Source: an uncultured Desulfobacteraceae bacterium
GTDB taxonomy: Bacteria; Desulfobacterota; Desulfobacteria; Desulfobacterales; Desulfatirhabdiaceae
Assembly: GCA_903953895.1 (NCBI GenBank)
Contig: CAJBLH010000037.1
Span: forward strand, 1-40,032
DNA length: 40,032 nucleotides
Reading direction: 5' to 3'
Part shown: positions 1 through 40,032 of the stretch, in pieces
How positions within the stretch are numbered: position 1 is the first letter of the stretch
How the letters are laid out: every line of letters starts with the position of its first letter
Made by a program: the position numbers and the translations under genes
The notes under the pieces: model-generated
Database searches by the model: none
What the model saw: only the letters and a program-made list of their open reading frames with translations
Told to the model about the DNA's origin: nothing

Positions 1-88
1 CCCAGATGGCGGAGTCACAAGCGCCATTGTCGCTGCAATTGACTGCGCCAGGTCGAAATCCTGGTTCAGGTATACTCATTCACCAGCG
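1..88 (+). other. Degenerate tRNA-like stretch at the left edge
   Basis: The first bases (CCCAGATGGCGGAG) resemble the 5' end of many bacterial tRNA-Leu genes. They are followed by a D-arm-like stem (GGCG/CGCC with a 10-base loop) and a T-arm-like stem (CCAGG/CCTGG around TCGAAAT). Against a functional tRNA: the D loop has no GG, the anticodon arm is only about four pairs, the acceptor strands pair poorly, and the CCA near 88 is too far from the T arm. The element may start before the window. It could be a decayed tRNA or an attachment-site scar, or chance. Short reading frames also cross this edge on both strands, but none is long enough to support a gene. Confidence 0.2.
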
Positions 89-90
89 CC

Positions 91-570
91 CCGATTGCTA
101 ATCCTCTGACCGCGGCCAGGAAAAGGGATGTACACACCGAAATGGTTCGCGATAAAAGCCGGCGGTCTGGAAAATATTCTTCAACCGATTTTATTGCTTA
201 TACAGGGATACCCGTATATATTGACACGAAACACAAGATCGCACATAATAATCCATAATTCGCTCATTTTTTCGGTCTAATGATTTATTTTATGTAATTG
301 ATCGGAATATGCTGCTCACAGGGAGTTTCTACTTCACAAAAGCAGTCGCGGGATTGAACGCTGAAAATTACCAATCCTGAATGGCAGTAAATCGCGGATA
401 CTTTCAGAATTAAGAAGCGTATAAGAGGAATTTCTGAGGGGTATATAATTTGAATAAAGATGGGTGCCAAACTTTTTTTTACTTTGCATCATGGCCATGT
501 TTTTTTGACTGCAAAAATTTCACAACAGGATAAAATGCTGGATAGATGCTGGATAAAACCATCTGAAACG
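91..570. other. AT-rich intergenic stretch, no supported gene
   Basis: This stretch of about 480 bases is clearly richer in A and T than its surroundings. The reading frames in it lack convincing ribosome binding sites and have odd compositions, so no protein gene is called. It holds an orphan promoter-like element at 221-249 and a T-rich run near 470-480 that lacks a strong preceding hairpin. A small RNA between the two is possible but not shown. Confidence 0.5.
199..249 (+). promoter_or_regulatory. Orphan sigma70-like promoter with upstream dyad
   Basis: TTGACA (221-226) and CATAAT (244-249) are separated by exactly 17 bases, which is close to the sigma70 consensus. Directly upstream, TATAC (199-203) and GTATA (214-218) form an inverted repeat with GGG/CCC inside it, like an operator or upstream protein site. 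No coding sequence follows on this strand before the oppositely oriented tRNA gene. The element may drive a small RNA, or may have no function. Confidence 0.35.
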
Positions 571-605
571 AAAAAAGGACTTACTGCAACTTGCCGTAAG
601 TCCTT
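571..605 (-). terminator. Intrinsic terminator of tRNA-Arg
   Basis: A perfect 10-bp stem (AAGGACTTAC at 575-584 with GTAAGTCCTT at 596-605, loop of 11) is followed on the minus strand by a run of T. It lies 8 bases beyond the encoded CCA end of the tRNA gene, as expected for a monocistronic tRNA. Confidence 0.82.
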
Positions 606-613
606 GATATTTT

Positions 614-690
<77 letters not shown>

Positions 691-756
691 TATCGATTTG
701 ATGTTGATTATCACAGGGGGTTATGGAAGTAAACATAAATTCTGATAAATCTACGG

Positions 757-785
757 TTGTCAATCTATTTCATTTCACGTATTCC
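757..785 (+). promoter_or_regulatory. Possible promoter of rpoH
   Basis: TTGTCA (757-762) and TATTCC (780-785) are 17 bases apart, about 95 bases before the rpoH start. The -10 match is mediocre. The same TTGTCAA block reads TTGACA on the other strand and could instead belong to the tRNA transcript. Confidence 0.25.
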
Positions 786-880
786 CTGTTATCCCGATGG
801 TGATTTCCATTTGAACTGGTTTTGTTCGCATCGTGATTTGATGAAATGAATGTTCTGAAATTCTAAGGCAATGGAACGTA

Positions 881-1795
881 ATGAAAAAACAGAAAATATC
901 CTGGGAACCCGCTTCTGATGACAAAGCACTGATTCGTTTTGATCCGCTTCAGCGGTATTTGGCGGAAATCAGTCACTATAAATTGATTACCCGTGAGCGG
1001 GAACGGGAGCTGGGATTAAAAATTCAGGAGGAAAATGATCCCGATGCGGCTTATGAGCTGGTCACGTCCAATTTGCGCCTTGTGGTAAAAATTGCACTCG
1101 AATTTCAGCGGATGTGGATGCAGAATCTTTTAGATCTGATTCAGGAAGGCAATATCGGATTGATGCAAGCAGTAAAGAAATTCGATCCTTACAAAAATGT
1201 CAAATTTTCATATTATGCATCTTTCTGGATAAAAGCCTATATTCTTAAATTTATCATGGATAACTGGAGACTGGTCAAAATCGGTACCACGCAAGGCCAG
1301 CGAAAGCTGTTTTTTAAATTGAAAAAAGAAAAACAGCATTTGATCGATCTGGGATTCGATCCCAAGCCTAAACTTTTATCGGAAAAGCTGGGAGTATCCG
1401 AGCGGGAAGTCATCGATATGGACCAGCGGCTTGATGGATGGGATGTATCGCTGGATACTCCCATCAAAGAGGATTCTGATACGGACCGTATGGATTTTGT
1501 CAGTTCTGATGCTGAATCCGCGGAAGATCAAATGGCCAAAAAAGAGATTGAAACCCTTTTGCACAACAAGATTGATGAATTTAAAAAAACATTGTCTGTC
1601 AGAGAACTGGAAATATTTGAAGTGCGGATATTCTCCGATTCCCCAGCAACGCTTCAAGAAATCGGAGATAAATATCATATCTCCCGTGAAAGGGTTCGCC
1701 AGGTTGAAAAGAATATCATCAAGAAGATCAAAGATTATCTGAAAAATGAATTGCCTGATTTTGCCTCTTATATCGAAGATGGATTGTCCATGTAG
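881..1795 (+). CDS. rpoH: RNA polymerase sigma-32 factor (RpoH)
   Basis: Heat-shock-type sigma factor that directs RNA polymerase to chaperone and protease promoters. The 304-residue protein has the full group-3 layout: region 1.2 (FDPLQRYLAEIS, about residues 20-31), region 2 with the core-binding stretch around NLRLVVKIALEF and DLIQEGNIGLMQAVKKFDP, an RpoH box (QRKLFFKLKK, about 145-154) that sets sigma-32 apart from other sigma factors, and a C-terminal region 4 helix-turn-helix (TLQEIGDKYHISRERVRQVE). The length is normal for the family. The ATG is preceded by AAGG at about 12 bases, a modest ribosome binding site. It lies 64 bases before a lipoprotein gene and may be co-transcribed with it. 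Confidence 0.93.
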   Translation: MKKQKISWEPASDDKALIRFDPLQRYLAEISHYKLITRERERELGLKIQEENDPDAAYELVTSNLRLVVKIALEFQRMWMQNLLDLIQEGNIGLMQAVKKFDPYKNVKFSYYASFWIKAYILKFIMDNWRLVKIGTTQGQRKLFFKLKKEKQHLIDLGFDPKPKLLSEKLGVSEREVIDMDQRLDGWDVSLDTPIKEDSDTDRMDFVSSDAESAEDQMAKKEIETLLHNKIDEFKKTLSVRELEIFEVRIFSDSPATLQEIGDKYHISRERVRQVEKNIIKKIKDYLKNELPDFASYIEDGLSM

Positions 1796-1859
1796 AAACA
1801 GACATTGTTTCAATTATTTTCTTTCAGTGCGCAACCATAGAGGCTGTGCAGGAGTATTT

Positions 1860-3602
1860 ATGAAAACCAGTCGGATTCTACGGGTCCTTTGTGCCGGGGC
1901 CTTTTTGCTTTTTTCGGGATGTACAACGATGCTGCATCCCGTTTCACCACAAGTCGAGCCTGCCGAAGATATGCCCGTAGTAATATCGAATCCGTATCCC
2001 GGCGAGGAAGGCTCGTATTTTTATTATACTGAAGCTCAGTTGCTGTGGGCAAGAGGAAATCTGGACAAAGCTGCCAGTTTCCTTGAAAAAGCCGTACGAA
2101 AAGATCCTGAATCTGCTTATCTGAAAACCGAACTGGCCATGCTCTATCTTCAGCAAAATGATGAGGATAAAGCAGGTTCCGTTGTGAAAACAATTCTGGC
2201 AAAAAAGCCAGATGATGTGGACGCCCTTATCATTCTGGGACGGATATCTCAGAGCCAGAACAATATTGATGAAGCCAGACGAGCTTATGAAACAGTCATT
2301 GTTCTCGATCCCATGCAGCAGAATATCTATTTGCTGTTAGGAGATTTATACATGGATGCACAGGACTGGTCAAATGCGTTACGGGTATACACGCTGCTGA
2401 CTCAAAAATTTCCCGAAGCCTATGCCGGCTATTTTTATATGGGTAAAATTTACATTCAGCAAGATGACTTATCTCGCGCTGAAACAGCATTCCAGAAAAC
2501 ACTTGAAATCGAGCCTGATTTGGAAGAACCTTGGTTTGAACTCATCCGTCTGTATCAGATGCAGAACAGGCCTGATCTTGTCGAAACCGCCTATCTGGAT
2601 ATTCTGAAAGCGGCTCCTGGGGATATCCGCGCATTGATGGGCCTGGCGGCCATTTACCGCAATCAGCAAAAGAACGATAAAGCGCAGCCGATTTTCAGCC
2701 TGCTGGGCATAAAAAGTACCACAGACCCGGATGTGATCAAAATCATCGTGCAGCACTATATCGAGCAGAAGAAATTTTCGGAGGCAGTTTTGATACTGGA
2801 AGGCATGCTGACTTCAGTGCCGGACAGCTCCGAAATCCACTATGTGGCGGGTATCGCCAGTGAAGGGATGGGAGATCGAGAAAAAGCCATTGCTCATTTC
2901 AAACAAATCTCATCTTCAGCCAGATTCTATCCGGGAGTGGTTGCCCAGGTTTCTTTCTGGTACCAGGAACAGGGAAAAGTCGCTGAAGCCATTGACTTTA
3001 TCCAGTCTGCCATACGGAACATCCCGGATAACCCGGATTTTCGCCTGTATCTGGCAACATTCTATGAAGAAACCGGCGATCTGAACAACGCATTGGAATC
3101 GCTTCAGTACGGTCTGAAGCTGGATTCAGATAACGACCAGTTGTATTTTCGGCTGGGTGTCATCTATGATAAAATGGATCGGAAAACCGATTCCATAGAG
3201 GCGATGAAATCCGCTCTGAAACTGGATCCAAAAAATCCCAGTACGCTCAATTATCTGGGTTATACTTATGCAGATATGGGGCAAAATCTGGATGAGGCCG
3301 AGGCGTTGATTCTGCAGGCGTTAACCTATAAGCCGGAAGACGGGTATATCACAGACAGTCTCGGCTGGGTATACCATCAAAAGGGACAATACAGTAAGGC
3401 CCTAGAATATCTTGAAAAAGCGGCAAAACTAGTCCCGGATGACCCCACGATTCTGGAACACATCGGAGATACTTATCTGAAGCTCGACCAACCGCGGAAA
3501 GCCTTGGAATATTACCGTTTGGCGCTGGTCAAAAAAGATAAGGAAAAAAGCGAGTTACAGGCTAAAATCCAGGAAATCGAGAAAAAAGGGTTTCAGCCGT
3601 GA
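1860..3602 (+). CDS. TPR-repeat lipoprotein
   Basis: An envelope lipoprotein of 580 residues made almost entirely of tetratricopeptide repeats, which usually act as a protein-binding scaffold. The start at 1860 was chosen over an upstream in-frame codon at 1746. It follows a GGAG ribosome binding site by 5 bases and begins a lipoprotein signal peptide (MKTSRILRVLCAGAFLLF) ending in the lipobox FSGC. About a dozen 34-residue repeats follow with the usual W/LG/Y/A/P pattern (for example GDLYMDAQDWSNALRVY and LGYTYADMGQNLDEAEALI). Partners are unknown. The stop codon overlaps the start of the next lipoprotein gene, so the two products may work together at the outer membrane. Confidence 0.85.
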   Translation: MKTSRILRVLCAGAFLLFSGCTTMLHPVSPQVEPAEDMPVVISNPYPGEEGSYFYYTEAQLLWARGNLDKAASFLEKAVRKDPESAYLKTELAMLYLQQNDEDKAGSVVKTILAKKPDDVDALIILGRISQSQNNIDEARRAYETVIVLDPMQQNIYLLLGDLYMDAQDWSNALRVYTLLTQKFPEAYAGYFYMGKIYIQQDDLSRAETAFQKTLEIEPDLEEPWFELIRLYQMQNRPDLVETAYLDILKAAPGDIRALMGLAAIYRNQQKNDKAQPIFSLLGIKSTTDPDVIKIIVQHYIEQKKFSEAVLILEGMLTSVPDSSEIHYVAGIASEGMGDREKAIAHFKQISSSARFYPGVVAQVSFWYQEQGKVAEAIDFIQSAIRNIPDNPDFRLYLATFYEETGDLNNALESLQYGLKLDSDNDQLYFRLGVIYDKMDRKTDSIEAMKSALKLDPKNPSTLNYLGYTYADMGQNLDEAEALILQALTYKPEDGYITDSLGWVYHQKGQYSKALEYLEKAAKLVPDDPTILEHIGDTYLKLDQPRKALEYYRLALVKKDKEKSELQAKIQEIEKKGFQP

Positions 3603-4366
3603 TGCGATTCGTGTATTTGCTCTGTCTTGCTGTTGCGGTATGGATAACCGGATGCAGCACACTGACCCGAACGACTCCGCAGGTCGTAACGCTTCCGGAA
3701 TCTCCAGAAGTTACAGAGATATTGCTGCGTTTCCGTCAGAATAACACCGAACTTTCGACATTCAAAGGAACAGGGAAAATAAGGCTCTGGAAGAACGAGA
3801 AGGTTCAAGTGGTTCGCACTGCCTGGACAGGCGCCCGACCGGATAAGATTCGAATCGTGATTCAGGGAGTCACCGGATTTCCCGTTGCCAGCATGGCCGC
3901 TGACGGCGCCTGGTTTTACCTGCTATCCTACAGTCAGAACAGTTTTTATAAGTCTGAAACCCGAAATCCGGATCTGGAAAAACTGGTATCCATCCCTGTG
4001 ACTGCCGCGGATATTATCAGCTTGGTGTCCGGGGCTGTTCCGATTCGACCCTATCGTTCCAGTAAATTAGTGCAAATGCCTGCTGAAACCGGATATATCC
4101 TGTCATTAATGGGGGGAAAGGGCGCCGATGTTGAAAAAATCCACCTCGATCAGAGCCGCACAAAGGTACGAAGCATCGAGATGTTTACCCCCAAAGGCCC
4201 ACTGGCTTACCGGGTGGATTTAAATGGAGAAACCGAAGTGGATGGCTTCCGGATTCCTGAAAGACTCGTATTCACCAATGACGACGGGTCAGGTTTTCAA
4301 CTGGATGTGGATCGGTTCTGGCCCAATGCACCTGTGTCTTCGGATATGTTTGTAATTACGCCTTAA
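3602..4366 (+). CDS. LolB-like / DUF4292-type outer-membrane lipoprotein
   Basis: A 254-residue predicted lipoprotein with a signal peptide and lipobox (VWITGCST, cysteine near residue 18). The rest is beta-rich, with a pattern like the LolB/LolA half-barrel: FKGTGKIRLWKNEKVQVVRTAW early on, then TGYILSL and VDLNGETEVDGFRIPERLVF. LolB inserts lipoproteins into the outer membrane; the DUF4292 relatives share the fold but not a proven role. The ATG overlaps the TGA of the preceding gene by one base (a GTG at 3599 is the alternative), so translation is probably coupled. The family assignment rests on pattern recognition and is moderate. Confidence 0.65.
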   Translation: MRFVYLLCLAVAVWITGCSTLTRTTPQVVTLPESPEVTEILLRFRQNNTELSTFKGTGKIRLWKNEKVQVVRTAWTGARPDKIRIVIQGVTGFPVASMAADGAWFYLLSYSQNSFYKSETRNPDLEKLVSIPVTAADIISLVSGAVPIRPYRSSKLVQMPAETGYILSLMGGKGADVEKIHLDQSRTKVRSIEMFTPKGPLAYRVDLNGETEVDGFRIPERLVFTNDDGSGFQLDVDRFWPNAPVSSDMFVITP

Positions 4367-4372
4367 TCGGAA

Positions 4373-5170
4373 ATGATGGATACTATGACCCTGCCTTATA
4401 AAGCGGTTGCCCTAGAAGCCCGTTTAAGGTCTTGCCGCAATGTCATCACCCTGGGGGTTAAACCGAATTTTTCCGAGTATACCCCGGCTGAAGCCGAACT
4501 GATTCTACACTCGCGAAAGGTTTATTATCCATCGCCGTTTTATGCTGATCTCCTGGATGCAGCCGGCATTGCCACATTTCCCAGTTATCATACCTATAAA
4601 TGTGTTCAAGACAAGATCAAGCAAACAGCGCTGCTGAATATGCTGAATATTCCTCACCCGCGTACCCGGGTGTTTTATGGCAGGCGGCAAATCGACTCCA
4701 TCACCCGGCATTTTCCGTTTCCATTCATCGCCAAAATTCCCAGAGGCTCGGCCATGGGAAGAGGTGTTTTCAGAATCCGGAATGCAGATGACCTGGAGAG
4801 CTATGCTCGAAAAACATCCATCGCCTATATTCAGGAATATCTGCCCATCGATCGGGACATGCGCGTGGTCGTGATCGGGAGTCGGGTGGTTCATGCTTAC
4901 TGGCGAATAGCGCCAGATGGAGATTTCCGCACCAATGTTGCGGTGGGAGGAACCGTCAGTCTCGATTCAGTTCCTGGTGCGGCTTGCAATCTTGCCCTGG
5001 ACACTGCCCGAAAATGCCGCTGGGATGACGTGGGAATCGATATCTGTGAATACGAAGGACAATATTATGTGATTGAAGCCAATATGAAATATGGCAAAGA
5101 AGGTTTCCGGCAGGCAGGTATCGATTATTTTCATATGATGGAGACGCTAATCGAAAATGGCGAAATTTGA
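4373..5170 (+). CDS. ATP-grasp (RimK-like) carboxylate-amine ligase family protein
   Basis: An ATP-grasp enzyme of 265 residues; such proteins use ATP to join a carboxylate to an amine or thiol through an acyl-phosphate. Visible features are the ATP-binding lysine segment FIAKIPRGSAMGRGVF (about 119-134), the strand AYIQEYLPIDRDMRVVVIG, and the metal-binding end VGIDICEYEGQYYVIEANMKYG with conserved Glu and Asn. The family resembles RimK/alpha-L-glutamate ligases, but the substrate cannot be read from the sequence. ATG codons at 4373, 4376 and 4385 are all possible starts. The 3' end overlaps the next gene by 14 bases, so the two are translationally coupled. Confidence 0.75.
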   Translation: MMDTMTLPYKAVALEARLRSCRNVITLGVKPNFSEYTPAEAELILHSRKVYYPSPFYADLLDAAGIATFPSYHTYKCVQDKIKQTALLNMLNIPHPRTRVFYGRRQIDSITRHFPFPFIAKIPRGSAMGRGVFRIRNADDLESYARKTSIAYIQEYLPIDRDMRVVVIGSRVVHAYWRIAPDGDFRTNVAVGGTVSLDSVPGAACNLALDTARKCRWDDVGIDICEYEGQYYVIEANMKYGKEGFRQAGIDYFHMMETLIENGEI

Positions 5171-6323
5171 TTCTGTTCCCTATGCCATTCAACAGGCTTT
5201 GAATCAGCGGGAGGTCGATTATAACAGCCCTGTGGGCGCATTCAGTCAACAGGGGGTTCGGCGCCATCCGGATACCCATCCGGATGGCGATTTCCGCCAG
5301 CCGTTTTCGATCGATGGAGACCGGATTCTCCACTCGCTGGCCTATACCCGTTATATCGATAAAACACAGGTGTTTTATCTGGTTCAAAATGACCACATCA
5401 CCCACCGGGTGCTTCACGTGCAGTTGGTTTCCAAAATCGCTCGCACCATCGGTAGATTTCTTGGCCTGAATGAAGATTTGATTGAAGCCATCTCTCTGGG
5501 CCATGACATCGGCCATACGCCTTTCGGGCATGACGGTGAAACGTTTTTATCCGAAATCTGCCGGGCGAACGGTGTCGGTGCATTTCTCCACAATATCCAG
5601 AGCGTACAATTTCTGGACCGGGTGGAACGCAAGGGAAAAGGCTGGAATCTATGCCTTCAGACCCTGGACGGTATTCTCTGCCATGATGGCGAGATACATA
5701 ATCAGAGACTTGAACCTTTTCGCGCCAAGACGTTCGAGACAATTGACAGGGAAATTACGTCAAAACAGCATGACCCATCCGTTCAACTGGTACCCATGAC
5801 CCTGGAAGGATGCGTGGTACGGATGGCCGATACGATCAGCTATATTGGCAGGGACATTGAAGACGCCATTCGTCTGAACATGATCCGGCGATCCGACCTG
5901 CCTGCCGCAAGTGTAAAGGTTCTAGGCAATACCAATGGCTCCATTGTCTATCGCCTGGTAACGGACATGATTCAAAACAGCTTTCAGAACACTTTTGCAG
6001 CCTTCAGCCCTGAAGTGTCCGAGTCACTTGAGTCTTTGAAAGCTTTCAACCTGGAGAGGATTTACCTGAATCCGAAAATTAAAAGTCATACGGCCGAGAT
6101 CCGTAATCTGTTTTTTCTGCTTTTCGGTCGATATCTGACCGATATGGAAAAAGAGAATCGCAGTTCAGTGATTTTTTCAGGATTTCTGCAGGATATGTCG
6201 GAAGACTATCTTTGCGGCCATCGCCCGGCTGAAATCGTGCGGGATTTTATTGCCGGAATGACGGATCGGTATTTTCTCTCCCAGTGCCCGGAATCGCTTC
6301 GACCGCTCCCGCAACCTTTTTAG
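5157..6323 (+). CDS. dGTPase-like HD-domain triphosphohydrolase
   Basis: A deoxynucleotide triphosphohydrolase-like protein (388 residues) of the dGTPase family, which splits dNTPs into nucleoside and tripolyphosphate and so affects dNTP pools. The HD metal site is complete: H83 in ITHRVLHV, H116-D117 in LGHDIGHTPFGHDGE, and a distal Asp in VRMADTISYIGRDIEDAIR. RILHSLAYTRYIDKTQVF near residue 60 matches the family's R-x-L-x-T-Q segment. The dNTP specificity of such homologues varies and is not deducible. It starts inside the end of the ATP-grasp gene and stops 4 bases before the UPF0280 gene. Confidence 0.85.
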   Translation: MAKFDSVPYAIQQALNQREVDYNSPVGAFSQQGVRRHPDTHPDGDFRQPFSIDGDRILHSLAYTRYIDKTQVFYLVQNDHITHRVLHVQLVSKIARTIGRFLGLNEDLIEAISLGHDIGHTPFGHDGETFLSEICRANGVGAFLHNIQSVQFLDRVERKGKGWNLCLQTLDGILCHDGEIHNQRLEPFRAKTFETIDREITSKQHDPSVQLVPMTLEGCVVRMADTISYIGRDIEDAIRLNMIRRSDLPAASVKVLGNTNGSIVYRLVTDMIQNSFQNTFAAFSPEVSESLESLKAFNLERIYLNPKIKSHTAEIRNLFFLLFGRYLTDMEKENRSSVIFSGFLQDMSEDYLCGHRPAEIVRDFIAGMTDRYFLSQCPESLRPLPQPF

Positions 6324-6327
6324 ATCG

Positions 6328-7068
6328 ATGAAATTCCAGCAGCGGTTGTATCGAAACGCCATTCTTAACAGCCGGCTGGTTCATTTTCAGATAACGGTGA
6401 AGGAAACCGATCTGATGGTGAGTGCATCGGTCCATCTTGAAGCCGAAACACGCGAGCTGGTTTTAACGCATCGCGGTTACCTGGAAGCTTATATTGAACA
6501 GTATCCGAAATTTCAGAAAACCCTAAAACCCTGGCGGATTTTAGGACCGGCTCCGGCTATTGTCCGGGAAATGGCGCTGGCCAGCGAAAAATCAGGCGTC
6601 GGACCCATGGCGGCAGTAGCCGGCGCTATTTCAGAGGCTGTCGGCAGGGGCCTGCTTCAGCTTTCAGATGAAGTCATTGTTGAAAATGGTGGGGATACTT
6701 TTTTTAAAACGCAGGTTCCGGTCATTGTCGGTATTTATGCTGGAAATTCTCCCTTGAGCATGAAATTCGGTCTCAAGGTGGATTCAACCACCTGTCCGGT
6801 TTCCCTATGTACCTCATCTGGAACGGTCGGGCATTCATTGAGTTTTGGAAAGGCCGATGCTGTATGCGTGATGTCCGGCTCCTGCGCCCTTGCCGATGCG
6901 GTGGCCACGGCAGTGGGCAATCGTATTCGGTCTGCGCAAGATATCTCAGGGGCCATTCATTTTGGAAAAAACATCCCGGGGGTGTCCGGACTGGCGGTCA
7001 TTGTCGGAAAAGACATGGGCTTGTGGGGAAACCTTGAAGTCATTCCGCTCGGGGGAAAAAAATGTTGA
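6328..7068 (+). CDS. UPF0280 family protein (ApbE-like fold)
   Basis: A 246-residue protein with the clear signature of the UPF0280 family, which is found mainly in anaerobic bacteria and methanogens. Conserved blocks include KEWLLS-type N-terminal residues (KETDLMVSAS), VGPMAAVAGAISEAVG, VIVENGGDTFF, CTSSGTVGHSLSFGKADAV, and ALADAVATAVGNRI. The fold is related to the flavin transferase ApbE. The biochemical function is unknown to me. The ATG is 4 bases after the stop of the dGTPase-like gene, placing it in the same transcript; no strong ribosome binding site is seen, consistent with coupling. Confidence 0.85.
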   Translation: MKFQQRLYRNAILNSRLVHFQITVKETDLMVSASVHLEAETRELVLTHRGYLEAYIEQYPKFQKTLKPWRILGPAPAIVREMALASEKSGVGPMAAVAGAISEAVGRGLLQLSDEVIVENGGDTFFKTQVPVIVGIYAGNSPLSMKFGLKVDSTTCPVSLCTSSGTVGHSLSFGKADAVCVMSGSCALADAVATAVGNRIRSAQDISGAIHFGKNIPGVSGLAVIVGKDMGLWGNLEVIPLGGKKC

Positions 7069-7203
7069 GTTTTCGGCATCAACAGCGTAAGAATGCTTGG
7101 CATTGTCATGGCGATAACTGCTTTCAAGCAAAAGCGGATCGGCTGGATTACAAGTCGGATCATTTTATCAACTTTGCGCTCTTATATCTGGAGGAAGACA
7201 ATT

Positions 7204-7689
7204 TTGGAAACCATGTGGGCTCCTTGGCGCATCGAGTACATCAAGTCTGAAAAAGAAAGCGGATGCGTGTTTTGTCAGGCGCAGACGATTCATGATGATC
7301 TGACCCTTTACAAAGGCGATACCACAATTGTGGTCATGAATAAATTCCCTTATATCAACGGACATCTTCTGGTTGCGCCTGTTCGTCATTTATCCCGTCT
7401 CGACGAGCTTTCCCGGGATGAGATGACGGATCTGCTGGCAACTGTCGAAAAATCGGTTTATATCGAGAAGGAAATCATGAAACCCGATGGTTTCAATGTC
7501 GGTCTCAATCTTGGCAAAGTGGCGGGTGCTGGAATTGAAGAACATCTGCACTTTCATGTCGTTCCAAGGTGGTTCGGCGACACGAATGCCCTGACTGTTT
7601 TTGCAGATATACGTGTTATTCCCGAACATCTGAAGGCCACTTATGATTCTTTAAAACCATTGTTCTCTCGATTGAGCCGAAAAATTTAA
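7204..7689 (+). CDS. HIT family nucleotide hydrolase/transferase
   Basis: A histidine-triad protein of 161 residues that hydrolyses or transfers nucleotidyl groups, typically on dinucleoside polyphosphates or AMP conjugates. The triad HLHFHVV (H114, H116, H118) and the paired cysteines CVFC (21-24) of the zinc-containing branch are present, and the N-terminus WAPWRIEYI is diagnostic of this subgroup. The start is best placed at TTG 7204: GGAGGAAG at 7190-7197 lies 6 bases upstream, while the ATG at 7213 is 15 bases away and the ATG at 7093 would add 37 residues with no family match. A dinucleoside polyphosphate role would suit the nearby dNTP hydrolase and mutS. Confidence 0.85.
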   Translation: METMWAPWRIEYIKSEKESGCVFCQAQTIHDDLTLYKGDTTIVVMNKFPYINGHLLVAPVRHLSRLDELSRDEMTDLLATVEKSVYIEKEIMKPDGFNVGLNLGKVAGAGIEEHLHFHVVPRWFGDTNALTVFADIRVIPEHLKATYDSLKPLFSRLSRKI

Positions 7690-7753
7690 CAACGGCCGGC
7701 ATATTCGCATTCCAAATGCCGAAAATGCAAACTGTCAATCCATGGAGTAACCC

Positions 7754-8125
7754 ATGAAAAAAATCCGAATTGCACTCTTGCTGGCCGCGTTGGGCTTTTT
7801 CTGTCTGATGATTTATCAGAACATGGGGTATTTATCCGCTCCGGCTGGCCTGCAAATAAACCTGTGGATTGCCGGCTCATTCCATTCAGACAGAATCATC
7901 AATGCACAACTGATTCTGGGGGCTTTTTTTATCGGGGTTCTGTTTTCCTATTTTTGGGGATTGTCTTGTCGTTTCAAAAACAATCAAACGATAAAGAGCC
8001 TGAATGATACGCTTAATTCCCAGGAGGTAACCATTGCGGATATGAAAAACCAACTGAGTCAATATCAGGGGGCGACACCGCAGCAATATCCCATCCTGCC
8101 CGAGGTTTCCGTAGAAAACGCCTGA
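7754..8125 (+). CDS. LapA-like (DUF1049) two-helix membrane protein
   Basis: A small inner-membrane protein of 123 residues. It has an N-terminal membrane helix (about residues 5-27), a second helix (about 48-70, QLILGAFFIGVLFSYFWGL), and a cytoplasmic tail with coiled-coil character (TIKSLNDTLNSQEVTIADMKNQL). This matches LapA/YciS-type proteins linked to lipopolysaccharide assembly in enterobacteria. Whether the role is the same here is inference. The start has AUGGAGU 6 bases upstream. It sits 7 bases before mutS. Confidence 0.7.
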   Translation: MKKIRIALLLAALGFFCLMIYQNMGYLSAPAGLQINLWIAGSFHSDRIINAQLILGAFFIGVLFSYFWGLSCRFKNNQTIKSLNDTLNSQEVTIADMKNQLSQYQGATPQQYPILPEVSVENA

Positions 8126-8132
8126 TTCTCTC

Positions 8133-10793
8133 ATGCTTTCTTCCCAACCCACCCCCATGATGAAACAGTATCTCGCGATTAAAAGCGAGCATCCTGACGC
8201 CTTGCTGTTTTACCGCATGGGGGATTTTTATGAAATGTTTCTGGAAGATGCTGAAACAGCCTCCCCCATTCTCGAAATCGCCTTAACCTCCCGAAACAAA
8301 AACGATGAATTTCCGGTTCCGATGTGCGGTGTTCCCTATCGGGCGGCTCAGGGGTATATCGCAAAATTGATCGACCAGGGGTTCAAGGTCGCCATCTGTG
8401 ACCAGACCGAAGATGCGTCGTTAGCCAAGGGACTGGTTCGGCGTGAAGTGGTTCGCGTCATCACACCGGGGATGATCGTTGAAGATGTGCTTCTGGATGA
8501 AAAGATCCACAACTTCATACTGGCCATCTGTTTGCAGAACCGAGATATCGGGCTGTCGTGTCTGGATATATCAACCGGAACGTTCCGGCTGACCCAGTCC
8601 GACAACCCGGATGTGATCCGGGATGAAATCATTCGGATATCTCCCCGCGAAATCCTGCTGCCGGAATCTTTGCAGCAGGATACCGAGCGGCTTGGCGTTT
8701 TTCAGCACCTTTTTTCCGGAAAGGCCGTTTCCTATACGCAAGATCAACATTTCGACTATCGAAATGCTCGCGAAAAACTCATTCGGCAGTTTCAAACTTT
8801 ATCTCTTGAAGGATTCGGCTGTGAAACACTGTTGGCCGGAGTGGGGGCAGCCGGTGCGCTGATCACCTATGTCCAGGAAACCCAGAAACAGACAATCGAC
8901 CATATCTGTCGAATAGAAACCTATATTCAAAGCCAGTTTCTGGTGGTGGATGACATCAGTTGCCGTAATCTGGAACTGGTGAAAACCATCCAGGGAGAAA
9001 CACGAAAAGGAACGCTGCTGAGTGTCCTGGATCGGACGATGACGGCGATGGGGGCCAGACGTCTGAAATACTGGATTCGTTATCCGCTCATGCATGCTGA
9101 AATAATAAATTTGCGCCTGAATGCCGTGGAGGAAGCCAAAACCTGTATTCAGGCGACCCATGCGGTTCGAAGCGATTTGAAAAAGATCGCGGATATGGAA
9201 CGGCTGGGAAGTAAAATCGTAATGGGTCATTGTAATGCCAGAGATCTGCTTAGCCTGCGTACGTCTCTGGATGTCCTTCCCGATATCCGCGATGCGCTTG
9301 ACTCATTCGATGCCGAATTATTACAGTGGAAGCTTCATGGCCCTTGTCTGGATGAACTCAAAAAGCTGGCGACACTGATTCAGAGCGCAATTCGTGAAGA
9401 TGCTCCTCCCTTGGTTCATGACGGCGGCATCATTAAAATGGGCTTTGATGCAAAATTAGATGAATGGATTCGGATCAGTCAGGATGGCAAGGGGTGGTTG
9501 TCGAGACTGGAGACTCAAGAGCGGCAGGCAACCGGGATTCAGTCTCTCAAGGTCCGGTTCAATAAGGTTTTCGGATATTACATTGAAATCTCAAAGAATC
9601 AGGCCAAGTCGGTCCCGGAACACTATATTCGAAAACAGACCCTGGTCAATGCGGAGCGGTATATTACCGGAGAACTCAAAGAATTCGAGTCCAAGATTCT
9701 CAGTGCCGAAACCGAGCGATCGGCGCTGGAATATCAAATTTTCATGGATGTTCGACAAGCTGCGGCAGACCATCACAAGGAGATTCATCAGGCTGCGGAT
9801 TTTATCGCCCACGTGGACTGTCTGATGAATCTGGCCGATATTGCGGATCAGTATGACTATGCCCGCCCGGAAATTCGTATGGACGGTGTTCTTTTCATTG
9901 AAGAAGGTCGCCATCCTGTGGTAGAACAAATGATTGCCGGGGGGCGGTTTGTTCCGAATACCCTCGCAATGGATGACAGCCACAATCAGGTCTTGATCAT
10001 TACCGGGCCGAATATGGCAGGAAAATCGACGGTTCTAAGACAGGTTGCCCTTCAGGTGCTGATGGCCCAGATGGGTTCTTTCGTTCCGGCCCGCAGCGCC
10101 TCCATCCCGCTGACGGACCGGATTTTTACCCGTATCGGGGCTCTGGATAATCTGTCGAGTGGTCAAAGCACATTTATGGTGGAAATGGAAGAAACCGCCA
10201 ATATTTTGAACAGCGCCACCCATCAAAGTTTGGTCATCATGGATGAAATAGGACGGGGTACCAGTACTTACGACGGATTCAGCATTGCCTGGGCCGTGGT
10301 GTCTTATCTTCATGATTTAAAGGGCAAGGGTGTTAAAACCCTTTTTGCAACACATTATCATGAGTTGACAGCCCTGGAACGGCTGAATCCCAGGATCAAG
10401 AATTTCAATATCAGTGTCAAGGAGTGGGAAGATCAGATCATTTTTCTGCGAAAACTTGTTGAAGGCGGCGCCAGTCGCAGCTATGGAATTCAGGTGGCCC
10501 GGCTTGCCGGAATTCCGGAATCCGTCATAAACCATGCCAAAAGCATTTTAAATGATATCGAAGATGAAAAACATCACCTGCCGGTTGTCACAGAAACCCA
10601 AATCCGAAAAAAAAATGTGAAACCGGCTCCGGTTCAAATGGGTTTGTTTTCCGATATCGAGAGTGCTATTGTAGAGAAGCTTAAAAATATTGAAATTTCG
10701 ACCATGACGCCGCTGGAGGCCTTGAACTGTTTAAGCGAACTCCGCACCCAGGCTGTCCATACTTTCATGCAAAAGACCTGTCTGAAGAAATGA
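8133..10793 (+). CDS. mutS: DNA mismatch repair protein MutS
   Basis: The mismatch-recognition ATPase of DNA repair; 886 residues, normal length for MutS1. The N-terminal mismatch-binding motif with the Phe-X-Glu element is present (RMGDFYEMF). The central core and clamp are followed by the ATPase: Walker A GPNMAGKST, the MutS signature around TFMVEMEETANIL, Walker B VIMDEIGRGTSTYDG, and FATHYHEL. The C-terminus carries the usual short dimerisation tail. The ATG at 8133 is followed by an alternative MM pair eight codons on. Its TGA overlaps the ATG of the amidase gene (ATGA), so the two are coupled. Confidence 0.96.
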   Translation: MLSSQPTPMMKQYLAIKSEHPDALLFYRMGDFYEMFLEDAETASPILEIALTSRNKNDEFPVPMCGVPYRAAQGYIAKLIDQGFKVAICDQTEDASLAKGLVRREVVRVITPGMIVEDVLLDEKIHNFILAICLQNRDIGLSCLDISTGTFRLTQSDNPDVIRDEIIRISPREILLPESLQQDTERLGVFQHLFSGKAVSYTQDQHFDYRNAREKLIRQFQTLSLEGFGCETLLAGVGAAGALITYVQETQKQTIDHICRIETYIQSQFLVVDDISCRNLELVKTIQGETRKGTLLSVLDRTMTAMGARRLKYWIRYPLMHAEIINLRLNAVEEAKTCIQATHAVRSDLKKIADMERLGSKIVMGHCNARDLLSLRTSLDVLPDIRDALDSFDAELLQWKLHGPCLDELKKLATLIQSAIREDAPPLVHDGGIIKMGFDAKLDEWIRISQDGKGWLSRLETQERQATGIQSLKVRFNKVFGYYIEISKNQAKSVPEHYIRKQTLVNAERYITGELKEFESKILSAETERSALEYQIFMDVRQAAADHHKEIHQAADFIAHVDCLMNLADIADQYDYARPEIRMDGVLFIEEGRHPVVEQMIAGGRFVPNTLAMDDSHNQVLIITGPNMAGKSTVLRQVALQVLMAQMGSFVPARSASIPLTDRIFTRIGALDNLSSGQSTFMVEMEETANILNSATHQSLVIMDEIGRGTSTYDGFSIAWAVVSYLHDLKGKGVKTLFATHYHELTALERLNPRIKNFNISVKEWEDQIIFLRKLVEGGASRSYGIQVARLAGIPESVINHAKSILNDIEDEKHHLPVVTETQIRKKNVKPAPVQMGLFSDIESAIVEKLKNIEISTMTPLEALNCLSELRTQAVHTFMQKTCLKK

Positions 10794-12541
10794 TAACCAA
10801 CCGAATTGTACTTTGGGGAATAGTTTTTTTGTGCGCTGTTTTATCTGTGGCGCCAGCATCTCATGCGTCTGCGGCAAAGGAGCAGTATACCCAAGCGGAT
10901 GCCTGTTATCAGTCGCTGCTGAACAGTCCTGAAAAACAAAAACTCCGACATAACTGGATCCGGTGTATCGAAGATTATCAGGATGTTTACAAGTCGGACC
11001 CGAATGGAGCGATGGCCTCCTCCGGACTGTATATGGTTGGATATTTATTTGATGAGCTGTATCGGGTTTCAAAAAAAATGTCCGATAAAAAAGAAGCGAT
11101 CGATTGCTACGAGCGGATTGTCAAGCGCTATCCCAAAAGCAATCAAATGCCAAAAGCAAAAGCGGCCATTGATCGATTGTCCAACCCGGAAAACTGCAAT
11201 CCCCCCCCCAAAAACAACGGCCCATCTCCTAAAACTGAAAAAACCTCCGGTGAATCCGATCCGCCGGGTGCAACTGCCTCCGTAGATTCATCCTGTCTGC
11301 CGCTTTCCGGCTTCAGTCGAATCACCGATCTGCGATTCTGGTCCAATCCCAGTTATACCCGAATCGTCATCGATGCGGATAAAGAAACCACTTATGAACA
11401 CCGATTGTTAAAAAAAGACCTTGCACTCGACAAGCCGCAACGGCTTTACATCGATTTCAATCAAAGCAAGCTTGCCAAGAGCTTCAAGAGTTTTATCCCT
11501 ATTGATGATGATTTGTTGATCGATGCACGGGCAGGCCAGTATACGCTGGAATCCGTCCGGGTGGTTGTCGATATCAAATCATTTAAATCCTACAAGATAT
11601 TTTCACTGAACAATCCTTTTCGCATCATTTTGGACATATGGGGAGATGAATCGGGCGCAATCCGGGCCGAGCAGCCGTCTGCGCCGGCTACGGCTCCCCA
11701 TGCCAAGCCAAGCCAAAGCCAAAGCGCTAAAAAGAGCATTGCCAAAGCTACCACCGGAAAGCATGGAAAAATCGATCCCGGAGCCTTGGCCAAACAACTG
11801 GCTCTGGGCGTCAGCCGCATTATCATCGATCCAGGGCACGGCGGTAAAGATTTCGGAGCACCCGGAGCGATGAAAGGGGTTTTTGAAAAAGACATTACTC
11901 TGGCGATCGGCAAGAAGCTGGCGGCAAAGATTCAGGATTCGTTGAAATGTGAAGTGATTATGACCCGAACAACAGATCGCTATCTGGCGCTTGAAGAGCG
12001 AACCGCCATCGCCAATACCAAAAATGGCGATCTTTTCATCTCCATTCATACCAATGCTGCCAAAAATCCGGAAGCTTATGGAATCGAAACATTTTTTCTG
12101 AATCTGGCAACCGATGATGAATCCATTTTGGTGGCTGCCCGTGAAAATGCCACATCTACAAAAAATATCAGTGACTTGCAAAGTATTCTAACAGACTTGA
12201 TGCAGAATGCCAAGATCAATGAATCCAGCCGCCTTGCAGCCAACGTCCAAGATAATTTATGTCACCATATGAGCATCAAATACAGCAATATCAAAAACAA
12301 GGGTGTTAAAAAAGCGCCGTTTTATGTGCTTGTGGGCGCCCAGATGCCTTCGATATTGGTAGAGACATCGTTTATCAGCAATGAGCGGGAATGTGCACGG
12401 CTGGCCTCTGCGGACTATCAGGACCGGATTTGTGATGCCATCATTTCAGGAGTCGGCCGCTACATCAAAGATATCAACCCTACCGCCTTTCAGCAAAAGC
12501 AACACAAAGAATCGACACTTGCACGCGGTTTTGGGGGATGA
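10790..12541 (+). CDS. N-acetylmuramoyl-L-alanine amidase (AMIN + Amidase_3)
   Basis: A cell-wall amidase that cuts the amide bond between N-acetylmuramate and the stem peptide, exported to the periplasm. The 583 residues contain a signal peptide (about 1-28, cleavage near SHASA), a TPR-like helical region (about 30-130) unusual for AmiC, a Pro-rich linker coded partly by a C9 run, an AMIN domain (about 170-265) for envelope targeting, a Ser/Ala/Lys linker, and a C-terminal zinc amidase. Zinc ligands are visible in IIDPGHGG (H350), the Glu of FEKDITLAIG and SIHTNA, and the catalytic Glu in LVETSFISN. It is translationally coupled to mutS by a 4-base overlap. Confidence 0.92.
   Translation: MITNRIVLWGIVFLCAVLSVAPASHASAAKEQYTQADACYQSLLNSPEKQKLRHNWIRCIEDYQDVYKSDPNGAMASSGLYMVGYLFDELYRVSKKMSDKKEAIDCYERIVKRYPKSNQMPKAKAAIDRLSNPENCNPPPKNNGPSPKTEKTSGESDPPGATASVDSSCLPLSGFSRITDLRFWSNPSYTRIVIDADKETTYEHRLLKKDLALDKPQRLYIDFNQSKLAKSFKSFIPIDDDLLIDARAGQYTLESVRVVVDIKSFKSYKIFSLNNPFRIILDIWGDESGAIRAEQPSAPATAPHAKPSQSQSAKKSIAKATTGKHGKIDPGALAKQLALGVSRIIIDPGHGGKDFGAPGAMKGVFEKDITLAIGKKLAAKIQDSLKCEVIMTRTTDRYLALEERTAIANTKNGDLFISIHTNAAKNPEAYGIETFFLNLATDDESILVAARENATSTKNISDLQSILTDLMQNAKINESSRLAANVQDNLCHHMSIKYSNIKNKGVKKAPFYVLVGAQMPSILVETSFISNERECARLASADYQDRICDAIISGVGRYIKDINPTAFQQKQHKESTLARGFGG
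11201..11209 (+). repeat. C9 homopolymer in the amidase linker
   Basis: Nine consecutive C, followed by five A, encode Pro-Pro-Pro-Lys in the linker between the TPR-like region and the AMIN domain. A one-base slip would truncate the enzyme before its catalytic domain. Confidence 0.9.
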
Positions 12542-12662
12542 TTTGTTCATACACAGGCTCAAGACACGGGCATCATCACCCCATTTAGACGGAAGACTAA
12601 TGACACAGACTGATAACTGACAACTGATTACTTTCATTTTTAGTGAATACGGAGGATGTTTT

Positions 12663-13454
12663 ATGGAGTTGAACCACATTTTGTTCCAGATCGAGGAAGG
12701 AATCGCCACCTTGACTTTCAATCGGCCCAAGGCATTGAATGCCTTGAACGGTGAACTTCTTGAAGAACTGTCTCGGACATTGGATGTTGTGGCAGCCAAT
12801 GAAGATATTCGTGTGCTGATTCTGACCGGTTCTGGAGACAAATCGTTTGTCGCGGGTGCTGACATTTCGGAGATTGCCAAGTGCAACGCGCTTCAGGGGA
12901 AGATATTTTCGACCAAGGGGCATGAGGCTATCAACAAACTGCAATGCCTGGCCATTCCGGTGATTGCTGCTGTAAACGGGTTTGCCCTTGGCGGTGGCAG
13001 TGAAATCGCATTGGCCTGCGATTTCATTTATGCATCGGAAAACGCCAAATTCGGTTTGCCTGAAATCACGCTTGGGATTATTCCTGGTTTTGGCGGCACC
13101 CAGCGCCTGCCCAGGCTGATTGGTTCGAATATGGCCAAAGAAATGATTTTTACCGGAAAGATGATCTCAGCGATCGAAGCCCAGAGCCTTGGTATGGTCA
13201 ACCGGGTGGCGCCTGCGGAAACCTTGATGACAGAAGTGTTGGCTACTGCCAAAGCCATTGCCCAGAAAGGGAAGGTAGCCCTGCGGGCAGCCAAACAGGT
13301 GGTCGATGCCGGATTGAATGTCGATTTAAAAACTGGCTGCCGTATGGAAGTGGATGCCTTTGCCCTGTGTATGACCAGCGAAGACGCCAAAGAAGGAACA
13401 ACCGCATTTCTTGAAAAGCGCAAAGCGGTTTTCAAGGGCAGTCTGGCAGGTTAA
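12663..13454 (+). CDS. Enoyl-CoA hydratase / 3-hydroxyacyl-CoA dehydratase (crotonase family)
   Basis: Adds water across the double bond of 2-enoyl-CoA in beta-oxidation or butyrate-type pathways. The 263 residues have both catalytic glutamates of crotonase: E114 in GGGSEIALACD and E134 in GLPEITLGIIPGFGGTQRL. The oxyanion-hole segment SFVAGADISE is also present. The length is typical of short-chain enoyl-CoA hydratase/Crt. GGAGG lies 7 bases before the ATG. The transcript ends at a strong terminator, so it seems separate from paaK. The 121 bases before it contain the degenerate tandem CTGATAACTGACAACTGATT (12610-12629) but no obvious promoter. Confidence 0.92.
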   Translation: MELNHILFQIEEGIATLTFNRPKALNALNGELLEELSRTLDVVAANEDIRVLILTGSGDKSFVAGADISEIAKCNALQGKIFSTKGHEAINKLQCLAIPVIAAVNGFALGGGSEIALACDFIYASENAKFGLPEITLGIIPGFGGTQRLPRLIGSNMAKEMIFTGKMISAIEAQSLGMVNRVAPAETLMTEVLATAKAIAQKGKVALRAAKQVVDAGLNVDLKTGCRMEVDAFALCMTSEDAKEGTTAFLEKRKAVFKGSLAG

Positions 13455-13486
13455 CAATCGCTTTCCATAAAGGAAAAAACACTTCT

Positions 13487-13542
13487 GGGAGTGCGGGCAG
13501 CCAGCAACCTGCAGGATGCCCGCACTCCCCGTTTTATTTTAT
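13487..13542 (+). terminator. Strong intrinsic terminator after the enoyl-CoA hydratase gene
   Basis: A perfect 13-bp stem (GGGAGTGCGGGCA at 13487-13499, partner at 13517-13529, 17-base loop) is followed by CGTTTTATTTT. It separates the enoyl-CoA hydratase transcript from the paaK group. The rest of the gap to 13678 has no supported gene. Confidence 0.88.
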
Positions 13543-13678
13543 CATGAACACGCTTTTAATCACAAAATTCATGAAACACATCAAAGAAGCGCTTCGTGGC
13601 TTTTCGCTTTCGCGTGCGATTTGCCGGGGCCACATCGGTGTGTCATGTATGTTCACTGTAACGATGGAGTTTTTTTAA

Positions 13679-14980
13679 ATGATTTACGATATCGAGTTTG
13701 AGACCCTGCCGCGTGAGGCGCTTTCAGCCATTCAGTTAAGACGCCTCAGAGCGACGCTGGAACGGGTCTATGCAACGGTTCCGTTCTATCGAAAAAGGTT
13801 TGAAGAGGCCGGCATCACTCCCAACGACATTCATTCACTAGAGGATTTTCAGCGTTTTCCCTTTACCACCAAACAGGATCTCCGGGACAATTATCCCTTT
13901 GGTATGTTTGCGGTTCCGATGGACAATGTGGTTCGGATTCATGCCTCATCCGGAACAACCGGTCAGCCGACCGTTGTCGGTTATACGGCAAGGGACATCA
14001 ATACCTGGTCTGTGCTGATGGCCAGAGCCCTGACAGCCGGCGGTGCGGGCCGCAGAGACATTATTCATAACGCTTACGGATACGGGCTTTTTACCGGCGG
14101 CCTGGGTGTCCATTACGGGGCGGAAAAACTGGGTGCATCGGTCATTCCGGTTTCCGGCGGCAACACCAAACGCCAGATCATCATCATGCGGGATTTCGGG
14201 CCGACCATTTTAACGGCAACCCCATCCTACGCCCTTCATCTGGCTGAAGAGGCCGAAGAAATGGGGGTATCTTTCCAAAATCTGAAATTCAAATACGGTA
14301 TCTTCGGCGCCGAGCCCTGGTCTGAGCAGATGCGGCAGGAGATCGAGCGAAAACTCCATCTCAAGGCCGTGGATATTTATGGGCTCAGCGAAATCATCGG
14401 TCCGGGGGTGGCTGCCGAGTGTCATGAGGCCCAGAACGGACTGCATATTTTTGAAGATCACTTCATTCCAGAAATCATCGATCCGGCCACCGGAAACGTG
14501 CTGCCTTACGGGGAAACCGGGGAGCTGGTCTTTACGTCGATTACCAAAGAAGCTTTTCCGATCATCCGGTACCGGACCCGCGATATCACCACGCTGAATC
14601 CAGAACCCTGCATCTGCGGAAGAACACTGGTGCGGATGAAAAAAGTCAGCGGACGGACCGATGATATGCTCATTATCCGGGGCGTGAATGTCTTTCCATC
14701 CCAGATTGAAAGTGTTCTGATGGAGATTGAAGGCATCGAGCCCCATTATCAACTGGTGGTGGATCGGGTTGACAATCTGGATACCCTGACGGTGCTTGTG
14801 GAAATCAGTGACCGGAGTTTTTCGGATGAGGTCAAGGTGCTGCAGCAACTGGAAAGAAAAATTTCTTTCAGTATCAAGGAATATTTGGGTGTTTCCGCCC
14901 GGGTCAAGCTGGTTGAGCCCAAAGCCATTGCCAGAAGCCAGGGAAAAGCCGTCAGGGTGATCGATAACCGCAAGATATGA
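13679..14980 (+). CDS. paaK: Phenylacetate-CoA ligase family protein
   Basis: Adenylate-forming ligase that activates an aryl acid, classically phenylacetate, to its CoA thioester using ATP. The 433 residues include the phosphate-binding motif SSGTTGQPT (90-98), the PaaK-type [10 protein letters not shown] segment, the hinge YRTRD, a cysteine pair CICGRT, and the C-terminal lid with [20 protein letters not shown]. Length and motif order match anaerobic PaaK proteins. Deltaproteobacteria often hold several paralogues, and some act on other aryl or branched acids from amino-acid fermentation, so the substrate is not fixed. A GGAG ribosome binding site precedes the ATG. The ACT-domain gene follows after 62 bases, a recurrent pairing. 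Confidence 0.92.
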
Positions 14981-15042
14981 ACATGATTTCTATCGGCAGG
15001 GCAGACATGCCGCTGCCGCTGTTTACGTAAAGGAAGATACGG

Positions 15043-15474
15043 ATGCAAGTAAAGCAGATTTCAGTTTTTCTGGAAAACAAGGCTGGAAGGCTCTCCGAAG
15101 TTACTGCTGTTTTGGCTGAAACCGGAATCAATATCCGCGCCCTATCGGTTGCGGACACTTCCGATTTCGGTGTGCTGAGGCTCATTGTCAACGATAATCA
15201 GAAAGCCTTGGAAACCCTTAAAAATAATGGATTTTCAGTGGGAATCACCGATGTGGTGGCGGTTGAAGTACCCGATAAACCCGGGGGGCTTCATCTGATT
15301 CTGGACTTGCTGCACAGGGCGCAGATCAATGTGGAATACATGTATGCCTTTGTTCAGCAAAGCGGAAACAATGCGGTCATGATTTTCCGCTTTGATCATA
15401 TTGACGAGGCGATCACTCTGTTGCAAGAAAACGGGTTGACTGTGGTCGAGGGATCAAAAGTATATGCGCTGTAA
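15043..15474 (+). CDS. Tandem ACT-domain protein
   Basis: A 143-residue cytoplasmic protein made of two ACT domains: residues about 4-68 ([40 protein letters not shown]) and about 72-140 ([29 protein letters not shown]). ACT domains bind small ligands, mostly amino acids, and regulate a partner enzyme. Its place directly after paaK is common in anaerobes, which suggests amino-acid-derived regulation of the ligase, but that is inference. The gene has AAGGAAG 7 bases before its ATG. The ligand is unknown. Confidence 0.85.
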
Positions 15475-15480
15475 TCGTCT

Positions 15481-15515
15481 GGAAAAAATGGGTGGAAAGC
15501 TTTTTCTGCCCATCC
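15481..15515. terminator. Hairpin after the ACT gene, possible terminator
   Basis: ATGGG (15488-15492) pairs with CCCAT (15509-15513), and the inside can pair further (GGAAA with TTTTC). A T run follows the stem only on the minus strand, where no gene ends. It may be a weak or bidirectional terminator between the ACT gene and the regulator. Confidence 0.3.
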
Positions 15516-15525
15516 TGCATCACAA

Positions 15526-16284
15526 ATGCCAATATACCCTATGACCCCCAGACCCCCCAAATACGAAACCATCAAGCAGTTTCTGGTCCATGGTATTTCC
15601 TCGAAAACTTTTACCGATGCCATGCCATCCGAAAACCAGTTGGCGGAAACATTCGGGGTCAGCCGGATGACCGCCCGAAGGGCACTGGATGAGCTTGAAA
15701 GAGAGGGAACGGTGGAACGGTTTCCGGGCAGGGGTACGTTTGTCCGAAAGACCCCGCATTATACCCGTGGTTTTTTTCGGGTCAGACCGTTTCGCAAATG
15801 GGCCGAAGATATCAATGTCACTCTGACCACCCGGGTTCTGGAAGCCGGATTGATCGAACCTCCCCATGAGATTGCCAAAAAACTTCAAACCGAAGATCAT
15901 GTAGTTGTGCTTCGCATTCTGAACTGTTTCGACGACAAACCGGTTCGCTATGCCGTCCGATATCTGGTCGCCGATCCATGCGCCCGCATCCTGGAAGAAA
16001 ATCTCGAACAGGAATCGATCCATGACATCCTGATCAACCGGTACCGACTGCCCCTGACCAAAATCAGCCAGAGCATGACGGCCGTCGGACTGACATCCCC
16101 GATCGCCCGTCTTTTTAATATAGAGCCCGGATATCCCGCATTTTACTTTCAGCGATTGATCTTTTCCTACGATCGTCCCATTACCTATGTGGAATATACC
16201 ATGCGCGGGGAAATGGCATTCGACGACACCTTCACCCCGCAACTGGACCCGGCGGACTTTGGAGCTTTGTTTTCACATTCTTGA
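15526..16284 (+). CDS. GntR-family transcriptional regulator, HutC subfamily (UTRA domain)
   Basis: A DNA-binding repressor-type protein of 252 residues. The N-terminal winged helix (PSENQLAETFGVSRMTARRALDELEREGTVERFPGRGTFV, split as PSENQLAETFGVSRMTARRA then the wing RFPGRGTFV) is canonical GntR. Residues about 80-250 form a UTRA ligand-binding domain (FDDKPVRYAVRYLV, FNIEPGYPAFYFQRLIF, PITYVEYTMRGE), which defines the HutC subfamily. Members sense sugars, amino acids, urocanate or acyl ligands. The start may be ATG 15526 or 15541; neither has a clear ribosome binding site. Neighbours suggest control of paaK; the window's hut genes and transporter, 11-24 kb away, are alternative targets. Confidence 0.85.
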   Translation: MPIYPMTPRPPKYETIKQFLVHGISSKTFTDAMPSENQLAETFGVSRMTARRALDELEREGTVERFPGRGTFVRKTPHYTRGFFRVRPFRKWAEDINVTLTTRVLEAGLIEPPHEIAKKLQTEDHVVVLRILNCFDDKPVRYAVRYLVADPCARILEENLEQESIHDILINRYRLPLTKISQSMTAVGLTSPIARLFNIEPGYPAFYFQRLIFSYDRPITYVEYTMRGEMAFDDTFTPQLDPADFGALFSHS

Positions 16285-16313
16285 ACAATGCGCTGATACT
16301 GACGACTTGAAAC

Positions 16314-17144
16314 ATGAACTACAACTATTACGATTTTAATGAACATCTATCTGATATAAAAGAATCATTGTCATTGATAGATGATCTGAAAGATCAGATT
16401 GACAAGAAAAAATCTTTGCAAAACGAACATTGGGCGGCAATCCAGGAAAAACTTCGAATTGACTGGACATTCGATTCCAATGCGATTGAGGGCAGTTCTC
16501 TTACAAAAGGCGAAACGCTGTTTTTTTTGAAAGAAGGACTGACCGTTGAGGGAAAACCCTTCAAAGATTTTCTCGATGCCAGAAATCATGCTGAAGCAAT
16601 CGACTGGCTCTATGAAGTGATAACCGACAGCCGCCCTGTCTCTCAGGGGCTTATCAAAGAAATGAATGCCTTACTGCTGTCTGGTGTGAAATATACGACG
16701 GCGATGAATCAGAGCGGTCAGAAAATCCGAAAACCTGCAACCCCAGGAAAATACAAAATTCTGCCGAACCATGTCTTGCAGATGGATGCAAGTATCCATT
16801 TTTATACCGATCCGATACATGTAGCTGATGAAATGGAAGCCCTGTGCCGGTGGATCGACGACAATATGGCCAAAAAACATCCTCTCGTCATCGCTTCGAT
16901 AGCTCATTACAATATGGTGAGAATTCATCCATTCGATGACGGCAATGGCCGGGGTGCAAGAATTCTGATGAATCTGATTCTGATAAAAAAAAGTTATCCG
17001 GTTGCAATCATTAAAAATACAGACCGTCGAAAATATCTGATAACACTGAATCAGGCGGATAAAGGCGATATTGAACCCTTTTTGAAACTTGTTTCCGACT
17101 CACTGATCGATACGGAAAGGATAATCATTGACGAGTTTCAATGA
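16314..17144 (+). CDS. Fic family protein (class II, likely AMPylator)
   Basis: Fic enzymes usually transfer AMP from ATP to a Ser, Thr or Tyr hydroxyl of a target. The 276-residue protein contains the complete active motif HPFDDGNGRGAR (205-216) with catalytic H205. An N-terminal autoinhibitory motif SNAIEG (55-60) fits the S/T-x-x-x-E-G/N pattern, which defines class II Fic proteins whose Glu blocks productive ATP binding. A short helical tail ends the protein; there is no obvious winged helix. No antitoxin-like gene is adjacent, as expected when the inhibitor is built in. The gene is visibly more A+T-rich than its neighbours and has a weak ribosome binding site, suggesting later acquisition. 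Confidence 0.9.
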   Translation: MNYNYYDFNEHLSDIKESLSLIDDLKDQIDKKKSLQNEHWAAIQEKLRIDWTFDSNAIEGSSLTKGETLFFLKEGLTVEGKPFKDFLDARNHAEAIDWLYEVITDSRPVSQGLIKEMNALLLSGVKYTTAMNQSGQKIRKPATPGKYKILPNHVLQMDASIHFYTDPIHVADEMEALCRWIDDNMAKKHPLVIASIAHYNMVRIHPFDDGNGRGARILMNLILIKKSYPVAIIKNTDRRKYLITLNQADKGDIEPFLKLVSDSLIDTERIIIDEFQ

Positions 17145-17236
17145 TTGTCCAAATGAATAGGGGGGATGAACGGAGTCGGACCACGGCAGTGGTAAACTGC
17201 CCCCATATAATGATAACAACTTCTCCAGGGGTGACG

Positions 17237-18385
17237 ATGCGCCTTTTTATCCTGATGTTCGTATTGGTTTACGGAAGCACCCACCTGTATTTTTTTCTCA
17301 AGGTGAAAGCCGCGTTTTCACCGTCTTTTCTTACATCTGCCATGCTGTCCGTTTTTCTGTTGCTGATGGTGATCGCACCTGTTTTCATCCGGTTTCTGGA
17401 AAACCACGAATTCGAGGTAACGGCAAGGATTGTGGCCTATATCGGCTATCTGTGGATGGGTTTTCTTTTTTTATGCTTTTCCGCATCGATAGCCATCGAT
17501 ATCTATCATGTCATGATTCGGGGAATGGGGTTTGTTATCAAACGGGATGTATTAGCCTTTCTGCCATCCCAGCGGACAGCACTGTTGTTATCTCTGGCGT
17601 GGGGGATCACAACCACCGCATATGGGTTTATCGAGGCATTGAATGTCCGCACCGAACGGGTTGTCATCGAGACGGCGAAGGTGCCGGCATCCGTCGGGAA
17701 AATCACCATCGCCCAGATTTCAGATGTGCATCTGGGGCTTATCATCCGCTCCGAGCGGCTGAAACGGATCATCGCCGAGATCGACAAAGCCTCGCCGGAC
17801 ATTCTGGTGTCCACCGGGGATCTGGTGGACGGGCAGATCAACCGGATGGTGGGAATCGCCGAACTGCTTCAAAATGTACATCCAAGGCTCGGTAAATTCG
17901 CTGTCATCGGCAATCATGAAGTGTATGCCGGACTGGATCAGGCGCTGGATTTTATTCAACGGGCCGGTTTCCGGATACTTCGAAACGAAATCGATACGGT
18001 CGGCGGGATCATACAAGTCGCCGGTGTCGATGATCCGGTGATCGAGCGCATCACCCATACAGGGGTTCCGTCGGAACAGGCGCTGCTGACCGGACACACA
18101 GCGGATGGTTTCACCCTGCTTCTCAAACATCGGCCGGTAATCGATCCGGAGAGCATCGGACGGTTTGACCTTCAACTGTCCGGCCATGTTCACAAAGGAC
18201 AGATTTTTCCCTTCAATTTTCTGACCCGTCTGTCTTTTCCCATCGAAACAGGACTGACGGAATATCCACAGAACTCCCGGATTTACGTCAGCAGAGGCAC
18301 CGGCACCTGGGGGCCGCCGATCCGGTTTCTGGCGCCGCCGGAAGTGACGATCATCGAACTCAGACATACCGATTCGGGCGGATGA
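17237..18385 (+). CDS. Membrane-anchored calcineurin-like metallophosphoesterase
   Basis: A 382-residue protein with about four membrane helices in its first 130 residues and a metallophosphoesterase domain after residue 155. All metal-site blocks are present: DVH (163-165), GDLVDG (194-199), GNHE (225-228), KHRP (297-300) and GHVH (316-319). The layout matches YkuE/YaeI-type phosphoesterases, some of which act on lipid-linked or UDP-sugar pyrophosphates; the substrate here is unknown. The ATG at 17237 was chosen because the membrane domain begins there and the 32 upstream in-frame residues look unlike protein. A GGGGUGA block precedes it closely. The Fic gene ends 92 bases upstream. Confidence 0.85.
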   Translation: MRLFILMFVLVYGSTHLYFFLKVKAAFSPSFLTSAMLSVFLLLMVIAPVFIRFLENHEFEVTARIVAYIGYLWMGFLFLCFSASIAIDIYHVMIRGMGFVIKRDVLAFLPSQRTALLLSLAWGITTTAYGFIEALNVRTERVVIETAKVPASVGKITIAQISDVHLGLIIRSERLKRIIAEIDKASPDILVSTGDLVDGQINRMVGIAELLQNVHPRLGKFAVIGNHEVYAGLDQALDFIQRAGFRILRNEIDTVGGIIQVAGVDDPVIERITHTGVPSEQALLTGHTADGFTLLLKHRPVIDPESIGRFDLQLSGHVHKGQIFPFNFLTRLSFPIETGLTEYPQNSRIYVSRGTGTWGPPIRFLAPPEVTIIELRHTDSGG

Positions 18386-18581
18386 GCTTCAGCGGTTTCC
18401 GAATGAGCATTTTCTTTGACATCCGCCCTGATTTTATCGTTATTGAGCAGTGGATTCCTGCCGTGAGTTTAGACTGGCTGGCAAACGCTCATGAAGGTTT
18501 CTGGCATCGCTGGAAATGGAACAGAACGCCGCTCAAATGTAACGGTAAATCGTGGTTCAATCCAGCTTATCAATGAAGGCA

Positions 18582-18800
18582 TCAAAACCCGAGTTCGTCC
18601 AGACACGCCATGAAATCGTCTGAAAATTTATCCAGGAGAGATTGTTCCCGGCCGAATTCCGAAATGTCTTCGGCCTTGTTTTTGCCGGCGCCGTATTCCA
18701 CATTCCAGCCCTTATCCTTCAATTTTTGAATCACGACATCCACCTGTTCACGGGTGACATCCCCACCGCCAAGATTGCCTTCTGCCAAAAAAAATTTCAT
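18582..18800 (-). CDS. Small conserved-looking soluble protein, unknown function
   Basis: A 72-residue acidic protein with no membrane segment, cysteine motif or recognisable domain. It is called real because AAAGGA sits 6 bases before its ATG on the minus strand and the composition is normal for a folded protein (EQVDVVIQKLKDKGWNVEYG looks like a helix then strand). It follows the acyl-CoA synthetase gene on the same strand after 125 bases that contain C/G-rich runs and a CCCC-TCAGC-GGGG hairpin without a T tail. I do not recognise the family. Confidence 0.6.
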   Translation of the reverse strand: MKFFLAEGNLGGGDVTREQVDVVIQKLKDKGWNVEYGAGKNKAEDISEFGREQSLLDKFSDDFMACLDELGF

Positions 18801-18925
18801 GTAACGATCCTTTCTATAAAATTTGCAGCCGATATTATTGTTTGCCTCGGCCTTTCGACTTCCCCCCCCGCTGAGGGGAGGAAACGCCTATTTCCCCCCC
18901 TGATGAAAAACGCCACCAGAACGAA

Positions 18926-21094
18926 TCATCTTTCCAGAAACCGCCGGTATTCCACCATCCGGGAAAACGCCTTGACCGCCCGCTCCGGGCTTTCGTAAAA
19001 AACCCCTTTGTACCGGCTGCCGTTGACGCTGTAAACGGTTTTGTCCTGACATTCCTTCAGGAGGCTGACGCCGAACACCGGTTTTTCACAGGTTTCCATC
19101 AGGCGGACAATCTGGGCAACATAGTCGGCCTCAAACTTCAGCAGCTCTTCGCCCATCATGGCCAGAAACTCCGGTGAATAGGTCGGATCAGCCAGGGATA
19201 TGGATTCGGAGAGCCTGTTGGCCAGAATTCTTCTGCCCATAATGCCAAGATTGATCACCGCATCGCAGCCATCCCATTTCATCAGTATTTCCATGACCCG
19301 CATGGGGATGGTCATGTCGTTTTCCCCGACGATATCCACCGGATTCGAATGACTCCAGTAAGGCGGCAGAATCGAATTGATCTGATCGATCAATTCCTGT
19401 GAAAGTTCCGGAACCTCGATATGGTATTCCGAACACAGATCGGCCGTGACAACCCCCCATCCGCCGCCAAGGGTCATGATGGCAGCCCGGTTTCCCTTGG
19501 GAAGCGGCAGGGAAGAAAACGCCGCAGACAAGTCGAGAAGATCCATCGACCGCTCCACCTTGACGATACCGGCCTGCCGGCAAACTGCATCGAAAATACG
19601 GGAATCCGAACTCATCGCTCCGGTATGGCTGGCGGCGGCCTTGTTGCCGGCCAGGCTTCGGCCGCCTTTCATCAAGACGATCGGCTTTATTCGGCCCACA
19701 CGACGACAACTTTCCAGAAACCGCCTGCCGTTTTTAACACTTTCCACATACAGCATGACCGTCTGGGTTGCAGCATCTTTTTCAAAAGCATCCACATAAT
19801 CCTCTATGGTTACCATGGCCTCGTTTCCGGAACCGCAGAAAGCACGAATCCCGATGCCCTGCTGCTCGGCAAAGGCCAGTAACTGGGTGCCCATATTGCC
19901 GGACTGGGCAACCACGGCCGTCGATCCCGGCTCCGGCATCACATGGCTTCCGGTGCAGTACAGATGGATATGCGGGTTGCAGATGCCCATGGTATTGGGC
20001 CCGATCAGAACGATACCGTTCTGGGATGCTTTTTCAACGAGTGCATGCTCCAGGACTTTTCCGGCCGGACCCACCTCGGCAAAGCCGGAGGAAATCAGCA
20101 GCATATTGCTAATCCCCTTGGACTTGAACTGAGGGATCAAATCCATGACCCCGGCTGCGGGTACGGTCACGACGGCCAGATCGACTTTTTCGGGAATATC
20201 GAGAACGGAACGAAATACGGGGCGGTCGGCAATCGTTCCCCCTTTGGGATTGACCAGATAAATCTTACCATGATATCCCCTGCCAGCGGTGATGGTAAAC
20301 AGCGTATGTCCCCATTTTCCGATTGAAGCTGAAGCCCCGACAAAGGCGATGGAATGCGGATGAAAAAGGGAACCGATGGCATTCGGATCGATGGCGGGTG
20401 GAAATTTCTGTACCTGGCTTTCGGGATTGAGTACCACCAGGGCATCCACGGCGCAGACACCGCCGGTTGCCGATATCAGCAGCGGGTTGATGTCAATTTC
20501 AGAAATTTCAGGATGCGCCAGAGCTATTTGAGACAGGCCCACCAACGTTTGAACAAGGGCGTTCTTATCGACGGCGGCTTCTCCCCTGAATGCATCCAGA
20601 ATCCGCTGCGCCTTGATTTCACCGATCATTTCCCGTGCATCGGATTCGGTCAGCGGCGCGATTCGGAACGTCACGTCGGCAATCGCTTCGGTAAATATCC
20701 CCCCAAGCCCCAGCATGACAACCGGTCCGAACTGCTTGTCTCGAAACAGTCCGGCGACCAGCTCCCGTTTTCCCTGAATGAAAGGCTGAACGAGAAACCC
20801 TTCGAGTTCGGCCCCGGCTTCGGCCGCCATAACGGCTGCGGCATCCTGCACCGCCTGTGAAGAAGACAGGTTTACCCTTACCAGGCCTCGCTCGGTCTTG
20901 TGCATCAGGCCGGCGCCCAGGGCCTTGACGACAACGGGAAATCCCATGGCTTCGGAAATGGTGACAGCGTCATCGATATTCCCGGCGGTTTTTTCCGAAA
21001 CCACGGGTACTCCGAATGATGATATCAGGCTTTTGGATTCATGTTCGTTCAGGGCTTGTCGGCCCAGTGACAGCGCTTTTTCAAGGATTTGCAT
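18926..21094 (-). CDS. NDP-forming acyl-CoA synthetase (acetyl-CoA synthetase, ADP-forming), fused beta-alpha
   Basis: Interconverts acyl-CoA + ADP + phosphate with acid + CoA + ATP; in anaerobes this conserves energy from acyl-CoA formed in amino-acid or aromatic degradation. The 722 residues begin with an ATP-grasp beta part (about 1-225) holding the swinging-loop histidine region MHKTERGLVRVNL (H65). The CoA-binding and ligase alpha part follows, with Rossmann motif FVGASASIGKWG (about 251-262) and the phospho-histidine segment ASHTGAM (H490). Both catalytic histidines are thus present. Order beta-then-alpha is one of several fusions known. CAGGAGG lies 7 bases before the ATG. Specificity (acetate, phenylacetate, branched acids) cannot be told. 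Confidence 0.92.
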   Translation of the reverse strand: MQILEKALSLGRQALNEHESKSLISSFGVPVVSEKTAGNIDDAVTISEAMGFPVVVKALGAGLMHKTERGLVRVNLSSSQAVQDAAAVMAAEAGAELEGFLVQPFIQGKRELVAGLFRDKQFGPVVMLGLGGIFTEAIADVTFRIAPLTESDAREMIGEIKAQRILDAFRGEAAVDKNALVQTLVGLSQIALAHPEISEIDINPLLISATGGVCAVDALVVLNPESQVQKFPPAIDPNAIGSLFHPHSIAFVGASASIGKWGHTLFTITAGRGYHGKIYLVNPKGGTIADRPVFRSVLDIPEKVDLAVVTVPAAGVMDLIPQFKSKGISNMLLISSGFAEVGPAGKVLEHALVEKASQNGIVLIGPNTMGICNPHIHLYCTGSHVMPEPGSTAVVAQSGNMGTQLLAFAEQQGIGIRAFCGSGNEAMVTIEDYVDAFEKDAATQTVMLYVESVKNGRRFLESCRRVGRIKPIVLMKGGRSLAGNKAAASHTGAMSSDSRIFDAVCRQAGIVKVERSMDLLDLSAAFSSLPLPKGNRAAIMTLGGGWGVVTADLCSEYHIEVPELSQELIDQINSILPPYWSHSNPVDIVGENDMTIPMRVMEILMKWDGCDAVINLGIMGRRILANRLSESISLADPTYSPEFLAMMGEELLKFEADYVAQIVRLMETCEKPVFGVSLLKECQDKTVYSVNGSRYKGVFYESPERAVKAFSRMVEYRRFLER

Positions 21095-21408
21095 ATATCG
21101 CCTCCTGGTTGAATGTTTTTGAAACTATCAAAATTGACTTTTTCATTCATTCCCTCTTATCAGTGGGATAGGATCGGAGTGAGGGCCCAACATCTCAAGT
21201 TGTGACAGAAAAAGTATATAACCGAGACTTTGGGGCTTTGTCAATTTTTGAAGCGTAAATCGATTCGAAGACACTCAACGGATTGCATGATCGTTGCATT
21301 CATATTCTTCGGCATGGCTTGCTTTTTGAGTCAGATATGATTATAGTTCTTACCAGTTCCAAACCCGGAACGATTTTATTAACGCAAATGATAGCATTGA
21401 TCATACCC
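21095..21408. other. Divergent intergenic region between acyl-CoA synthetase and ClpX-like genes
   Basis: It holds the clear minus-strand promoter listed separately and a roughly 115-base leader before the acyl-CoA synthetase start. On the plus strand, TTGACT (21134-21139) and TTATCA (21157-21162), 17 bases apart, are a weaker candidate for the ClpX-heme operon, which would then have a leader of about 240 bases. The in-frame codons at 21283-21388 before the ClpX-like start look non-coding in composition. Confidence 0.45.
21216..21244 (-). promoter_or_regulatory. Sigma70-type promoter of the acyl-CoA synthetase gene
   Basis: On the minus strand a perfect TTGACA (21244-21239) is followed after 17 bases by TTATAT (21221-21216); with 18 bases the hexamer is TATATA. 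It points at the acyl-CoA synthetase gene and predicts a start near 21209, leaving a leader of about 115 bases. Confidence 0.6.
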
Positions 21409-23226
21409 ATGAATATTCAAAACGAAACTATACCCAATCCCAAAGAGATTGAAAAAGAAATCGGCGAATTCCTGGCAAAGAAATTTGGGGGTTCGGTGAA
21501 AATGGTATCCCAGGAAATGCTGCCTCAGGAAAACCTCAATGATGCTTCCGGCAAGACTCCGAAAGCGGAGGCTACGTTTCATTTCGATATGAAACCGGAA
21601 GATCTCATTTCCTATCTGGATCAATACATCGTCAAGCAGGATCACGCCAAGGCGGTTTTGGCCACCAAAATCTGCACGCATTTCAACCGCATCAAACATG
21701 CAACGTCTGTTGCGGCTTCGGCCCACGACATGGTGGGCAGCATTAAAAACAATGTGTTGATGATCGGCCCGACCGGTGTGGGAAAGACCTATTTGATCAA
21801 GCTGATCGCCAAAAAAATCGGAGTTCCCTTTGTCAAGGGGGATGCTACCAAGTTCAGCGAAACCGGTTATGTCGGCGGAGATGTGGAAGATCTGATTCGG
21901 GATCTTGTCCGTGAAGCCGATGACAACATCGAGAAAGCGCAATACGGCATCATCTATATCGATGAAATCGATAAAATCGCCGGCAGTCGGAACATGATCG
22001 GTGCGGACGTATCCCGTACCGGTGTTCAGCGGGCGCTGTTAAAGCCCATGGAAGAAACCGACGTGGACCTGAAGGTGCCGCATGATCCCATTTCCATGCT
22101 TCAGGAAATCGAACGTTTCCGTAAAACCGGAAGCCGAGACAAACGATCCGTCAACACCAAAAATATTCTGTTCATCATGAGCGGGGCTTTCGGCGATCTG
22201 ACGGAAATCATTCATCGGCGGATGACCCGGCAGAATATCGGTTTTGGTGCAACCGTCAAAACCCATCAGGACCGCCAGGATATTCTGGGCGAAGTCAAAT
22301 CTGAAGATCTGATCGAATTCGGATTTGAATCAGAGTTTGTCGGACGCCTTCCGGTGCGGGCCATTTTTGAAAGACTGACGGAAGCGGACTTGTTCGAAAT
22401 TCTCAAAAATCCCAACAATCCGGTCATCCTGGGCAAGAAACTTGATTTTGCTGCGTATGATATCGATATCAAATTTGATGATCCGGTACTGAAAGTCTTG
22501 GCGCAAAACGCATTCATGGAAAATACCGGCGCCAGAGGATTGGTTAGCGCCGTGGAAAAAGCCCTGCTGCTGTTTGAGCGCCATCTGCCGTCTACCGATG
22601 TCAAAAAATTTCCGGTTACATTATCCGTTCTGAAAACACCTGAGCAAGCACTCGCAAAACTCATCGACATCCAATCCATCAAAGAAGTTCTGGAAGAATT
22701 CGACAGACTGGCCAAAAGTGAACGCGCCTCCATCAAAGATTATTTACATGCAAACCGCAAGATTCTTTCAGAAAAGTACAATCTGACCCTGACCCCATCC
22801 AGAATGGACAACATCACCTCTTTTTATTCCAAAAACGTCATGGACGTGGGACAGATCATTCAGAAAGTTAAATCGTTTTATGACGAAATCAAAAAGATTG
22901 AACTCTCATTTTACAAGAAACACGATATCAATATCGTGCTGGAAGACAATGCCATCGATTTTATCATCGAACAACTGTCCAACCCCGCCGTCCATATTGC
23001 GGATTTTGAACGGCAGATTTCCATCGATTTCGAGCTGGGGCTCAAACTGGTCCGGGAAAAGACCGGCAAAAACAGGTTTTTCATTACCCGCAAAGCCCTG
23101 CTGGAACCCGAAGCCTTTATCAGCAATCTGATCAAAGACGAGCTTCGAAGCGTTTCGCTGAACCTCCCCAATCACCGAACTGAAACATCTCCCGACAAAA
23201 ACGCCAACCCGAAAGACAATTCATGA
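21409..23226 (+). CDS. ClpX-like AAA+ unfoldase with long C-terminal extension
   Basis: An ATP-driven unfoldase related to ClpX, 605 residues from the ATG at 21409 (no good ribosome binding site; 21388 is an alternative). Seen: Walker A GPTGVGKT (120-127), pore-1 loop GYVG (153-156), Walker B IIYIDEID (181-188), sensor-2 segment TGARG (373-377), and the ClpP-docking loop NIGFGATVK (276-284). Missing: the N-terminal Cys4 zinc domain of true ClpX, whose place is taken by about 60 residues without cysteines, and the RKH pore loop, replaced by GSRDKRS (241-247). Residues about 415-605 form a charged, helical extension not found in ClpX. Its TGA overlaps the ahbC ATG, so it is coupled to heme synthesis. 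Confidence 0.88.
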   Translation: MNIQNETIPNPKEIEKEIGEFLAKKFGGSVKMVSQEMLPQENLNDASGKTPKAEATFHFDMKPEDLISYLDQYIVKQDHAKAVLATKICTHFNRIKHATSVAASAHDMVGSIKNNVLMIGPTGVGKTYLIKLIAKKIGVPFVKGDATKFSETGYVGGDVEDLIRDLVREADDNIEKAQYGIIYIDEIDKIAGSRNMIGADVSRTGVQRALLKPMEETDVDLKVPHDPISMLQEIERFRKTGSRDKRSVNTKNILFIMSGAFGDLTEIIHRRMTRQNIGFGATVKTHQDRQDILGEVKSEDLIEFGFESEFVGRLPVRAIFERLTEADLFEILKNPNNPVILGKKLDFAAYDIDIKFDDPVLKVLAQNAFMENTGARGLVSAVEKALLLFERHLPSTDVKKFPVTLSVLKTPEQALAKLIDIQSIKEVLEEFDRLAKSERASIKDYLHANRKILSEKYNLTLTPSRMDNITSFYSKNVMDVGQIIQKVKSFYDEIKKIELSFYKKHDINIVLEDNAIDFIIEQLSNPAVHIADFERQISIDFELGLKLVREKTGKNRFFITRKALLEPEAFISNLIKDELRSVSLNLPNHRTETSPDKNANPKDNS

Positions 23227-24404
23227 TCGGTATTTCCAAGCTCTACTGCGGTACGGTCGAGCCTTCCGACGCCCTGCGGTATCATCGCATGTCATCGAGC
23301 CTGCCGTCCCATCTGCTTCAGTTTTCAAGCGACAAGAAACCGGTGGTGGTCTGGAACATGACCCGTCAGTGCAATCTGCGCTGTGTTCACTGTTACGCCC
23401 ATGCCAAAGATCATGCCGGAGCCGATGAACTCACTACCGCCGAAGGCAAAGCCCTGATCGACGATCTGGCGGCTTTCGGGTCCCCGGTCATCCTGTTTTC
23501 CGGCGGAGAACCCCTGGTCCGCACCGACCTTCCGGAACTGGCGGACTATGCGGTTCAAAAAGGCATGCGCGCTGTCATTTCCACCAATGGCACCCTGATC
23601 ACCGCAGAAATCGCCAGAACCCTCAAATCCATTGGCCTGTCTTATGTCGGCATCAGCCTGGACGGCATGGAAGAGATCAATGATCGGTTCCGGGGCGTCA
23701 AAGGGGCATTTCAGTCGGCCCTAAGCGGCATCCGAAACTGTCAGGATGCCGGCATCAAGGTCGGCCTGCGTTTTACGATCAACAAATTCAATTCAGCGGA
23801 AATTCCCAGCATTTTCAACCTGCTGGAAACCATGAACATCCCCAGGGCCTGTTTTTATCATCTGGTGTATGCCGGACGGGGTTCCAAGCTGGTCGAGGAA
23901 GACTCCACCCGCGAAGAAACCCGGGTCATCGTGGATTTGATCATGGATGAAACCAAAAGGCTTCATGACCACGGGATGCCCAAGGAAATTCTGACGGTCG
24001 ATAACCATGCCGACGGCCCCTATGTGTATCTGAGACTTCTCCGGGAAAATCCCGAAAGGGCAGCCGAAGTTCTGGAACTATTGAAGATGAATGAAGGCAA
24101 CAGCTCCGGCCGGGGTATCGGCTGTGTCAGTTGGGACGGCCGGGTTCATGCCGACCAGTTCTGGCGCCATTACAGTTTCGGCAATGTCCGCGAGCGGCCG
24201 TTTTCCGAAATCTGGACCGATGTATCCAATCCCCTCATGATGCAGCTCAAAGACAAAAAACCCTATGTAACAGGACGTTGCGCCACCTGTCGGTGGCTGG
24301 ATATCTGCGGCGGCAATTTCAGGGTCCGCGCCGAAGCCATTACCGGCGATATCTGGGCGCCCGATCCGGCGTGTTATCTGACAGATATCGAAATCAGAAA
24401 ATAG
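23223..24404 (+). CDS. ahbC: 12,18-didecarboxysiroheme deacetylase AhbC (radical SAM)
   Basis: Radical SAM enzyme of the alternative heme pathway that removes the acetate side chains of 12,18-didecarboxysiroheme to give Fe-coproporphyrin III. The 393 residues start with MIGISKLYCGTVEPSDALRY, a segment I associate with AhbC. The SAM-cluster motif is C50-x3-C54-x2-C57, with GGEP in LFSGGEPLVR. The C-terminus carries a second cysteine-rich cluster region (CVSWDG, GRCATCRWLDICGGN, PDPAC). The ATG overlaps the ClpX-like stop (ATGA), and hemB follows after 8 bases. AhbD and NirJ are close relatives; order and N-terminus favour AhbC. Confidence 0.88.
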   Translation: MIGISKLYCGTVEPSDALRYHRMSSSLPSHLLQFSSDKKPVVVWNMTRQCNLRCVHCYAHAKDHAGADELTTAEGKALIDDLAAFGSPVILFSGGEPLVRTDLPELADYAVQKGMRAVISTNGTLITAEIARTLKSIGLSYVGISLDGMEEINDRFRGVKGAFQSALSGIRNCQDAGIKVGLRFTINKFNSAEIPSIFNLLETMNIPRACFYHLVYAGRGSKLVEEDSTREETRVIVDLIMDETKRLHDHGMPKEILTVDNHADGPYVYLRLLRENPERAAEVLELLKMNEGNSSGRGIGCVSWDGRVHADQFWRHYSFGNVRERPFSEIWTDVSNPLMMQLKDKKPYVTGRCATCRWLDICGGNFRVRAEAITGDIWAPDPACYLTDIEIRK

Positions 24405-24412
24405 AGGATATT

Positions 24413-25387
24413 ATGCTGTTTCCCGAATACCGCCCCAGAAGACTGCGGCAGAATGAATCGTTTCGCCGGATGATCCGCGAAACCGTATTGAATACGAACG
24501 ATTTCATCATGCCATTGTTTGCCGTCGAAGGCAAAGATGTCAAAAACCCGATCCCTTCCATGCCCGGGCAATTTCAGATGTCCGTTGACAACATTGTCAA
24601 GACTTGTCAGGAAATTCAGAAGCTGAATATCCCGGCGATCATGCTTTTCGGTGTTCCCGGCAAAAAAGATGCCCTGGCAACCAGTGCCTATGCCAAGGAT
24701 GGGATTGTTCAGCAGGCTGTCAGAAACTTAAAAAACAAGGTGCCGGATCTGGCTGTCATCACCGATGTCTGCCTGTGTCAGTACACGGACCACGGTCATT
24801 GCGGGGTGGTTGAAAAAAATGTGGTGGATAATGATGCCTCCCTGGACCTTCTGGCTCGAACGGCGCTTTCTCATGCCAAGGCCGGTGCGGATATGGTGGC
24901 CCCGTCGGATATGATGGACGGCCGGGTGGGGGAAATCCGGGAAAGCCTGGATGAAAACGGATTCTCTCACGTGCCGATCATGTCGTATGCCGCCAAATAC
25001 TGCTCTGGCTTTTACGGCCCATTCCGCCAGGCTGCGGATTCCGCACCCAAATTCGGAGACCGCAGAACCTATCAGATGGACCCGGCCAATGCCCAGGAAG
25101 CCATCCGGGAAGTGATGATGGATATCGAAGAAGGAGCGGACATCATCATGGTCAAACCCGCTCTGGCCTATCTGGATGTCATCTACCGGGTCCGGCAGGA
25201 ATGCGATCTGCCGGTTGCCGCCTATAACGTCAGTGGAGAATACGCCATGATCAAGGCCGCCGAACAGCTCGGATGGCTGGATGGAACTCGGGTGATGATG
25301 GAATCCCTTACCGCCATCAAGCGGGCCGGAGCCGATATGATTCTGACGTATTTCGCCATGGATGCCGCCCGGGAGCTTCAGACCTGA
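24413..25387 (+). CDS. hemB: Porphobilinogen synthase (5-aminolevulinate dehydratase)
   Basis: Condenses two 5-aminolevulinate molecules into porphobilinogen, the common precursor of siroheme, heme and cobamides. The 324 residues carry the Schiff-base lysines K195 (SYAAKYCSGFYGPFR) and K248 (MVKPALAYLD), and a zinc site DVCLCQYTDHGHCG (C120, C122, C130), so this is a zinc-type enzyme. Start 24413 follows AGAGGA by 6 bases and matches the family N-terminus (FPEYRPRRLRQNESFRRM); the longer upstream frame only reads through ahbC. Its TGA overlaps the ahbD ATG by one base. Confidence 0.97.
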   Translation: MLFPEYRPRRLRQNESFRRMIRETVLNTNDFIMPLFAVEGKDVKNPIPSMPGQFQMSVDNIVKTCQEIQKLNIPAIMLFGVPGKKDALATSAYAKDGIVQQAVRNLKNKVPDLAVITDVCLCQYTDHGHCGVVEKNVVDNDASLDLLARTALSHAKAGADMVAPSDMMDGRVGEIRESLDENGFSHVPIMSYAAKYCSGFYGPFRQAADSAPKFGDRRTYQMDPANAQEAIREVMMDIEEGADIIMVKPALAYLDVIYRVRQECDLPVAAYNVSGEYAMIKAAEQLGWLDGTRVMMESLTAIKRAGADMILTYFAMDAARELQT

Positions 25388-26457
25388 TGAAACACGGTCA
25401 TGCCGAAAACAAGGGATCATCACTTCGCCTGGTTGCCTGGGAAATCACCCGCAACTGCAACCTGTCCTGCGTTCACTGCAGAGCCTCGGCCACCAACGGC
25501 CCCTATGAAGGCGAGCTGGAAACCGCCGCCTGTTTTCACCTGCTGGATCAAATCGCGGAGGTGGGCTCTGCCATTGTCATCCTGACCGGCGGAGAACCCC
25601 TGTTGCGATCCGACATTTTCGAAGTTGCCGCATATGGAACATCCAAGGGCCTGAAAATGGTCATGGCCCCGAATGGTACGCTCATCACCCCGGAAAACGC
25701 CGGAAAGATGGCGGCATCCGGCATCAAGCGGATCAGTATCAGCCTGGACGGCGCCACCCGAGAAAAACACGATTTGTTCAGAGGGGTGAGCGGTGCTTAC
25801 GATGGTGCACTGCAGGGAATTGCCAATGCCAAAGCTGCAGGGATCGAATTTCAGATCAACACCACCATCACCCAGACCAATCTGGATGAAATCCCTAAAA
25901 TTCAGGATCTGGCAATTGCGTTAGGAGCGGTGGCCCATCATATTTTTCTGCTGGTGCCCACGGGCCGCGGAAAATACATCGCCGATAAAGCCATCGACGC
26001 TGAAGAATATGAAGCCACGCTTAACTGGTTTTACGATCAGCGGGAGAAAACGCCGCTGCAACTCAAAGCCACCTGTGCCCCGCATTATTACCGGATACTT
26101 CGCCAGCGTGCCAAAAAAGACGGCAGGACCGTCTCCTTTCAAACCCACGGCCTCGATGCGGTCACCCGCGGGTGTCTGGGTGGAACGGGTTTTTGTTTCA
26201 TATCGCATACCGGGATCGTTCAGCCCTGTGGTTTTCTCCAGCTCAATTGCGGAGATATCACCCAGACTTCTTTTGCCACGATATGGAACACTTCAGAAAT
26301 CTTTCTTTCCTTGAGGAATTATGATAATTTGAAGGGAAAATGCGGAAAGTGCGAATATCGAAAAGTGTGCGGCGGGTGCCGGGCCAGAGCTTTTGAAGCG
26401 ACCGGAGATTATCTGGCGGAAGAACCCCTCTGTCTGTATCAGCCGCAGCCCTCTTGA
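25387..26457 (+). CDS. ahbD: Heme synthase AhbD (radical SAM/SPASM)
   Basis: Catalyses the last step of siroheme-dependent heme synthesis, converting the two propionates of Fe-coproporphyrin III to vinyl groups. The 356 residues have the radical SAM triad C24-x3-C28-x2-C31 (ITRNCNLSCVHC), GGEP in ILTGGEPLLR, and a C-terminal auxiliary-cluster region with CAPHYYRI, RGCLGGTGFCFI, QPCGFLQLNCG and CGKCEYRKVCGGCRARAFE. The ATG at 25387 overlaps the hemB stop, and an earlier in-frame start lies within hemB. The downstream CBS gene is 15 bases away. AhbD is distinguished from AhbC here by its N-terminus and the CGGCRAR end. Confidence 0.88.
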   Translation: MKHGHAENKGSSLRLVAWEITRNCNLSCVHCRASATNGPYEGELETAACFHLLDQIAEVGSAIVILTGGEPLLRSDIFEVAAYGTSKGLKMVMAPNGTLITPENAGKMAASGIKRISISLDGATREKHDLFRGVSGAYDGALQGIANAKAAGIEFQINTTITQTNLDEIPKIQDLAIALGAVAHHIFLLVPTGRGKYIADKAIDAEEYEATLNWFYDQREKTPLQLKATCAPHYYRILRQRAKKDGRTVSFQTHGLDAVTRGCLGGTGFCFISHTGIVQPCGFLQLNCGDITQTSFATIWNTSEIFLSLRNYDNLKGKCGKCEYRKVCGGCRARAFEATGDYLAEEPLCLYQPQPS

Positions 26458-26472
26458 AGGAAAGGACAGCCC

Positions 26473-27078
26473 ATGAAAATCAAATCCCTGATGATCACAA
26501 GTCCGGTCACCGTTACCGAAAATGCCTCGATTCAGCAGGCCATCGGATTGATGAAGGAAAAAGGATTCCGGCATCTTCCCATTGTTTCGAAGGGGATGAA
26601 GCTGAAGGGGTTTGTGACGCTGGCCGATCTCAAGCAGGGATTGATTCCCGCCATGGTCGGAGATCTTACCCTGTCGGACCTGATGATCACCGACCCCATA
26701 ATTGTCGGTCCGGATGACGATCTGGAAACCGCGGCCCGGCTGATTTACGAACATAAAATCAGCGGTATGCCTGTTGTCGAAAATCAACAGCTCGTGGGGA
26801 TCATCACGGAGTCGGACATTTTGCGCGCCTTCATCGACATGATGGGGATTCTGACCGGCGGCTCCCGACTGGAAGTGATGGTCGGGGATCAACCTGAAGC
26901 CTTCAATCAGGTTGTTGAACTCATCCGGAATCAAGGCGGCGAAATCATCAATATCGGCATGACCGCTCAGCAATCCAGCGACCGCGTGTACACATTCCGT
27001 TTGTCCACCCTTAAAACCACCACCATTGAAAAAGCGCTTGTCAATGCCGGGTTTCAAATCCTGAAAGACAAAGATTGA
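26473..27078 (+). CDS. CBS-domain pair protein with ACT-like C-terminus
   Basis: A 201-residue cytoplasmic sensor-type protein. Two CBS motifs (about 1-58, MITSPVTVTENASIQQAIGLM; and about 65-122, MITDPIIVGPDDDLETAARLI ending TESDILRAF) form one Bateman module, which usually binds adenine nucleotides or SAM. Residues about 135-200 look ACT-like (LEVMVGDQPEAFNQVVELIR, GGEIINIGMT). No enzyme domain is attached, so it probably acts on a partner. AAGGAAAGGA lies upstream of the ATG. It is the last gene of the ClpX-heme operon, directly before a terminator. Control of heme synthesis by an adenylate or SAM signal is a reasonable but unproven idea. Confidence 0.82.
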   Translation: MKIKSLMITSPVTVTENASIQQAIGLMKEKGFRHLPIVSKGMKLKGFVTLADLKQGLIPAMVGDLTLSDLMITDPIIVGPDDDLETAARLIYEHKISGMPVVENQQLVGIITESDILRAFIDMMGILTGGSRLEVMVGDQPEAFNQVVELIRNQGGEIINIGMTAQQSSDRVYTFRLSTLKTTTIEKALVNAGFQILKDKD

Positions 27079-27108
27079 TCCTGATCGATTGTTGTAAAAT
27101 GTATATCC

Positions 27109-27147
27109 AGCCCTTCTGATTCCAACGAATTTGAAGGGCTTTTTTAT
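27109..27147 (+). terminator. Intrinsic terminator of the ClpX-ahbC-hemB-ahbD-CBS operon
   Basis: AGCCCTTC (27109-27116) pairs with GAAGGGCT (27133-27140) around a 16-base loop, followed by TTTTTAT. It separates the heme operon from the hut operon. Confidence 0.83.
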
Positions 27148-27206
27148 GGAGAAGTGATATTTTGCCAATCATTATCACCCATATGATCTGAACTACAAGG
27201 GATAAA

Positions 27207-27222
27207 CTTTCAACCGTGAAAG
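27207..27222 (+). promoter_or_regulatory. Perfect inverted repeat abutting the hutU ribosome binding site
   Basis: CTTTCA (27207-27212) and TGAAAG (27217-27222) form a perfect 6-bp dyad around ACCG. The following bases (G7, 27222-27228) are the Shine-Dalgarno tract, one base from the ATG at 27230. In RNA this would be a small tetraloop hairpin that could gate ribosome access; as DNA it could be an operator. No convincing -35/-10 pair was found in the 80 bases upstream. Confidence 0.4.
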
Positions 27223-27229
27223 GGGGGGT

Positions 27230-29275
27230 ATGATGATCTGTAATGACAATATTTTCGATGCGATGACGATCAAGCTGGACCCGGAGCTGCCGGAGTCGCC
27301 GGAGTTTGTGCCGGGCATCCGGCGGGCGCCGGATCGCGGTTTCCGCCTGACAAAGAATCAGACGCGGGTGGCGTTGAAAAATGCGCTCCGGTACATTCCG
27401 CAGGCCCATCATGCGGTTCTGGCTCCGGAATTTTTAAACGAGCTGATGACCCGGGGGCGGATTTACGGCTACCGCTTCCGCCCGCCCGGAGCCATTCGGG
27501 CAAAGTCTGTGGATGCCTACACAGGGCGGTGTGTGGCCGGCAAGGCTTTTCAGGTGATGATAGACAACAACCTGGATTTTGATCTGGCGCTCTATCCATA
27601 TGAACTGGTCACCTACGGGGAAACCGGGAGCGTATGCCAGAACTGGATGCAGTACCGGCTCATCAAAAAATACCTGGAGGTTCTCACCGAAGACCAGACT
27701 CTGGTCATGGCCTCGGGTCATCCGCTGGGACTCTTCCGTTCCCAGCCCGACAACCCGCGGGTGATTATCACCAACGGCCTGATGGTGGGGGTGTACGACA
27801 ACGAAGATGACTGGGATGTGGCGGTGCAGATGGGAACATCCAGTTATGGTCAGATGACGGCCGGCGGATGGATGTACATCGGCCCGCAGGGCATTGTGCA
27901 TGGCACCTACAACACGCTGTTGAACGCAGGTCGCCTGAAATGCCGGGTGTGCGGCGATGGGGATTTGAAAGGCATTCTGTTTGTTTCATCCGGTCTTGGC
28001 GGCATGAGTGGCGCACAGCCCAAGGCAGCCGAGATCGCCGGTGCTGTTTCAATCGTGGCAGAGGTCGATGCTTCCCGAATCAAAACCCGGTGCGATCAGG
28101 GCTGGGTTCAAAAAACATCGTCCGATCTCAAGGAAGTTTTTGATTGGGCGCTGGCAGCCAGAAAATCGAAAATACCGCTTTCCATCGGCTTTCACGGAAA
28201 TGTGGTGGATCTGCTGGAATATGCCGTGGCGGAAAACATTCAGATCGATCTCCTGTCCGACCAGACGTCCTGTCACGTCGCCCACAGCGGCGGGTACTGC
28301 CCACAGGGGCTGACGTTCGCGGAGCGGACTGCCCTTCTGGCAAGCGACCGGAAAAAATTCTGTGCGCTGGTGGACAAAAGTCTTCACCGCCATTATGAAC
28401 TGATCAAGATTCTGACTGAGCGCGGCGTCTATTTCTTCGACTACGGCAATGCATTCATGAAGGCGGTTTTCGATGCCGGGGTCACGGAAATTGCCCGTAA
28501 CAAAACAGACACCAAGGATGGGTTTATTTTTCCCTCGTATTTCGAGGATGTCATGGGGCCGATTTTTGACTATGGATACGGTCCGTTTCGCTGGGTGTGC
28601 CTGAGCGGCAAACCGGAGGATCTGGTCAAGACCGACCGGGCGGCCATGGCCTGCATCGACCCGGAGCGTCGAAGCGAGGATCGCGACAATTACAACTGGA
28701 TTCGGGATGCCCGGAAGAATCAATTGGTGGTGGGAACCCAGGCCAGAATTCTCTATCAGGATGCCAGGGGACGGGTAGATATCGCCCTATCTTTTAACCG
28801 GATGGTGCGAAGCGGCGAAGTCGGTCCCATCATGATCGGCCGCGATCATCATGATCCGGGCGGTACGGATTCGCCGTTTCGGGAGACTGCCAATATCCGG
28901 GACGGCAGCAATGTCACGGCAGACATGGCCACCCACTGCTTTGCCGGCAACTGCGCCCGAGGCATGTCGCTGGTGGCTCTGCATAACGGCGGCGGTACGG
29001 GTATCGGCAAGGCGATCAACGGCGGGTTCGGGCTGGTTCTCGACGGAAGCCTTCGTGTGGATGAGACGATCCGGTCAGCACTTTCCTGGGATGTGATGGG
29101 CGGGGTGGCCCGAAGGAACTGGGCCCGCAATCCCAATGCCATGTCGGTTGCCGTGGAATATAATCTGAACAATCCGACCGGCGATCATATCACGATTCCC
29201 TATATGGCGGATGAGGCGCTGATTGAGTCGATTTTGGAAGATAAATTCAAGGATGAAGGGGGGCCGTTGGTTTGA
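27230..29275 (+). CDS. hutU: Urocanate hydratase (long form)
   Basis: Second step of histidine breakdown: adds water to urocanate to give 4-imidazolone-5-propionate, using tightly bound NAD+ as an electrophile. The 681 residues are the long type, like animal urocanases, rather than the roughly 555-residue pseudomonad form. Seen are SGHPLGLFRSQ, the NAD-binding glycine motif SSGLGGMSGAQPKA, the active-site region DQTSCHVAHSGGYCPQG, and the C-terminal HNGGGTGIGKAINGGFG. It opens the hut operon and has a strong G-rich ribosome binding site. An ATG one codon later is an alternative start. ftcD begins 22 bases after its stop. Confidence 0.95.
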   Translation: MMICNDNIFDAMTIKLDPELPESPEFVPGIRRAPDRGFRLTKNQTRVALKNALRYIPQAHHAVLAPEFLNELMTRGRIYGYRFRPPGAIRAKSVDAYTGRCVAGKAFQVMIDNNLDFDLALYPYELVTYGETGSVCQNWMQYRLIKKYLEVLTEDQTLVMASGHPLGLFRSQPDNPRVIITNGLMVGVYDNEDDWDVAVQMGTSSYGQMTAGGWMYIGPQGIVHGTYNTLLNAGRLKCRVCGDGDLKGILFVSSGLGGMSGAQPKAAEIAGAVSIVAEVDASRIKTRCDQGWVQKTSSDLKEVFDWALAARKSKIPLSIGFHGNVVDLLEYAVAENIQIDLLSDQTSCHVAHSGGYCPQGLTFAERTALLASDRKKFCALVDKSLHRHYELIKILTERGVYFFDYGNAFMKAVFDAGVTEIARNKTDTKDGFIFPSYFEDVMGPIFDYGYGPFRWVCLSGKPEDLVKTDRAAMACIDPERRSEDRDNYNWIRDARKNQLVVGTQARILYQDARGRVDIALSFNRMVRSGEVGPIMIGRDHHDPGGTDSPFRETANIRDGSNVTADMATHCFAGNCARGMSLVALHNGGGTGIGKAINGGFGLVLDGSLRVDETIRSALSWDVMGGVARRNWARNPNAMSVAVEYNLNNPTGDHITIPYMADEALIESILEDKFKDEGGPLV

Positions 29276-29297
29276 TTCCTTATGGAGAGCTTCTACC

Positions 29298-30221
29298 ATG
29301 CCTGGAAAGTTGATCGAATGCGTTCCCAATTTCAGTGAAGGCCGAAGGCAGGAGGTGATTGACGCCATTGTCGGATGCTTTCGGAACAGAAATGGGTGTT
29401 ATCTTTTTGATCACCGTGCGGATAAGAACCATAACCGCCTGGTTGTCAGTCTGGTCGGAGAGCCCGAGTCGATACAGGATGCCCTGATCGATGCCGCTAA
29501 GGTGGCTGTCCGCCACATCGATATGGAAAAGCATCAGGGCGGTCATCCACGAATCGGGGCCGTGGATGTAATTCCGTTTACACCGGTCAAAGCCATCACC
29601 ATGGCCGAATGTGTAGACTTGGCCCATACTTTCGGCAACCGCTTTCATGCGGCAACCGGAGTTCCTGTGTATTATTATGAAGAGGCGGCCCGGAATCCGG
29701 ATCGAAAAAATCTGGAAGTTATTCGAAAAGGTCAGTATGAGGTTCTGAAGACCGAGATCGGCCGGCCGGAACGGCATCCGGATGTCGGTCAACCAGCACT
29801 TCATGCCAGCGCCGGGGCCACGGTCATCGGGGCCCGTCCGTTTCTGGTGGCGTTCAACGTCAACCTGAACACCCGTGATCTGCAGATAGCAAAGACTATT
29901 GCTCATGCCGTTCGGGCATCCGGGGGCGGTTTCAGCCATGTGAAGGCTATTGGACTGGCGCTTGCCGACCGTGGCATGGTTCAGGTCAGTCTGAACATTG
30001 TGGATCATGAGAAAAATCCACTCTACCGGGTTCAGGAGTTTGTCCGCATGGAAGCACGGCGCTGGGGTGTGGAGATCGTTGAAACCGAGGTATACGGCAT
30101 GGTGCCTGCGGCGGCTTTGCTTGGCAGCACCGAGTACTACATGCAGATTGCCGGCTTCGATGCCCGACAGGTGGTTGAATTGCGCCTCCTAGAGATGATG
30201 GAGGAAGGCGGTGACGCGTAA
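29298..30221 (+). CDS. ftcD: Glutamate formimidoyltransferase
   Basis: Transfers the formimino group of formiminoglutamate to tetrahydrofolate, releasing glutamate. The 307 residues correspond to the transferase half only; the cyclodeaminase is encoded separately two genes on, unlike the fused animal enzyme. Diagnostic blocks are LIECVPNFSEGRRQEVIDAI at the N-terminus, DHRADKNHNRLVVSLVG, HQGGHPRIGAVDVIPF, and VGARPFLVAFNVNLNT-type text (VIGARPFLVAFNVNL). ATG 29298 follows GGAG by 10 bases and gives the family N-terminus; an upstream in-frame codon reads through the end of hutU. Its last 11 bases overlap hutI. Confidence 0.95.
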   Translation: MPGKLIECVPNFSEGRRQEVIDAIVGCFRNRNGCYLFDHRADKNHNRLVVSLVGEPESIQDALIDAAKVAVRHIDMEKHQGGHPRIGAVDVIPFTPVKAITMAECVDLAHTFGNRFHAATGVPVYYYEEAARNPDRKNLEVIRKGQYEVLKTEIGRPERHPDVGQPALHASAGATVIGARPFLVAFNVNLNTRDLQIAKTIAHAVRASGGGFSHVKAIGLALADRGMVQVSLNIVDHEKNPLYRVQEFVRMEARRWGVEIVETEVYGMVPAAALLGSTEYYMQIAGFDARQVVELRLLEMMEEGGDA

Positions 30222-31461
30222 ACTTATCCGAAACGGGCGGTTTTTTACGCCGATAGACGAGGGATCACCTCTGGCCGGTGACCGGCAGGGGCGGGTGGCA
30301 AGCTGGCTCAATGGCGCCATGGTGGTTTGTGATGGGGTGATCGAACGCATCGGAACCGAGTCCGAGATCATGTCGGACATGAATTCCAGCCGATTCGACG
30401 AGGTTGTTGACTGCGGTGGGAACTGCGTCATTCCCGGTTTTGTCGATTCCCATACCCACATGTGTTTTTCTGGCAGACGTGAAGCGGAATTCGGGCTTCG
30501 TCTGAAGGGCGCATCGTATCTGGATATTCTAAAAGCTGGCGGCGGCATCCTTTCGTCGGTTCAAGGGGTTCGGAAAATTTCTGCGGAACAACTGATGCAA
30601 GCCACCTTTGTTATGGCTGTTTCGGCTTTCCGGCTCGGTACCACGACCCTGGAGATCAAGAGCGGTTATGGTCTGAATATCGAAACAGAACTGAAAATGC
30701 TTTCGGCCATTGATGGGGTCCGGCGACAAACGTCGCAGGATATTGTGGCCACGTTCATGGGCGCACACGCCGTGCCGGAAGAATTCCGTAATTCTGCCGA
30801 TGATTATGTGAAACTGATCATCCATGACATGATTCCAGCCGTTGTCGGCCAGGGCATTGCCCGGTACTGCGATGTCTTCTGTGAGCAGGGCGTGTTTTCA
30901 ATTTCCCAGAGCCGCAGGATTTTGACGGCCGCCCAAGAAGCGGGGCTGGGGCTTAAAATTCATGCCGATGAAGTTCACGATCTGGGTGGGGCAGCGCTTG
31001 CCGCCGAAATGCGGGCCGTTTCCGCCGAGCATCTCCTGGCTGCCGGAGACAGCGGCATCGCTTCTCTGGCAACGGCTGGGACCATTGCCGTTCTCTTGCC
31101 CGGAACCGCCTACAGTCTGCAAAAACCCTATGCCAGGGCTCGGTATATGATTGCGGCCGGAGTACCTGTGGCCATTGCCACAGACTGCAATCCGGGGTCG
31201 AGTTTTACCGAATCCATGCCCTTTATTTTCGGACTTTCTGTGATGAACATGGGGATGACGCCGGAAGAAGCCTTGACAGCGGCCACCTTGAATGCGGCAT
31301 ATGCTATCGGAATGGCGGATCGGGTAGGGAGTTTCGACAAGGGCAAACAGGCGGATTTTCTGATTCTGGACGGAGAATCCCCGGCCATTCTGGCTTATCA
31401 TGCCGGTGTTTCACCGGTGATTGCGATTTACAAGAAAGGGAAAGCGCTTGAAATTGGCTGA
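30211..31461 (+). CDS. hutI: Imidazolonepropionase
   Basis: Third step of the pathway: opens the ring of imidazolonepropionate to formiminoglutamate. A metal-dependent amidohydrolase of 416 residues with the signature DSHTHMCFSGRR (metal ligands H81, H83), MGAHAVPEEFR, the third ligand in KIHADEVHDLGG, SAEHLLA, and ATDCNPGSSFTESMPF. The start is the GTG at 30211: GGAGG lies about 6 bases upstream, and it overlaps the end of ftcD, so translation is coupled. The 3' end overlaps fchA by 14 bases. Confidence 0.95.
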   Translation: MTRKLIRNGRFFTPIDEGSPLAGDRQGRVASWLNGAMVVCDGVIERIGTESEIMSDMNSSRFDEVVDCGGNCVIPGFVDSHTHMCFSGRREAEFGLRLKGASYLDILKAGGGILSSVQGVRKISAEQLMQATFVMAVSAFRLGTTTLEIKSGYGLNIETELKMLSAIDGVRRQTSQDIVATFMGAHAVPEEFRNSADDYVKLIIHDMIPAVVGQGIARYCDVFCEQGVFSISQSRRILTAAQEAGLGLKIHADEVHDLGGAALAAEMRAVSAEHLLAAGDSGIASLATAGTIAVLLPGTAYSLQKPYARARYMIAAGVPVAIATDCNPGSSFTESMPFIFGLSVMNMGMTPEEALTAATLNAAYAIGMADRVGSFDKGKQADFLILDGESPAILAYHAGVSPVIAIYKKGKALEIG

Positions 31462-32089
31462 TTTAACCATAACTGATTTTGTCCGTGAACTGGCATCGGT
31501 TTCGCCTGCGCCCGGCGGCGGCAGCGTGGCGGCCCTCTGTGCCGGACTGAGCGCGGCTCTTTGTTCCATGGTGGCCAGATTGACTCGCGGCAAGGAAAAA
31601 TATCGTGCCGACTGGCAGGCTATGGATAATCTGATTCATCAGGCTGACCCTCTGATGGAGCGGTTCGTTGAGTTGATGGATGCAGATACCAGTGCCTATC
31701 GTCTGGTCGTGGATGCCCTGCGCTTGCCCAGGGAAACTGCCGAAGAACAGATGGTGCGAAAGAATGCGATTGAATCGGCAAGCCGAAAGGCAGCAGAAGT
31801 TCCCATGGAAACTTTAAAATATACCCTGAGACTGGCCGGTTTTGTAAAAGAGGCCGTAGCAAAAGGAAATGTCAACTGCATTACCGATGCCGGTACAGCC
31901 GCACTTCTTGTTCGAACGGCAGCCTATGCGGCCGCCTATAATGTGCGTATCAATCTGAGCGGGATCACCGACACTGTTTTTCTGGAAAACTGTCGATCTG
32001 AAGTTCGCCGGATTATTTTTTGCATTGATGATGTTATCGATGCGGTCGAGCAGCATGTGGATTCACTATTGAAAATGGCGGAAGGCTGA
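31448..32089 (+). CDS. fchA: Formimidoyltetrahydrofolate cyclodeaminase
   Basis: Converts 5-formimino-tetrahydrofolate to 5,10-methenyl-tetrahydrofolate and ammonia. The 213 residues are largely helical; the signature is FVRELASVSPAPGGGSVAAL near the N-terminus, with NVNCITDAGTAALL late in the protein. Start TTG 31448 is preferred: GAAAGGG lies about 8 bases upstream and it yields the usual N-terminus (KLADLTITDFV); the earlier TTG at 31421 would add nine odd residues. It overlaps hutI by 14 bases, so it is coupled. Together with ftcD it sends the histidine C2 carbon into the folate pool. Confidence 0.92.
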   Translation: MKLADLTITDFVRELASVSPAPGGGSVAALCAGLSAALCSMVARLTRGKEKYRADWQAMDNLIHQADPLMERFVELMDADTSAYRLVVDALRLPRETAEEQMVRKNAIESASRKAAEVPMETLKYTLRLAGFVKEAVAKGNVNCITDAGTAALLVRTAAYAAAYNVRINLSGITDTVFLENCRSEVRRIIFCIDDVIDAVEQHVDSLLKMAEG

Positions 32090-32107
32090 AGCCAAAAGGT
32101 GTTGAAA

Positions 32108-33673
32108 ATGCATCCCATCTTAATTGACCGGGGTAAATTGACCATCGATGACGTGGTGGCTGTTTCCCGCGAAAAAGCGCCGGTCGGTGTTTCCCCGGAA
32201 GGTTATGGTCGGGTGGAAAAAGCAACCCGCCTGGTGGCCCGGTGGGTCCGGGAAGAAAAAGTGATCTACGGTATTACCACGGGCTTTGGGGCGATGTGTG
32301 ACGTTACGATATCGGCGGCGGATTCCCGTGTCCTTCAGAGAAAAATTCTCATGAGTCATGCCGCAGGTGTCGGCGATCCGTTGCCCGAAGATGTGGTCCG
32401 GGCGATCATCGCTATCCGGCTCCATGACCTGTTTATGGGGTATTCTGCCTGCACCAACCAGACACTCAACCATCTCGTGACTTTTCTAAATCGTGGGGTC
32501 ACCCCGGTGATTCCGGCAAAAGGCTCTGTGGGCGCCAGCGGTGATCTGGCGCCGACCGCTCATCTCGGACTGGTTCTGATCGGAATGGGAGAAGCGTTTT
32601 ATCGGGGAAAACGCATGAGCGGGGGGCAGGTACTGGAAAAGATCGGTCTGACGCCGCTGGTTCTCGAAGCGGGTGAAGGGTTGGCCCTGATCAACGGCAC
32701 TCAGGTCATGACCGGCATTGCGGCCCTGGTAGTCCATGATGCCGTCCGACTGGCCAAACTGGCCGATGTGGCCTGCGCCATGAGCCTCGAGGTACTCATG
32801 GGCAGCAGTTCCGAATTCGACCCCCGGATTCATCAGGTCAGGCCCCACCCCGGACAGATTGCCTCGGCGGAGAACATTCTGCGATTGACCGAGAACAGCC
32901 GGATCATTCTTTCCCATCAAGGATGCGCCCGGGTGCAGGATGCCTATACCCTGAGATGTTCTCCCCAGATTCACGGGGCCAGCAAGGATGCTGTGATTCA
33001 CGCCGGAAAAGTCGTTACGATCGAAATCAACGCCACCACGACCAACCCCCTGATTTTTACGGATACCGAAGAGATTCGGCTGGGGGGCAATTTTCATGGA
33101 CAACCCATTGCCATGGCGGCCGATTATCTGTCCATGGGCATTGCGGAACTGGGAAATGTCTCTGAAAGGCGGATCGAGCGACTCGTCAACCCGCAGTTAA
33201 GCGAACTGCCGGCTTTTCTGGTCAAGAATGGCGGGTTGAATTCCGGTTTCATGATCGCTCAGTACGTGGCGGCGGCCCTGGTATCGGAAAACAAGGTGCT
33301 GGCGCATCCTGCCTGCGTCGATTCGATTCCGACATCCGCCAACAAGGAAGATCACGTTTCCATGGGAACCATCGCCATCCGCCAGTGCCGGGAGATTCTC
33401 GACAACGTGGAACATGTTCTGGCCGTGGAAATGCTGTGTGCGGCTCAGGCTTACGATCTGCTGACCGAAAGGATTCATCTGGCGGCAGGGGAGGGGACCC
33501 GTGTCGCGTATCGGGTGATCCGTGAAAAAATCCCGTATCTGGATCAAGACCGGGTGCTGGCCACAGATATTGCCGCCATGGTATCCCTGATCCGGTCCGG
33601 AATTTTGCTGACCGAAATCGAAAATGCCGTCGGCAGCCTCAATCTGACAGCGCCCCACTCTGAATTTCCCTGA
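32108..33673 (+). CDS. hutH: Histidine ammonia-lyase
   Basis: Entry step: removes ammonia from L-histidine to give trans-urocanate. The 521 residues contain the Ala-Ser-Gly triad (143-145, in GSVGASGDLAP) that cyclises to the MIO cofactor, the catalytic tyrosine in VIYGITTGFG (Y54), and FHGQPIAMAADYL and SSSEFDPRIHQVRPHPGQ. Related MIO enzymes act on tyrosine or phenylalanine, but the hut context makes histidine the substrate. ATG 32108 was chosen over GTG 32099 since AAAAGG lies 8 bases upstream. It comes last among the classical hut genes and is followed after 12 bases by a ferredoxin gene. Confidence 0.94.
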   Translation: MHPILIDRGKLTIDDVVAVSREKAPVGVSPEGYGRVEKATRLVARWVREEKVIYGITTGFGAMCDVTISAADSRVLQRKILMSHAAGVGDPLPEDVVRAIIAIRLHDLFMGYSACTNQTLNHLVTFLNRGVTPVIPAKGSVGASGDLAPTAHLGLVLIGMGEAFYRGKRMSGGQVLEKIGLTPLVLEAGEGLALINGTQVMTGIAALVVHDAVRLAKLADVACAMSLEVLMGSSSEFDPRIHQVRPHPGQIASAENILRLTENSRIILSHQGCARVQDAYTLRCSPQIHGASKDAVIHAGKVVTIEINATTTNPLIFTDTEEIRLGGNFHGQPIAMAADYLSMGIAELGNVSERRIERLVNPQLSELPAFLVKNGGLNSGFMIAQYVAAALVSENKVLAHPACVDSIPTSANKEDHVSMGTIAIRQCREILDNVEHVLAVEMLCAAQAYDLLTERIHLAAGEGTRVAYRVIREKIPYLDQDRVLATDIAAMVSLIRSGILLTEIENAVGSLNLTAPHSEFP

Positions 33674-33685
33674 CAGGAAGCGTTA

Positions 33686-34195
33686 ATGAAGGTCGTATTT
33701 GTCGAAATCGAACGCTGCATTGCGTGCCTCAGTTGCGAGCGGGTCTGTTTATTTCATCAGGCCGAAATCCACCAGGGTCATGCAGCCAATATCTTTGTTC
33801 ATGTGGACATGGATCATCGGCGCATTTTTACGGCCACATGCCGTCAGTGTGAAGTGGCCATGTGCATGAAAGTATGTCCGTCCGGAGCCCTCAGTCGGGA
33901 TCCCCGGACCCATGCCGTCGTGGTTGATAAAAACCGCTGTATCGGCTGCGGATTGTGTGTGACGGCCTGTCCCTTCGGCAGTGTTCAGCTTGACGGCATA
34001 CAGCGAGTGGCTGCTAAATGCGACCTGTGCGGTGGAGACCCACGGTGTGTACAGGTGTGCATGGCAAAAGCCCTTCACTTCGGCAGTATCAACGAACTGG
34101 CGGAACTGAAACGGAAGCGGACGGATTTAAAGCTGTGCATCAGAGCGATGCACTGGCAAAAGGATGCTGATCATGAGGGAGAAGACGGTAATTGA
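33686..34195 (+). CDS. Four-cluster [4Fe-4S] ferredoxin subunit (HycB/DmsB type)
   Basis: Electron-transfer subunit for a molybdopterin enzyme. Its 169 residues hold exactly sixteen cluster cysteines in four groups: C11-C14-C17-C21, C52-C55-C60-C64, C85-C88-C91-C95 and C112-C115-C121-C125, enough for four [4Fe-4S] clusters. No signal peptide or membrane helix is visible, so it is cytoplasmic. AGGAAG lies before the ATG. It starts 12 bases after hutH and overlaps the catalytic-subunit gene by 23 bases, so the two proteins almost certainly form a complex. The ultimate electron partner is not in the window. Confidence 0.9.
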   Translation: MKVVFVEIERCIACLSCERVCLFHQAEIHQGHAANIFVHVDMDHRRIFTATCRQCEVAMCMKVCPSGALSRDPRTHAVVVDKNRCIGCGLCVTACPFGSVQLDGIQRVAAKCDLCGGDPRCVQVCMAKALHFGSINELAELKRKRTDLKLCIRAMHWQKDADHEGEDGN

Positions 34196-36233
34196 AAACG
34201 GCCGGGTTAGAACCCTGTGCCGGATGTGCGACACCCGCTGCAGCATCGATGTCCATGTCCGGGCCGGCATCCTGACGGACATTACCCCGGCCGATGGAAA
34301 CCCCGTGAACCAGGGGCGGATGTGTCCGCGCGGCAATGCCGCACTCGATGTGTTTTATCACTCCGATCGGATTTTAAAGCCATTGAAGCGGCAGCCAAAC
34401 GGTGATTTCATTGAAATATCCAGGGATCAGGCCCTGGATGAAATCGCTGAAAAACTTCAGAAAATAAAGGATGATTTCGGCGCCCGAGCCGTCGGGGTCT
34501 GGAAGGGTGAGGCGGTTGGTTTTCTGCAGCAGGAGGAATACGTCCGTCGCTTTGCGCACGCCTTTGGCACGCCGAATTATTTTTCCAATGATTCAGCCTG
34601 TTTCAACAGCCGTTTTCTGGGACACTATCTGGTTGCCGGGTTCTGGAATCCTTTTCCGGACTATTCCAGGGCAGGTCTGATTTTTCTCTTCGGCACCAAT
34701 CCGCCGGTCTGCCATCCGCCGTTCATGTCGGAATTTGCGGATGCCAAAGCCAGAGGGGCCAATCTGGTGGTGGTGGACCCGCGTCTGAATCCCATTGCCT
34801 GCTATGCCGACATTTTCGCTCAGCCCATTCCGGGAACCGACGGCGCCCTGGCCTGGGGGCTCATTCACCAGTTGATCCAAACGGGCAGTTATGATCAGCC
34901 GTTTGTCGAGCGCTACTGTATCGGCATGGAAGAAATCGCGGCGTATGCCCGGAAGTTCACCCCGCAGGTGGTGGAAGCACAGACCGGCGTCTATGCGGAT
35001 GTGGTTGTTCAGATGGCCGAACTGATCCGGAAAAACCAGCCGTGGATCAGCTTTTATGTCGGAGCCGGTCTGGAACATCATGAAAACGGCGTGAATAATA
35101 TTCGCGCGCTGGCCATCCTGGCCTGTCTCTGCGGGGCGCTCGACATCGAGTGTGGGTTCGGTTGGCCCGAAACCCTCAATCGCAACGATCTGACCCTTTA
35201 CAGGGAACTGCCGCTCGACAAAGAAAAACCCATCGGTGCGGACTTATACCCGGTGCTTTACCATATCCGGAAGGAATGCCATTCCATGACGGCCATGGAT
35301 TATATGCTTGGCAAGGGGGAATATCCGCTGAAAGGGCTTGTGGTTACCGGCGCCAATCCTGCGGTGACCAATCCCAATATCCGGAAAGTCGAGAAGGCGC
35401 TGTCAAACCTGGATATTCTCGTGGTCAACGATCTGTTCATGACCCGAACCGCCCGGCTGGCCCACTACATTCTGCCGGCAGCTTCCTATCTGGAACGCTC
35501 CGAGGTGCATATCAACCACAAGCACCAGCGCGTTTTCCTGACGACCAAGGTCGCTGAAATTCCAGGTGTTTGCGATGAGTACCGACTCTGGAAAGATCTG
35601 GCCTGGCGGTTGGGATTCGGGGAGACATACTTTAAATGGGAAAATGAAACCGAGGTGAACCGCTATATTCTGGAGCCGTCCGGGATCAGCCTGGAAGCGC
35701 TTCAGGCACGTCCTGAAGGCATTCAATACAAACCGTTGTGTTACCGGAAATATCAGTTTCAGCCTTTGCCCACCCCATCCGGCAAGGTCGAATTTACCTC
35801 ATCCTATCTAAAAAACCTGGGGTTACCCGCGATTCCCGAGTATGTGCCACCCTACCATCTGCGTCATACAAACAAGGATTTTCCGCTGCTGCTGACAACC
35901 GGCGCCCGCATGACGCTTTTTTACCATTCCCGCCATCAGAATATCGAACGGTTCCGGCAAGTGCATCCGCAGGCAGTGGCCGAAATTCATCCGGATGATG
36001 CCGCGCAACTGGGGATTGTGGACAAACAGCAGGTGCGGATTGTATCGGAAATCGGTTCCTTAGTAATCCAGGCCAAAATTGTCCACAAGTCGGAATTGCG
36101 GCGTGGGATCATCGAAGTCTATCACGGATGGGAAGACTGGCGCATTAATTTTGTCACCTTTGACCACATCACGGACCCCATCAGCGGATTTCCCCTGCTG
36201 AAAGCCGTGCCGGTGCGGGTTGAAAAACCCTAA
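34173..36233 (+). CDS. Molybdopterin (Mo/W-bisPGD) oxidoreductase catalytic subunit, cytoplasmic
   Basis: A DMSO-reductase-superfamily enzyme of 686 residues; substrate unknown. It has the proximal [4Fe-4S] motif C16-x2-C19-x3-C23...C51-PRG, a likely metal-ligand cysteine C143 in SNDSACFNSRF, and a C-terminal molydopterin-dinucleotide-binding domain (LLLTTGARMTLFYHSRHQN, VYHGWEDWRINF). There is no twin-arginine signal and no NrfD-type membrane gene nearby, so it works in the cytoplasm. The Sec/Cys-His pair of formate dehydrogenase is absent (Cys is followed by Phe-Asn), arguing against that activity. ATG 34173 was chosen over 34164 because AAAGGAU is correctly spaced for it. It ends 22 bases from the converging transporter operon. 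Confidence 0.88.
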   Translation: MREKTVIENGRVRTLCRMCDTRCSIDVHVRAGILTDITPADGNPVNQGRMCPRGNAALDVFYHSDRILKPLKRQPNGDFIEISRDQALDEIAEKLQKIKDDFGARAVGVWKGEAVGFLQQEEYVRRFAHAFGTPNYFSNDSACFNSRFLGHYLVAGFWNPFPDYSRAGLIFLFGTNPPVCHPPFMSEFADAKARGANLVVVDPRLNPIACYADIFAQPIPGTDGALAWGLIHQLIQTGSYDQPFVERYCIGMEEIAAYARKFTPQVVEAQTGVYADVVVQMAELIRKNQPWISFYVGAGLEHHENGVNNIRALAILACLCGALDIECGFGWPETLNRNDLTLYRELPLDKEKPIGADLYPVLYHIRKECHSMTAMDYMLGKGEYPLKGLVVTGANPAVTNPNIRKVEKALSNLDILVVNDLFMTRTARLAHYILPAASYLERSEVHINHKHQRVFLTTKVAEIPGVCDEYRLWKDLAWRLGFGETYFKWENETEVNRYILEPSGISLEALQARPEGIQYKPLCYRKYQFQPLPTPSGKVEFTSSYLKNLGLPAIPEYVPPYHLRHTNKDFPLLLTTGARMTLFYHSRHQNIERFRQVHPQAVAEIHPDDAAQLGIVDKQQVRIVSEIGSLVIQAKIVHKSELRRGIIEVYHGWEDWRINFVTFDHITDPISGFPLLKAVPVRVEKP

Positions 36234-36255
36234 CCGGCAGGCAATATTATTGGTT

Positions 36256-37089
36256 TTACTGAACGGATGATTCCCATTCCTTTGTCTCGAACCAATAGTG
36301 CTTTCTTTCTTTCAGCCAGCCTTCGGATGTAACGACCGTAATCCAGTTGTTGAAATAATTGATGGAATCGTAGTCGCCTTTTCGAACCGCAAAGGCGATC
36401 GGTTCTTTGGTGAATGTTCCTTCGATGGGGATGAAAAGGGTTTCCGGATATTTCAGGGCCTGAAACGCCGGAGTCGGGGCAGAGCCTACCATGGCATGGG
36501 CTTTGCCGTTAATGACTTCCTGATATGCCTGGGATTCGTCGTCGAAAAGGGTCAGTTTGGCTTTGGGCATGAATTTTTTGACCGTGGGAACAGAGGAAGA
36601 CCCCAATCTTGCGGTAATCGTGACTTCCGGTTTGTTGAAATCCTCCAGGCTTTTGAATCCGGCCGCCAGTTGTTTATGAGCGACGATCGCCTGCCCGGTG
36701 AAATCATAGGGAATGCTGAAATTGACTTTCTGGTTTCGGGCAGGCTGGACAGACATACCGCCGATAATGACATCGAATTTTCCTGTCAACAGGGCCGGGA
36801 TGATGCCGTCCCATTTGGTGGGAACAAATTCGACCTTGACCCCGAGATCTGCCGCGAATCGTTTGGCCACATCGATTTCAAAGCCCACAAGCTGCCCGCT
36901 TTTATCGTTCATGGCCCAGGGAACGAACGTGGACATACCGACTTTGAGTACACCGCGTTTCATGACCTGATCGATGGTACTCTCGGCAACGAGCTTGTTC
37001 TGCAGATCTCCGGCAAATGCCGGGGCCGCAAGACAGGCGATCAGAAAAACCATAATAACGGGTTTCAACAACTGGGTTACGATTTTCAT
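36256..37089 (-). CDS. Periplasmic amino-acid-binding protein of ABC transporter (SBP family 3)
   Basis: The capture subunit of a polar amino-acid importer, 277 residues. A Sec signal peptide (about 1-26, ending AAPAFA) precedes a type II binding fold with KVGMSTFVPWAMND, LVGFEIDVAKRFAADLGVKV, FVPTKWDGIIPALLTGKFDVIIGGMS and YDFTGQAIVAHK. These are family-3 hallmarks shared by glutamine, histidine, arginine and cystine binders; the ligand is not fixed by sequence. Start 37089 has an ideal AAGGAGGU 5 bases upstream; an earlier in-frame codon would bury the signal peptide. Its strong ribosome binding site fits the need for excess binding protein. It lies next to the hut operon's end. Confidence 0.92.
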   Translation of the reverse strand: MKIVTQLLKPVIMVFLIACLAAPAFAGDLQNKLVAESTIDQVMKRGVLKVGMSTFVPWAMNDKSGQLVGFEIDVAKRFAADLGVKVEFVPTKWDGIIPALLTGKFDVIIGGMSVQPARNQKVNFSIPYDFTGQAIVAHKQLAAGFKSLEDFNKPEVTITARLGSSSVPTVKKFMPKAKLTLFDDESQAYQEVINGKAHAMVGSAPTPAFQALKYPETLFIPIEGTFTKEPIAFAVRKGDYDSINYFNNWITVVTSEGWLKERKHYWFETKEWESSVQ

Positions 37090-37121
37090 AATACCTCCTT
37101 TTTGGGTTAGAACTTCATTGA

Positions 37122-38003
37122 TCAGACCGAACTCCTTCTCATAAAAATTTCCAGACGCTCGACCGCCAGGGACAGGCTGAGAGTCAGCACCAGATACAAC
37201 ACCGTGATGGTGATCCAGCATTCAAACGTCAGGTAGGTGGCCGCCATCAGTTCCATCCCCTGGAAACAGAGCTCCGGAATGGAGATCACTGAAACAATGG
37301 CGGAATCCTTGATGGTAGAGATGAACTGTCCGGCCAGAGGGGGCAGGATTCTTTGAATCGCCTGGGGCAGGATGACATGCTGCATTTTCTGCCGCCACGA
37401 CAACCCCAGCGCATAAGCGGCTTCAAACTGGCCTTTCTCGATGGACTGGATGCCGGCCCGGATGATTTCCGTGATATAGGCTGCTTCAAAAATCGCCACA
37501 GTCATCGTGGCTGAAATGAAAGCGGAAAAAAATCGCGGGGGTGCGAAAAAAAACGTCAGCAGGCTCTGAGTGGTTTCCGAGGCATTCCTGGCAAAATCAT
37601 CCACACCCAGAACCGGCATGATCTGATCACTGACAAAGAAATAAAAAATGAAGATCAGCACCAGGGGAGGGGTGTTTCGAATCAGCTCCACGAATGTTCG
37701 GCCCAGGAGCCGCTTGAACAAACTGCTGCTGACTCGGAAAAAACCGGCAATCGTTCCAATGATGGTAGCGATCAGGGTGGCCCAGATACTCAGGCGGATG
37801 GTTGTCAATAAGCCCTGCATCAGAAGATTCGCCGTCCAGTTGCCGGTCGCCGTATCCAGGCGGAACAGGTATTGGGGAATGGCGCCCCAGTTCCATTTGT
37901 ACTGCAATCCGATGTTGATGCGGTAGCCGATGTAGCCAAGAAGAGCTGATATCAGCAGGGCGATGACGGCATCCAGTGGTGTCAGTTTGGGCTTTTTCCG
38001 CAA
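37122..38003 (-). CDS. Amino-acid ABC transporter permease (HisM/GlnP family), second
   Basis: One of two transmembrane subunits. The 293 residues have an N-terminal helix (about 12-28), a periplasmic segment with WNWGAIPQYLF, then the transport core with LLTTIRLSIWATLIATIIGT, the ELIRNTPPLVLIFIFYFF motif and the ATPase-contacting EAA loop EAAYALGLSWRQKMQHVILPQA. The likely start is TTG 38003, with AAAGGA about 9 bases upstream, giving the N-terminus LRKKPKLTPLDAV; the upstream frame only reads through the ATPase end. It begins 16 bases after the ATPase stop and ends 32 bases before the binding-protein gene. Confidence 0.88.
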   Translation of the reverse strand: MRKKPKLTPLDAVIALLISALLGYIGYRINIGLQYKWNWGAIPQYLFRLDTATGNWTANLLMQGLLTTIRLSIWATLIATIIGTIAGFFRVSSSLFKRLLGRTFVELIRNTPPLVLIFIFYFFVSDQIMPVLGVDDFARNASETTQSLLTFFFAPPRFFSAFISATMTVAIFEAAYITEIIRAGIQSIEKGQFEAAYALGLSWRQKMQHVILPQAIQRILPPLAGQFISTIKDSAIVSVISIPELCFQGMELMAATYLTFECWITITVLYLVLTLSLSLAVERLEIFMRRSSV

Positions 38004-38019
38004 AATTACGGTTCCTTTG

Positions 38020-38787
38020 TCAAGACAGAATCTGGCTGAGAAATATCCGAGTCCGTTCCTCCCGGGGTTGATAAAAAAAATGCTCGGCAGTACCCACTTC
38101 AACGATTTTCCCATTCTCCATGAAGATGACTTGGTCGCTGACTTCACGGGCAAACCCCATTTCATGTGTAACAACGACCATTGTCATGCCCTCTCGGGCC
38201 AGGGTTTTCATCACCTCCAGCACTTCACCGATCATTTCCGGGTCCAGGGCGCTGGTGGCTTCATCAAATAGCATGACTTTGGGCATCATGGCAAGCGCTC
38301 GCGCAATGGCCACCCGCTGCTGCTGGCCGCCGCTCAGTTGCGCCGGAAAGGCGTCGGCCTTTTCCGTGATATTGACCTTCCGCAGCAGATCCATAGTCAT
38401 TTCGGTGGCTTCGGCTTTGGTTTTTTTTCGGACGAGCTGTTGCGCAAGATTGATGTTGTCCCGGACGGTCATGTGTGGAAAGAGATTGAACTGCTGAAAG
38501 ACCATACCGACTTCTTTGCGGATTTCAAGCCGGTTTTTCTTGTTGTCATCCAGCGCAATGCCGTCCACGATGATGGACCCGCTGTCAATCTCTTCAAGAC
38601 CGTTCAAACAGCGCAAAAACGTGGATTTGCCTGATCCCGAAGGCCCAATGACTACCACGACTTCACTGCGTCGGATAGTGGTTGAAAAATCGTTCAGGGC
38701 CGTAACGCCGTTGGGGAATGTCTTGCTGATCCGGTCCACGGCGATGATGGCCGAGGAACTGTGGGCGCCGAACTGTTTTTCCTGCAT
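38020..38787 (-). CDS. Amino-acid ABC transporter ATP-binding protein (GlnQ/HisP family)
   Basis: The ATPase that powers the importer, 255 residues. All ABC motifs are present: Walker [10 protein letters not shown] (48-56), Q-loop [13 protein letters not shown], signature LSGGQQQR, Walker [15 protein letters not shown], and H-loop [10 protein letters not shown]. The N-terminus has about 12 extra residues before the usual core ([13 protein letters not shown]). AGGGAGGGAAG precedes the ATG. It lies between the two permease genes on the minus strand, with 23 bases to the upstream permease and 16 to the downstream one. Only one ATPase is encoded, so it likely works as a homodimer under the permease pair. 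Confidence 0.95.
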
Positions 38788-38810
38788 GAATACTTCCCTC
38801 CTTCAGAGCC

Positions 38811-39632
38811 CTAAGCCCGGACCCTGAGATGACTTTCCAGGAAATTGACCAGAACAGACAGCGTCAGGGTAACGGCCAGGTAAATGGCGGCAACGGTAAA
38901 CCAGAGTTCAAAGGTCAGAAATGTTTCAGCGATAATGACCCGCCCCTGCATGGTCAGATCATAAACCGCGATAATGCTGACCAGGGCCGAGTCCTTGATC
39001 AGGGATATCCCCTGGCTGGTCAAGGGGGGGAGAATGCGGCGGATGGCCTGCGGCAGAATGATGCAGCGGTAAGTATCGACCCTGCCGAGACCCAGGCTGT
39101 ACGCGGCTTCCCATTGGCCTTTATGGATGGAGACAATTCCTGCCCGAAAGATTTCGGAGGCATAGGCTCCTTCAAAGAGGCTGAGAGCCAGCACGGCGGA
39201 AAAAAAGCGTTCAATGCCCAGCACCGGACTCAGAACAAAATAGATAAAAAAAAGCTGAACCACCAGCGGGGTATTGCGGATCAGTTCCAGATAGCCACGG
39301 GCCAGAACACGGGCCATGATCGAGTCGGACAGGCGAAACAGAGCAGCCGTCAGTCCGAAGGCAAATGACAGCACCAGACTGATGCCGGAAACCTGAAAAG
39401 TGACCATCAGTCCCTGAATAAGGGGCCCTGCGGTAAATTGCCCGTCTTCAAAGGTGAAGATATAGCGGGGAATGCGATACCATTGCCAGTTGTAACCGAT
39501 ACTTTCGGTTCCGGCGTTCAGAACCCAGCATACGGCCAGCATGACGCCTAAGTATTTCAAGATAGCAATGATCGGGGAACGGTTGTGGAAGAGGGGTATT
39601 TTTTTCTTTGCTTTCAGGAACAGGCCAGTCAT
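38811..39632 (-). CDS. Amino-acid ABC transporter permease (HisQ/GlnP family), first
   Basis: First gene of the transporter operon; 273 residues. It has an N-terminal membrane helix (about 20-40), the periplasmic WQWYRIPRYIFTF segment that parallels the second permease, then IQGLMVTFQVSGISLVLSFA, the conserved YLELIRNTPLVVQLFFIYF and the EAA loop EAAYSLGLGRVDTYRCIILPQA. The two permeases share this unusual extended N-terminal layout, as if they arose by duplication. ATG 39632 starts at MTGLFLKAKKK; the upstream frame to 39677 contains cysteine-rich text unlike a permease. The ribosome binding site (GGAUG) is weak. Confidence 0.9.
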   Translation of the reverse strand: MTGLFLKAKKKIPLFHNRSPIIAILKYLGVMLAVCWVLNAGTESIGYNWQWYRIPRYIFTFEDGQFTAGPLIQGLMVTFQVSGISLVLSFAFGLTAALFRLSDSIMARVLARGYLELIRNTPLVVQLFFIYFVLSPVLGIERFFSAVLALSLFEGAYASEIFRAGIVSIHKGQWEAAYSLGLGRVDTYRCIILPQAIRRILPPLTSQGISLIKDSALVSIIAVYDLTMQGRVIIAETFLTFELWFTVAAIYLAVTLTLSVLVNFLESHLRVRA

Positions 39633-39651
39633 GTAACAGCATCCAATTTCA

Positions 39652-39678
39652 GTTGCCTGTCTGCAAAAAAAAGGCAAC
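39652..39678 (-). promoter_or_regulatory. Leader hairpin before the transporter operon
   Basis: In the transcript leader, GTTGCCT and AGGCAAC form a 7-bp stem with a 13-base, U-rich loop, ending 19 bases before the first permease's ATG. It could affect translation or attenuate transcription, but the U run lies in the loop, so it is not a standard terminator. Confidence 0.3.
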
Positions 39679-39700
39679 GGTCGTCAAGGCGATCTTATGT

Positions 39701-39710
39701 TGTATATACA
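39701..39710. promoter_or_regulatory. TGTATATACA palindrome, candidate HutC-type operator
   Basis: A perfect 10-base palindrome of the form TGTA-N2-TACA, which is the core recognised by HutC regulators of histidine catabolism in pseudomonads and relatives as I recall it. It sits just downstream of the -10 box of the transporter promoter, close to the predicted start of transcription, a position fit for repression. The symmetry does not extend past the core. Confidence 0.4.
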
Positions 39711-39723
39711 TTGTTTTGAGCCA

Positions 39724-39752
39724 AAAATAAATTGATGGGTGAATTTTGTCAA
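39724..39752 (-). promoter_or_regulatory. Sigma70-type promoter of the amino-acid transporter operon
   Basis: On the minus strand a perfect TTGACA (39752-39747) is followed after 17 bases by TATTTT (39729-39724). Transcription should start near 39717, giving a leader of about 85 bases that contains the palindrome and hairpin listed here. Confidence 0.6.
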
Positions 39753-39866
39753 GAAAAAAAACAGGTTAGGCGTGACCCAATACAGGCGCCATTTTATCTT
39801 TTCTGCCAGATCATGTTTTGCAATCCATTATTGAATCTATGCTCAGTCCATCAATAGCCAAAATGA

Positions 39867-40032
39867 TCAGCGATGCCTTTTTTTCTGTATTAACGAATCA
39901 ACTGCATCAAAATCTTTGTTGTTTTCAACCCATTCGTTTACTGATTTGAAACGAGAATTTACGAACATACCCAATGCCGTCTTTTGCAGGGTGGTGTATT
40001 CATCGCTATGTGGTTTATTATCGGGGAGCGGG
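39867..40032 (-). CDS. C-terminal fragment of an unknown protein (runs off the right edge)
   Basis: An open frame enters from the right edge on the minus strand and ends at TGA (39869-39867), giving 54 C-terminal residues. The text is hydrophilic and helical (EYTTLQKTALGMFVNSRF, WVENNKDFDAVDSLIQKKRH) with a basic end, and looks like real protein. I do not recognise a family. The gap of about 115 bases to the transporter promoter shows no clear terminator. The fragment and its surroundings are more A+T-rich than the transporter genes. Confidence 0.55.
   Translation of the reverse strand, partial: PLPDNKPHSDEYTTLQKTALGMFVNSRFKSVNEWVENNKDFDAVDSLIQKKRHR

Follow-up and report, generated by a model that had tools for sequence, protein, structure and literature searches.

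What is the role of a ClpX-type AAA+ unfoldase whose gene stands at the head of a heme operon? The question arises from a window of 40,032 nucleotides (the whole stretch of DNA analysed) from an uncultured Desulfobacteraceae bacterium. Here, the gene of a ClpX paralog, termed ClpXL, precedes ahbC, hemB, ahbD and the gene of a CBS protein.

The window locus and its upstream region

In the sequence-only reading the unfoldase gene was described as overlapping ahbC by ATGA, with ahbC, hemB, ahbD and the CBS gene following at gaps of 15 bases or less. Both statements are borne out. The ClpXL open reading frame spans 21409-23226, its TGA stop and the ATG start of ahbC overlap at 23223-23226, and the intergenic distances along the run are -4, 8, -1 and 15 bases. 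The translation shows another in-frame ATG, at 21388, where ClpXL could also start. The features of the locus are as follows.

21318..21351, forward strand: promoter-like element CTTGCWTTTT-N10-TGATTATAGT (sigma-70-like -35/-10), conserved upstream of ClpXL within the order
21409..23226, forward strand: ClpXL, ClpX-type AAA+ unfoldase paralog of 605 aa (ORF call; profile, sequence and fold matches)
21763..21792, forward strand: Walker A, IGPTGVGKTY (alignment)
21856..21882, forward strand: pore-1 loop, SETGYVGGD (alignment)
22075..22161, forward strand: loop VPHDPIS...NTK, replacing the RKH loop of canonical ClpX (alignment)
22237..22245, forward strand: IGF tripeptide of the ClpP-docking loop (all 155 of the 155 ClpXL aligned carry [ILVM]-G-[FL])
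22525..22542, forward strand: sensor 2, TGARGL (alignment)
22843..23160, forward strand: C-terminal extension, a degenerate second AAA+ lid domain (profile-profile comparison; structure model)
23223..24404, forward strand: ahbC, 12,18-didecarboxysiroheme deacetylase, radical SAM (TIGR04546, 764.7 bits, cut-off 650)
24413..25387, forward strand: hemB, porphobilinogen synthase (PF00490; NF006762, 522.2 bits, cut-off 297)
25387..26457, forward strand: ahbD, heme b synthase, radical SAM (TIGR04545, 559.9 bits, cut-off 500)
26473..27078, forward strand: product with two CBS stretches, from the final gene of the run (PF00571)

Of 23 upstream regions within the order, 22 scored at least 15 of 20 for the promoter-like element, compared with 2.6% of 230 first-order shuffles; the motif had been derived from these same regions, which come from 23 of the 30 order loci. 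No regulator palindrome was common to these 23 regions. FNR, CRP, Rex and CIRCE-like patterns occurred in 0 of 23 and a PerR-like pattern in 3 of 23. No Rfam RNA was found at the operon at gathering score; the sole Rfam match is a tRNA at 617-690.

Kept and altered features of the ClpXL protein

The window ClpXL resembles canonical ClpX in its AAA+ core with Walker A, Walker B, the GYVG pore, the IGF loop and the GAR sensor 2. Canonical ClpX also gives its best PDB matches by sequence and by fold, and the 50 Foldseek matches listed were all ClpX chains or models, many of them from ClpXP complexes. The GYVG pore-1 loop is present in all 128 in-phylum ClpXL rows.

The differences are equally clear. 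No match to the zf-C4_ClpX zinc domain was found in the window ClpXL at E 0.01, whereas the control search found PF06689 in the canonical ClpX of the same genome at 1e-18. That ClpX carries GGRKH where the window ClpXL has VPHDPIS...NTK. The C-terminal extension is an extra, degenerate lid: comparison of lid1 and lid2 gave a profile-profile probability of 97.6, and the strand-helix pattern is visible in the structure model (model A3 with a mean pLDDT of 83.1, which replaced A1 with 64.8). Scored with the two NCBIfam clpX models, the window ClpXL stays below both cut-offs (313.2 against 359 and 285.7 against 370.75), whereas its canonical counterpart reaches 659.1 and 638. HslU was rejected as an identity, since the score of 165.9 lies below the hslU cut-off of 362.45. 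No dedicated ClpXL model was found among the Pfam and NCBIfam matches of this analysis. The host genome also holds an ordinary clpX and one clpP match, which adjoins the canonical clpX.

Conservation, gene context and heme route

Within this order, ClpXL matches of at least 567 bits occur in 53 of 58 genomes, and one further genome has a C-terminal fragment; in the other four, either canonical ClpX alone was matched or nothing. At 26 of 29 loci retrieved from the order besides our own, ahbC lies directly downstream on the same strand. Of the remaining three, one has hemB next, one has neither gene within 1500 bases and one is at a contig edge. Thus, the neighbourhood is more than chance.

Across the phylum, the paralog was found in 138 of 297 sampled genomes. 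The gene after ClpXL is ahbC in 68 of these (24 families) and hemB in 13 (9 families), dnaJ lies beside it in 32, and the neighbour is another gene or cut off in 25; in these counts eight genomes were labelled ahbC, and G184 hemB, from match coordinates. Simple ORF calling missed ClpXL, AhbC, HemB or possibly DnaJ at some loci. Altogether, ClpXL is linked to ahbC or hemB in 81 genomes from 33 families of the sample. The arrangement is hence not strain-specific, and the earlier view of a ClpX-type unfoldase, distinct from canonical ClpX, heading a heme operon is supported. The 81 linked genomes speak for a role in heme synthesis, the 32 with dnaJ and the 25 others against it.

Among 5494 between-family pairs, drawn from 107 genomes not preselected by context, 1100 share the downstream neighbour but only 53 the upstream one. 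The gaps between ClpXL and ahbC or hemB, with starts taken as the first possible codon, have a median of 14 bases, are at most 20 bases in 29 of 50 cases and are of the ATGA type (-4) in 12 of 50. For the best 80 of 457 named loci (ClpXL ORF obtained in 74 of the 80), the next gene by tblastn was AhbC at 28, HemB at 8, DnaJ at 3, a receiver at 2 and another at 39; these 39 are 29 loci outside the phylum and 10 inside, some of them cut off.

The sequence-only reading had further assigned the unfoldase to siroheme-dependent heme synthesis, and this specificity fails. ClpXL precedes hemB in 12 genomes with ferrochelatase and without AhbC. Conversely, of the 147 AhbC genomes (those with at least 585 bits, out of 162 with a TIGR04546 match at 1e-120), 95 have ClpXL and 52 have no full-length match to it. 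The curated TIGR04546 cut-off is passed by 135 of the 162, and HemH occurs in at least four of the 15 excluded genomes (G152, G174, G250 and G334). A further 43 ClpXL genomes lack a scored AhbC; HemH is present in 31 of them, and in one (G168) ahbC is cut off at a contig end. The search for HemH and HemB initially covered 36 of these 43 genomes; HemH was later looked for in all 297. ClpXL was therefore rejected as a component specific to the siroheme route, since it is neither always found with AhbC nor absent where AhbC is absent. Given the 52 AhbC genomes without it, AhbC and AhbD do not depend on ClpXL. The same ahbC-hemB-ahbD order is seen at 10 of 18 loci from ClpXL-less genomes (20 fetched, AhbC ORF called in 18), whereas a full-length ClpXL match is missing in 52 of 52 AhbC-only genomes. 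Heme-capable genomes are only slightly more frequent with ClpXL (126 of 138) than among the others (131 of 159).

In some lineages (Thermodesulfobacteria-like and ferrochelatase-type), but not in the window, a small receiver-type protein is encoded between ClpXL and ahbC or hemB; one representative matched PF00072. By analogy, this pseudo-receiver may act as a ClpXL adaptor in these lineages, comparable to CpdR, the single-domain response regulator that primes ClpXP in Caulobacter (PMC8973945). Both are stand-alone receiver-type proteins associated with a ClpX-type unfoldase. In contrast to CpdR, however, the phosphoacceptor Asp is absent in 19 of 19 sequences read by eye, and the window ClpXL has no N-terminal zinc domain.

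Proposed function and alternatives

We tentatively favor, with somewhat less than even confidence, the view that ClpXL works as an unfoldase partner of ClpP, is expressed together with heme enzymes and controls their abundance or quality. ClpXL would assemble as a hexamer and dock on the only recognised ClpP of the cell. The complex would then act on heme-pathway enzymes from the same operon, with HemB, AhbC, AhbD or an upstream enzyme as putative client. Among remodelling, cluster insertion and degradation, as suggested earlier, the conserved ClpP-docking motif favors degradation.

Precedents exist for parts of this proposal. The sequence-only reading had stated that AAA+ proteases act on bacterial glutamyl-tRNA reductase, as is indeed described for ClpAP and Lon in Salmonella (PMC5801465). 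These are bacterial AAA+ proteases controlling a heme-pathway enzyme, but they are general proteases and no ClpX paralogs in a heme operon. HemA is reduced in a Staphylococcus aureus clpX mutant (PMC12710355). Mitochondrial ClpX, likewise a ClpX-type protein tied to heme synthesis, activates ALA synthase (ALAS) by partial unfolding (PMC7077987), whereas ClpXL genes are linked, by gene order alone, to hemB, ahbC and ahbD and not to ALAS. No paper with both ahbC and ClpX was found in an open-access literature search.

Close behind, and also short of an even chance, is general quality control: ClpXL would work with ClpP on no heme-specific client, and the heme operon would provide a fitting expression level or ClpXL would shield oxygen- and metal-sensitive enzymes generally. 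The same protein occurs in the dnaJ context, with a Lon-like protease following in two families, f67 and f128. Unrelated genes are the neighbours of its relatives in Poribacteria, Verrucomicrobiota, Calditrichota and others; the outside-phylum neighbours scanned were unrelated to heme, bar one weak exception. A Poribacterial heme link was dropped, the neighbour being a partial Chlor_dismutase match with no NCBIfam match at 1e-15. Moreover, heme contexts (72 rows) and DnaJ contexts (32 rows) are set apart by no ClpXL residue at the 80% level, a point against specialisation of the protein for heme. With 30 sampled per group, identity between the groups differs from heme-heme identity by no more than 0.02 in each of the seven ClpXL regions. 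Therefore, no protein feature was found that marks a heme-specific client. Nor was AhbC (64 against 18), HemB (33 against 11) or AhbD (22 against 12) of ClpXL-bearing genomes distinguished from that of ClpXL-less ones by a degron-like tail or, at the 85% level, by a signature residue. On the other hand, a neutral passenger is not expected to hold its downstream gene across families while the upstream side varies, and the hemB link spans two different heme routes.

The order in which the contexts appear to have arisen depends on the root. With canonical ClpX, a long branch, as root (128 of the 138 ClpXL genomes), heme contexts are deepest. With 25 outside-phylum ClpXL as root and 46 in-phylum rows (about one per family; contexts of G216 and G184 labelled from match coordinates), DnaJ contexts are deepest and heme contexts form one clade (SH-aLRT 99). 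The DnaJ families as one clade were not rejected by the AU test (p 0.448).

Remodelling instead of degradation appears improbable. Here, ClpXL would partly unfold an enzyme of the heme pathway (e.g. HemB or AhbC) and so help it to receive metal, Fe-S cluster or substrate, in the manner of mitochondrial ClpX and ALAS. The operon common to two radical SAM enzymes and porphobilinogen synthase fits this, but the AhbC genomes without ClpXL do not, and a pure remodeller would not need the invariant docking tripeptide. The latter argument carries little weight, because ClpP is a partner of mitochondrial ClpX too. An accidental neighbourhood or assembly artefact, for which no supporting point was found, has next to no probability, given that the same gene order is seen in sampled genomes that consist of a single contig (e.g. 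G010, G085, G122 and G333) and, among the best 80 of 457 named loci, in Desulfosarcina alkanivorans, Desulfoluna butyratoxydans and Thermosulfurimonas dismutans.

A wider form of the degradation proposal is doubtful. Across much of the Desulfobacterota-type phylum, tetrapyrrole synthesis would be under feedback control by a dedicated protease of ClpXL and ClpP, joined in some lineages by the pseudo-receiver adaptor. This protease would have been kept through the ferrochelatase/siroheme switch because its client is a common early enzyme such as HemB, and it would be a separately arisen bacterial counterpart of heme control by mitochondrial ClpX.

The link between mitochondrial ClpX and heme and the action of general AAA+ proteases on Salmonella glutamyl-tRNA reductase were already known. 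ClpXL defines a subfamily of ClpX that is distinguished by a new loop and an additional lid domain and has relatives in several phyla. Its position in many families of sulfate reducers and related bacteria suggests, but does not prove, that these organisms control heme synthesis with a protein-destruction machine of their own. With ClpXL at the head of heme operons in 33 sampled families, a wider AAA+ control of heme synthesis would become directly testable in culturable sulfate reducers.

Operon and protein architecture

Five genes follow one another on the plus strand of the window at 21409-27078, preceded by a promoter-like element.

21318-21351, upstream of ClpXL: promoter-like element, strongly conserved in the order
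21409-23226, +: ClpXL, ClpX-like AAA+ gene, nearest to ClpX, below both NCBIfam clpX cut-offs
23223-24404, +: ahbC, sharing an ATGA overlap with the ClpXL gene, above the curated cut-off of TIGR04546
24413-25387, +: hemB, above the cut-off of NF006762
25387-26457, +: ahbD, above the curated cut-off of TIGR04545
26473-27078, +: CBS-domain gene, end of the run

The sequence-only reading of an ATGA overlap followed by hemB, ahbD and a CBS gene is thereby confirmed. Elsewhere in the window, a Fic/DOC-family protein gene lies at 16314-17144. The region 27230-33673 downstream contains a urocanase (the Pfam check covered urocanase only), followed by ORFs that resemble further histidine-breakdown genes.

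A canonical clpX is present separately in the same genome (contig C196, 63604-64632, extent of the match). Its product exceeds both NCBIfam clpX cut-offs and carries the zinc finger. The single clpP match of the genome (62835-63401) adjoins it. ClpXL shares with canonical ClpX the Walker A and B motifs, the GYVG pore loop, sensor 2 and the ClpP-docking tripeptide, which matches [ILVM]-G-[FL] in 155/155 ClpXL sequences (27 from loci outside the phylum). In contrast, a domain search gave no zinc-finger match in the window's ClpXL, and a VPHDPIS...NTK stretch, well conserved across the phylum but not invariant, replaces the RKH loop. The C-terminal addition comprises about 190 residues, of which residues 478-586 duplicate the AAA+ lid (probability 97.6 and E 3e-12 in one profile comparison). 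In agreement, the strand-helix order occurs twice in the AlphaFold2 model (mean pLDDT 83.1). The 50 Foldseek matches listed are ClpX chains or models, many of them from ClpXP complexes. We infer that ClpXL forms hexamers and binds ClpP.

Conservation of the gene neighborhood

Within the order, ClpXL was found in 54 of 58 genomes (once as a fragment), and ahbC directly follows it in 26 of the 29 loci other than our own. Across 297 genomes sampled evenly from the phylum, ClpXL (C-terminal profile, E ≤ 1e-6) was called in 138 and AhbC (our own threshold) in 147. The two co-occur in 95 genomes and are both missing from 107, with ClpXL alone in 43 and AhbC alone in 52 (odds ratio 4.5, Fisher p 5e-10, kinship ignored). 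Among the 95, ahbC adjoins ClpXL on the same strand in 67, and in the remaining 28 it is on a different contig (26) or on the same contig in opposite orientation (2). With G168, a genome in which ahbC follows ClpXL at a contig end, 68 genomes from 24 families have the ahbC neighbor, so the conservation beside ahbC extends well beyond this strain.

Neighbor sharing was compared in 107 genomes of 38 families for which both flanks are present, with context not preselected. Between families, 1100/5494 pairs share the downstream neighbor versus 53/5494 for the upstream one. Within groups only the upstream values are useful (heme 48/1577, DnaJ 0/332), since the groups are defined by the downstream gene and the downstream values (701/1577 and 332/332) are circular. 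In 50 genomes, ClpXL and the following ahbC or hemB are a median of 14 bases apart, with the ATGA type in 12, and 22 of the 23 order loci have the promoter-like element before ClpXL. Hence, ClpXL looks like the first gene of a transcription unit. In most relatives the -10 part of the element ends right before the ClpXL start, which would leave the transcript nearly leaderless. In the lineages of L161 and L156 (both family f77) and of L229, L233 and L235, ClpXL is directly preceded by genes for a histidine kinase and for an NtrC-type sigma-54 regulator, as judged from scanned representatives.

A small receiver-type gene separates ClpXL from ahbC in Thermosulfurimonas, Thermodesulfobacterium and families f88, f121 and f144. 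Eighteen loci (e.g. L072, L078, L143, L168, L188) have a pseudo-receiver before ahbC or hemB; at L082 it is followed by hemB, as judged by coordinates. CpdR binds ClpX when unphosphorylated (PMC8973945). Read by eye, 19/19 receiver-type proteins lack the phosphoacceptor Asp. By analogy, these could act as constitutive adaptors of ClpXL.

In 32 of the 138 genomes (10 families, one representative scanned) a DnaJ/CbpA-type gene is next after ClpXL, and in f67 and f128 a Lon-like protease gene comes after it. ClpXL, DnaJ and a LonB/LonC-like protease are consecutive in L093, other f67 loci and L089, possibly a proteostasis cluster. Relatives outside the phylum come from Poribacteria, Verrucomicrobiota, Calditrichota, KSB1 and other groups and, as called, mostly span 500-545 residues. 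In 29/29 of their loci, taken from the best 80 of 457, the next gene is not AhbC, HemB, DnaJ or the receiver; the neighbors scanned are unrelated genes. At L257:7631-8377 and in three close Poribacteria, ClpXL is followed by a gene with a partial match to the chlorite-dismutase family, whose superfamily includes coproheme decarboxylase; the L264 homologue of this gene gave no NCBIfam match at 1e-15.

With 25 of these relatives as outgroup, the tree places all 27 heme-context rows in one clade (SH-aLRT 99), together with six unlabelled rows and no DnaJ row. Rooting on canonical ClpX reverses the order of events, and the AU test does not decide between the rootings. Leaving unlabelled rows uncounted, the outgroup rooting requires one context change and the canonical-ClpX rooting two, the latter with one receiver-only row as its own state. 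The heme/DnaJ split is old and nearly switch-free under either rooting.

Relation to the heme routes

ClpXL is followed by hemB, directly or past the receiver-type gene, in 13 genomes from 9 families. Of these genomes, 12 carry ferrochelatase (HemH) without a scored AhbC. At our thresholds AhbC (147) and HemH (110) do not overlap in the 297 genomes; the siroheme and ferrochelatase routes are mutually exclusive within this sample, and the ClpXL-hemB link is thus common to two heme routes. Conversely, the full-length ClpXL profile found no full-length match in the 52 AhbC-only genomes: in 50 it hit canonical-type ClpX alone, with matches that scored ≤ 344 bits and stopped by position 448 of 589, and in two it hit nothing at E ≤ 1e-40. 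The ahbC-hemB-ahbD grouping of the window is kept in 10 of 18 AhbC-only loci, but without ClpXL. Consequently, the Ahb route does not require ClpXL, and the suggested tie to siroheme-dependent synthesis as such is not supported.

Possible function of ClpXL

The retained ClpP-docking loop, the missing zinc domain and the new entry loop are most simply read as a ClpP-partner unfoldase that would act on clients of its own. The co-expression of ClpXL with heme genes across two routes suggests that a heme enzyme may be among them. HemB is the enzyme shared by both routes; in f88 and f121 genomes ahbC, not hemB, adjoins. The main functional alternative is that ClpXL would remodel a heme enzyme, as mitochondrial ClpX does with ALAS (PMC7077987). 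Although heme- and DnaJ-context ClpXL part in the tree, no position distinguishes them at the 80% level, and no signature of ClpXL dependence was found in the heme enzymes. Both results count against all heme-specific readings.

Bacterial examples of heme synthesis under Clp-type control are already known from two studies. ClpAP and Lon act on glutamyl-tRNA reductase in Salmonella (PMC5801465), in line with the sequence-only reading that AAA+ proteases act on this enzyme. In a Staphylococcus aureus clpX mutant HemA is lowered, and the authors state that Clp-dependent control had not previously been described there (PMC12710355). In the open-access literature no paper contains both ahbC and ClpX, and among the papers listed on related topics none, judged by title and abstract opening, deals with a heme operon that includes a bacterial ClpX paralog. 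A heme-control function of ClpXL is plausible but unproven; the gene arrangement is real and deeply conserved, and ClpXL is a new ClpX variant.
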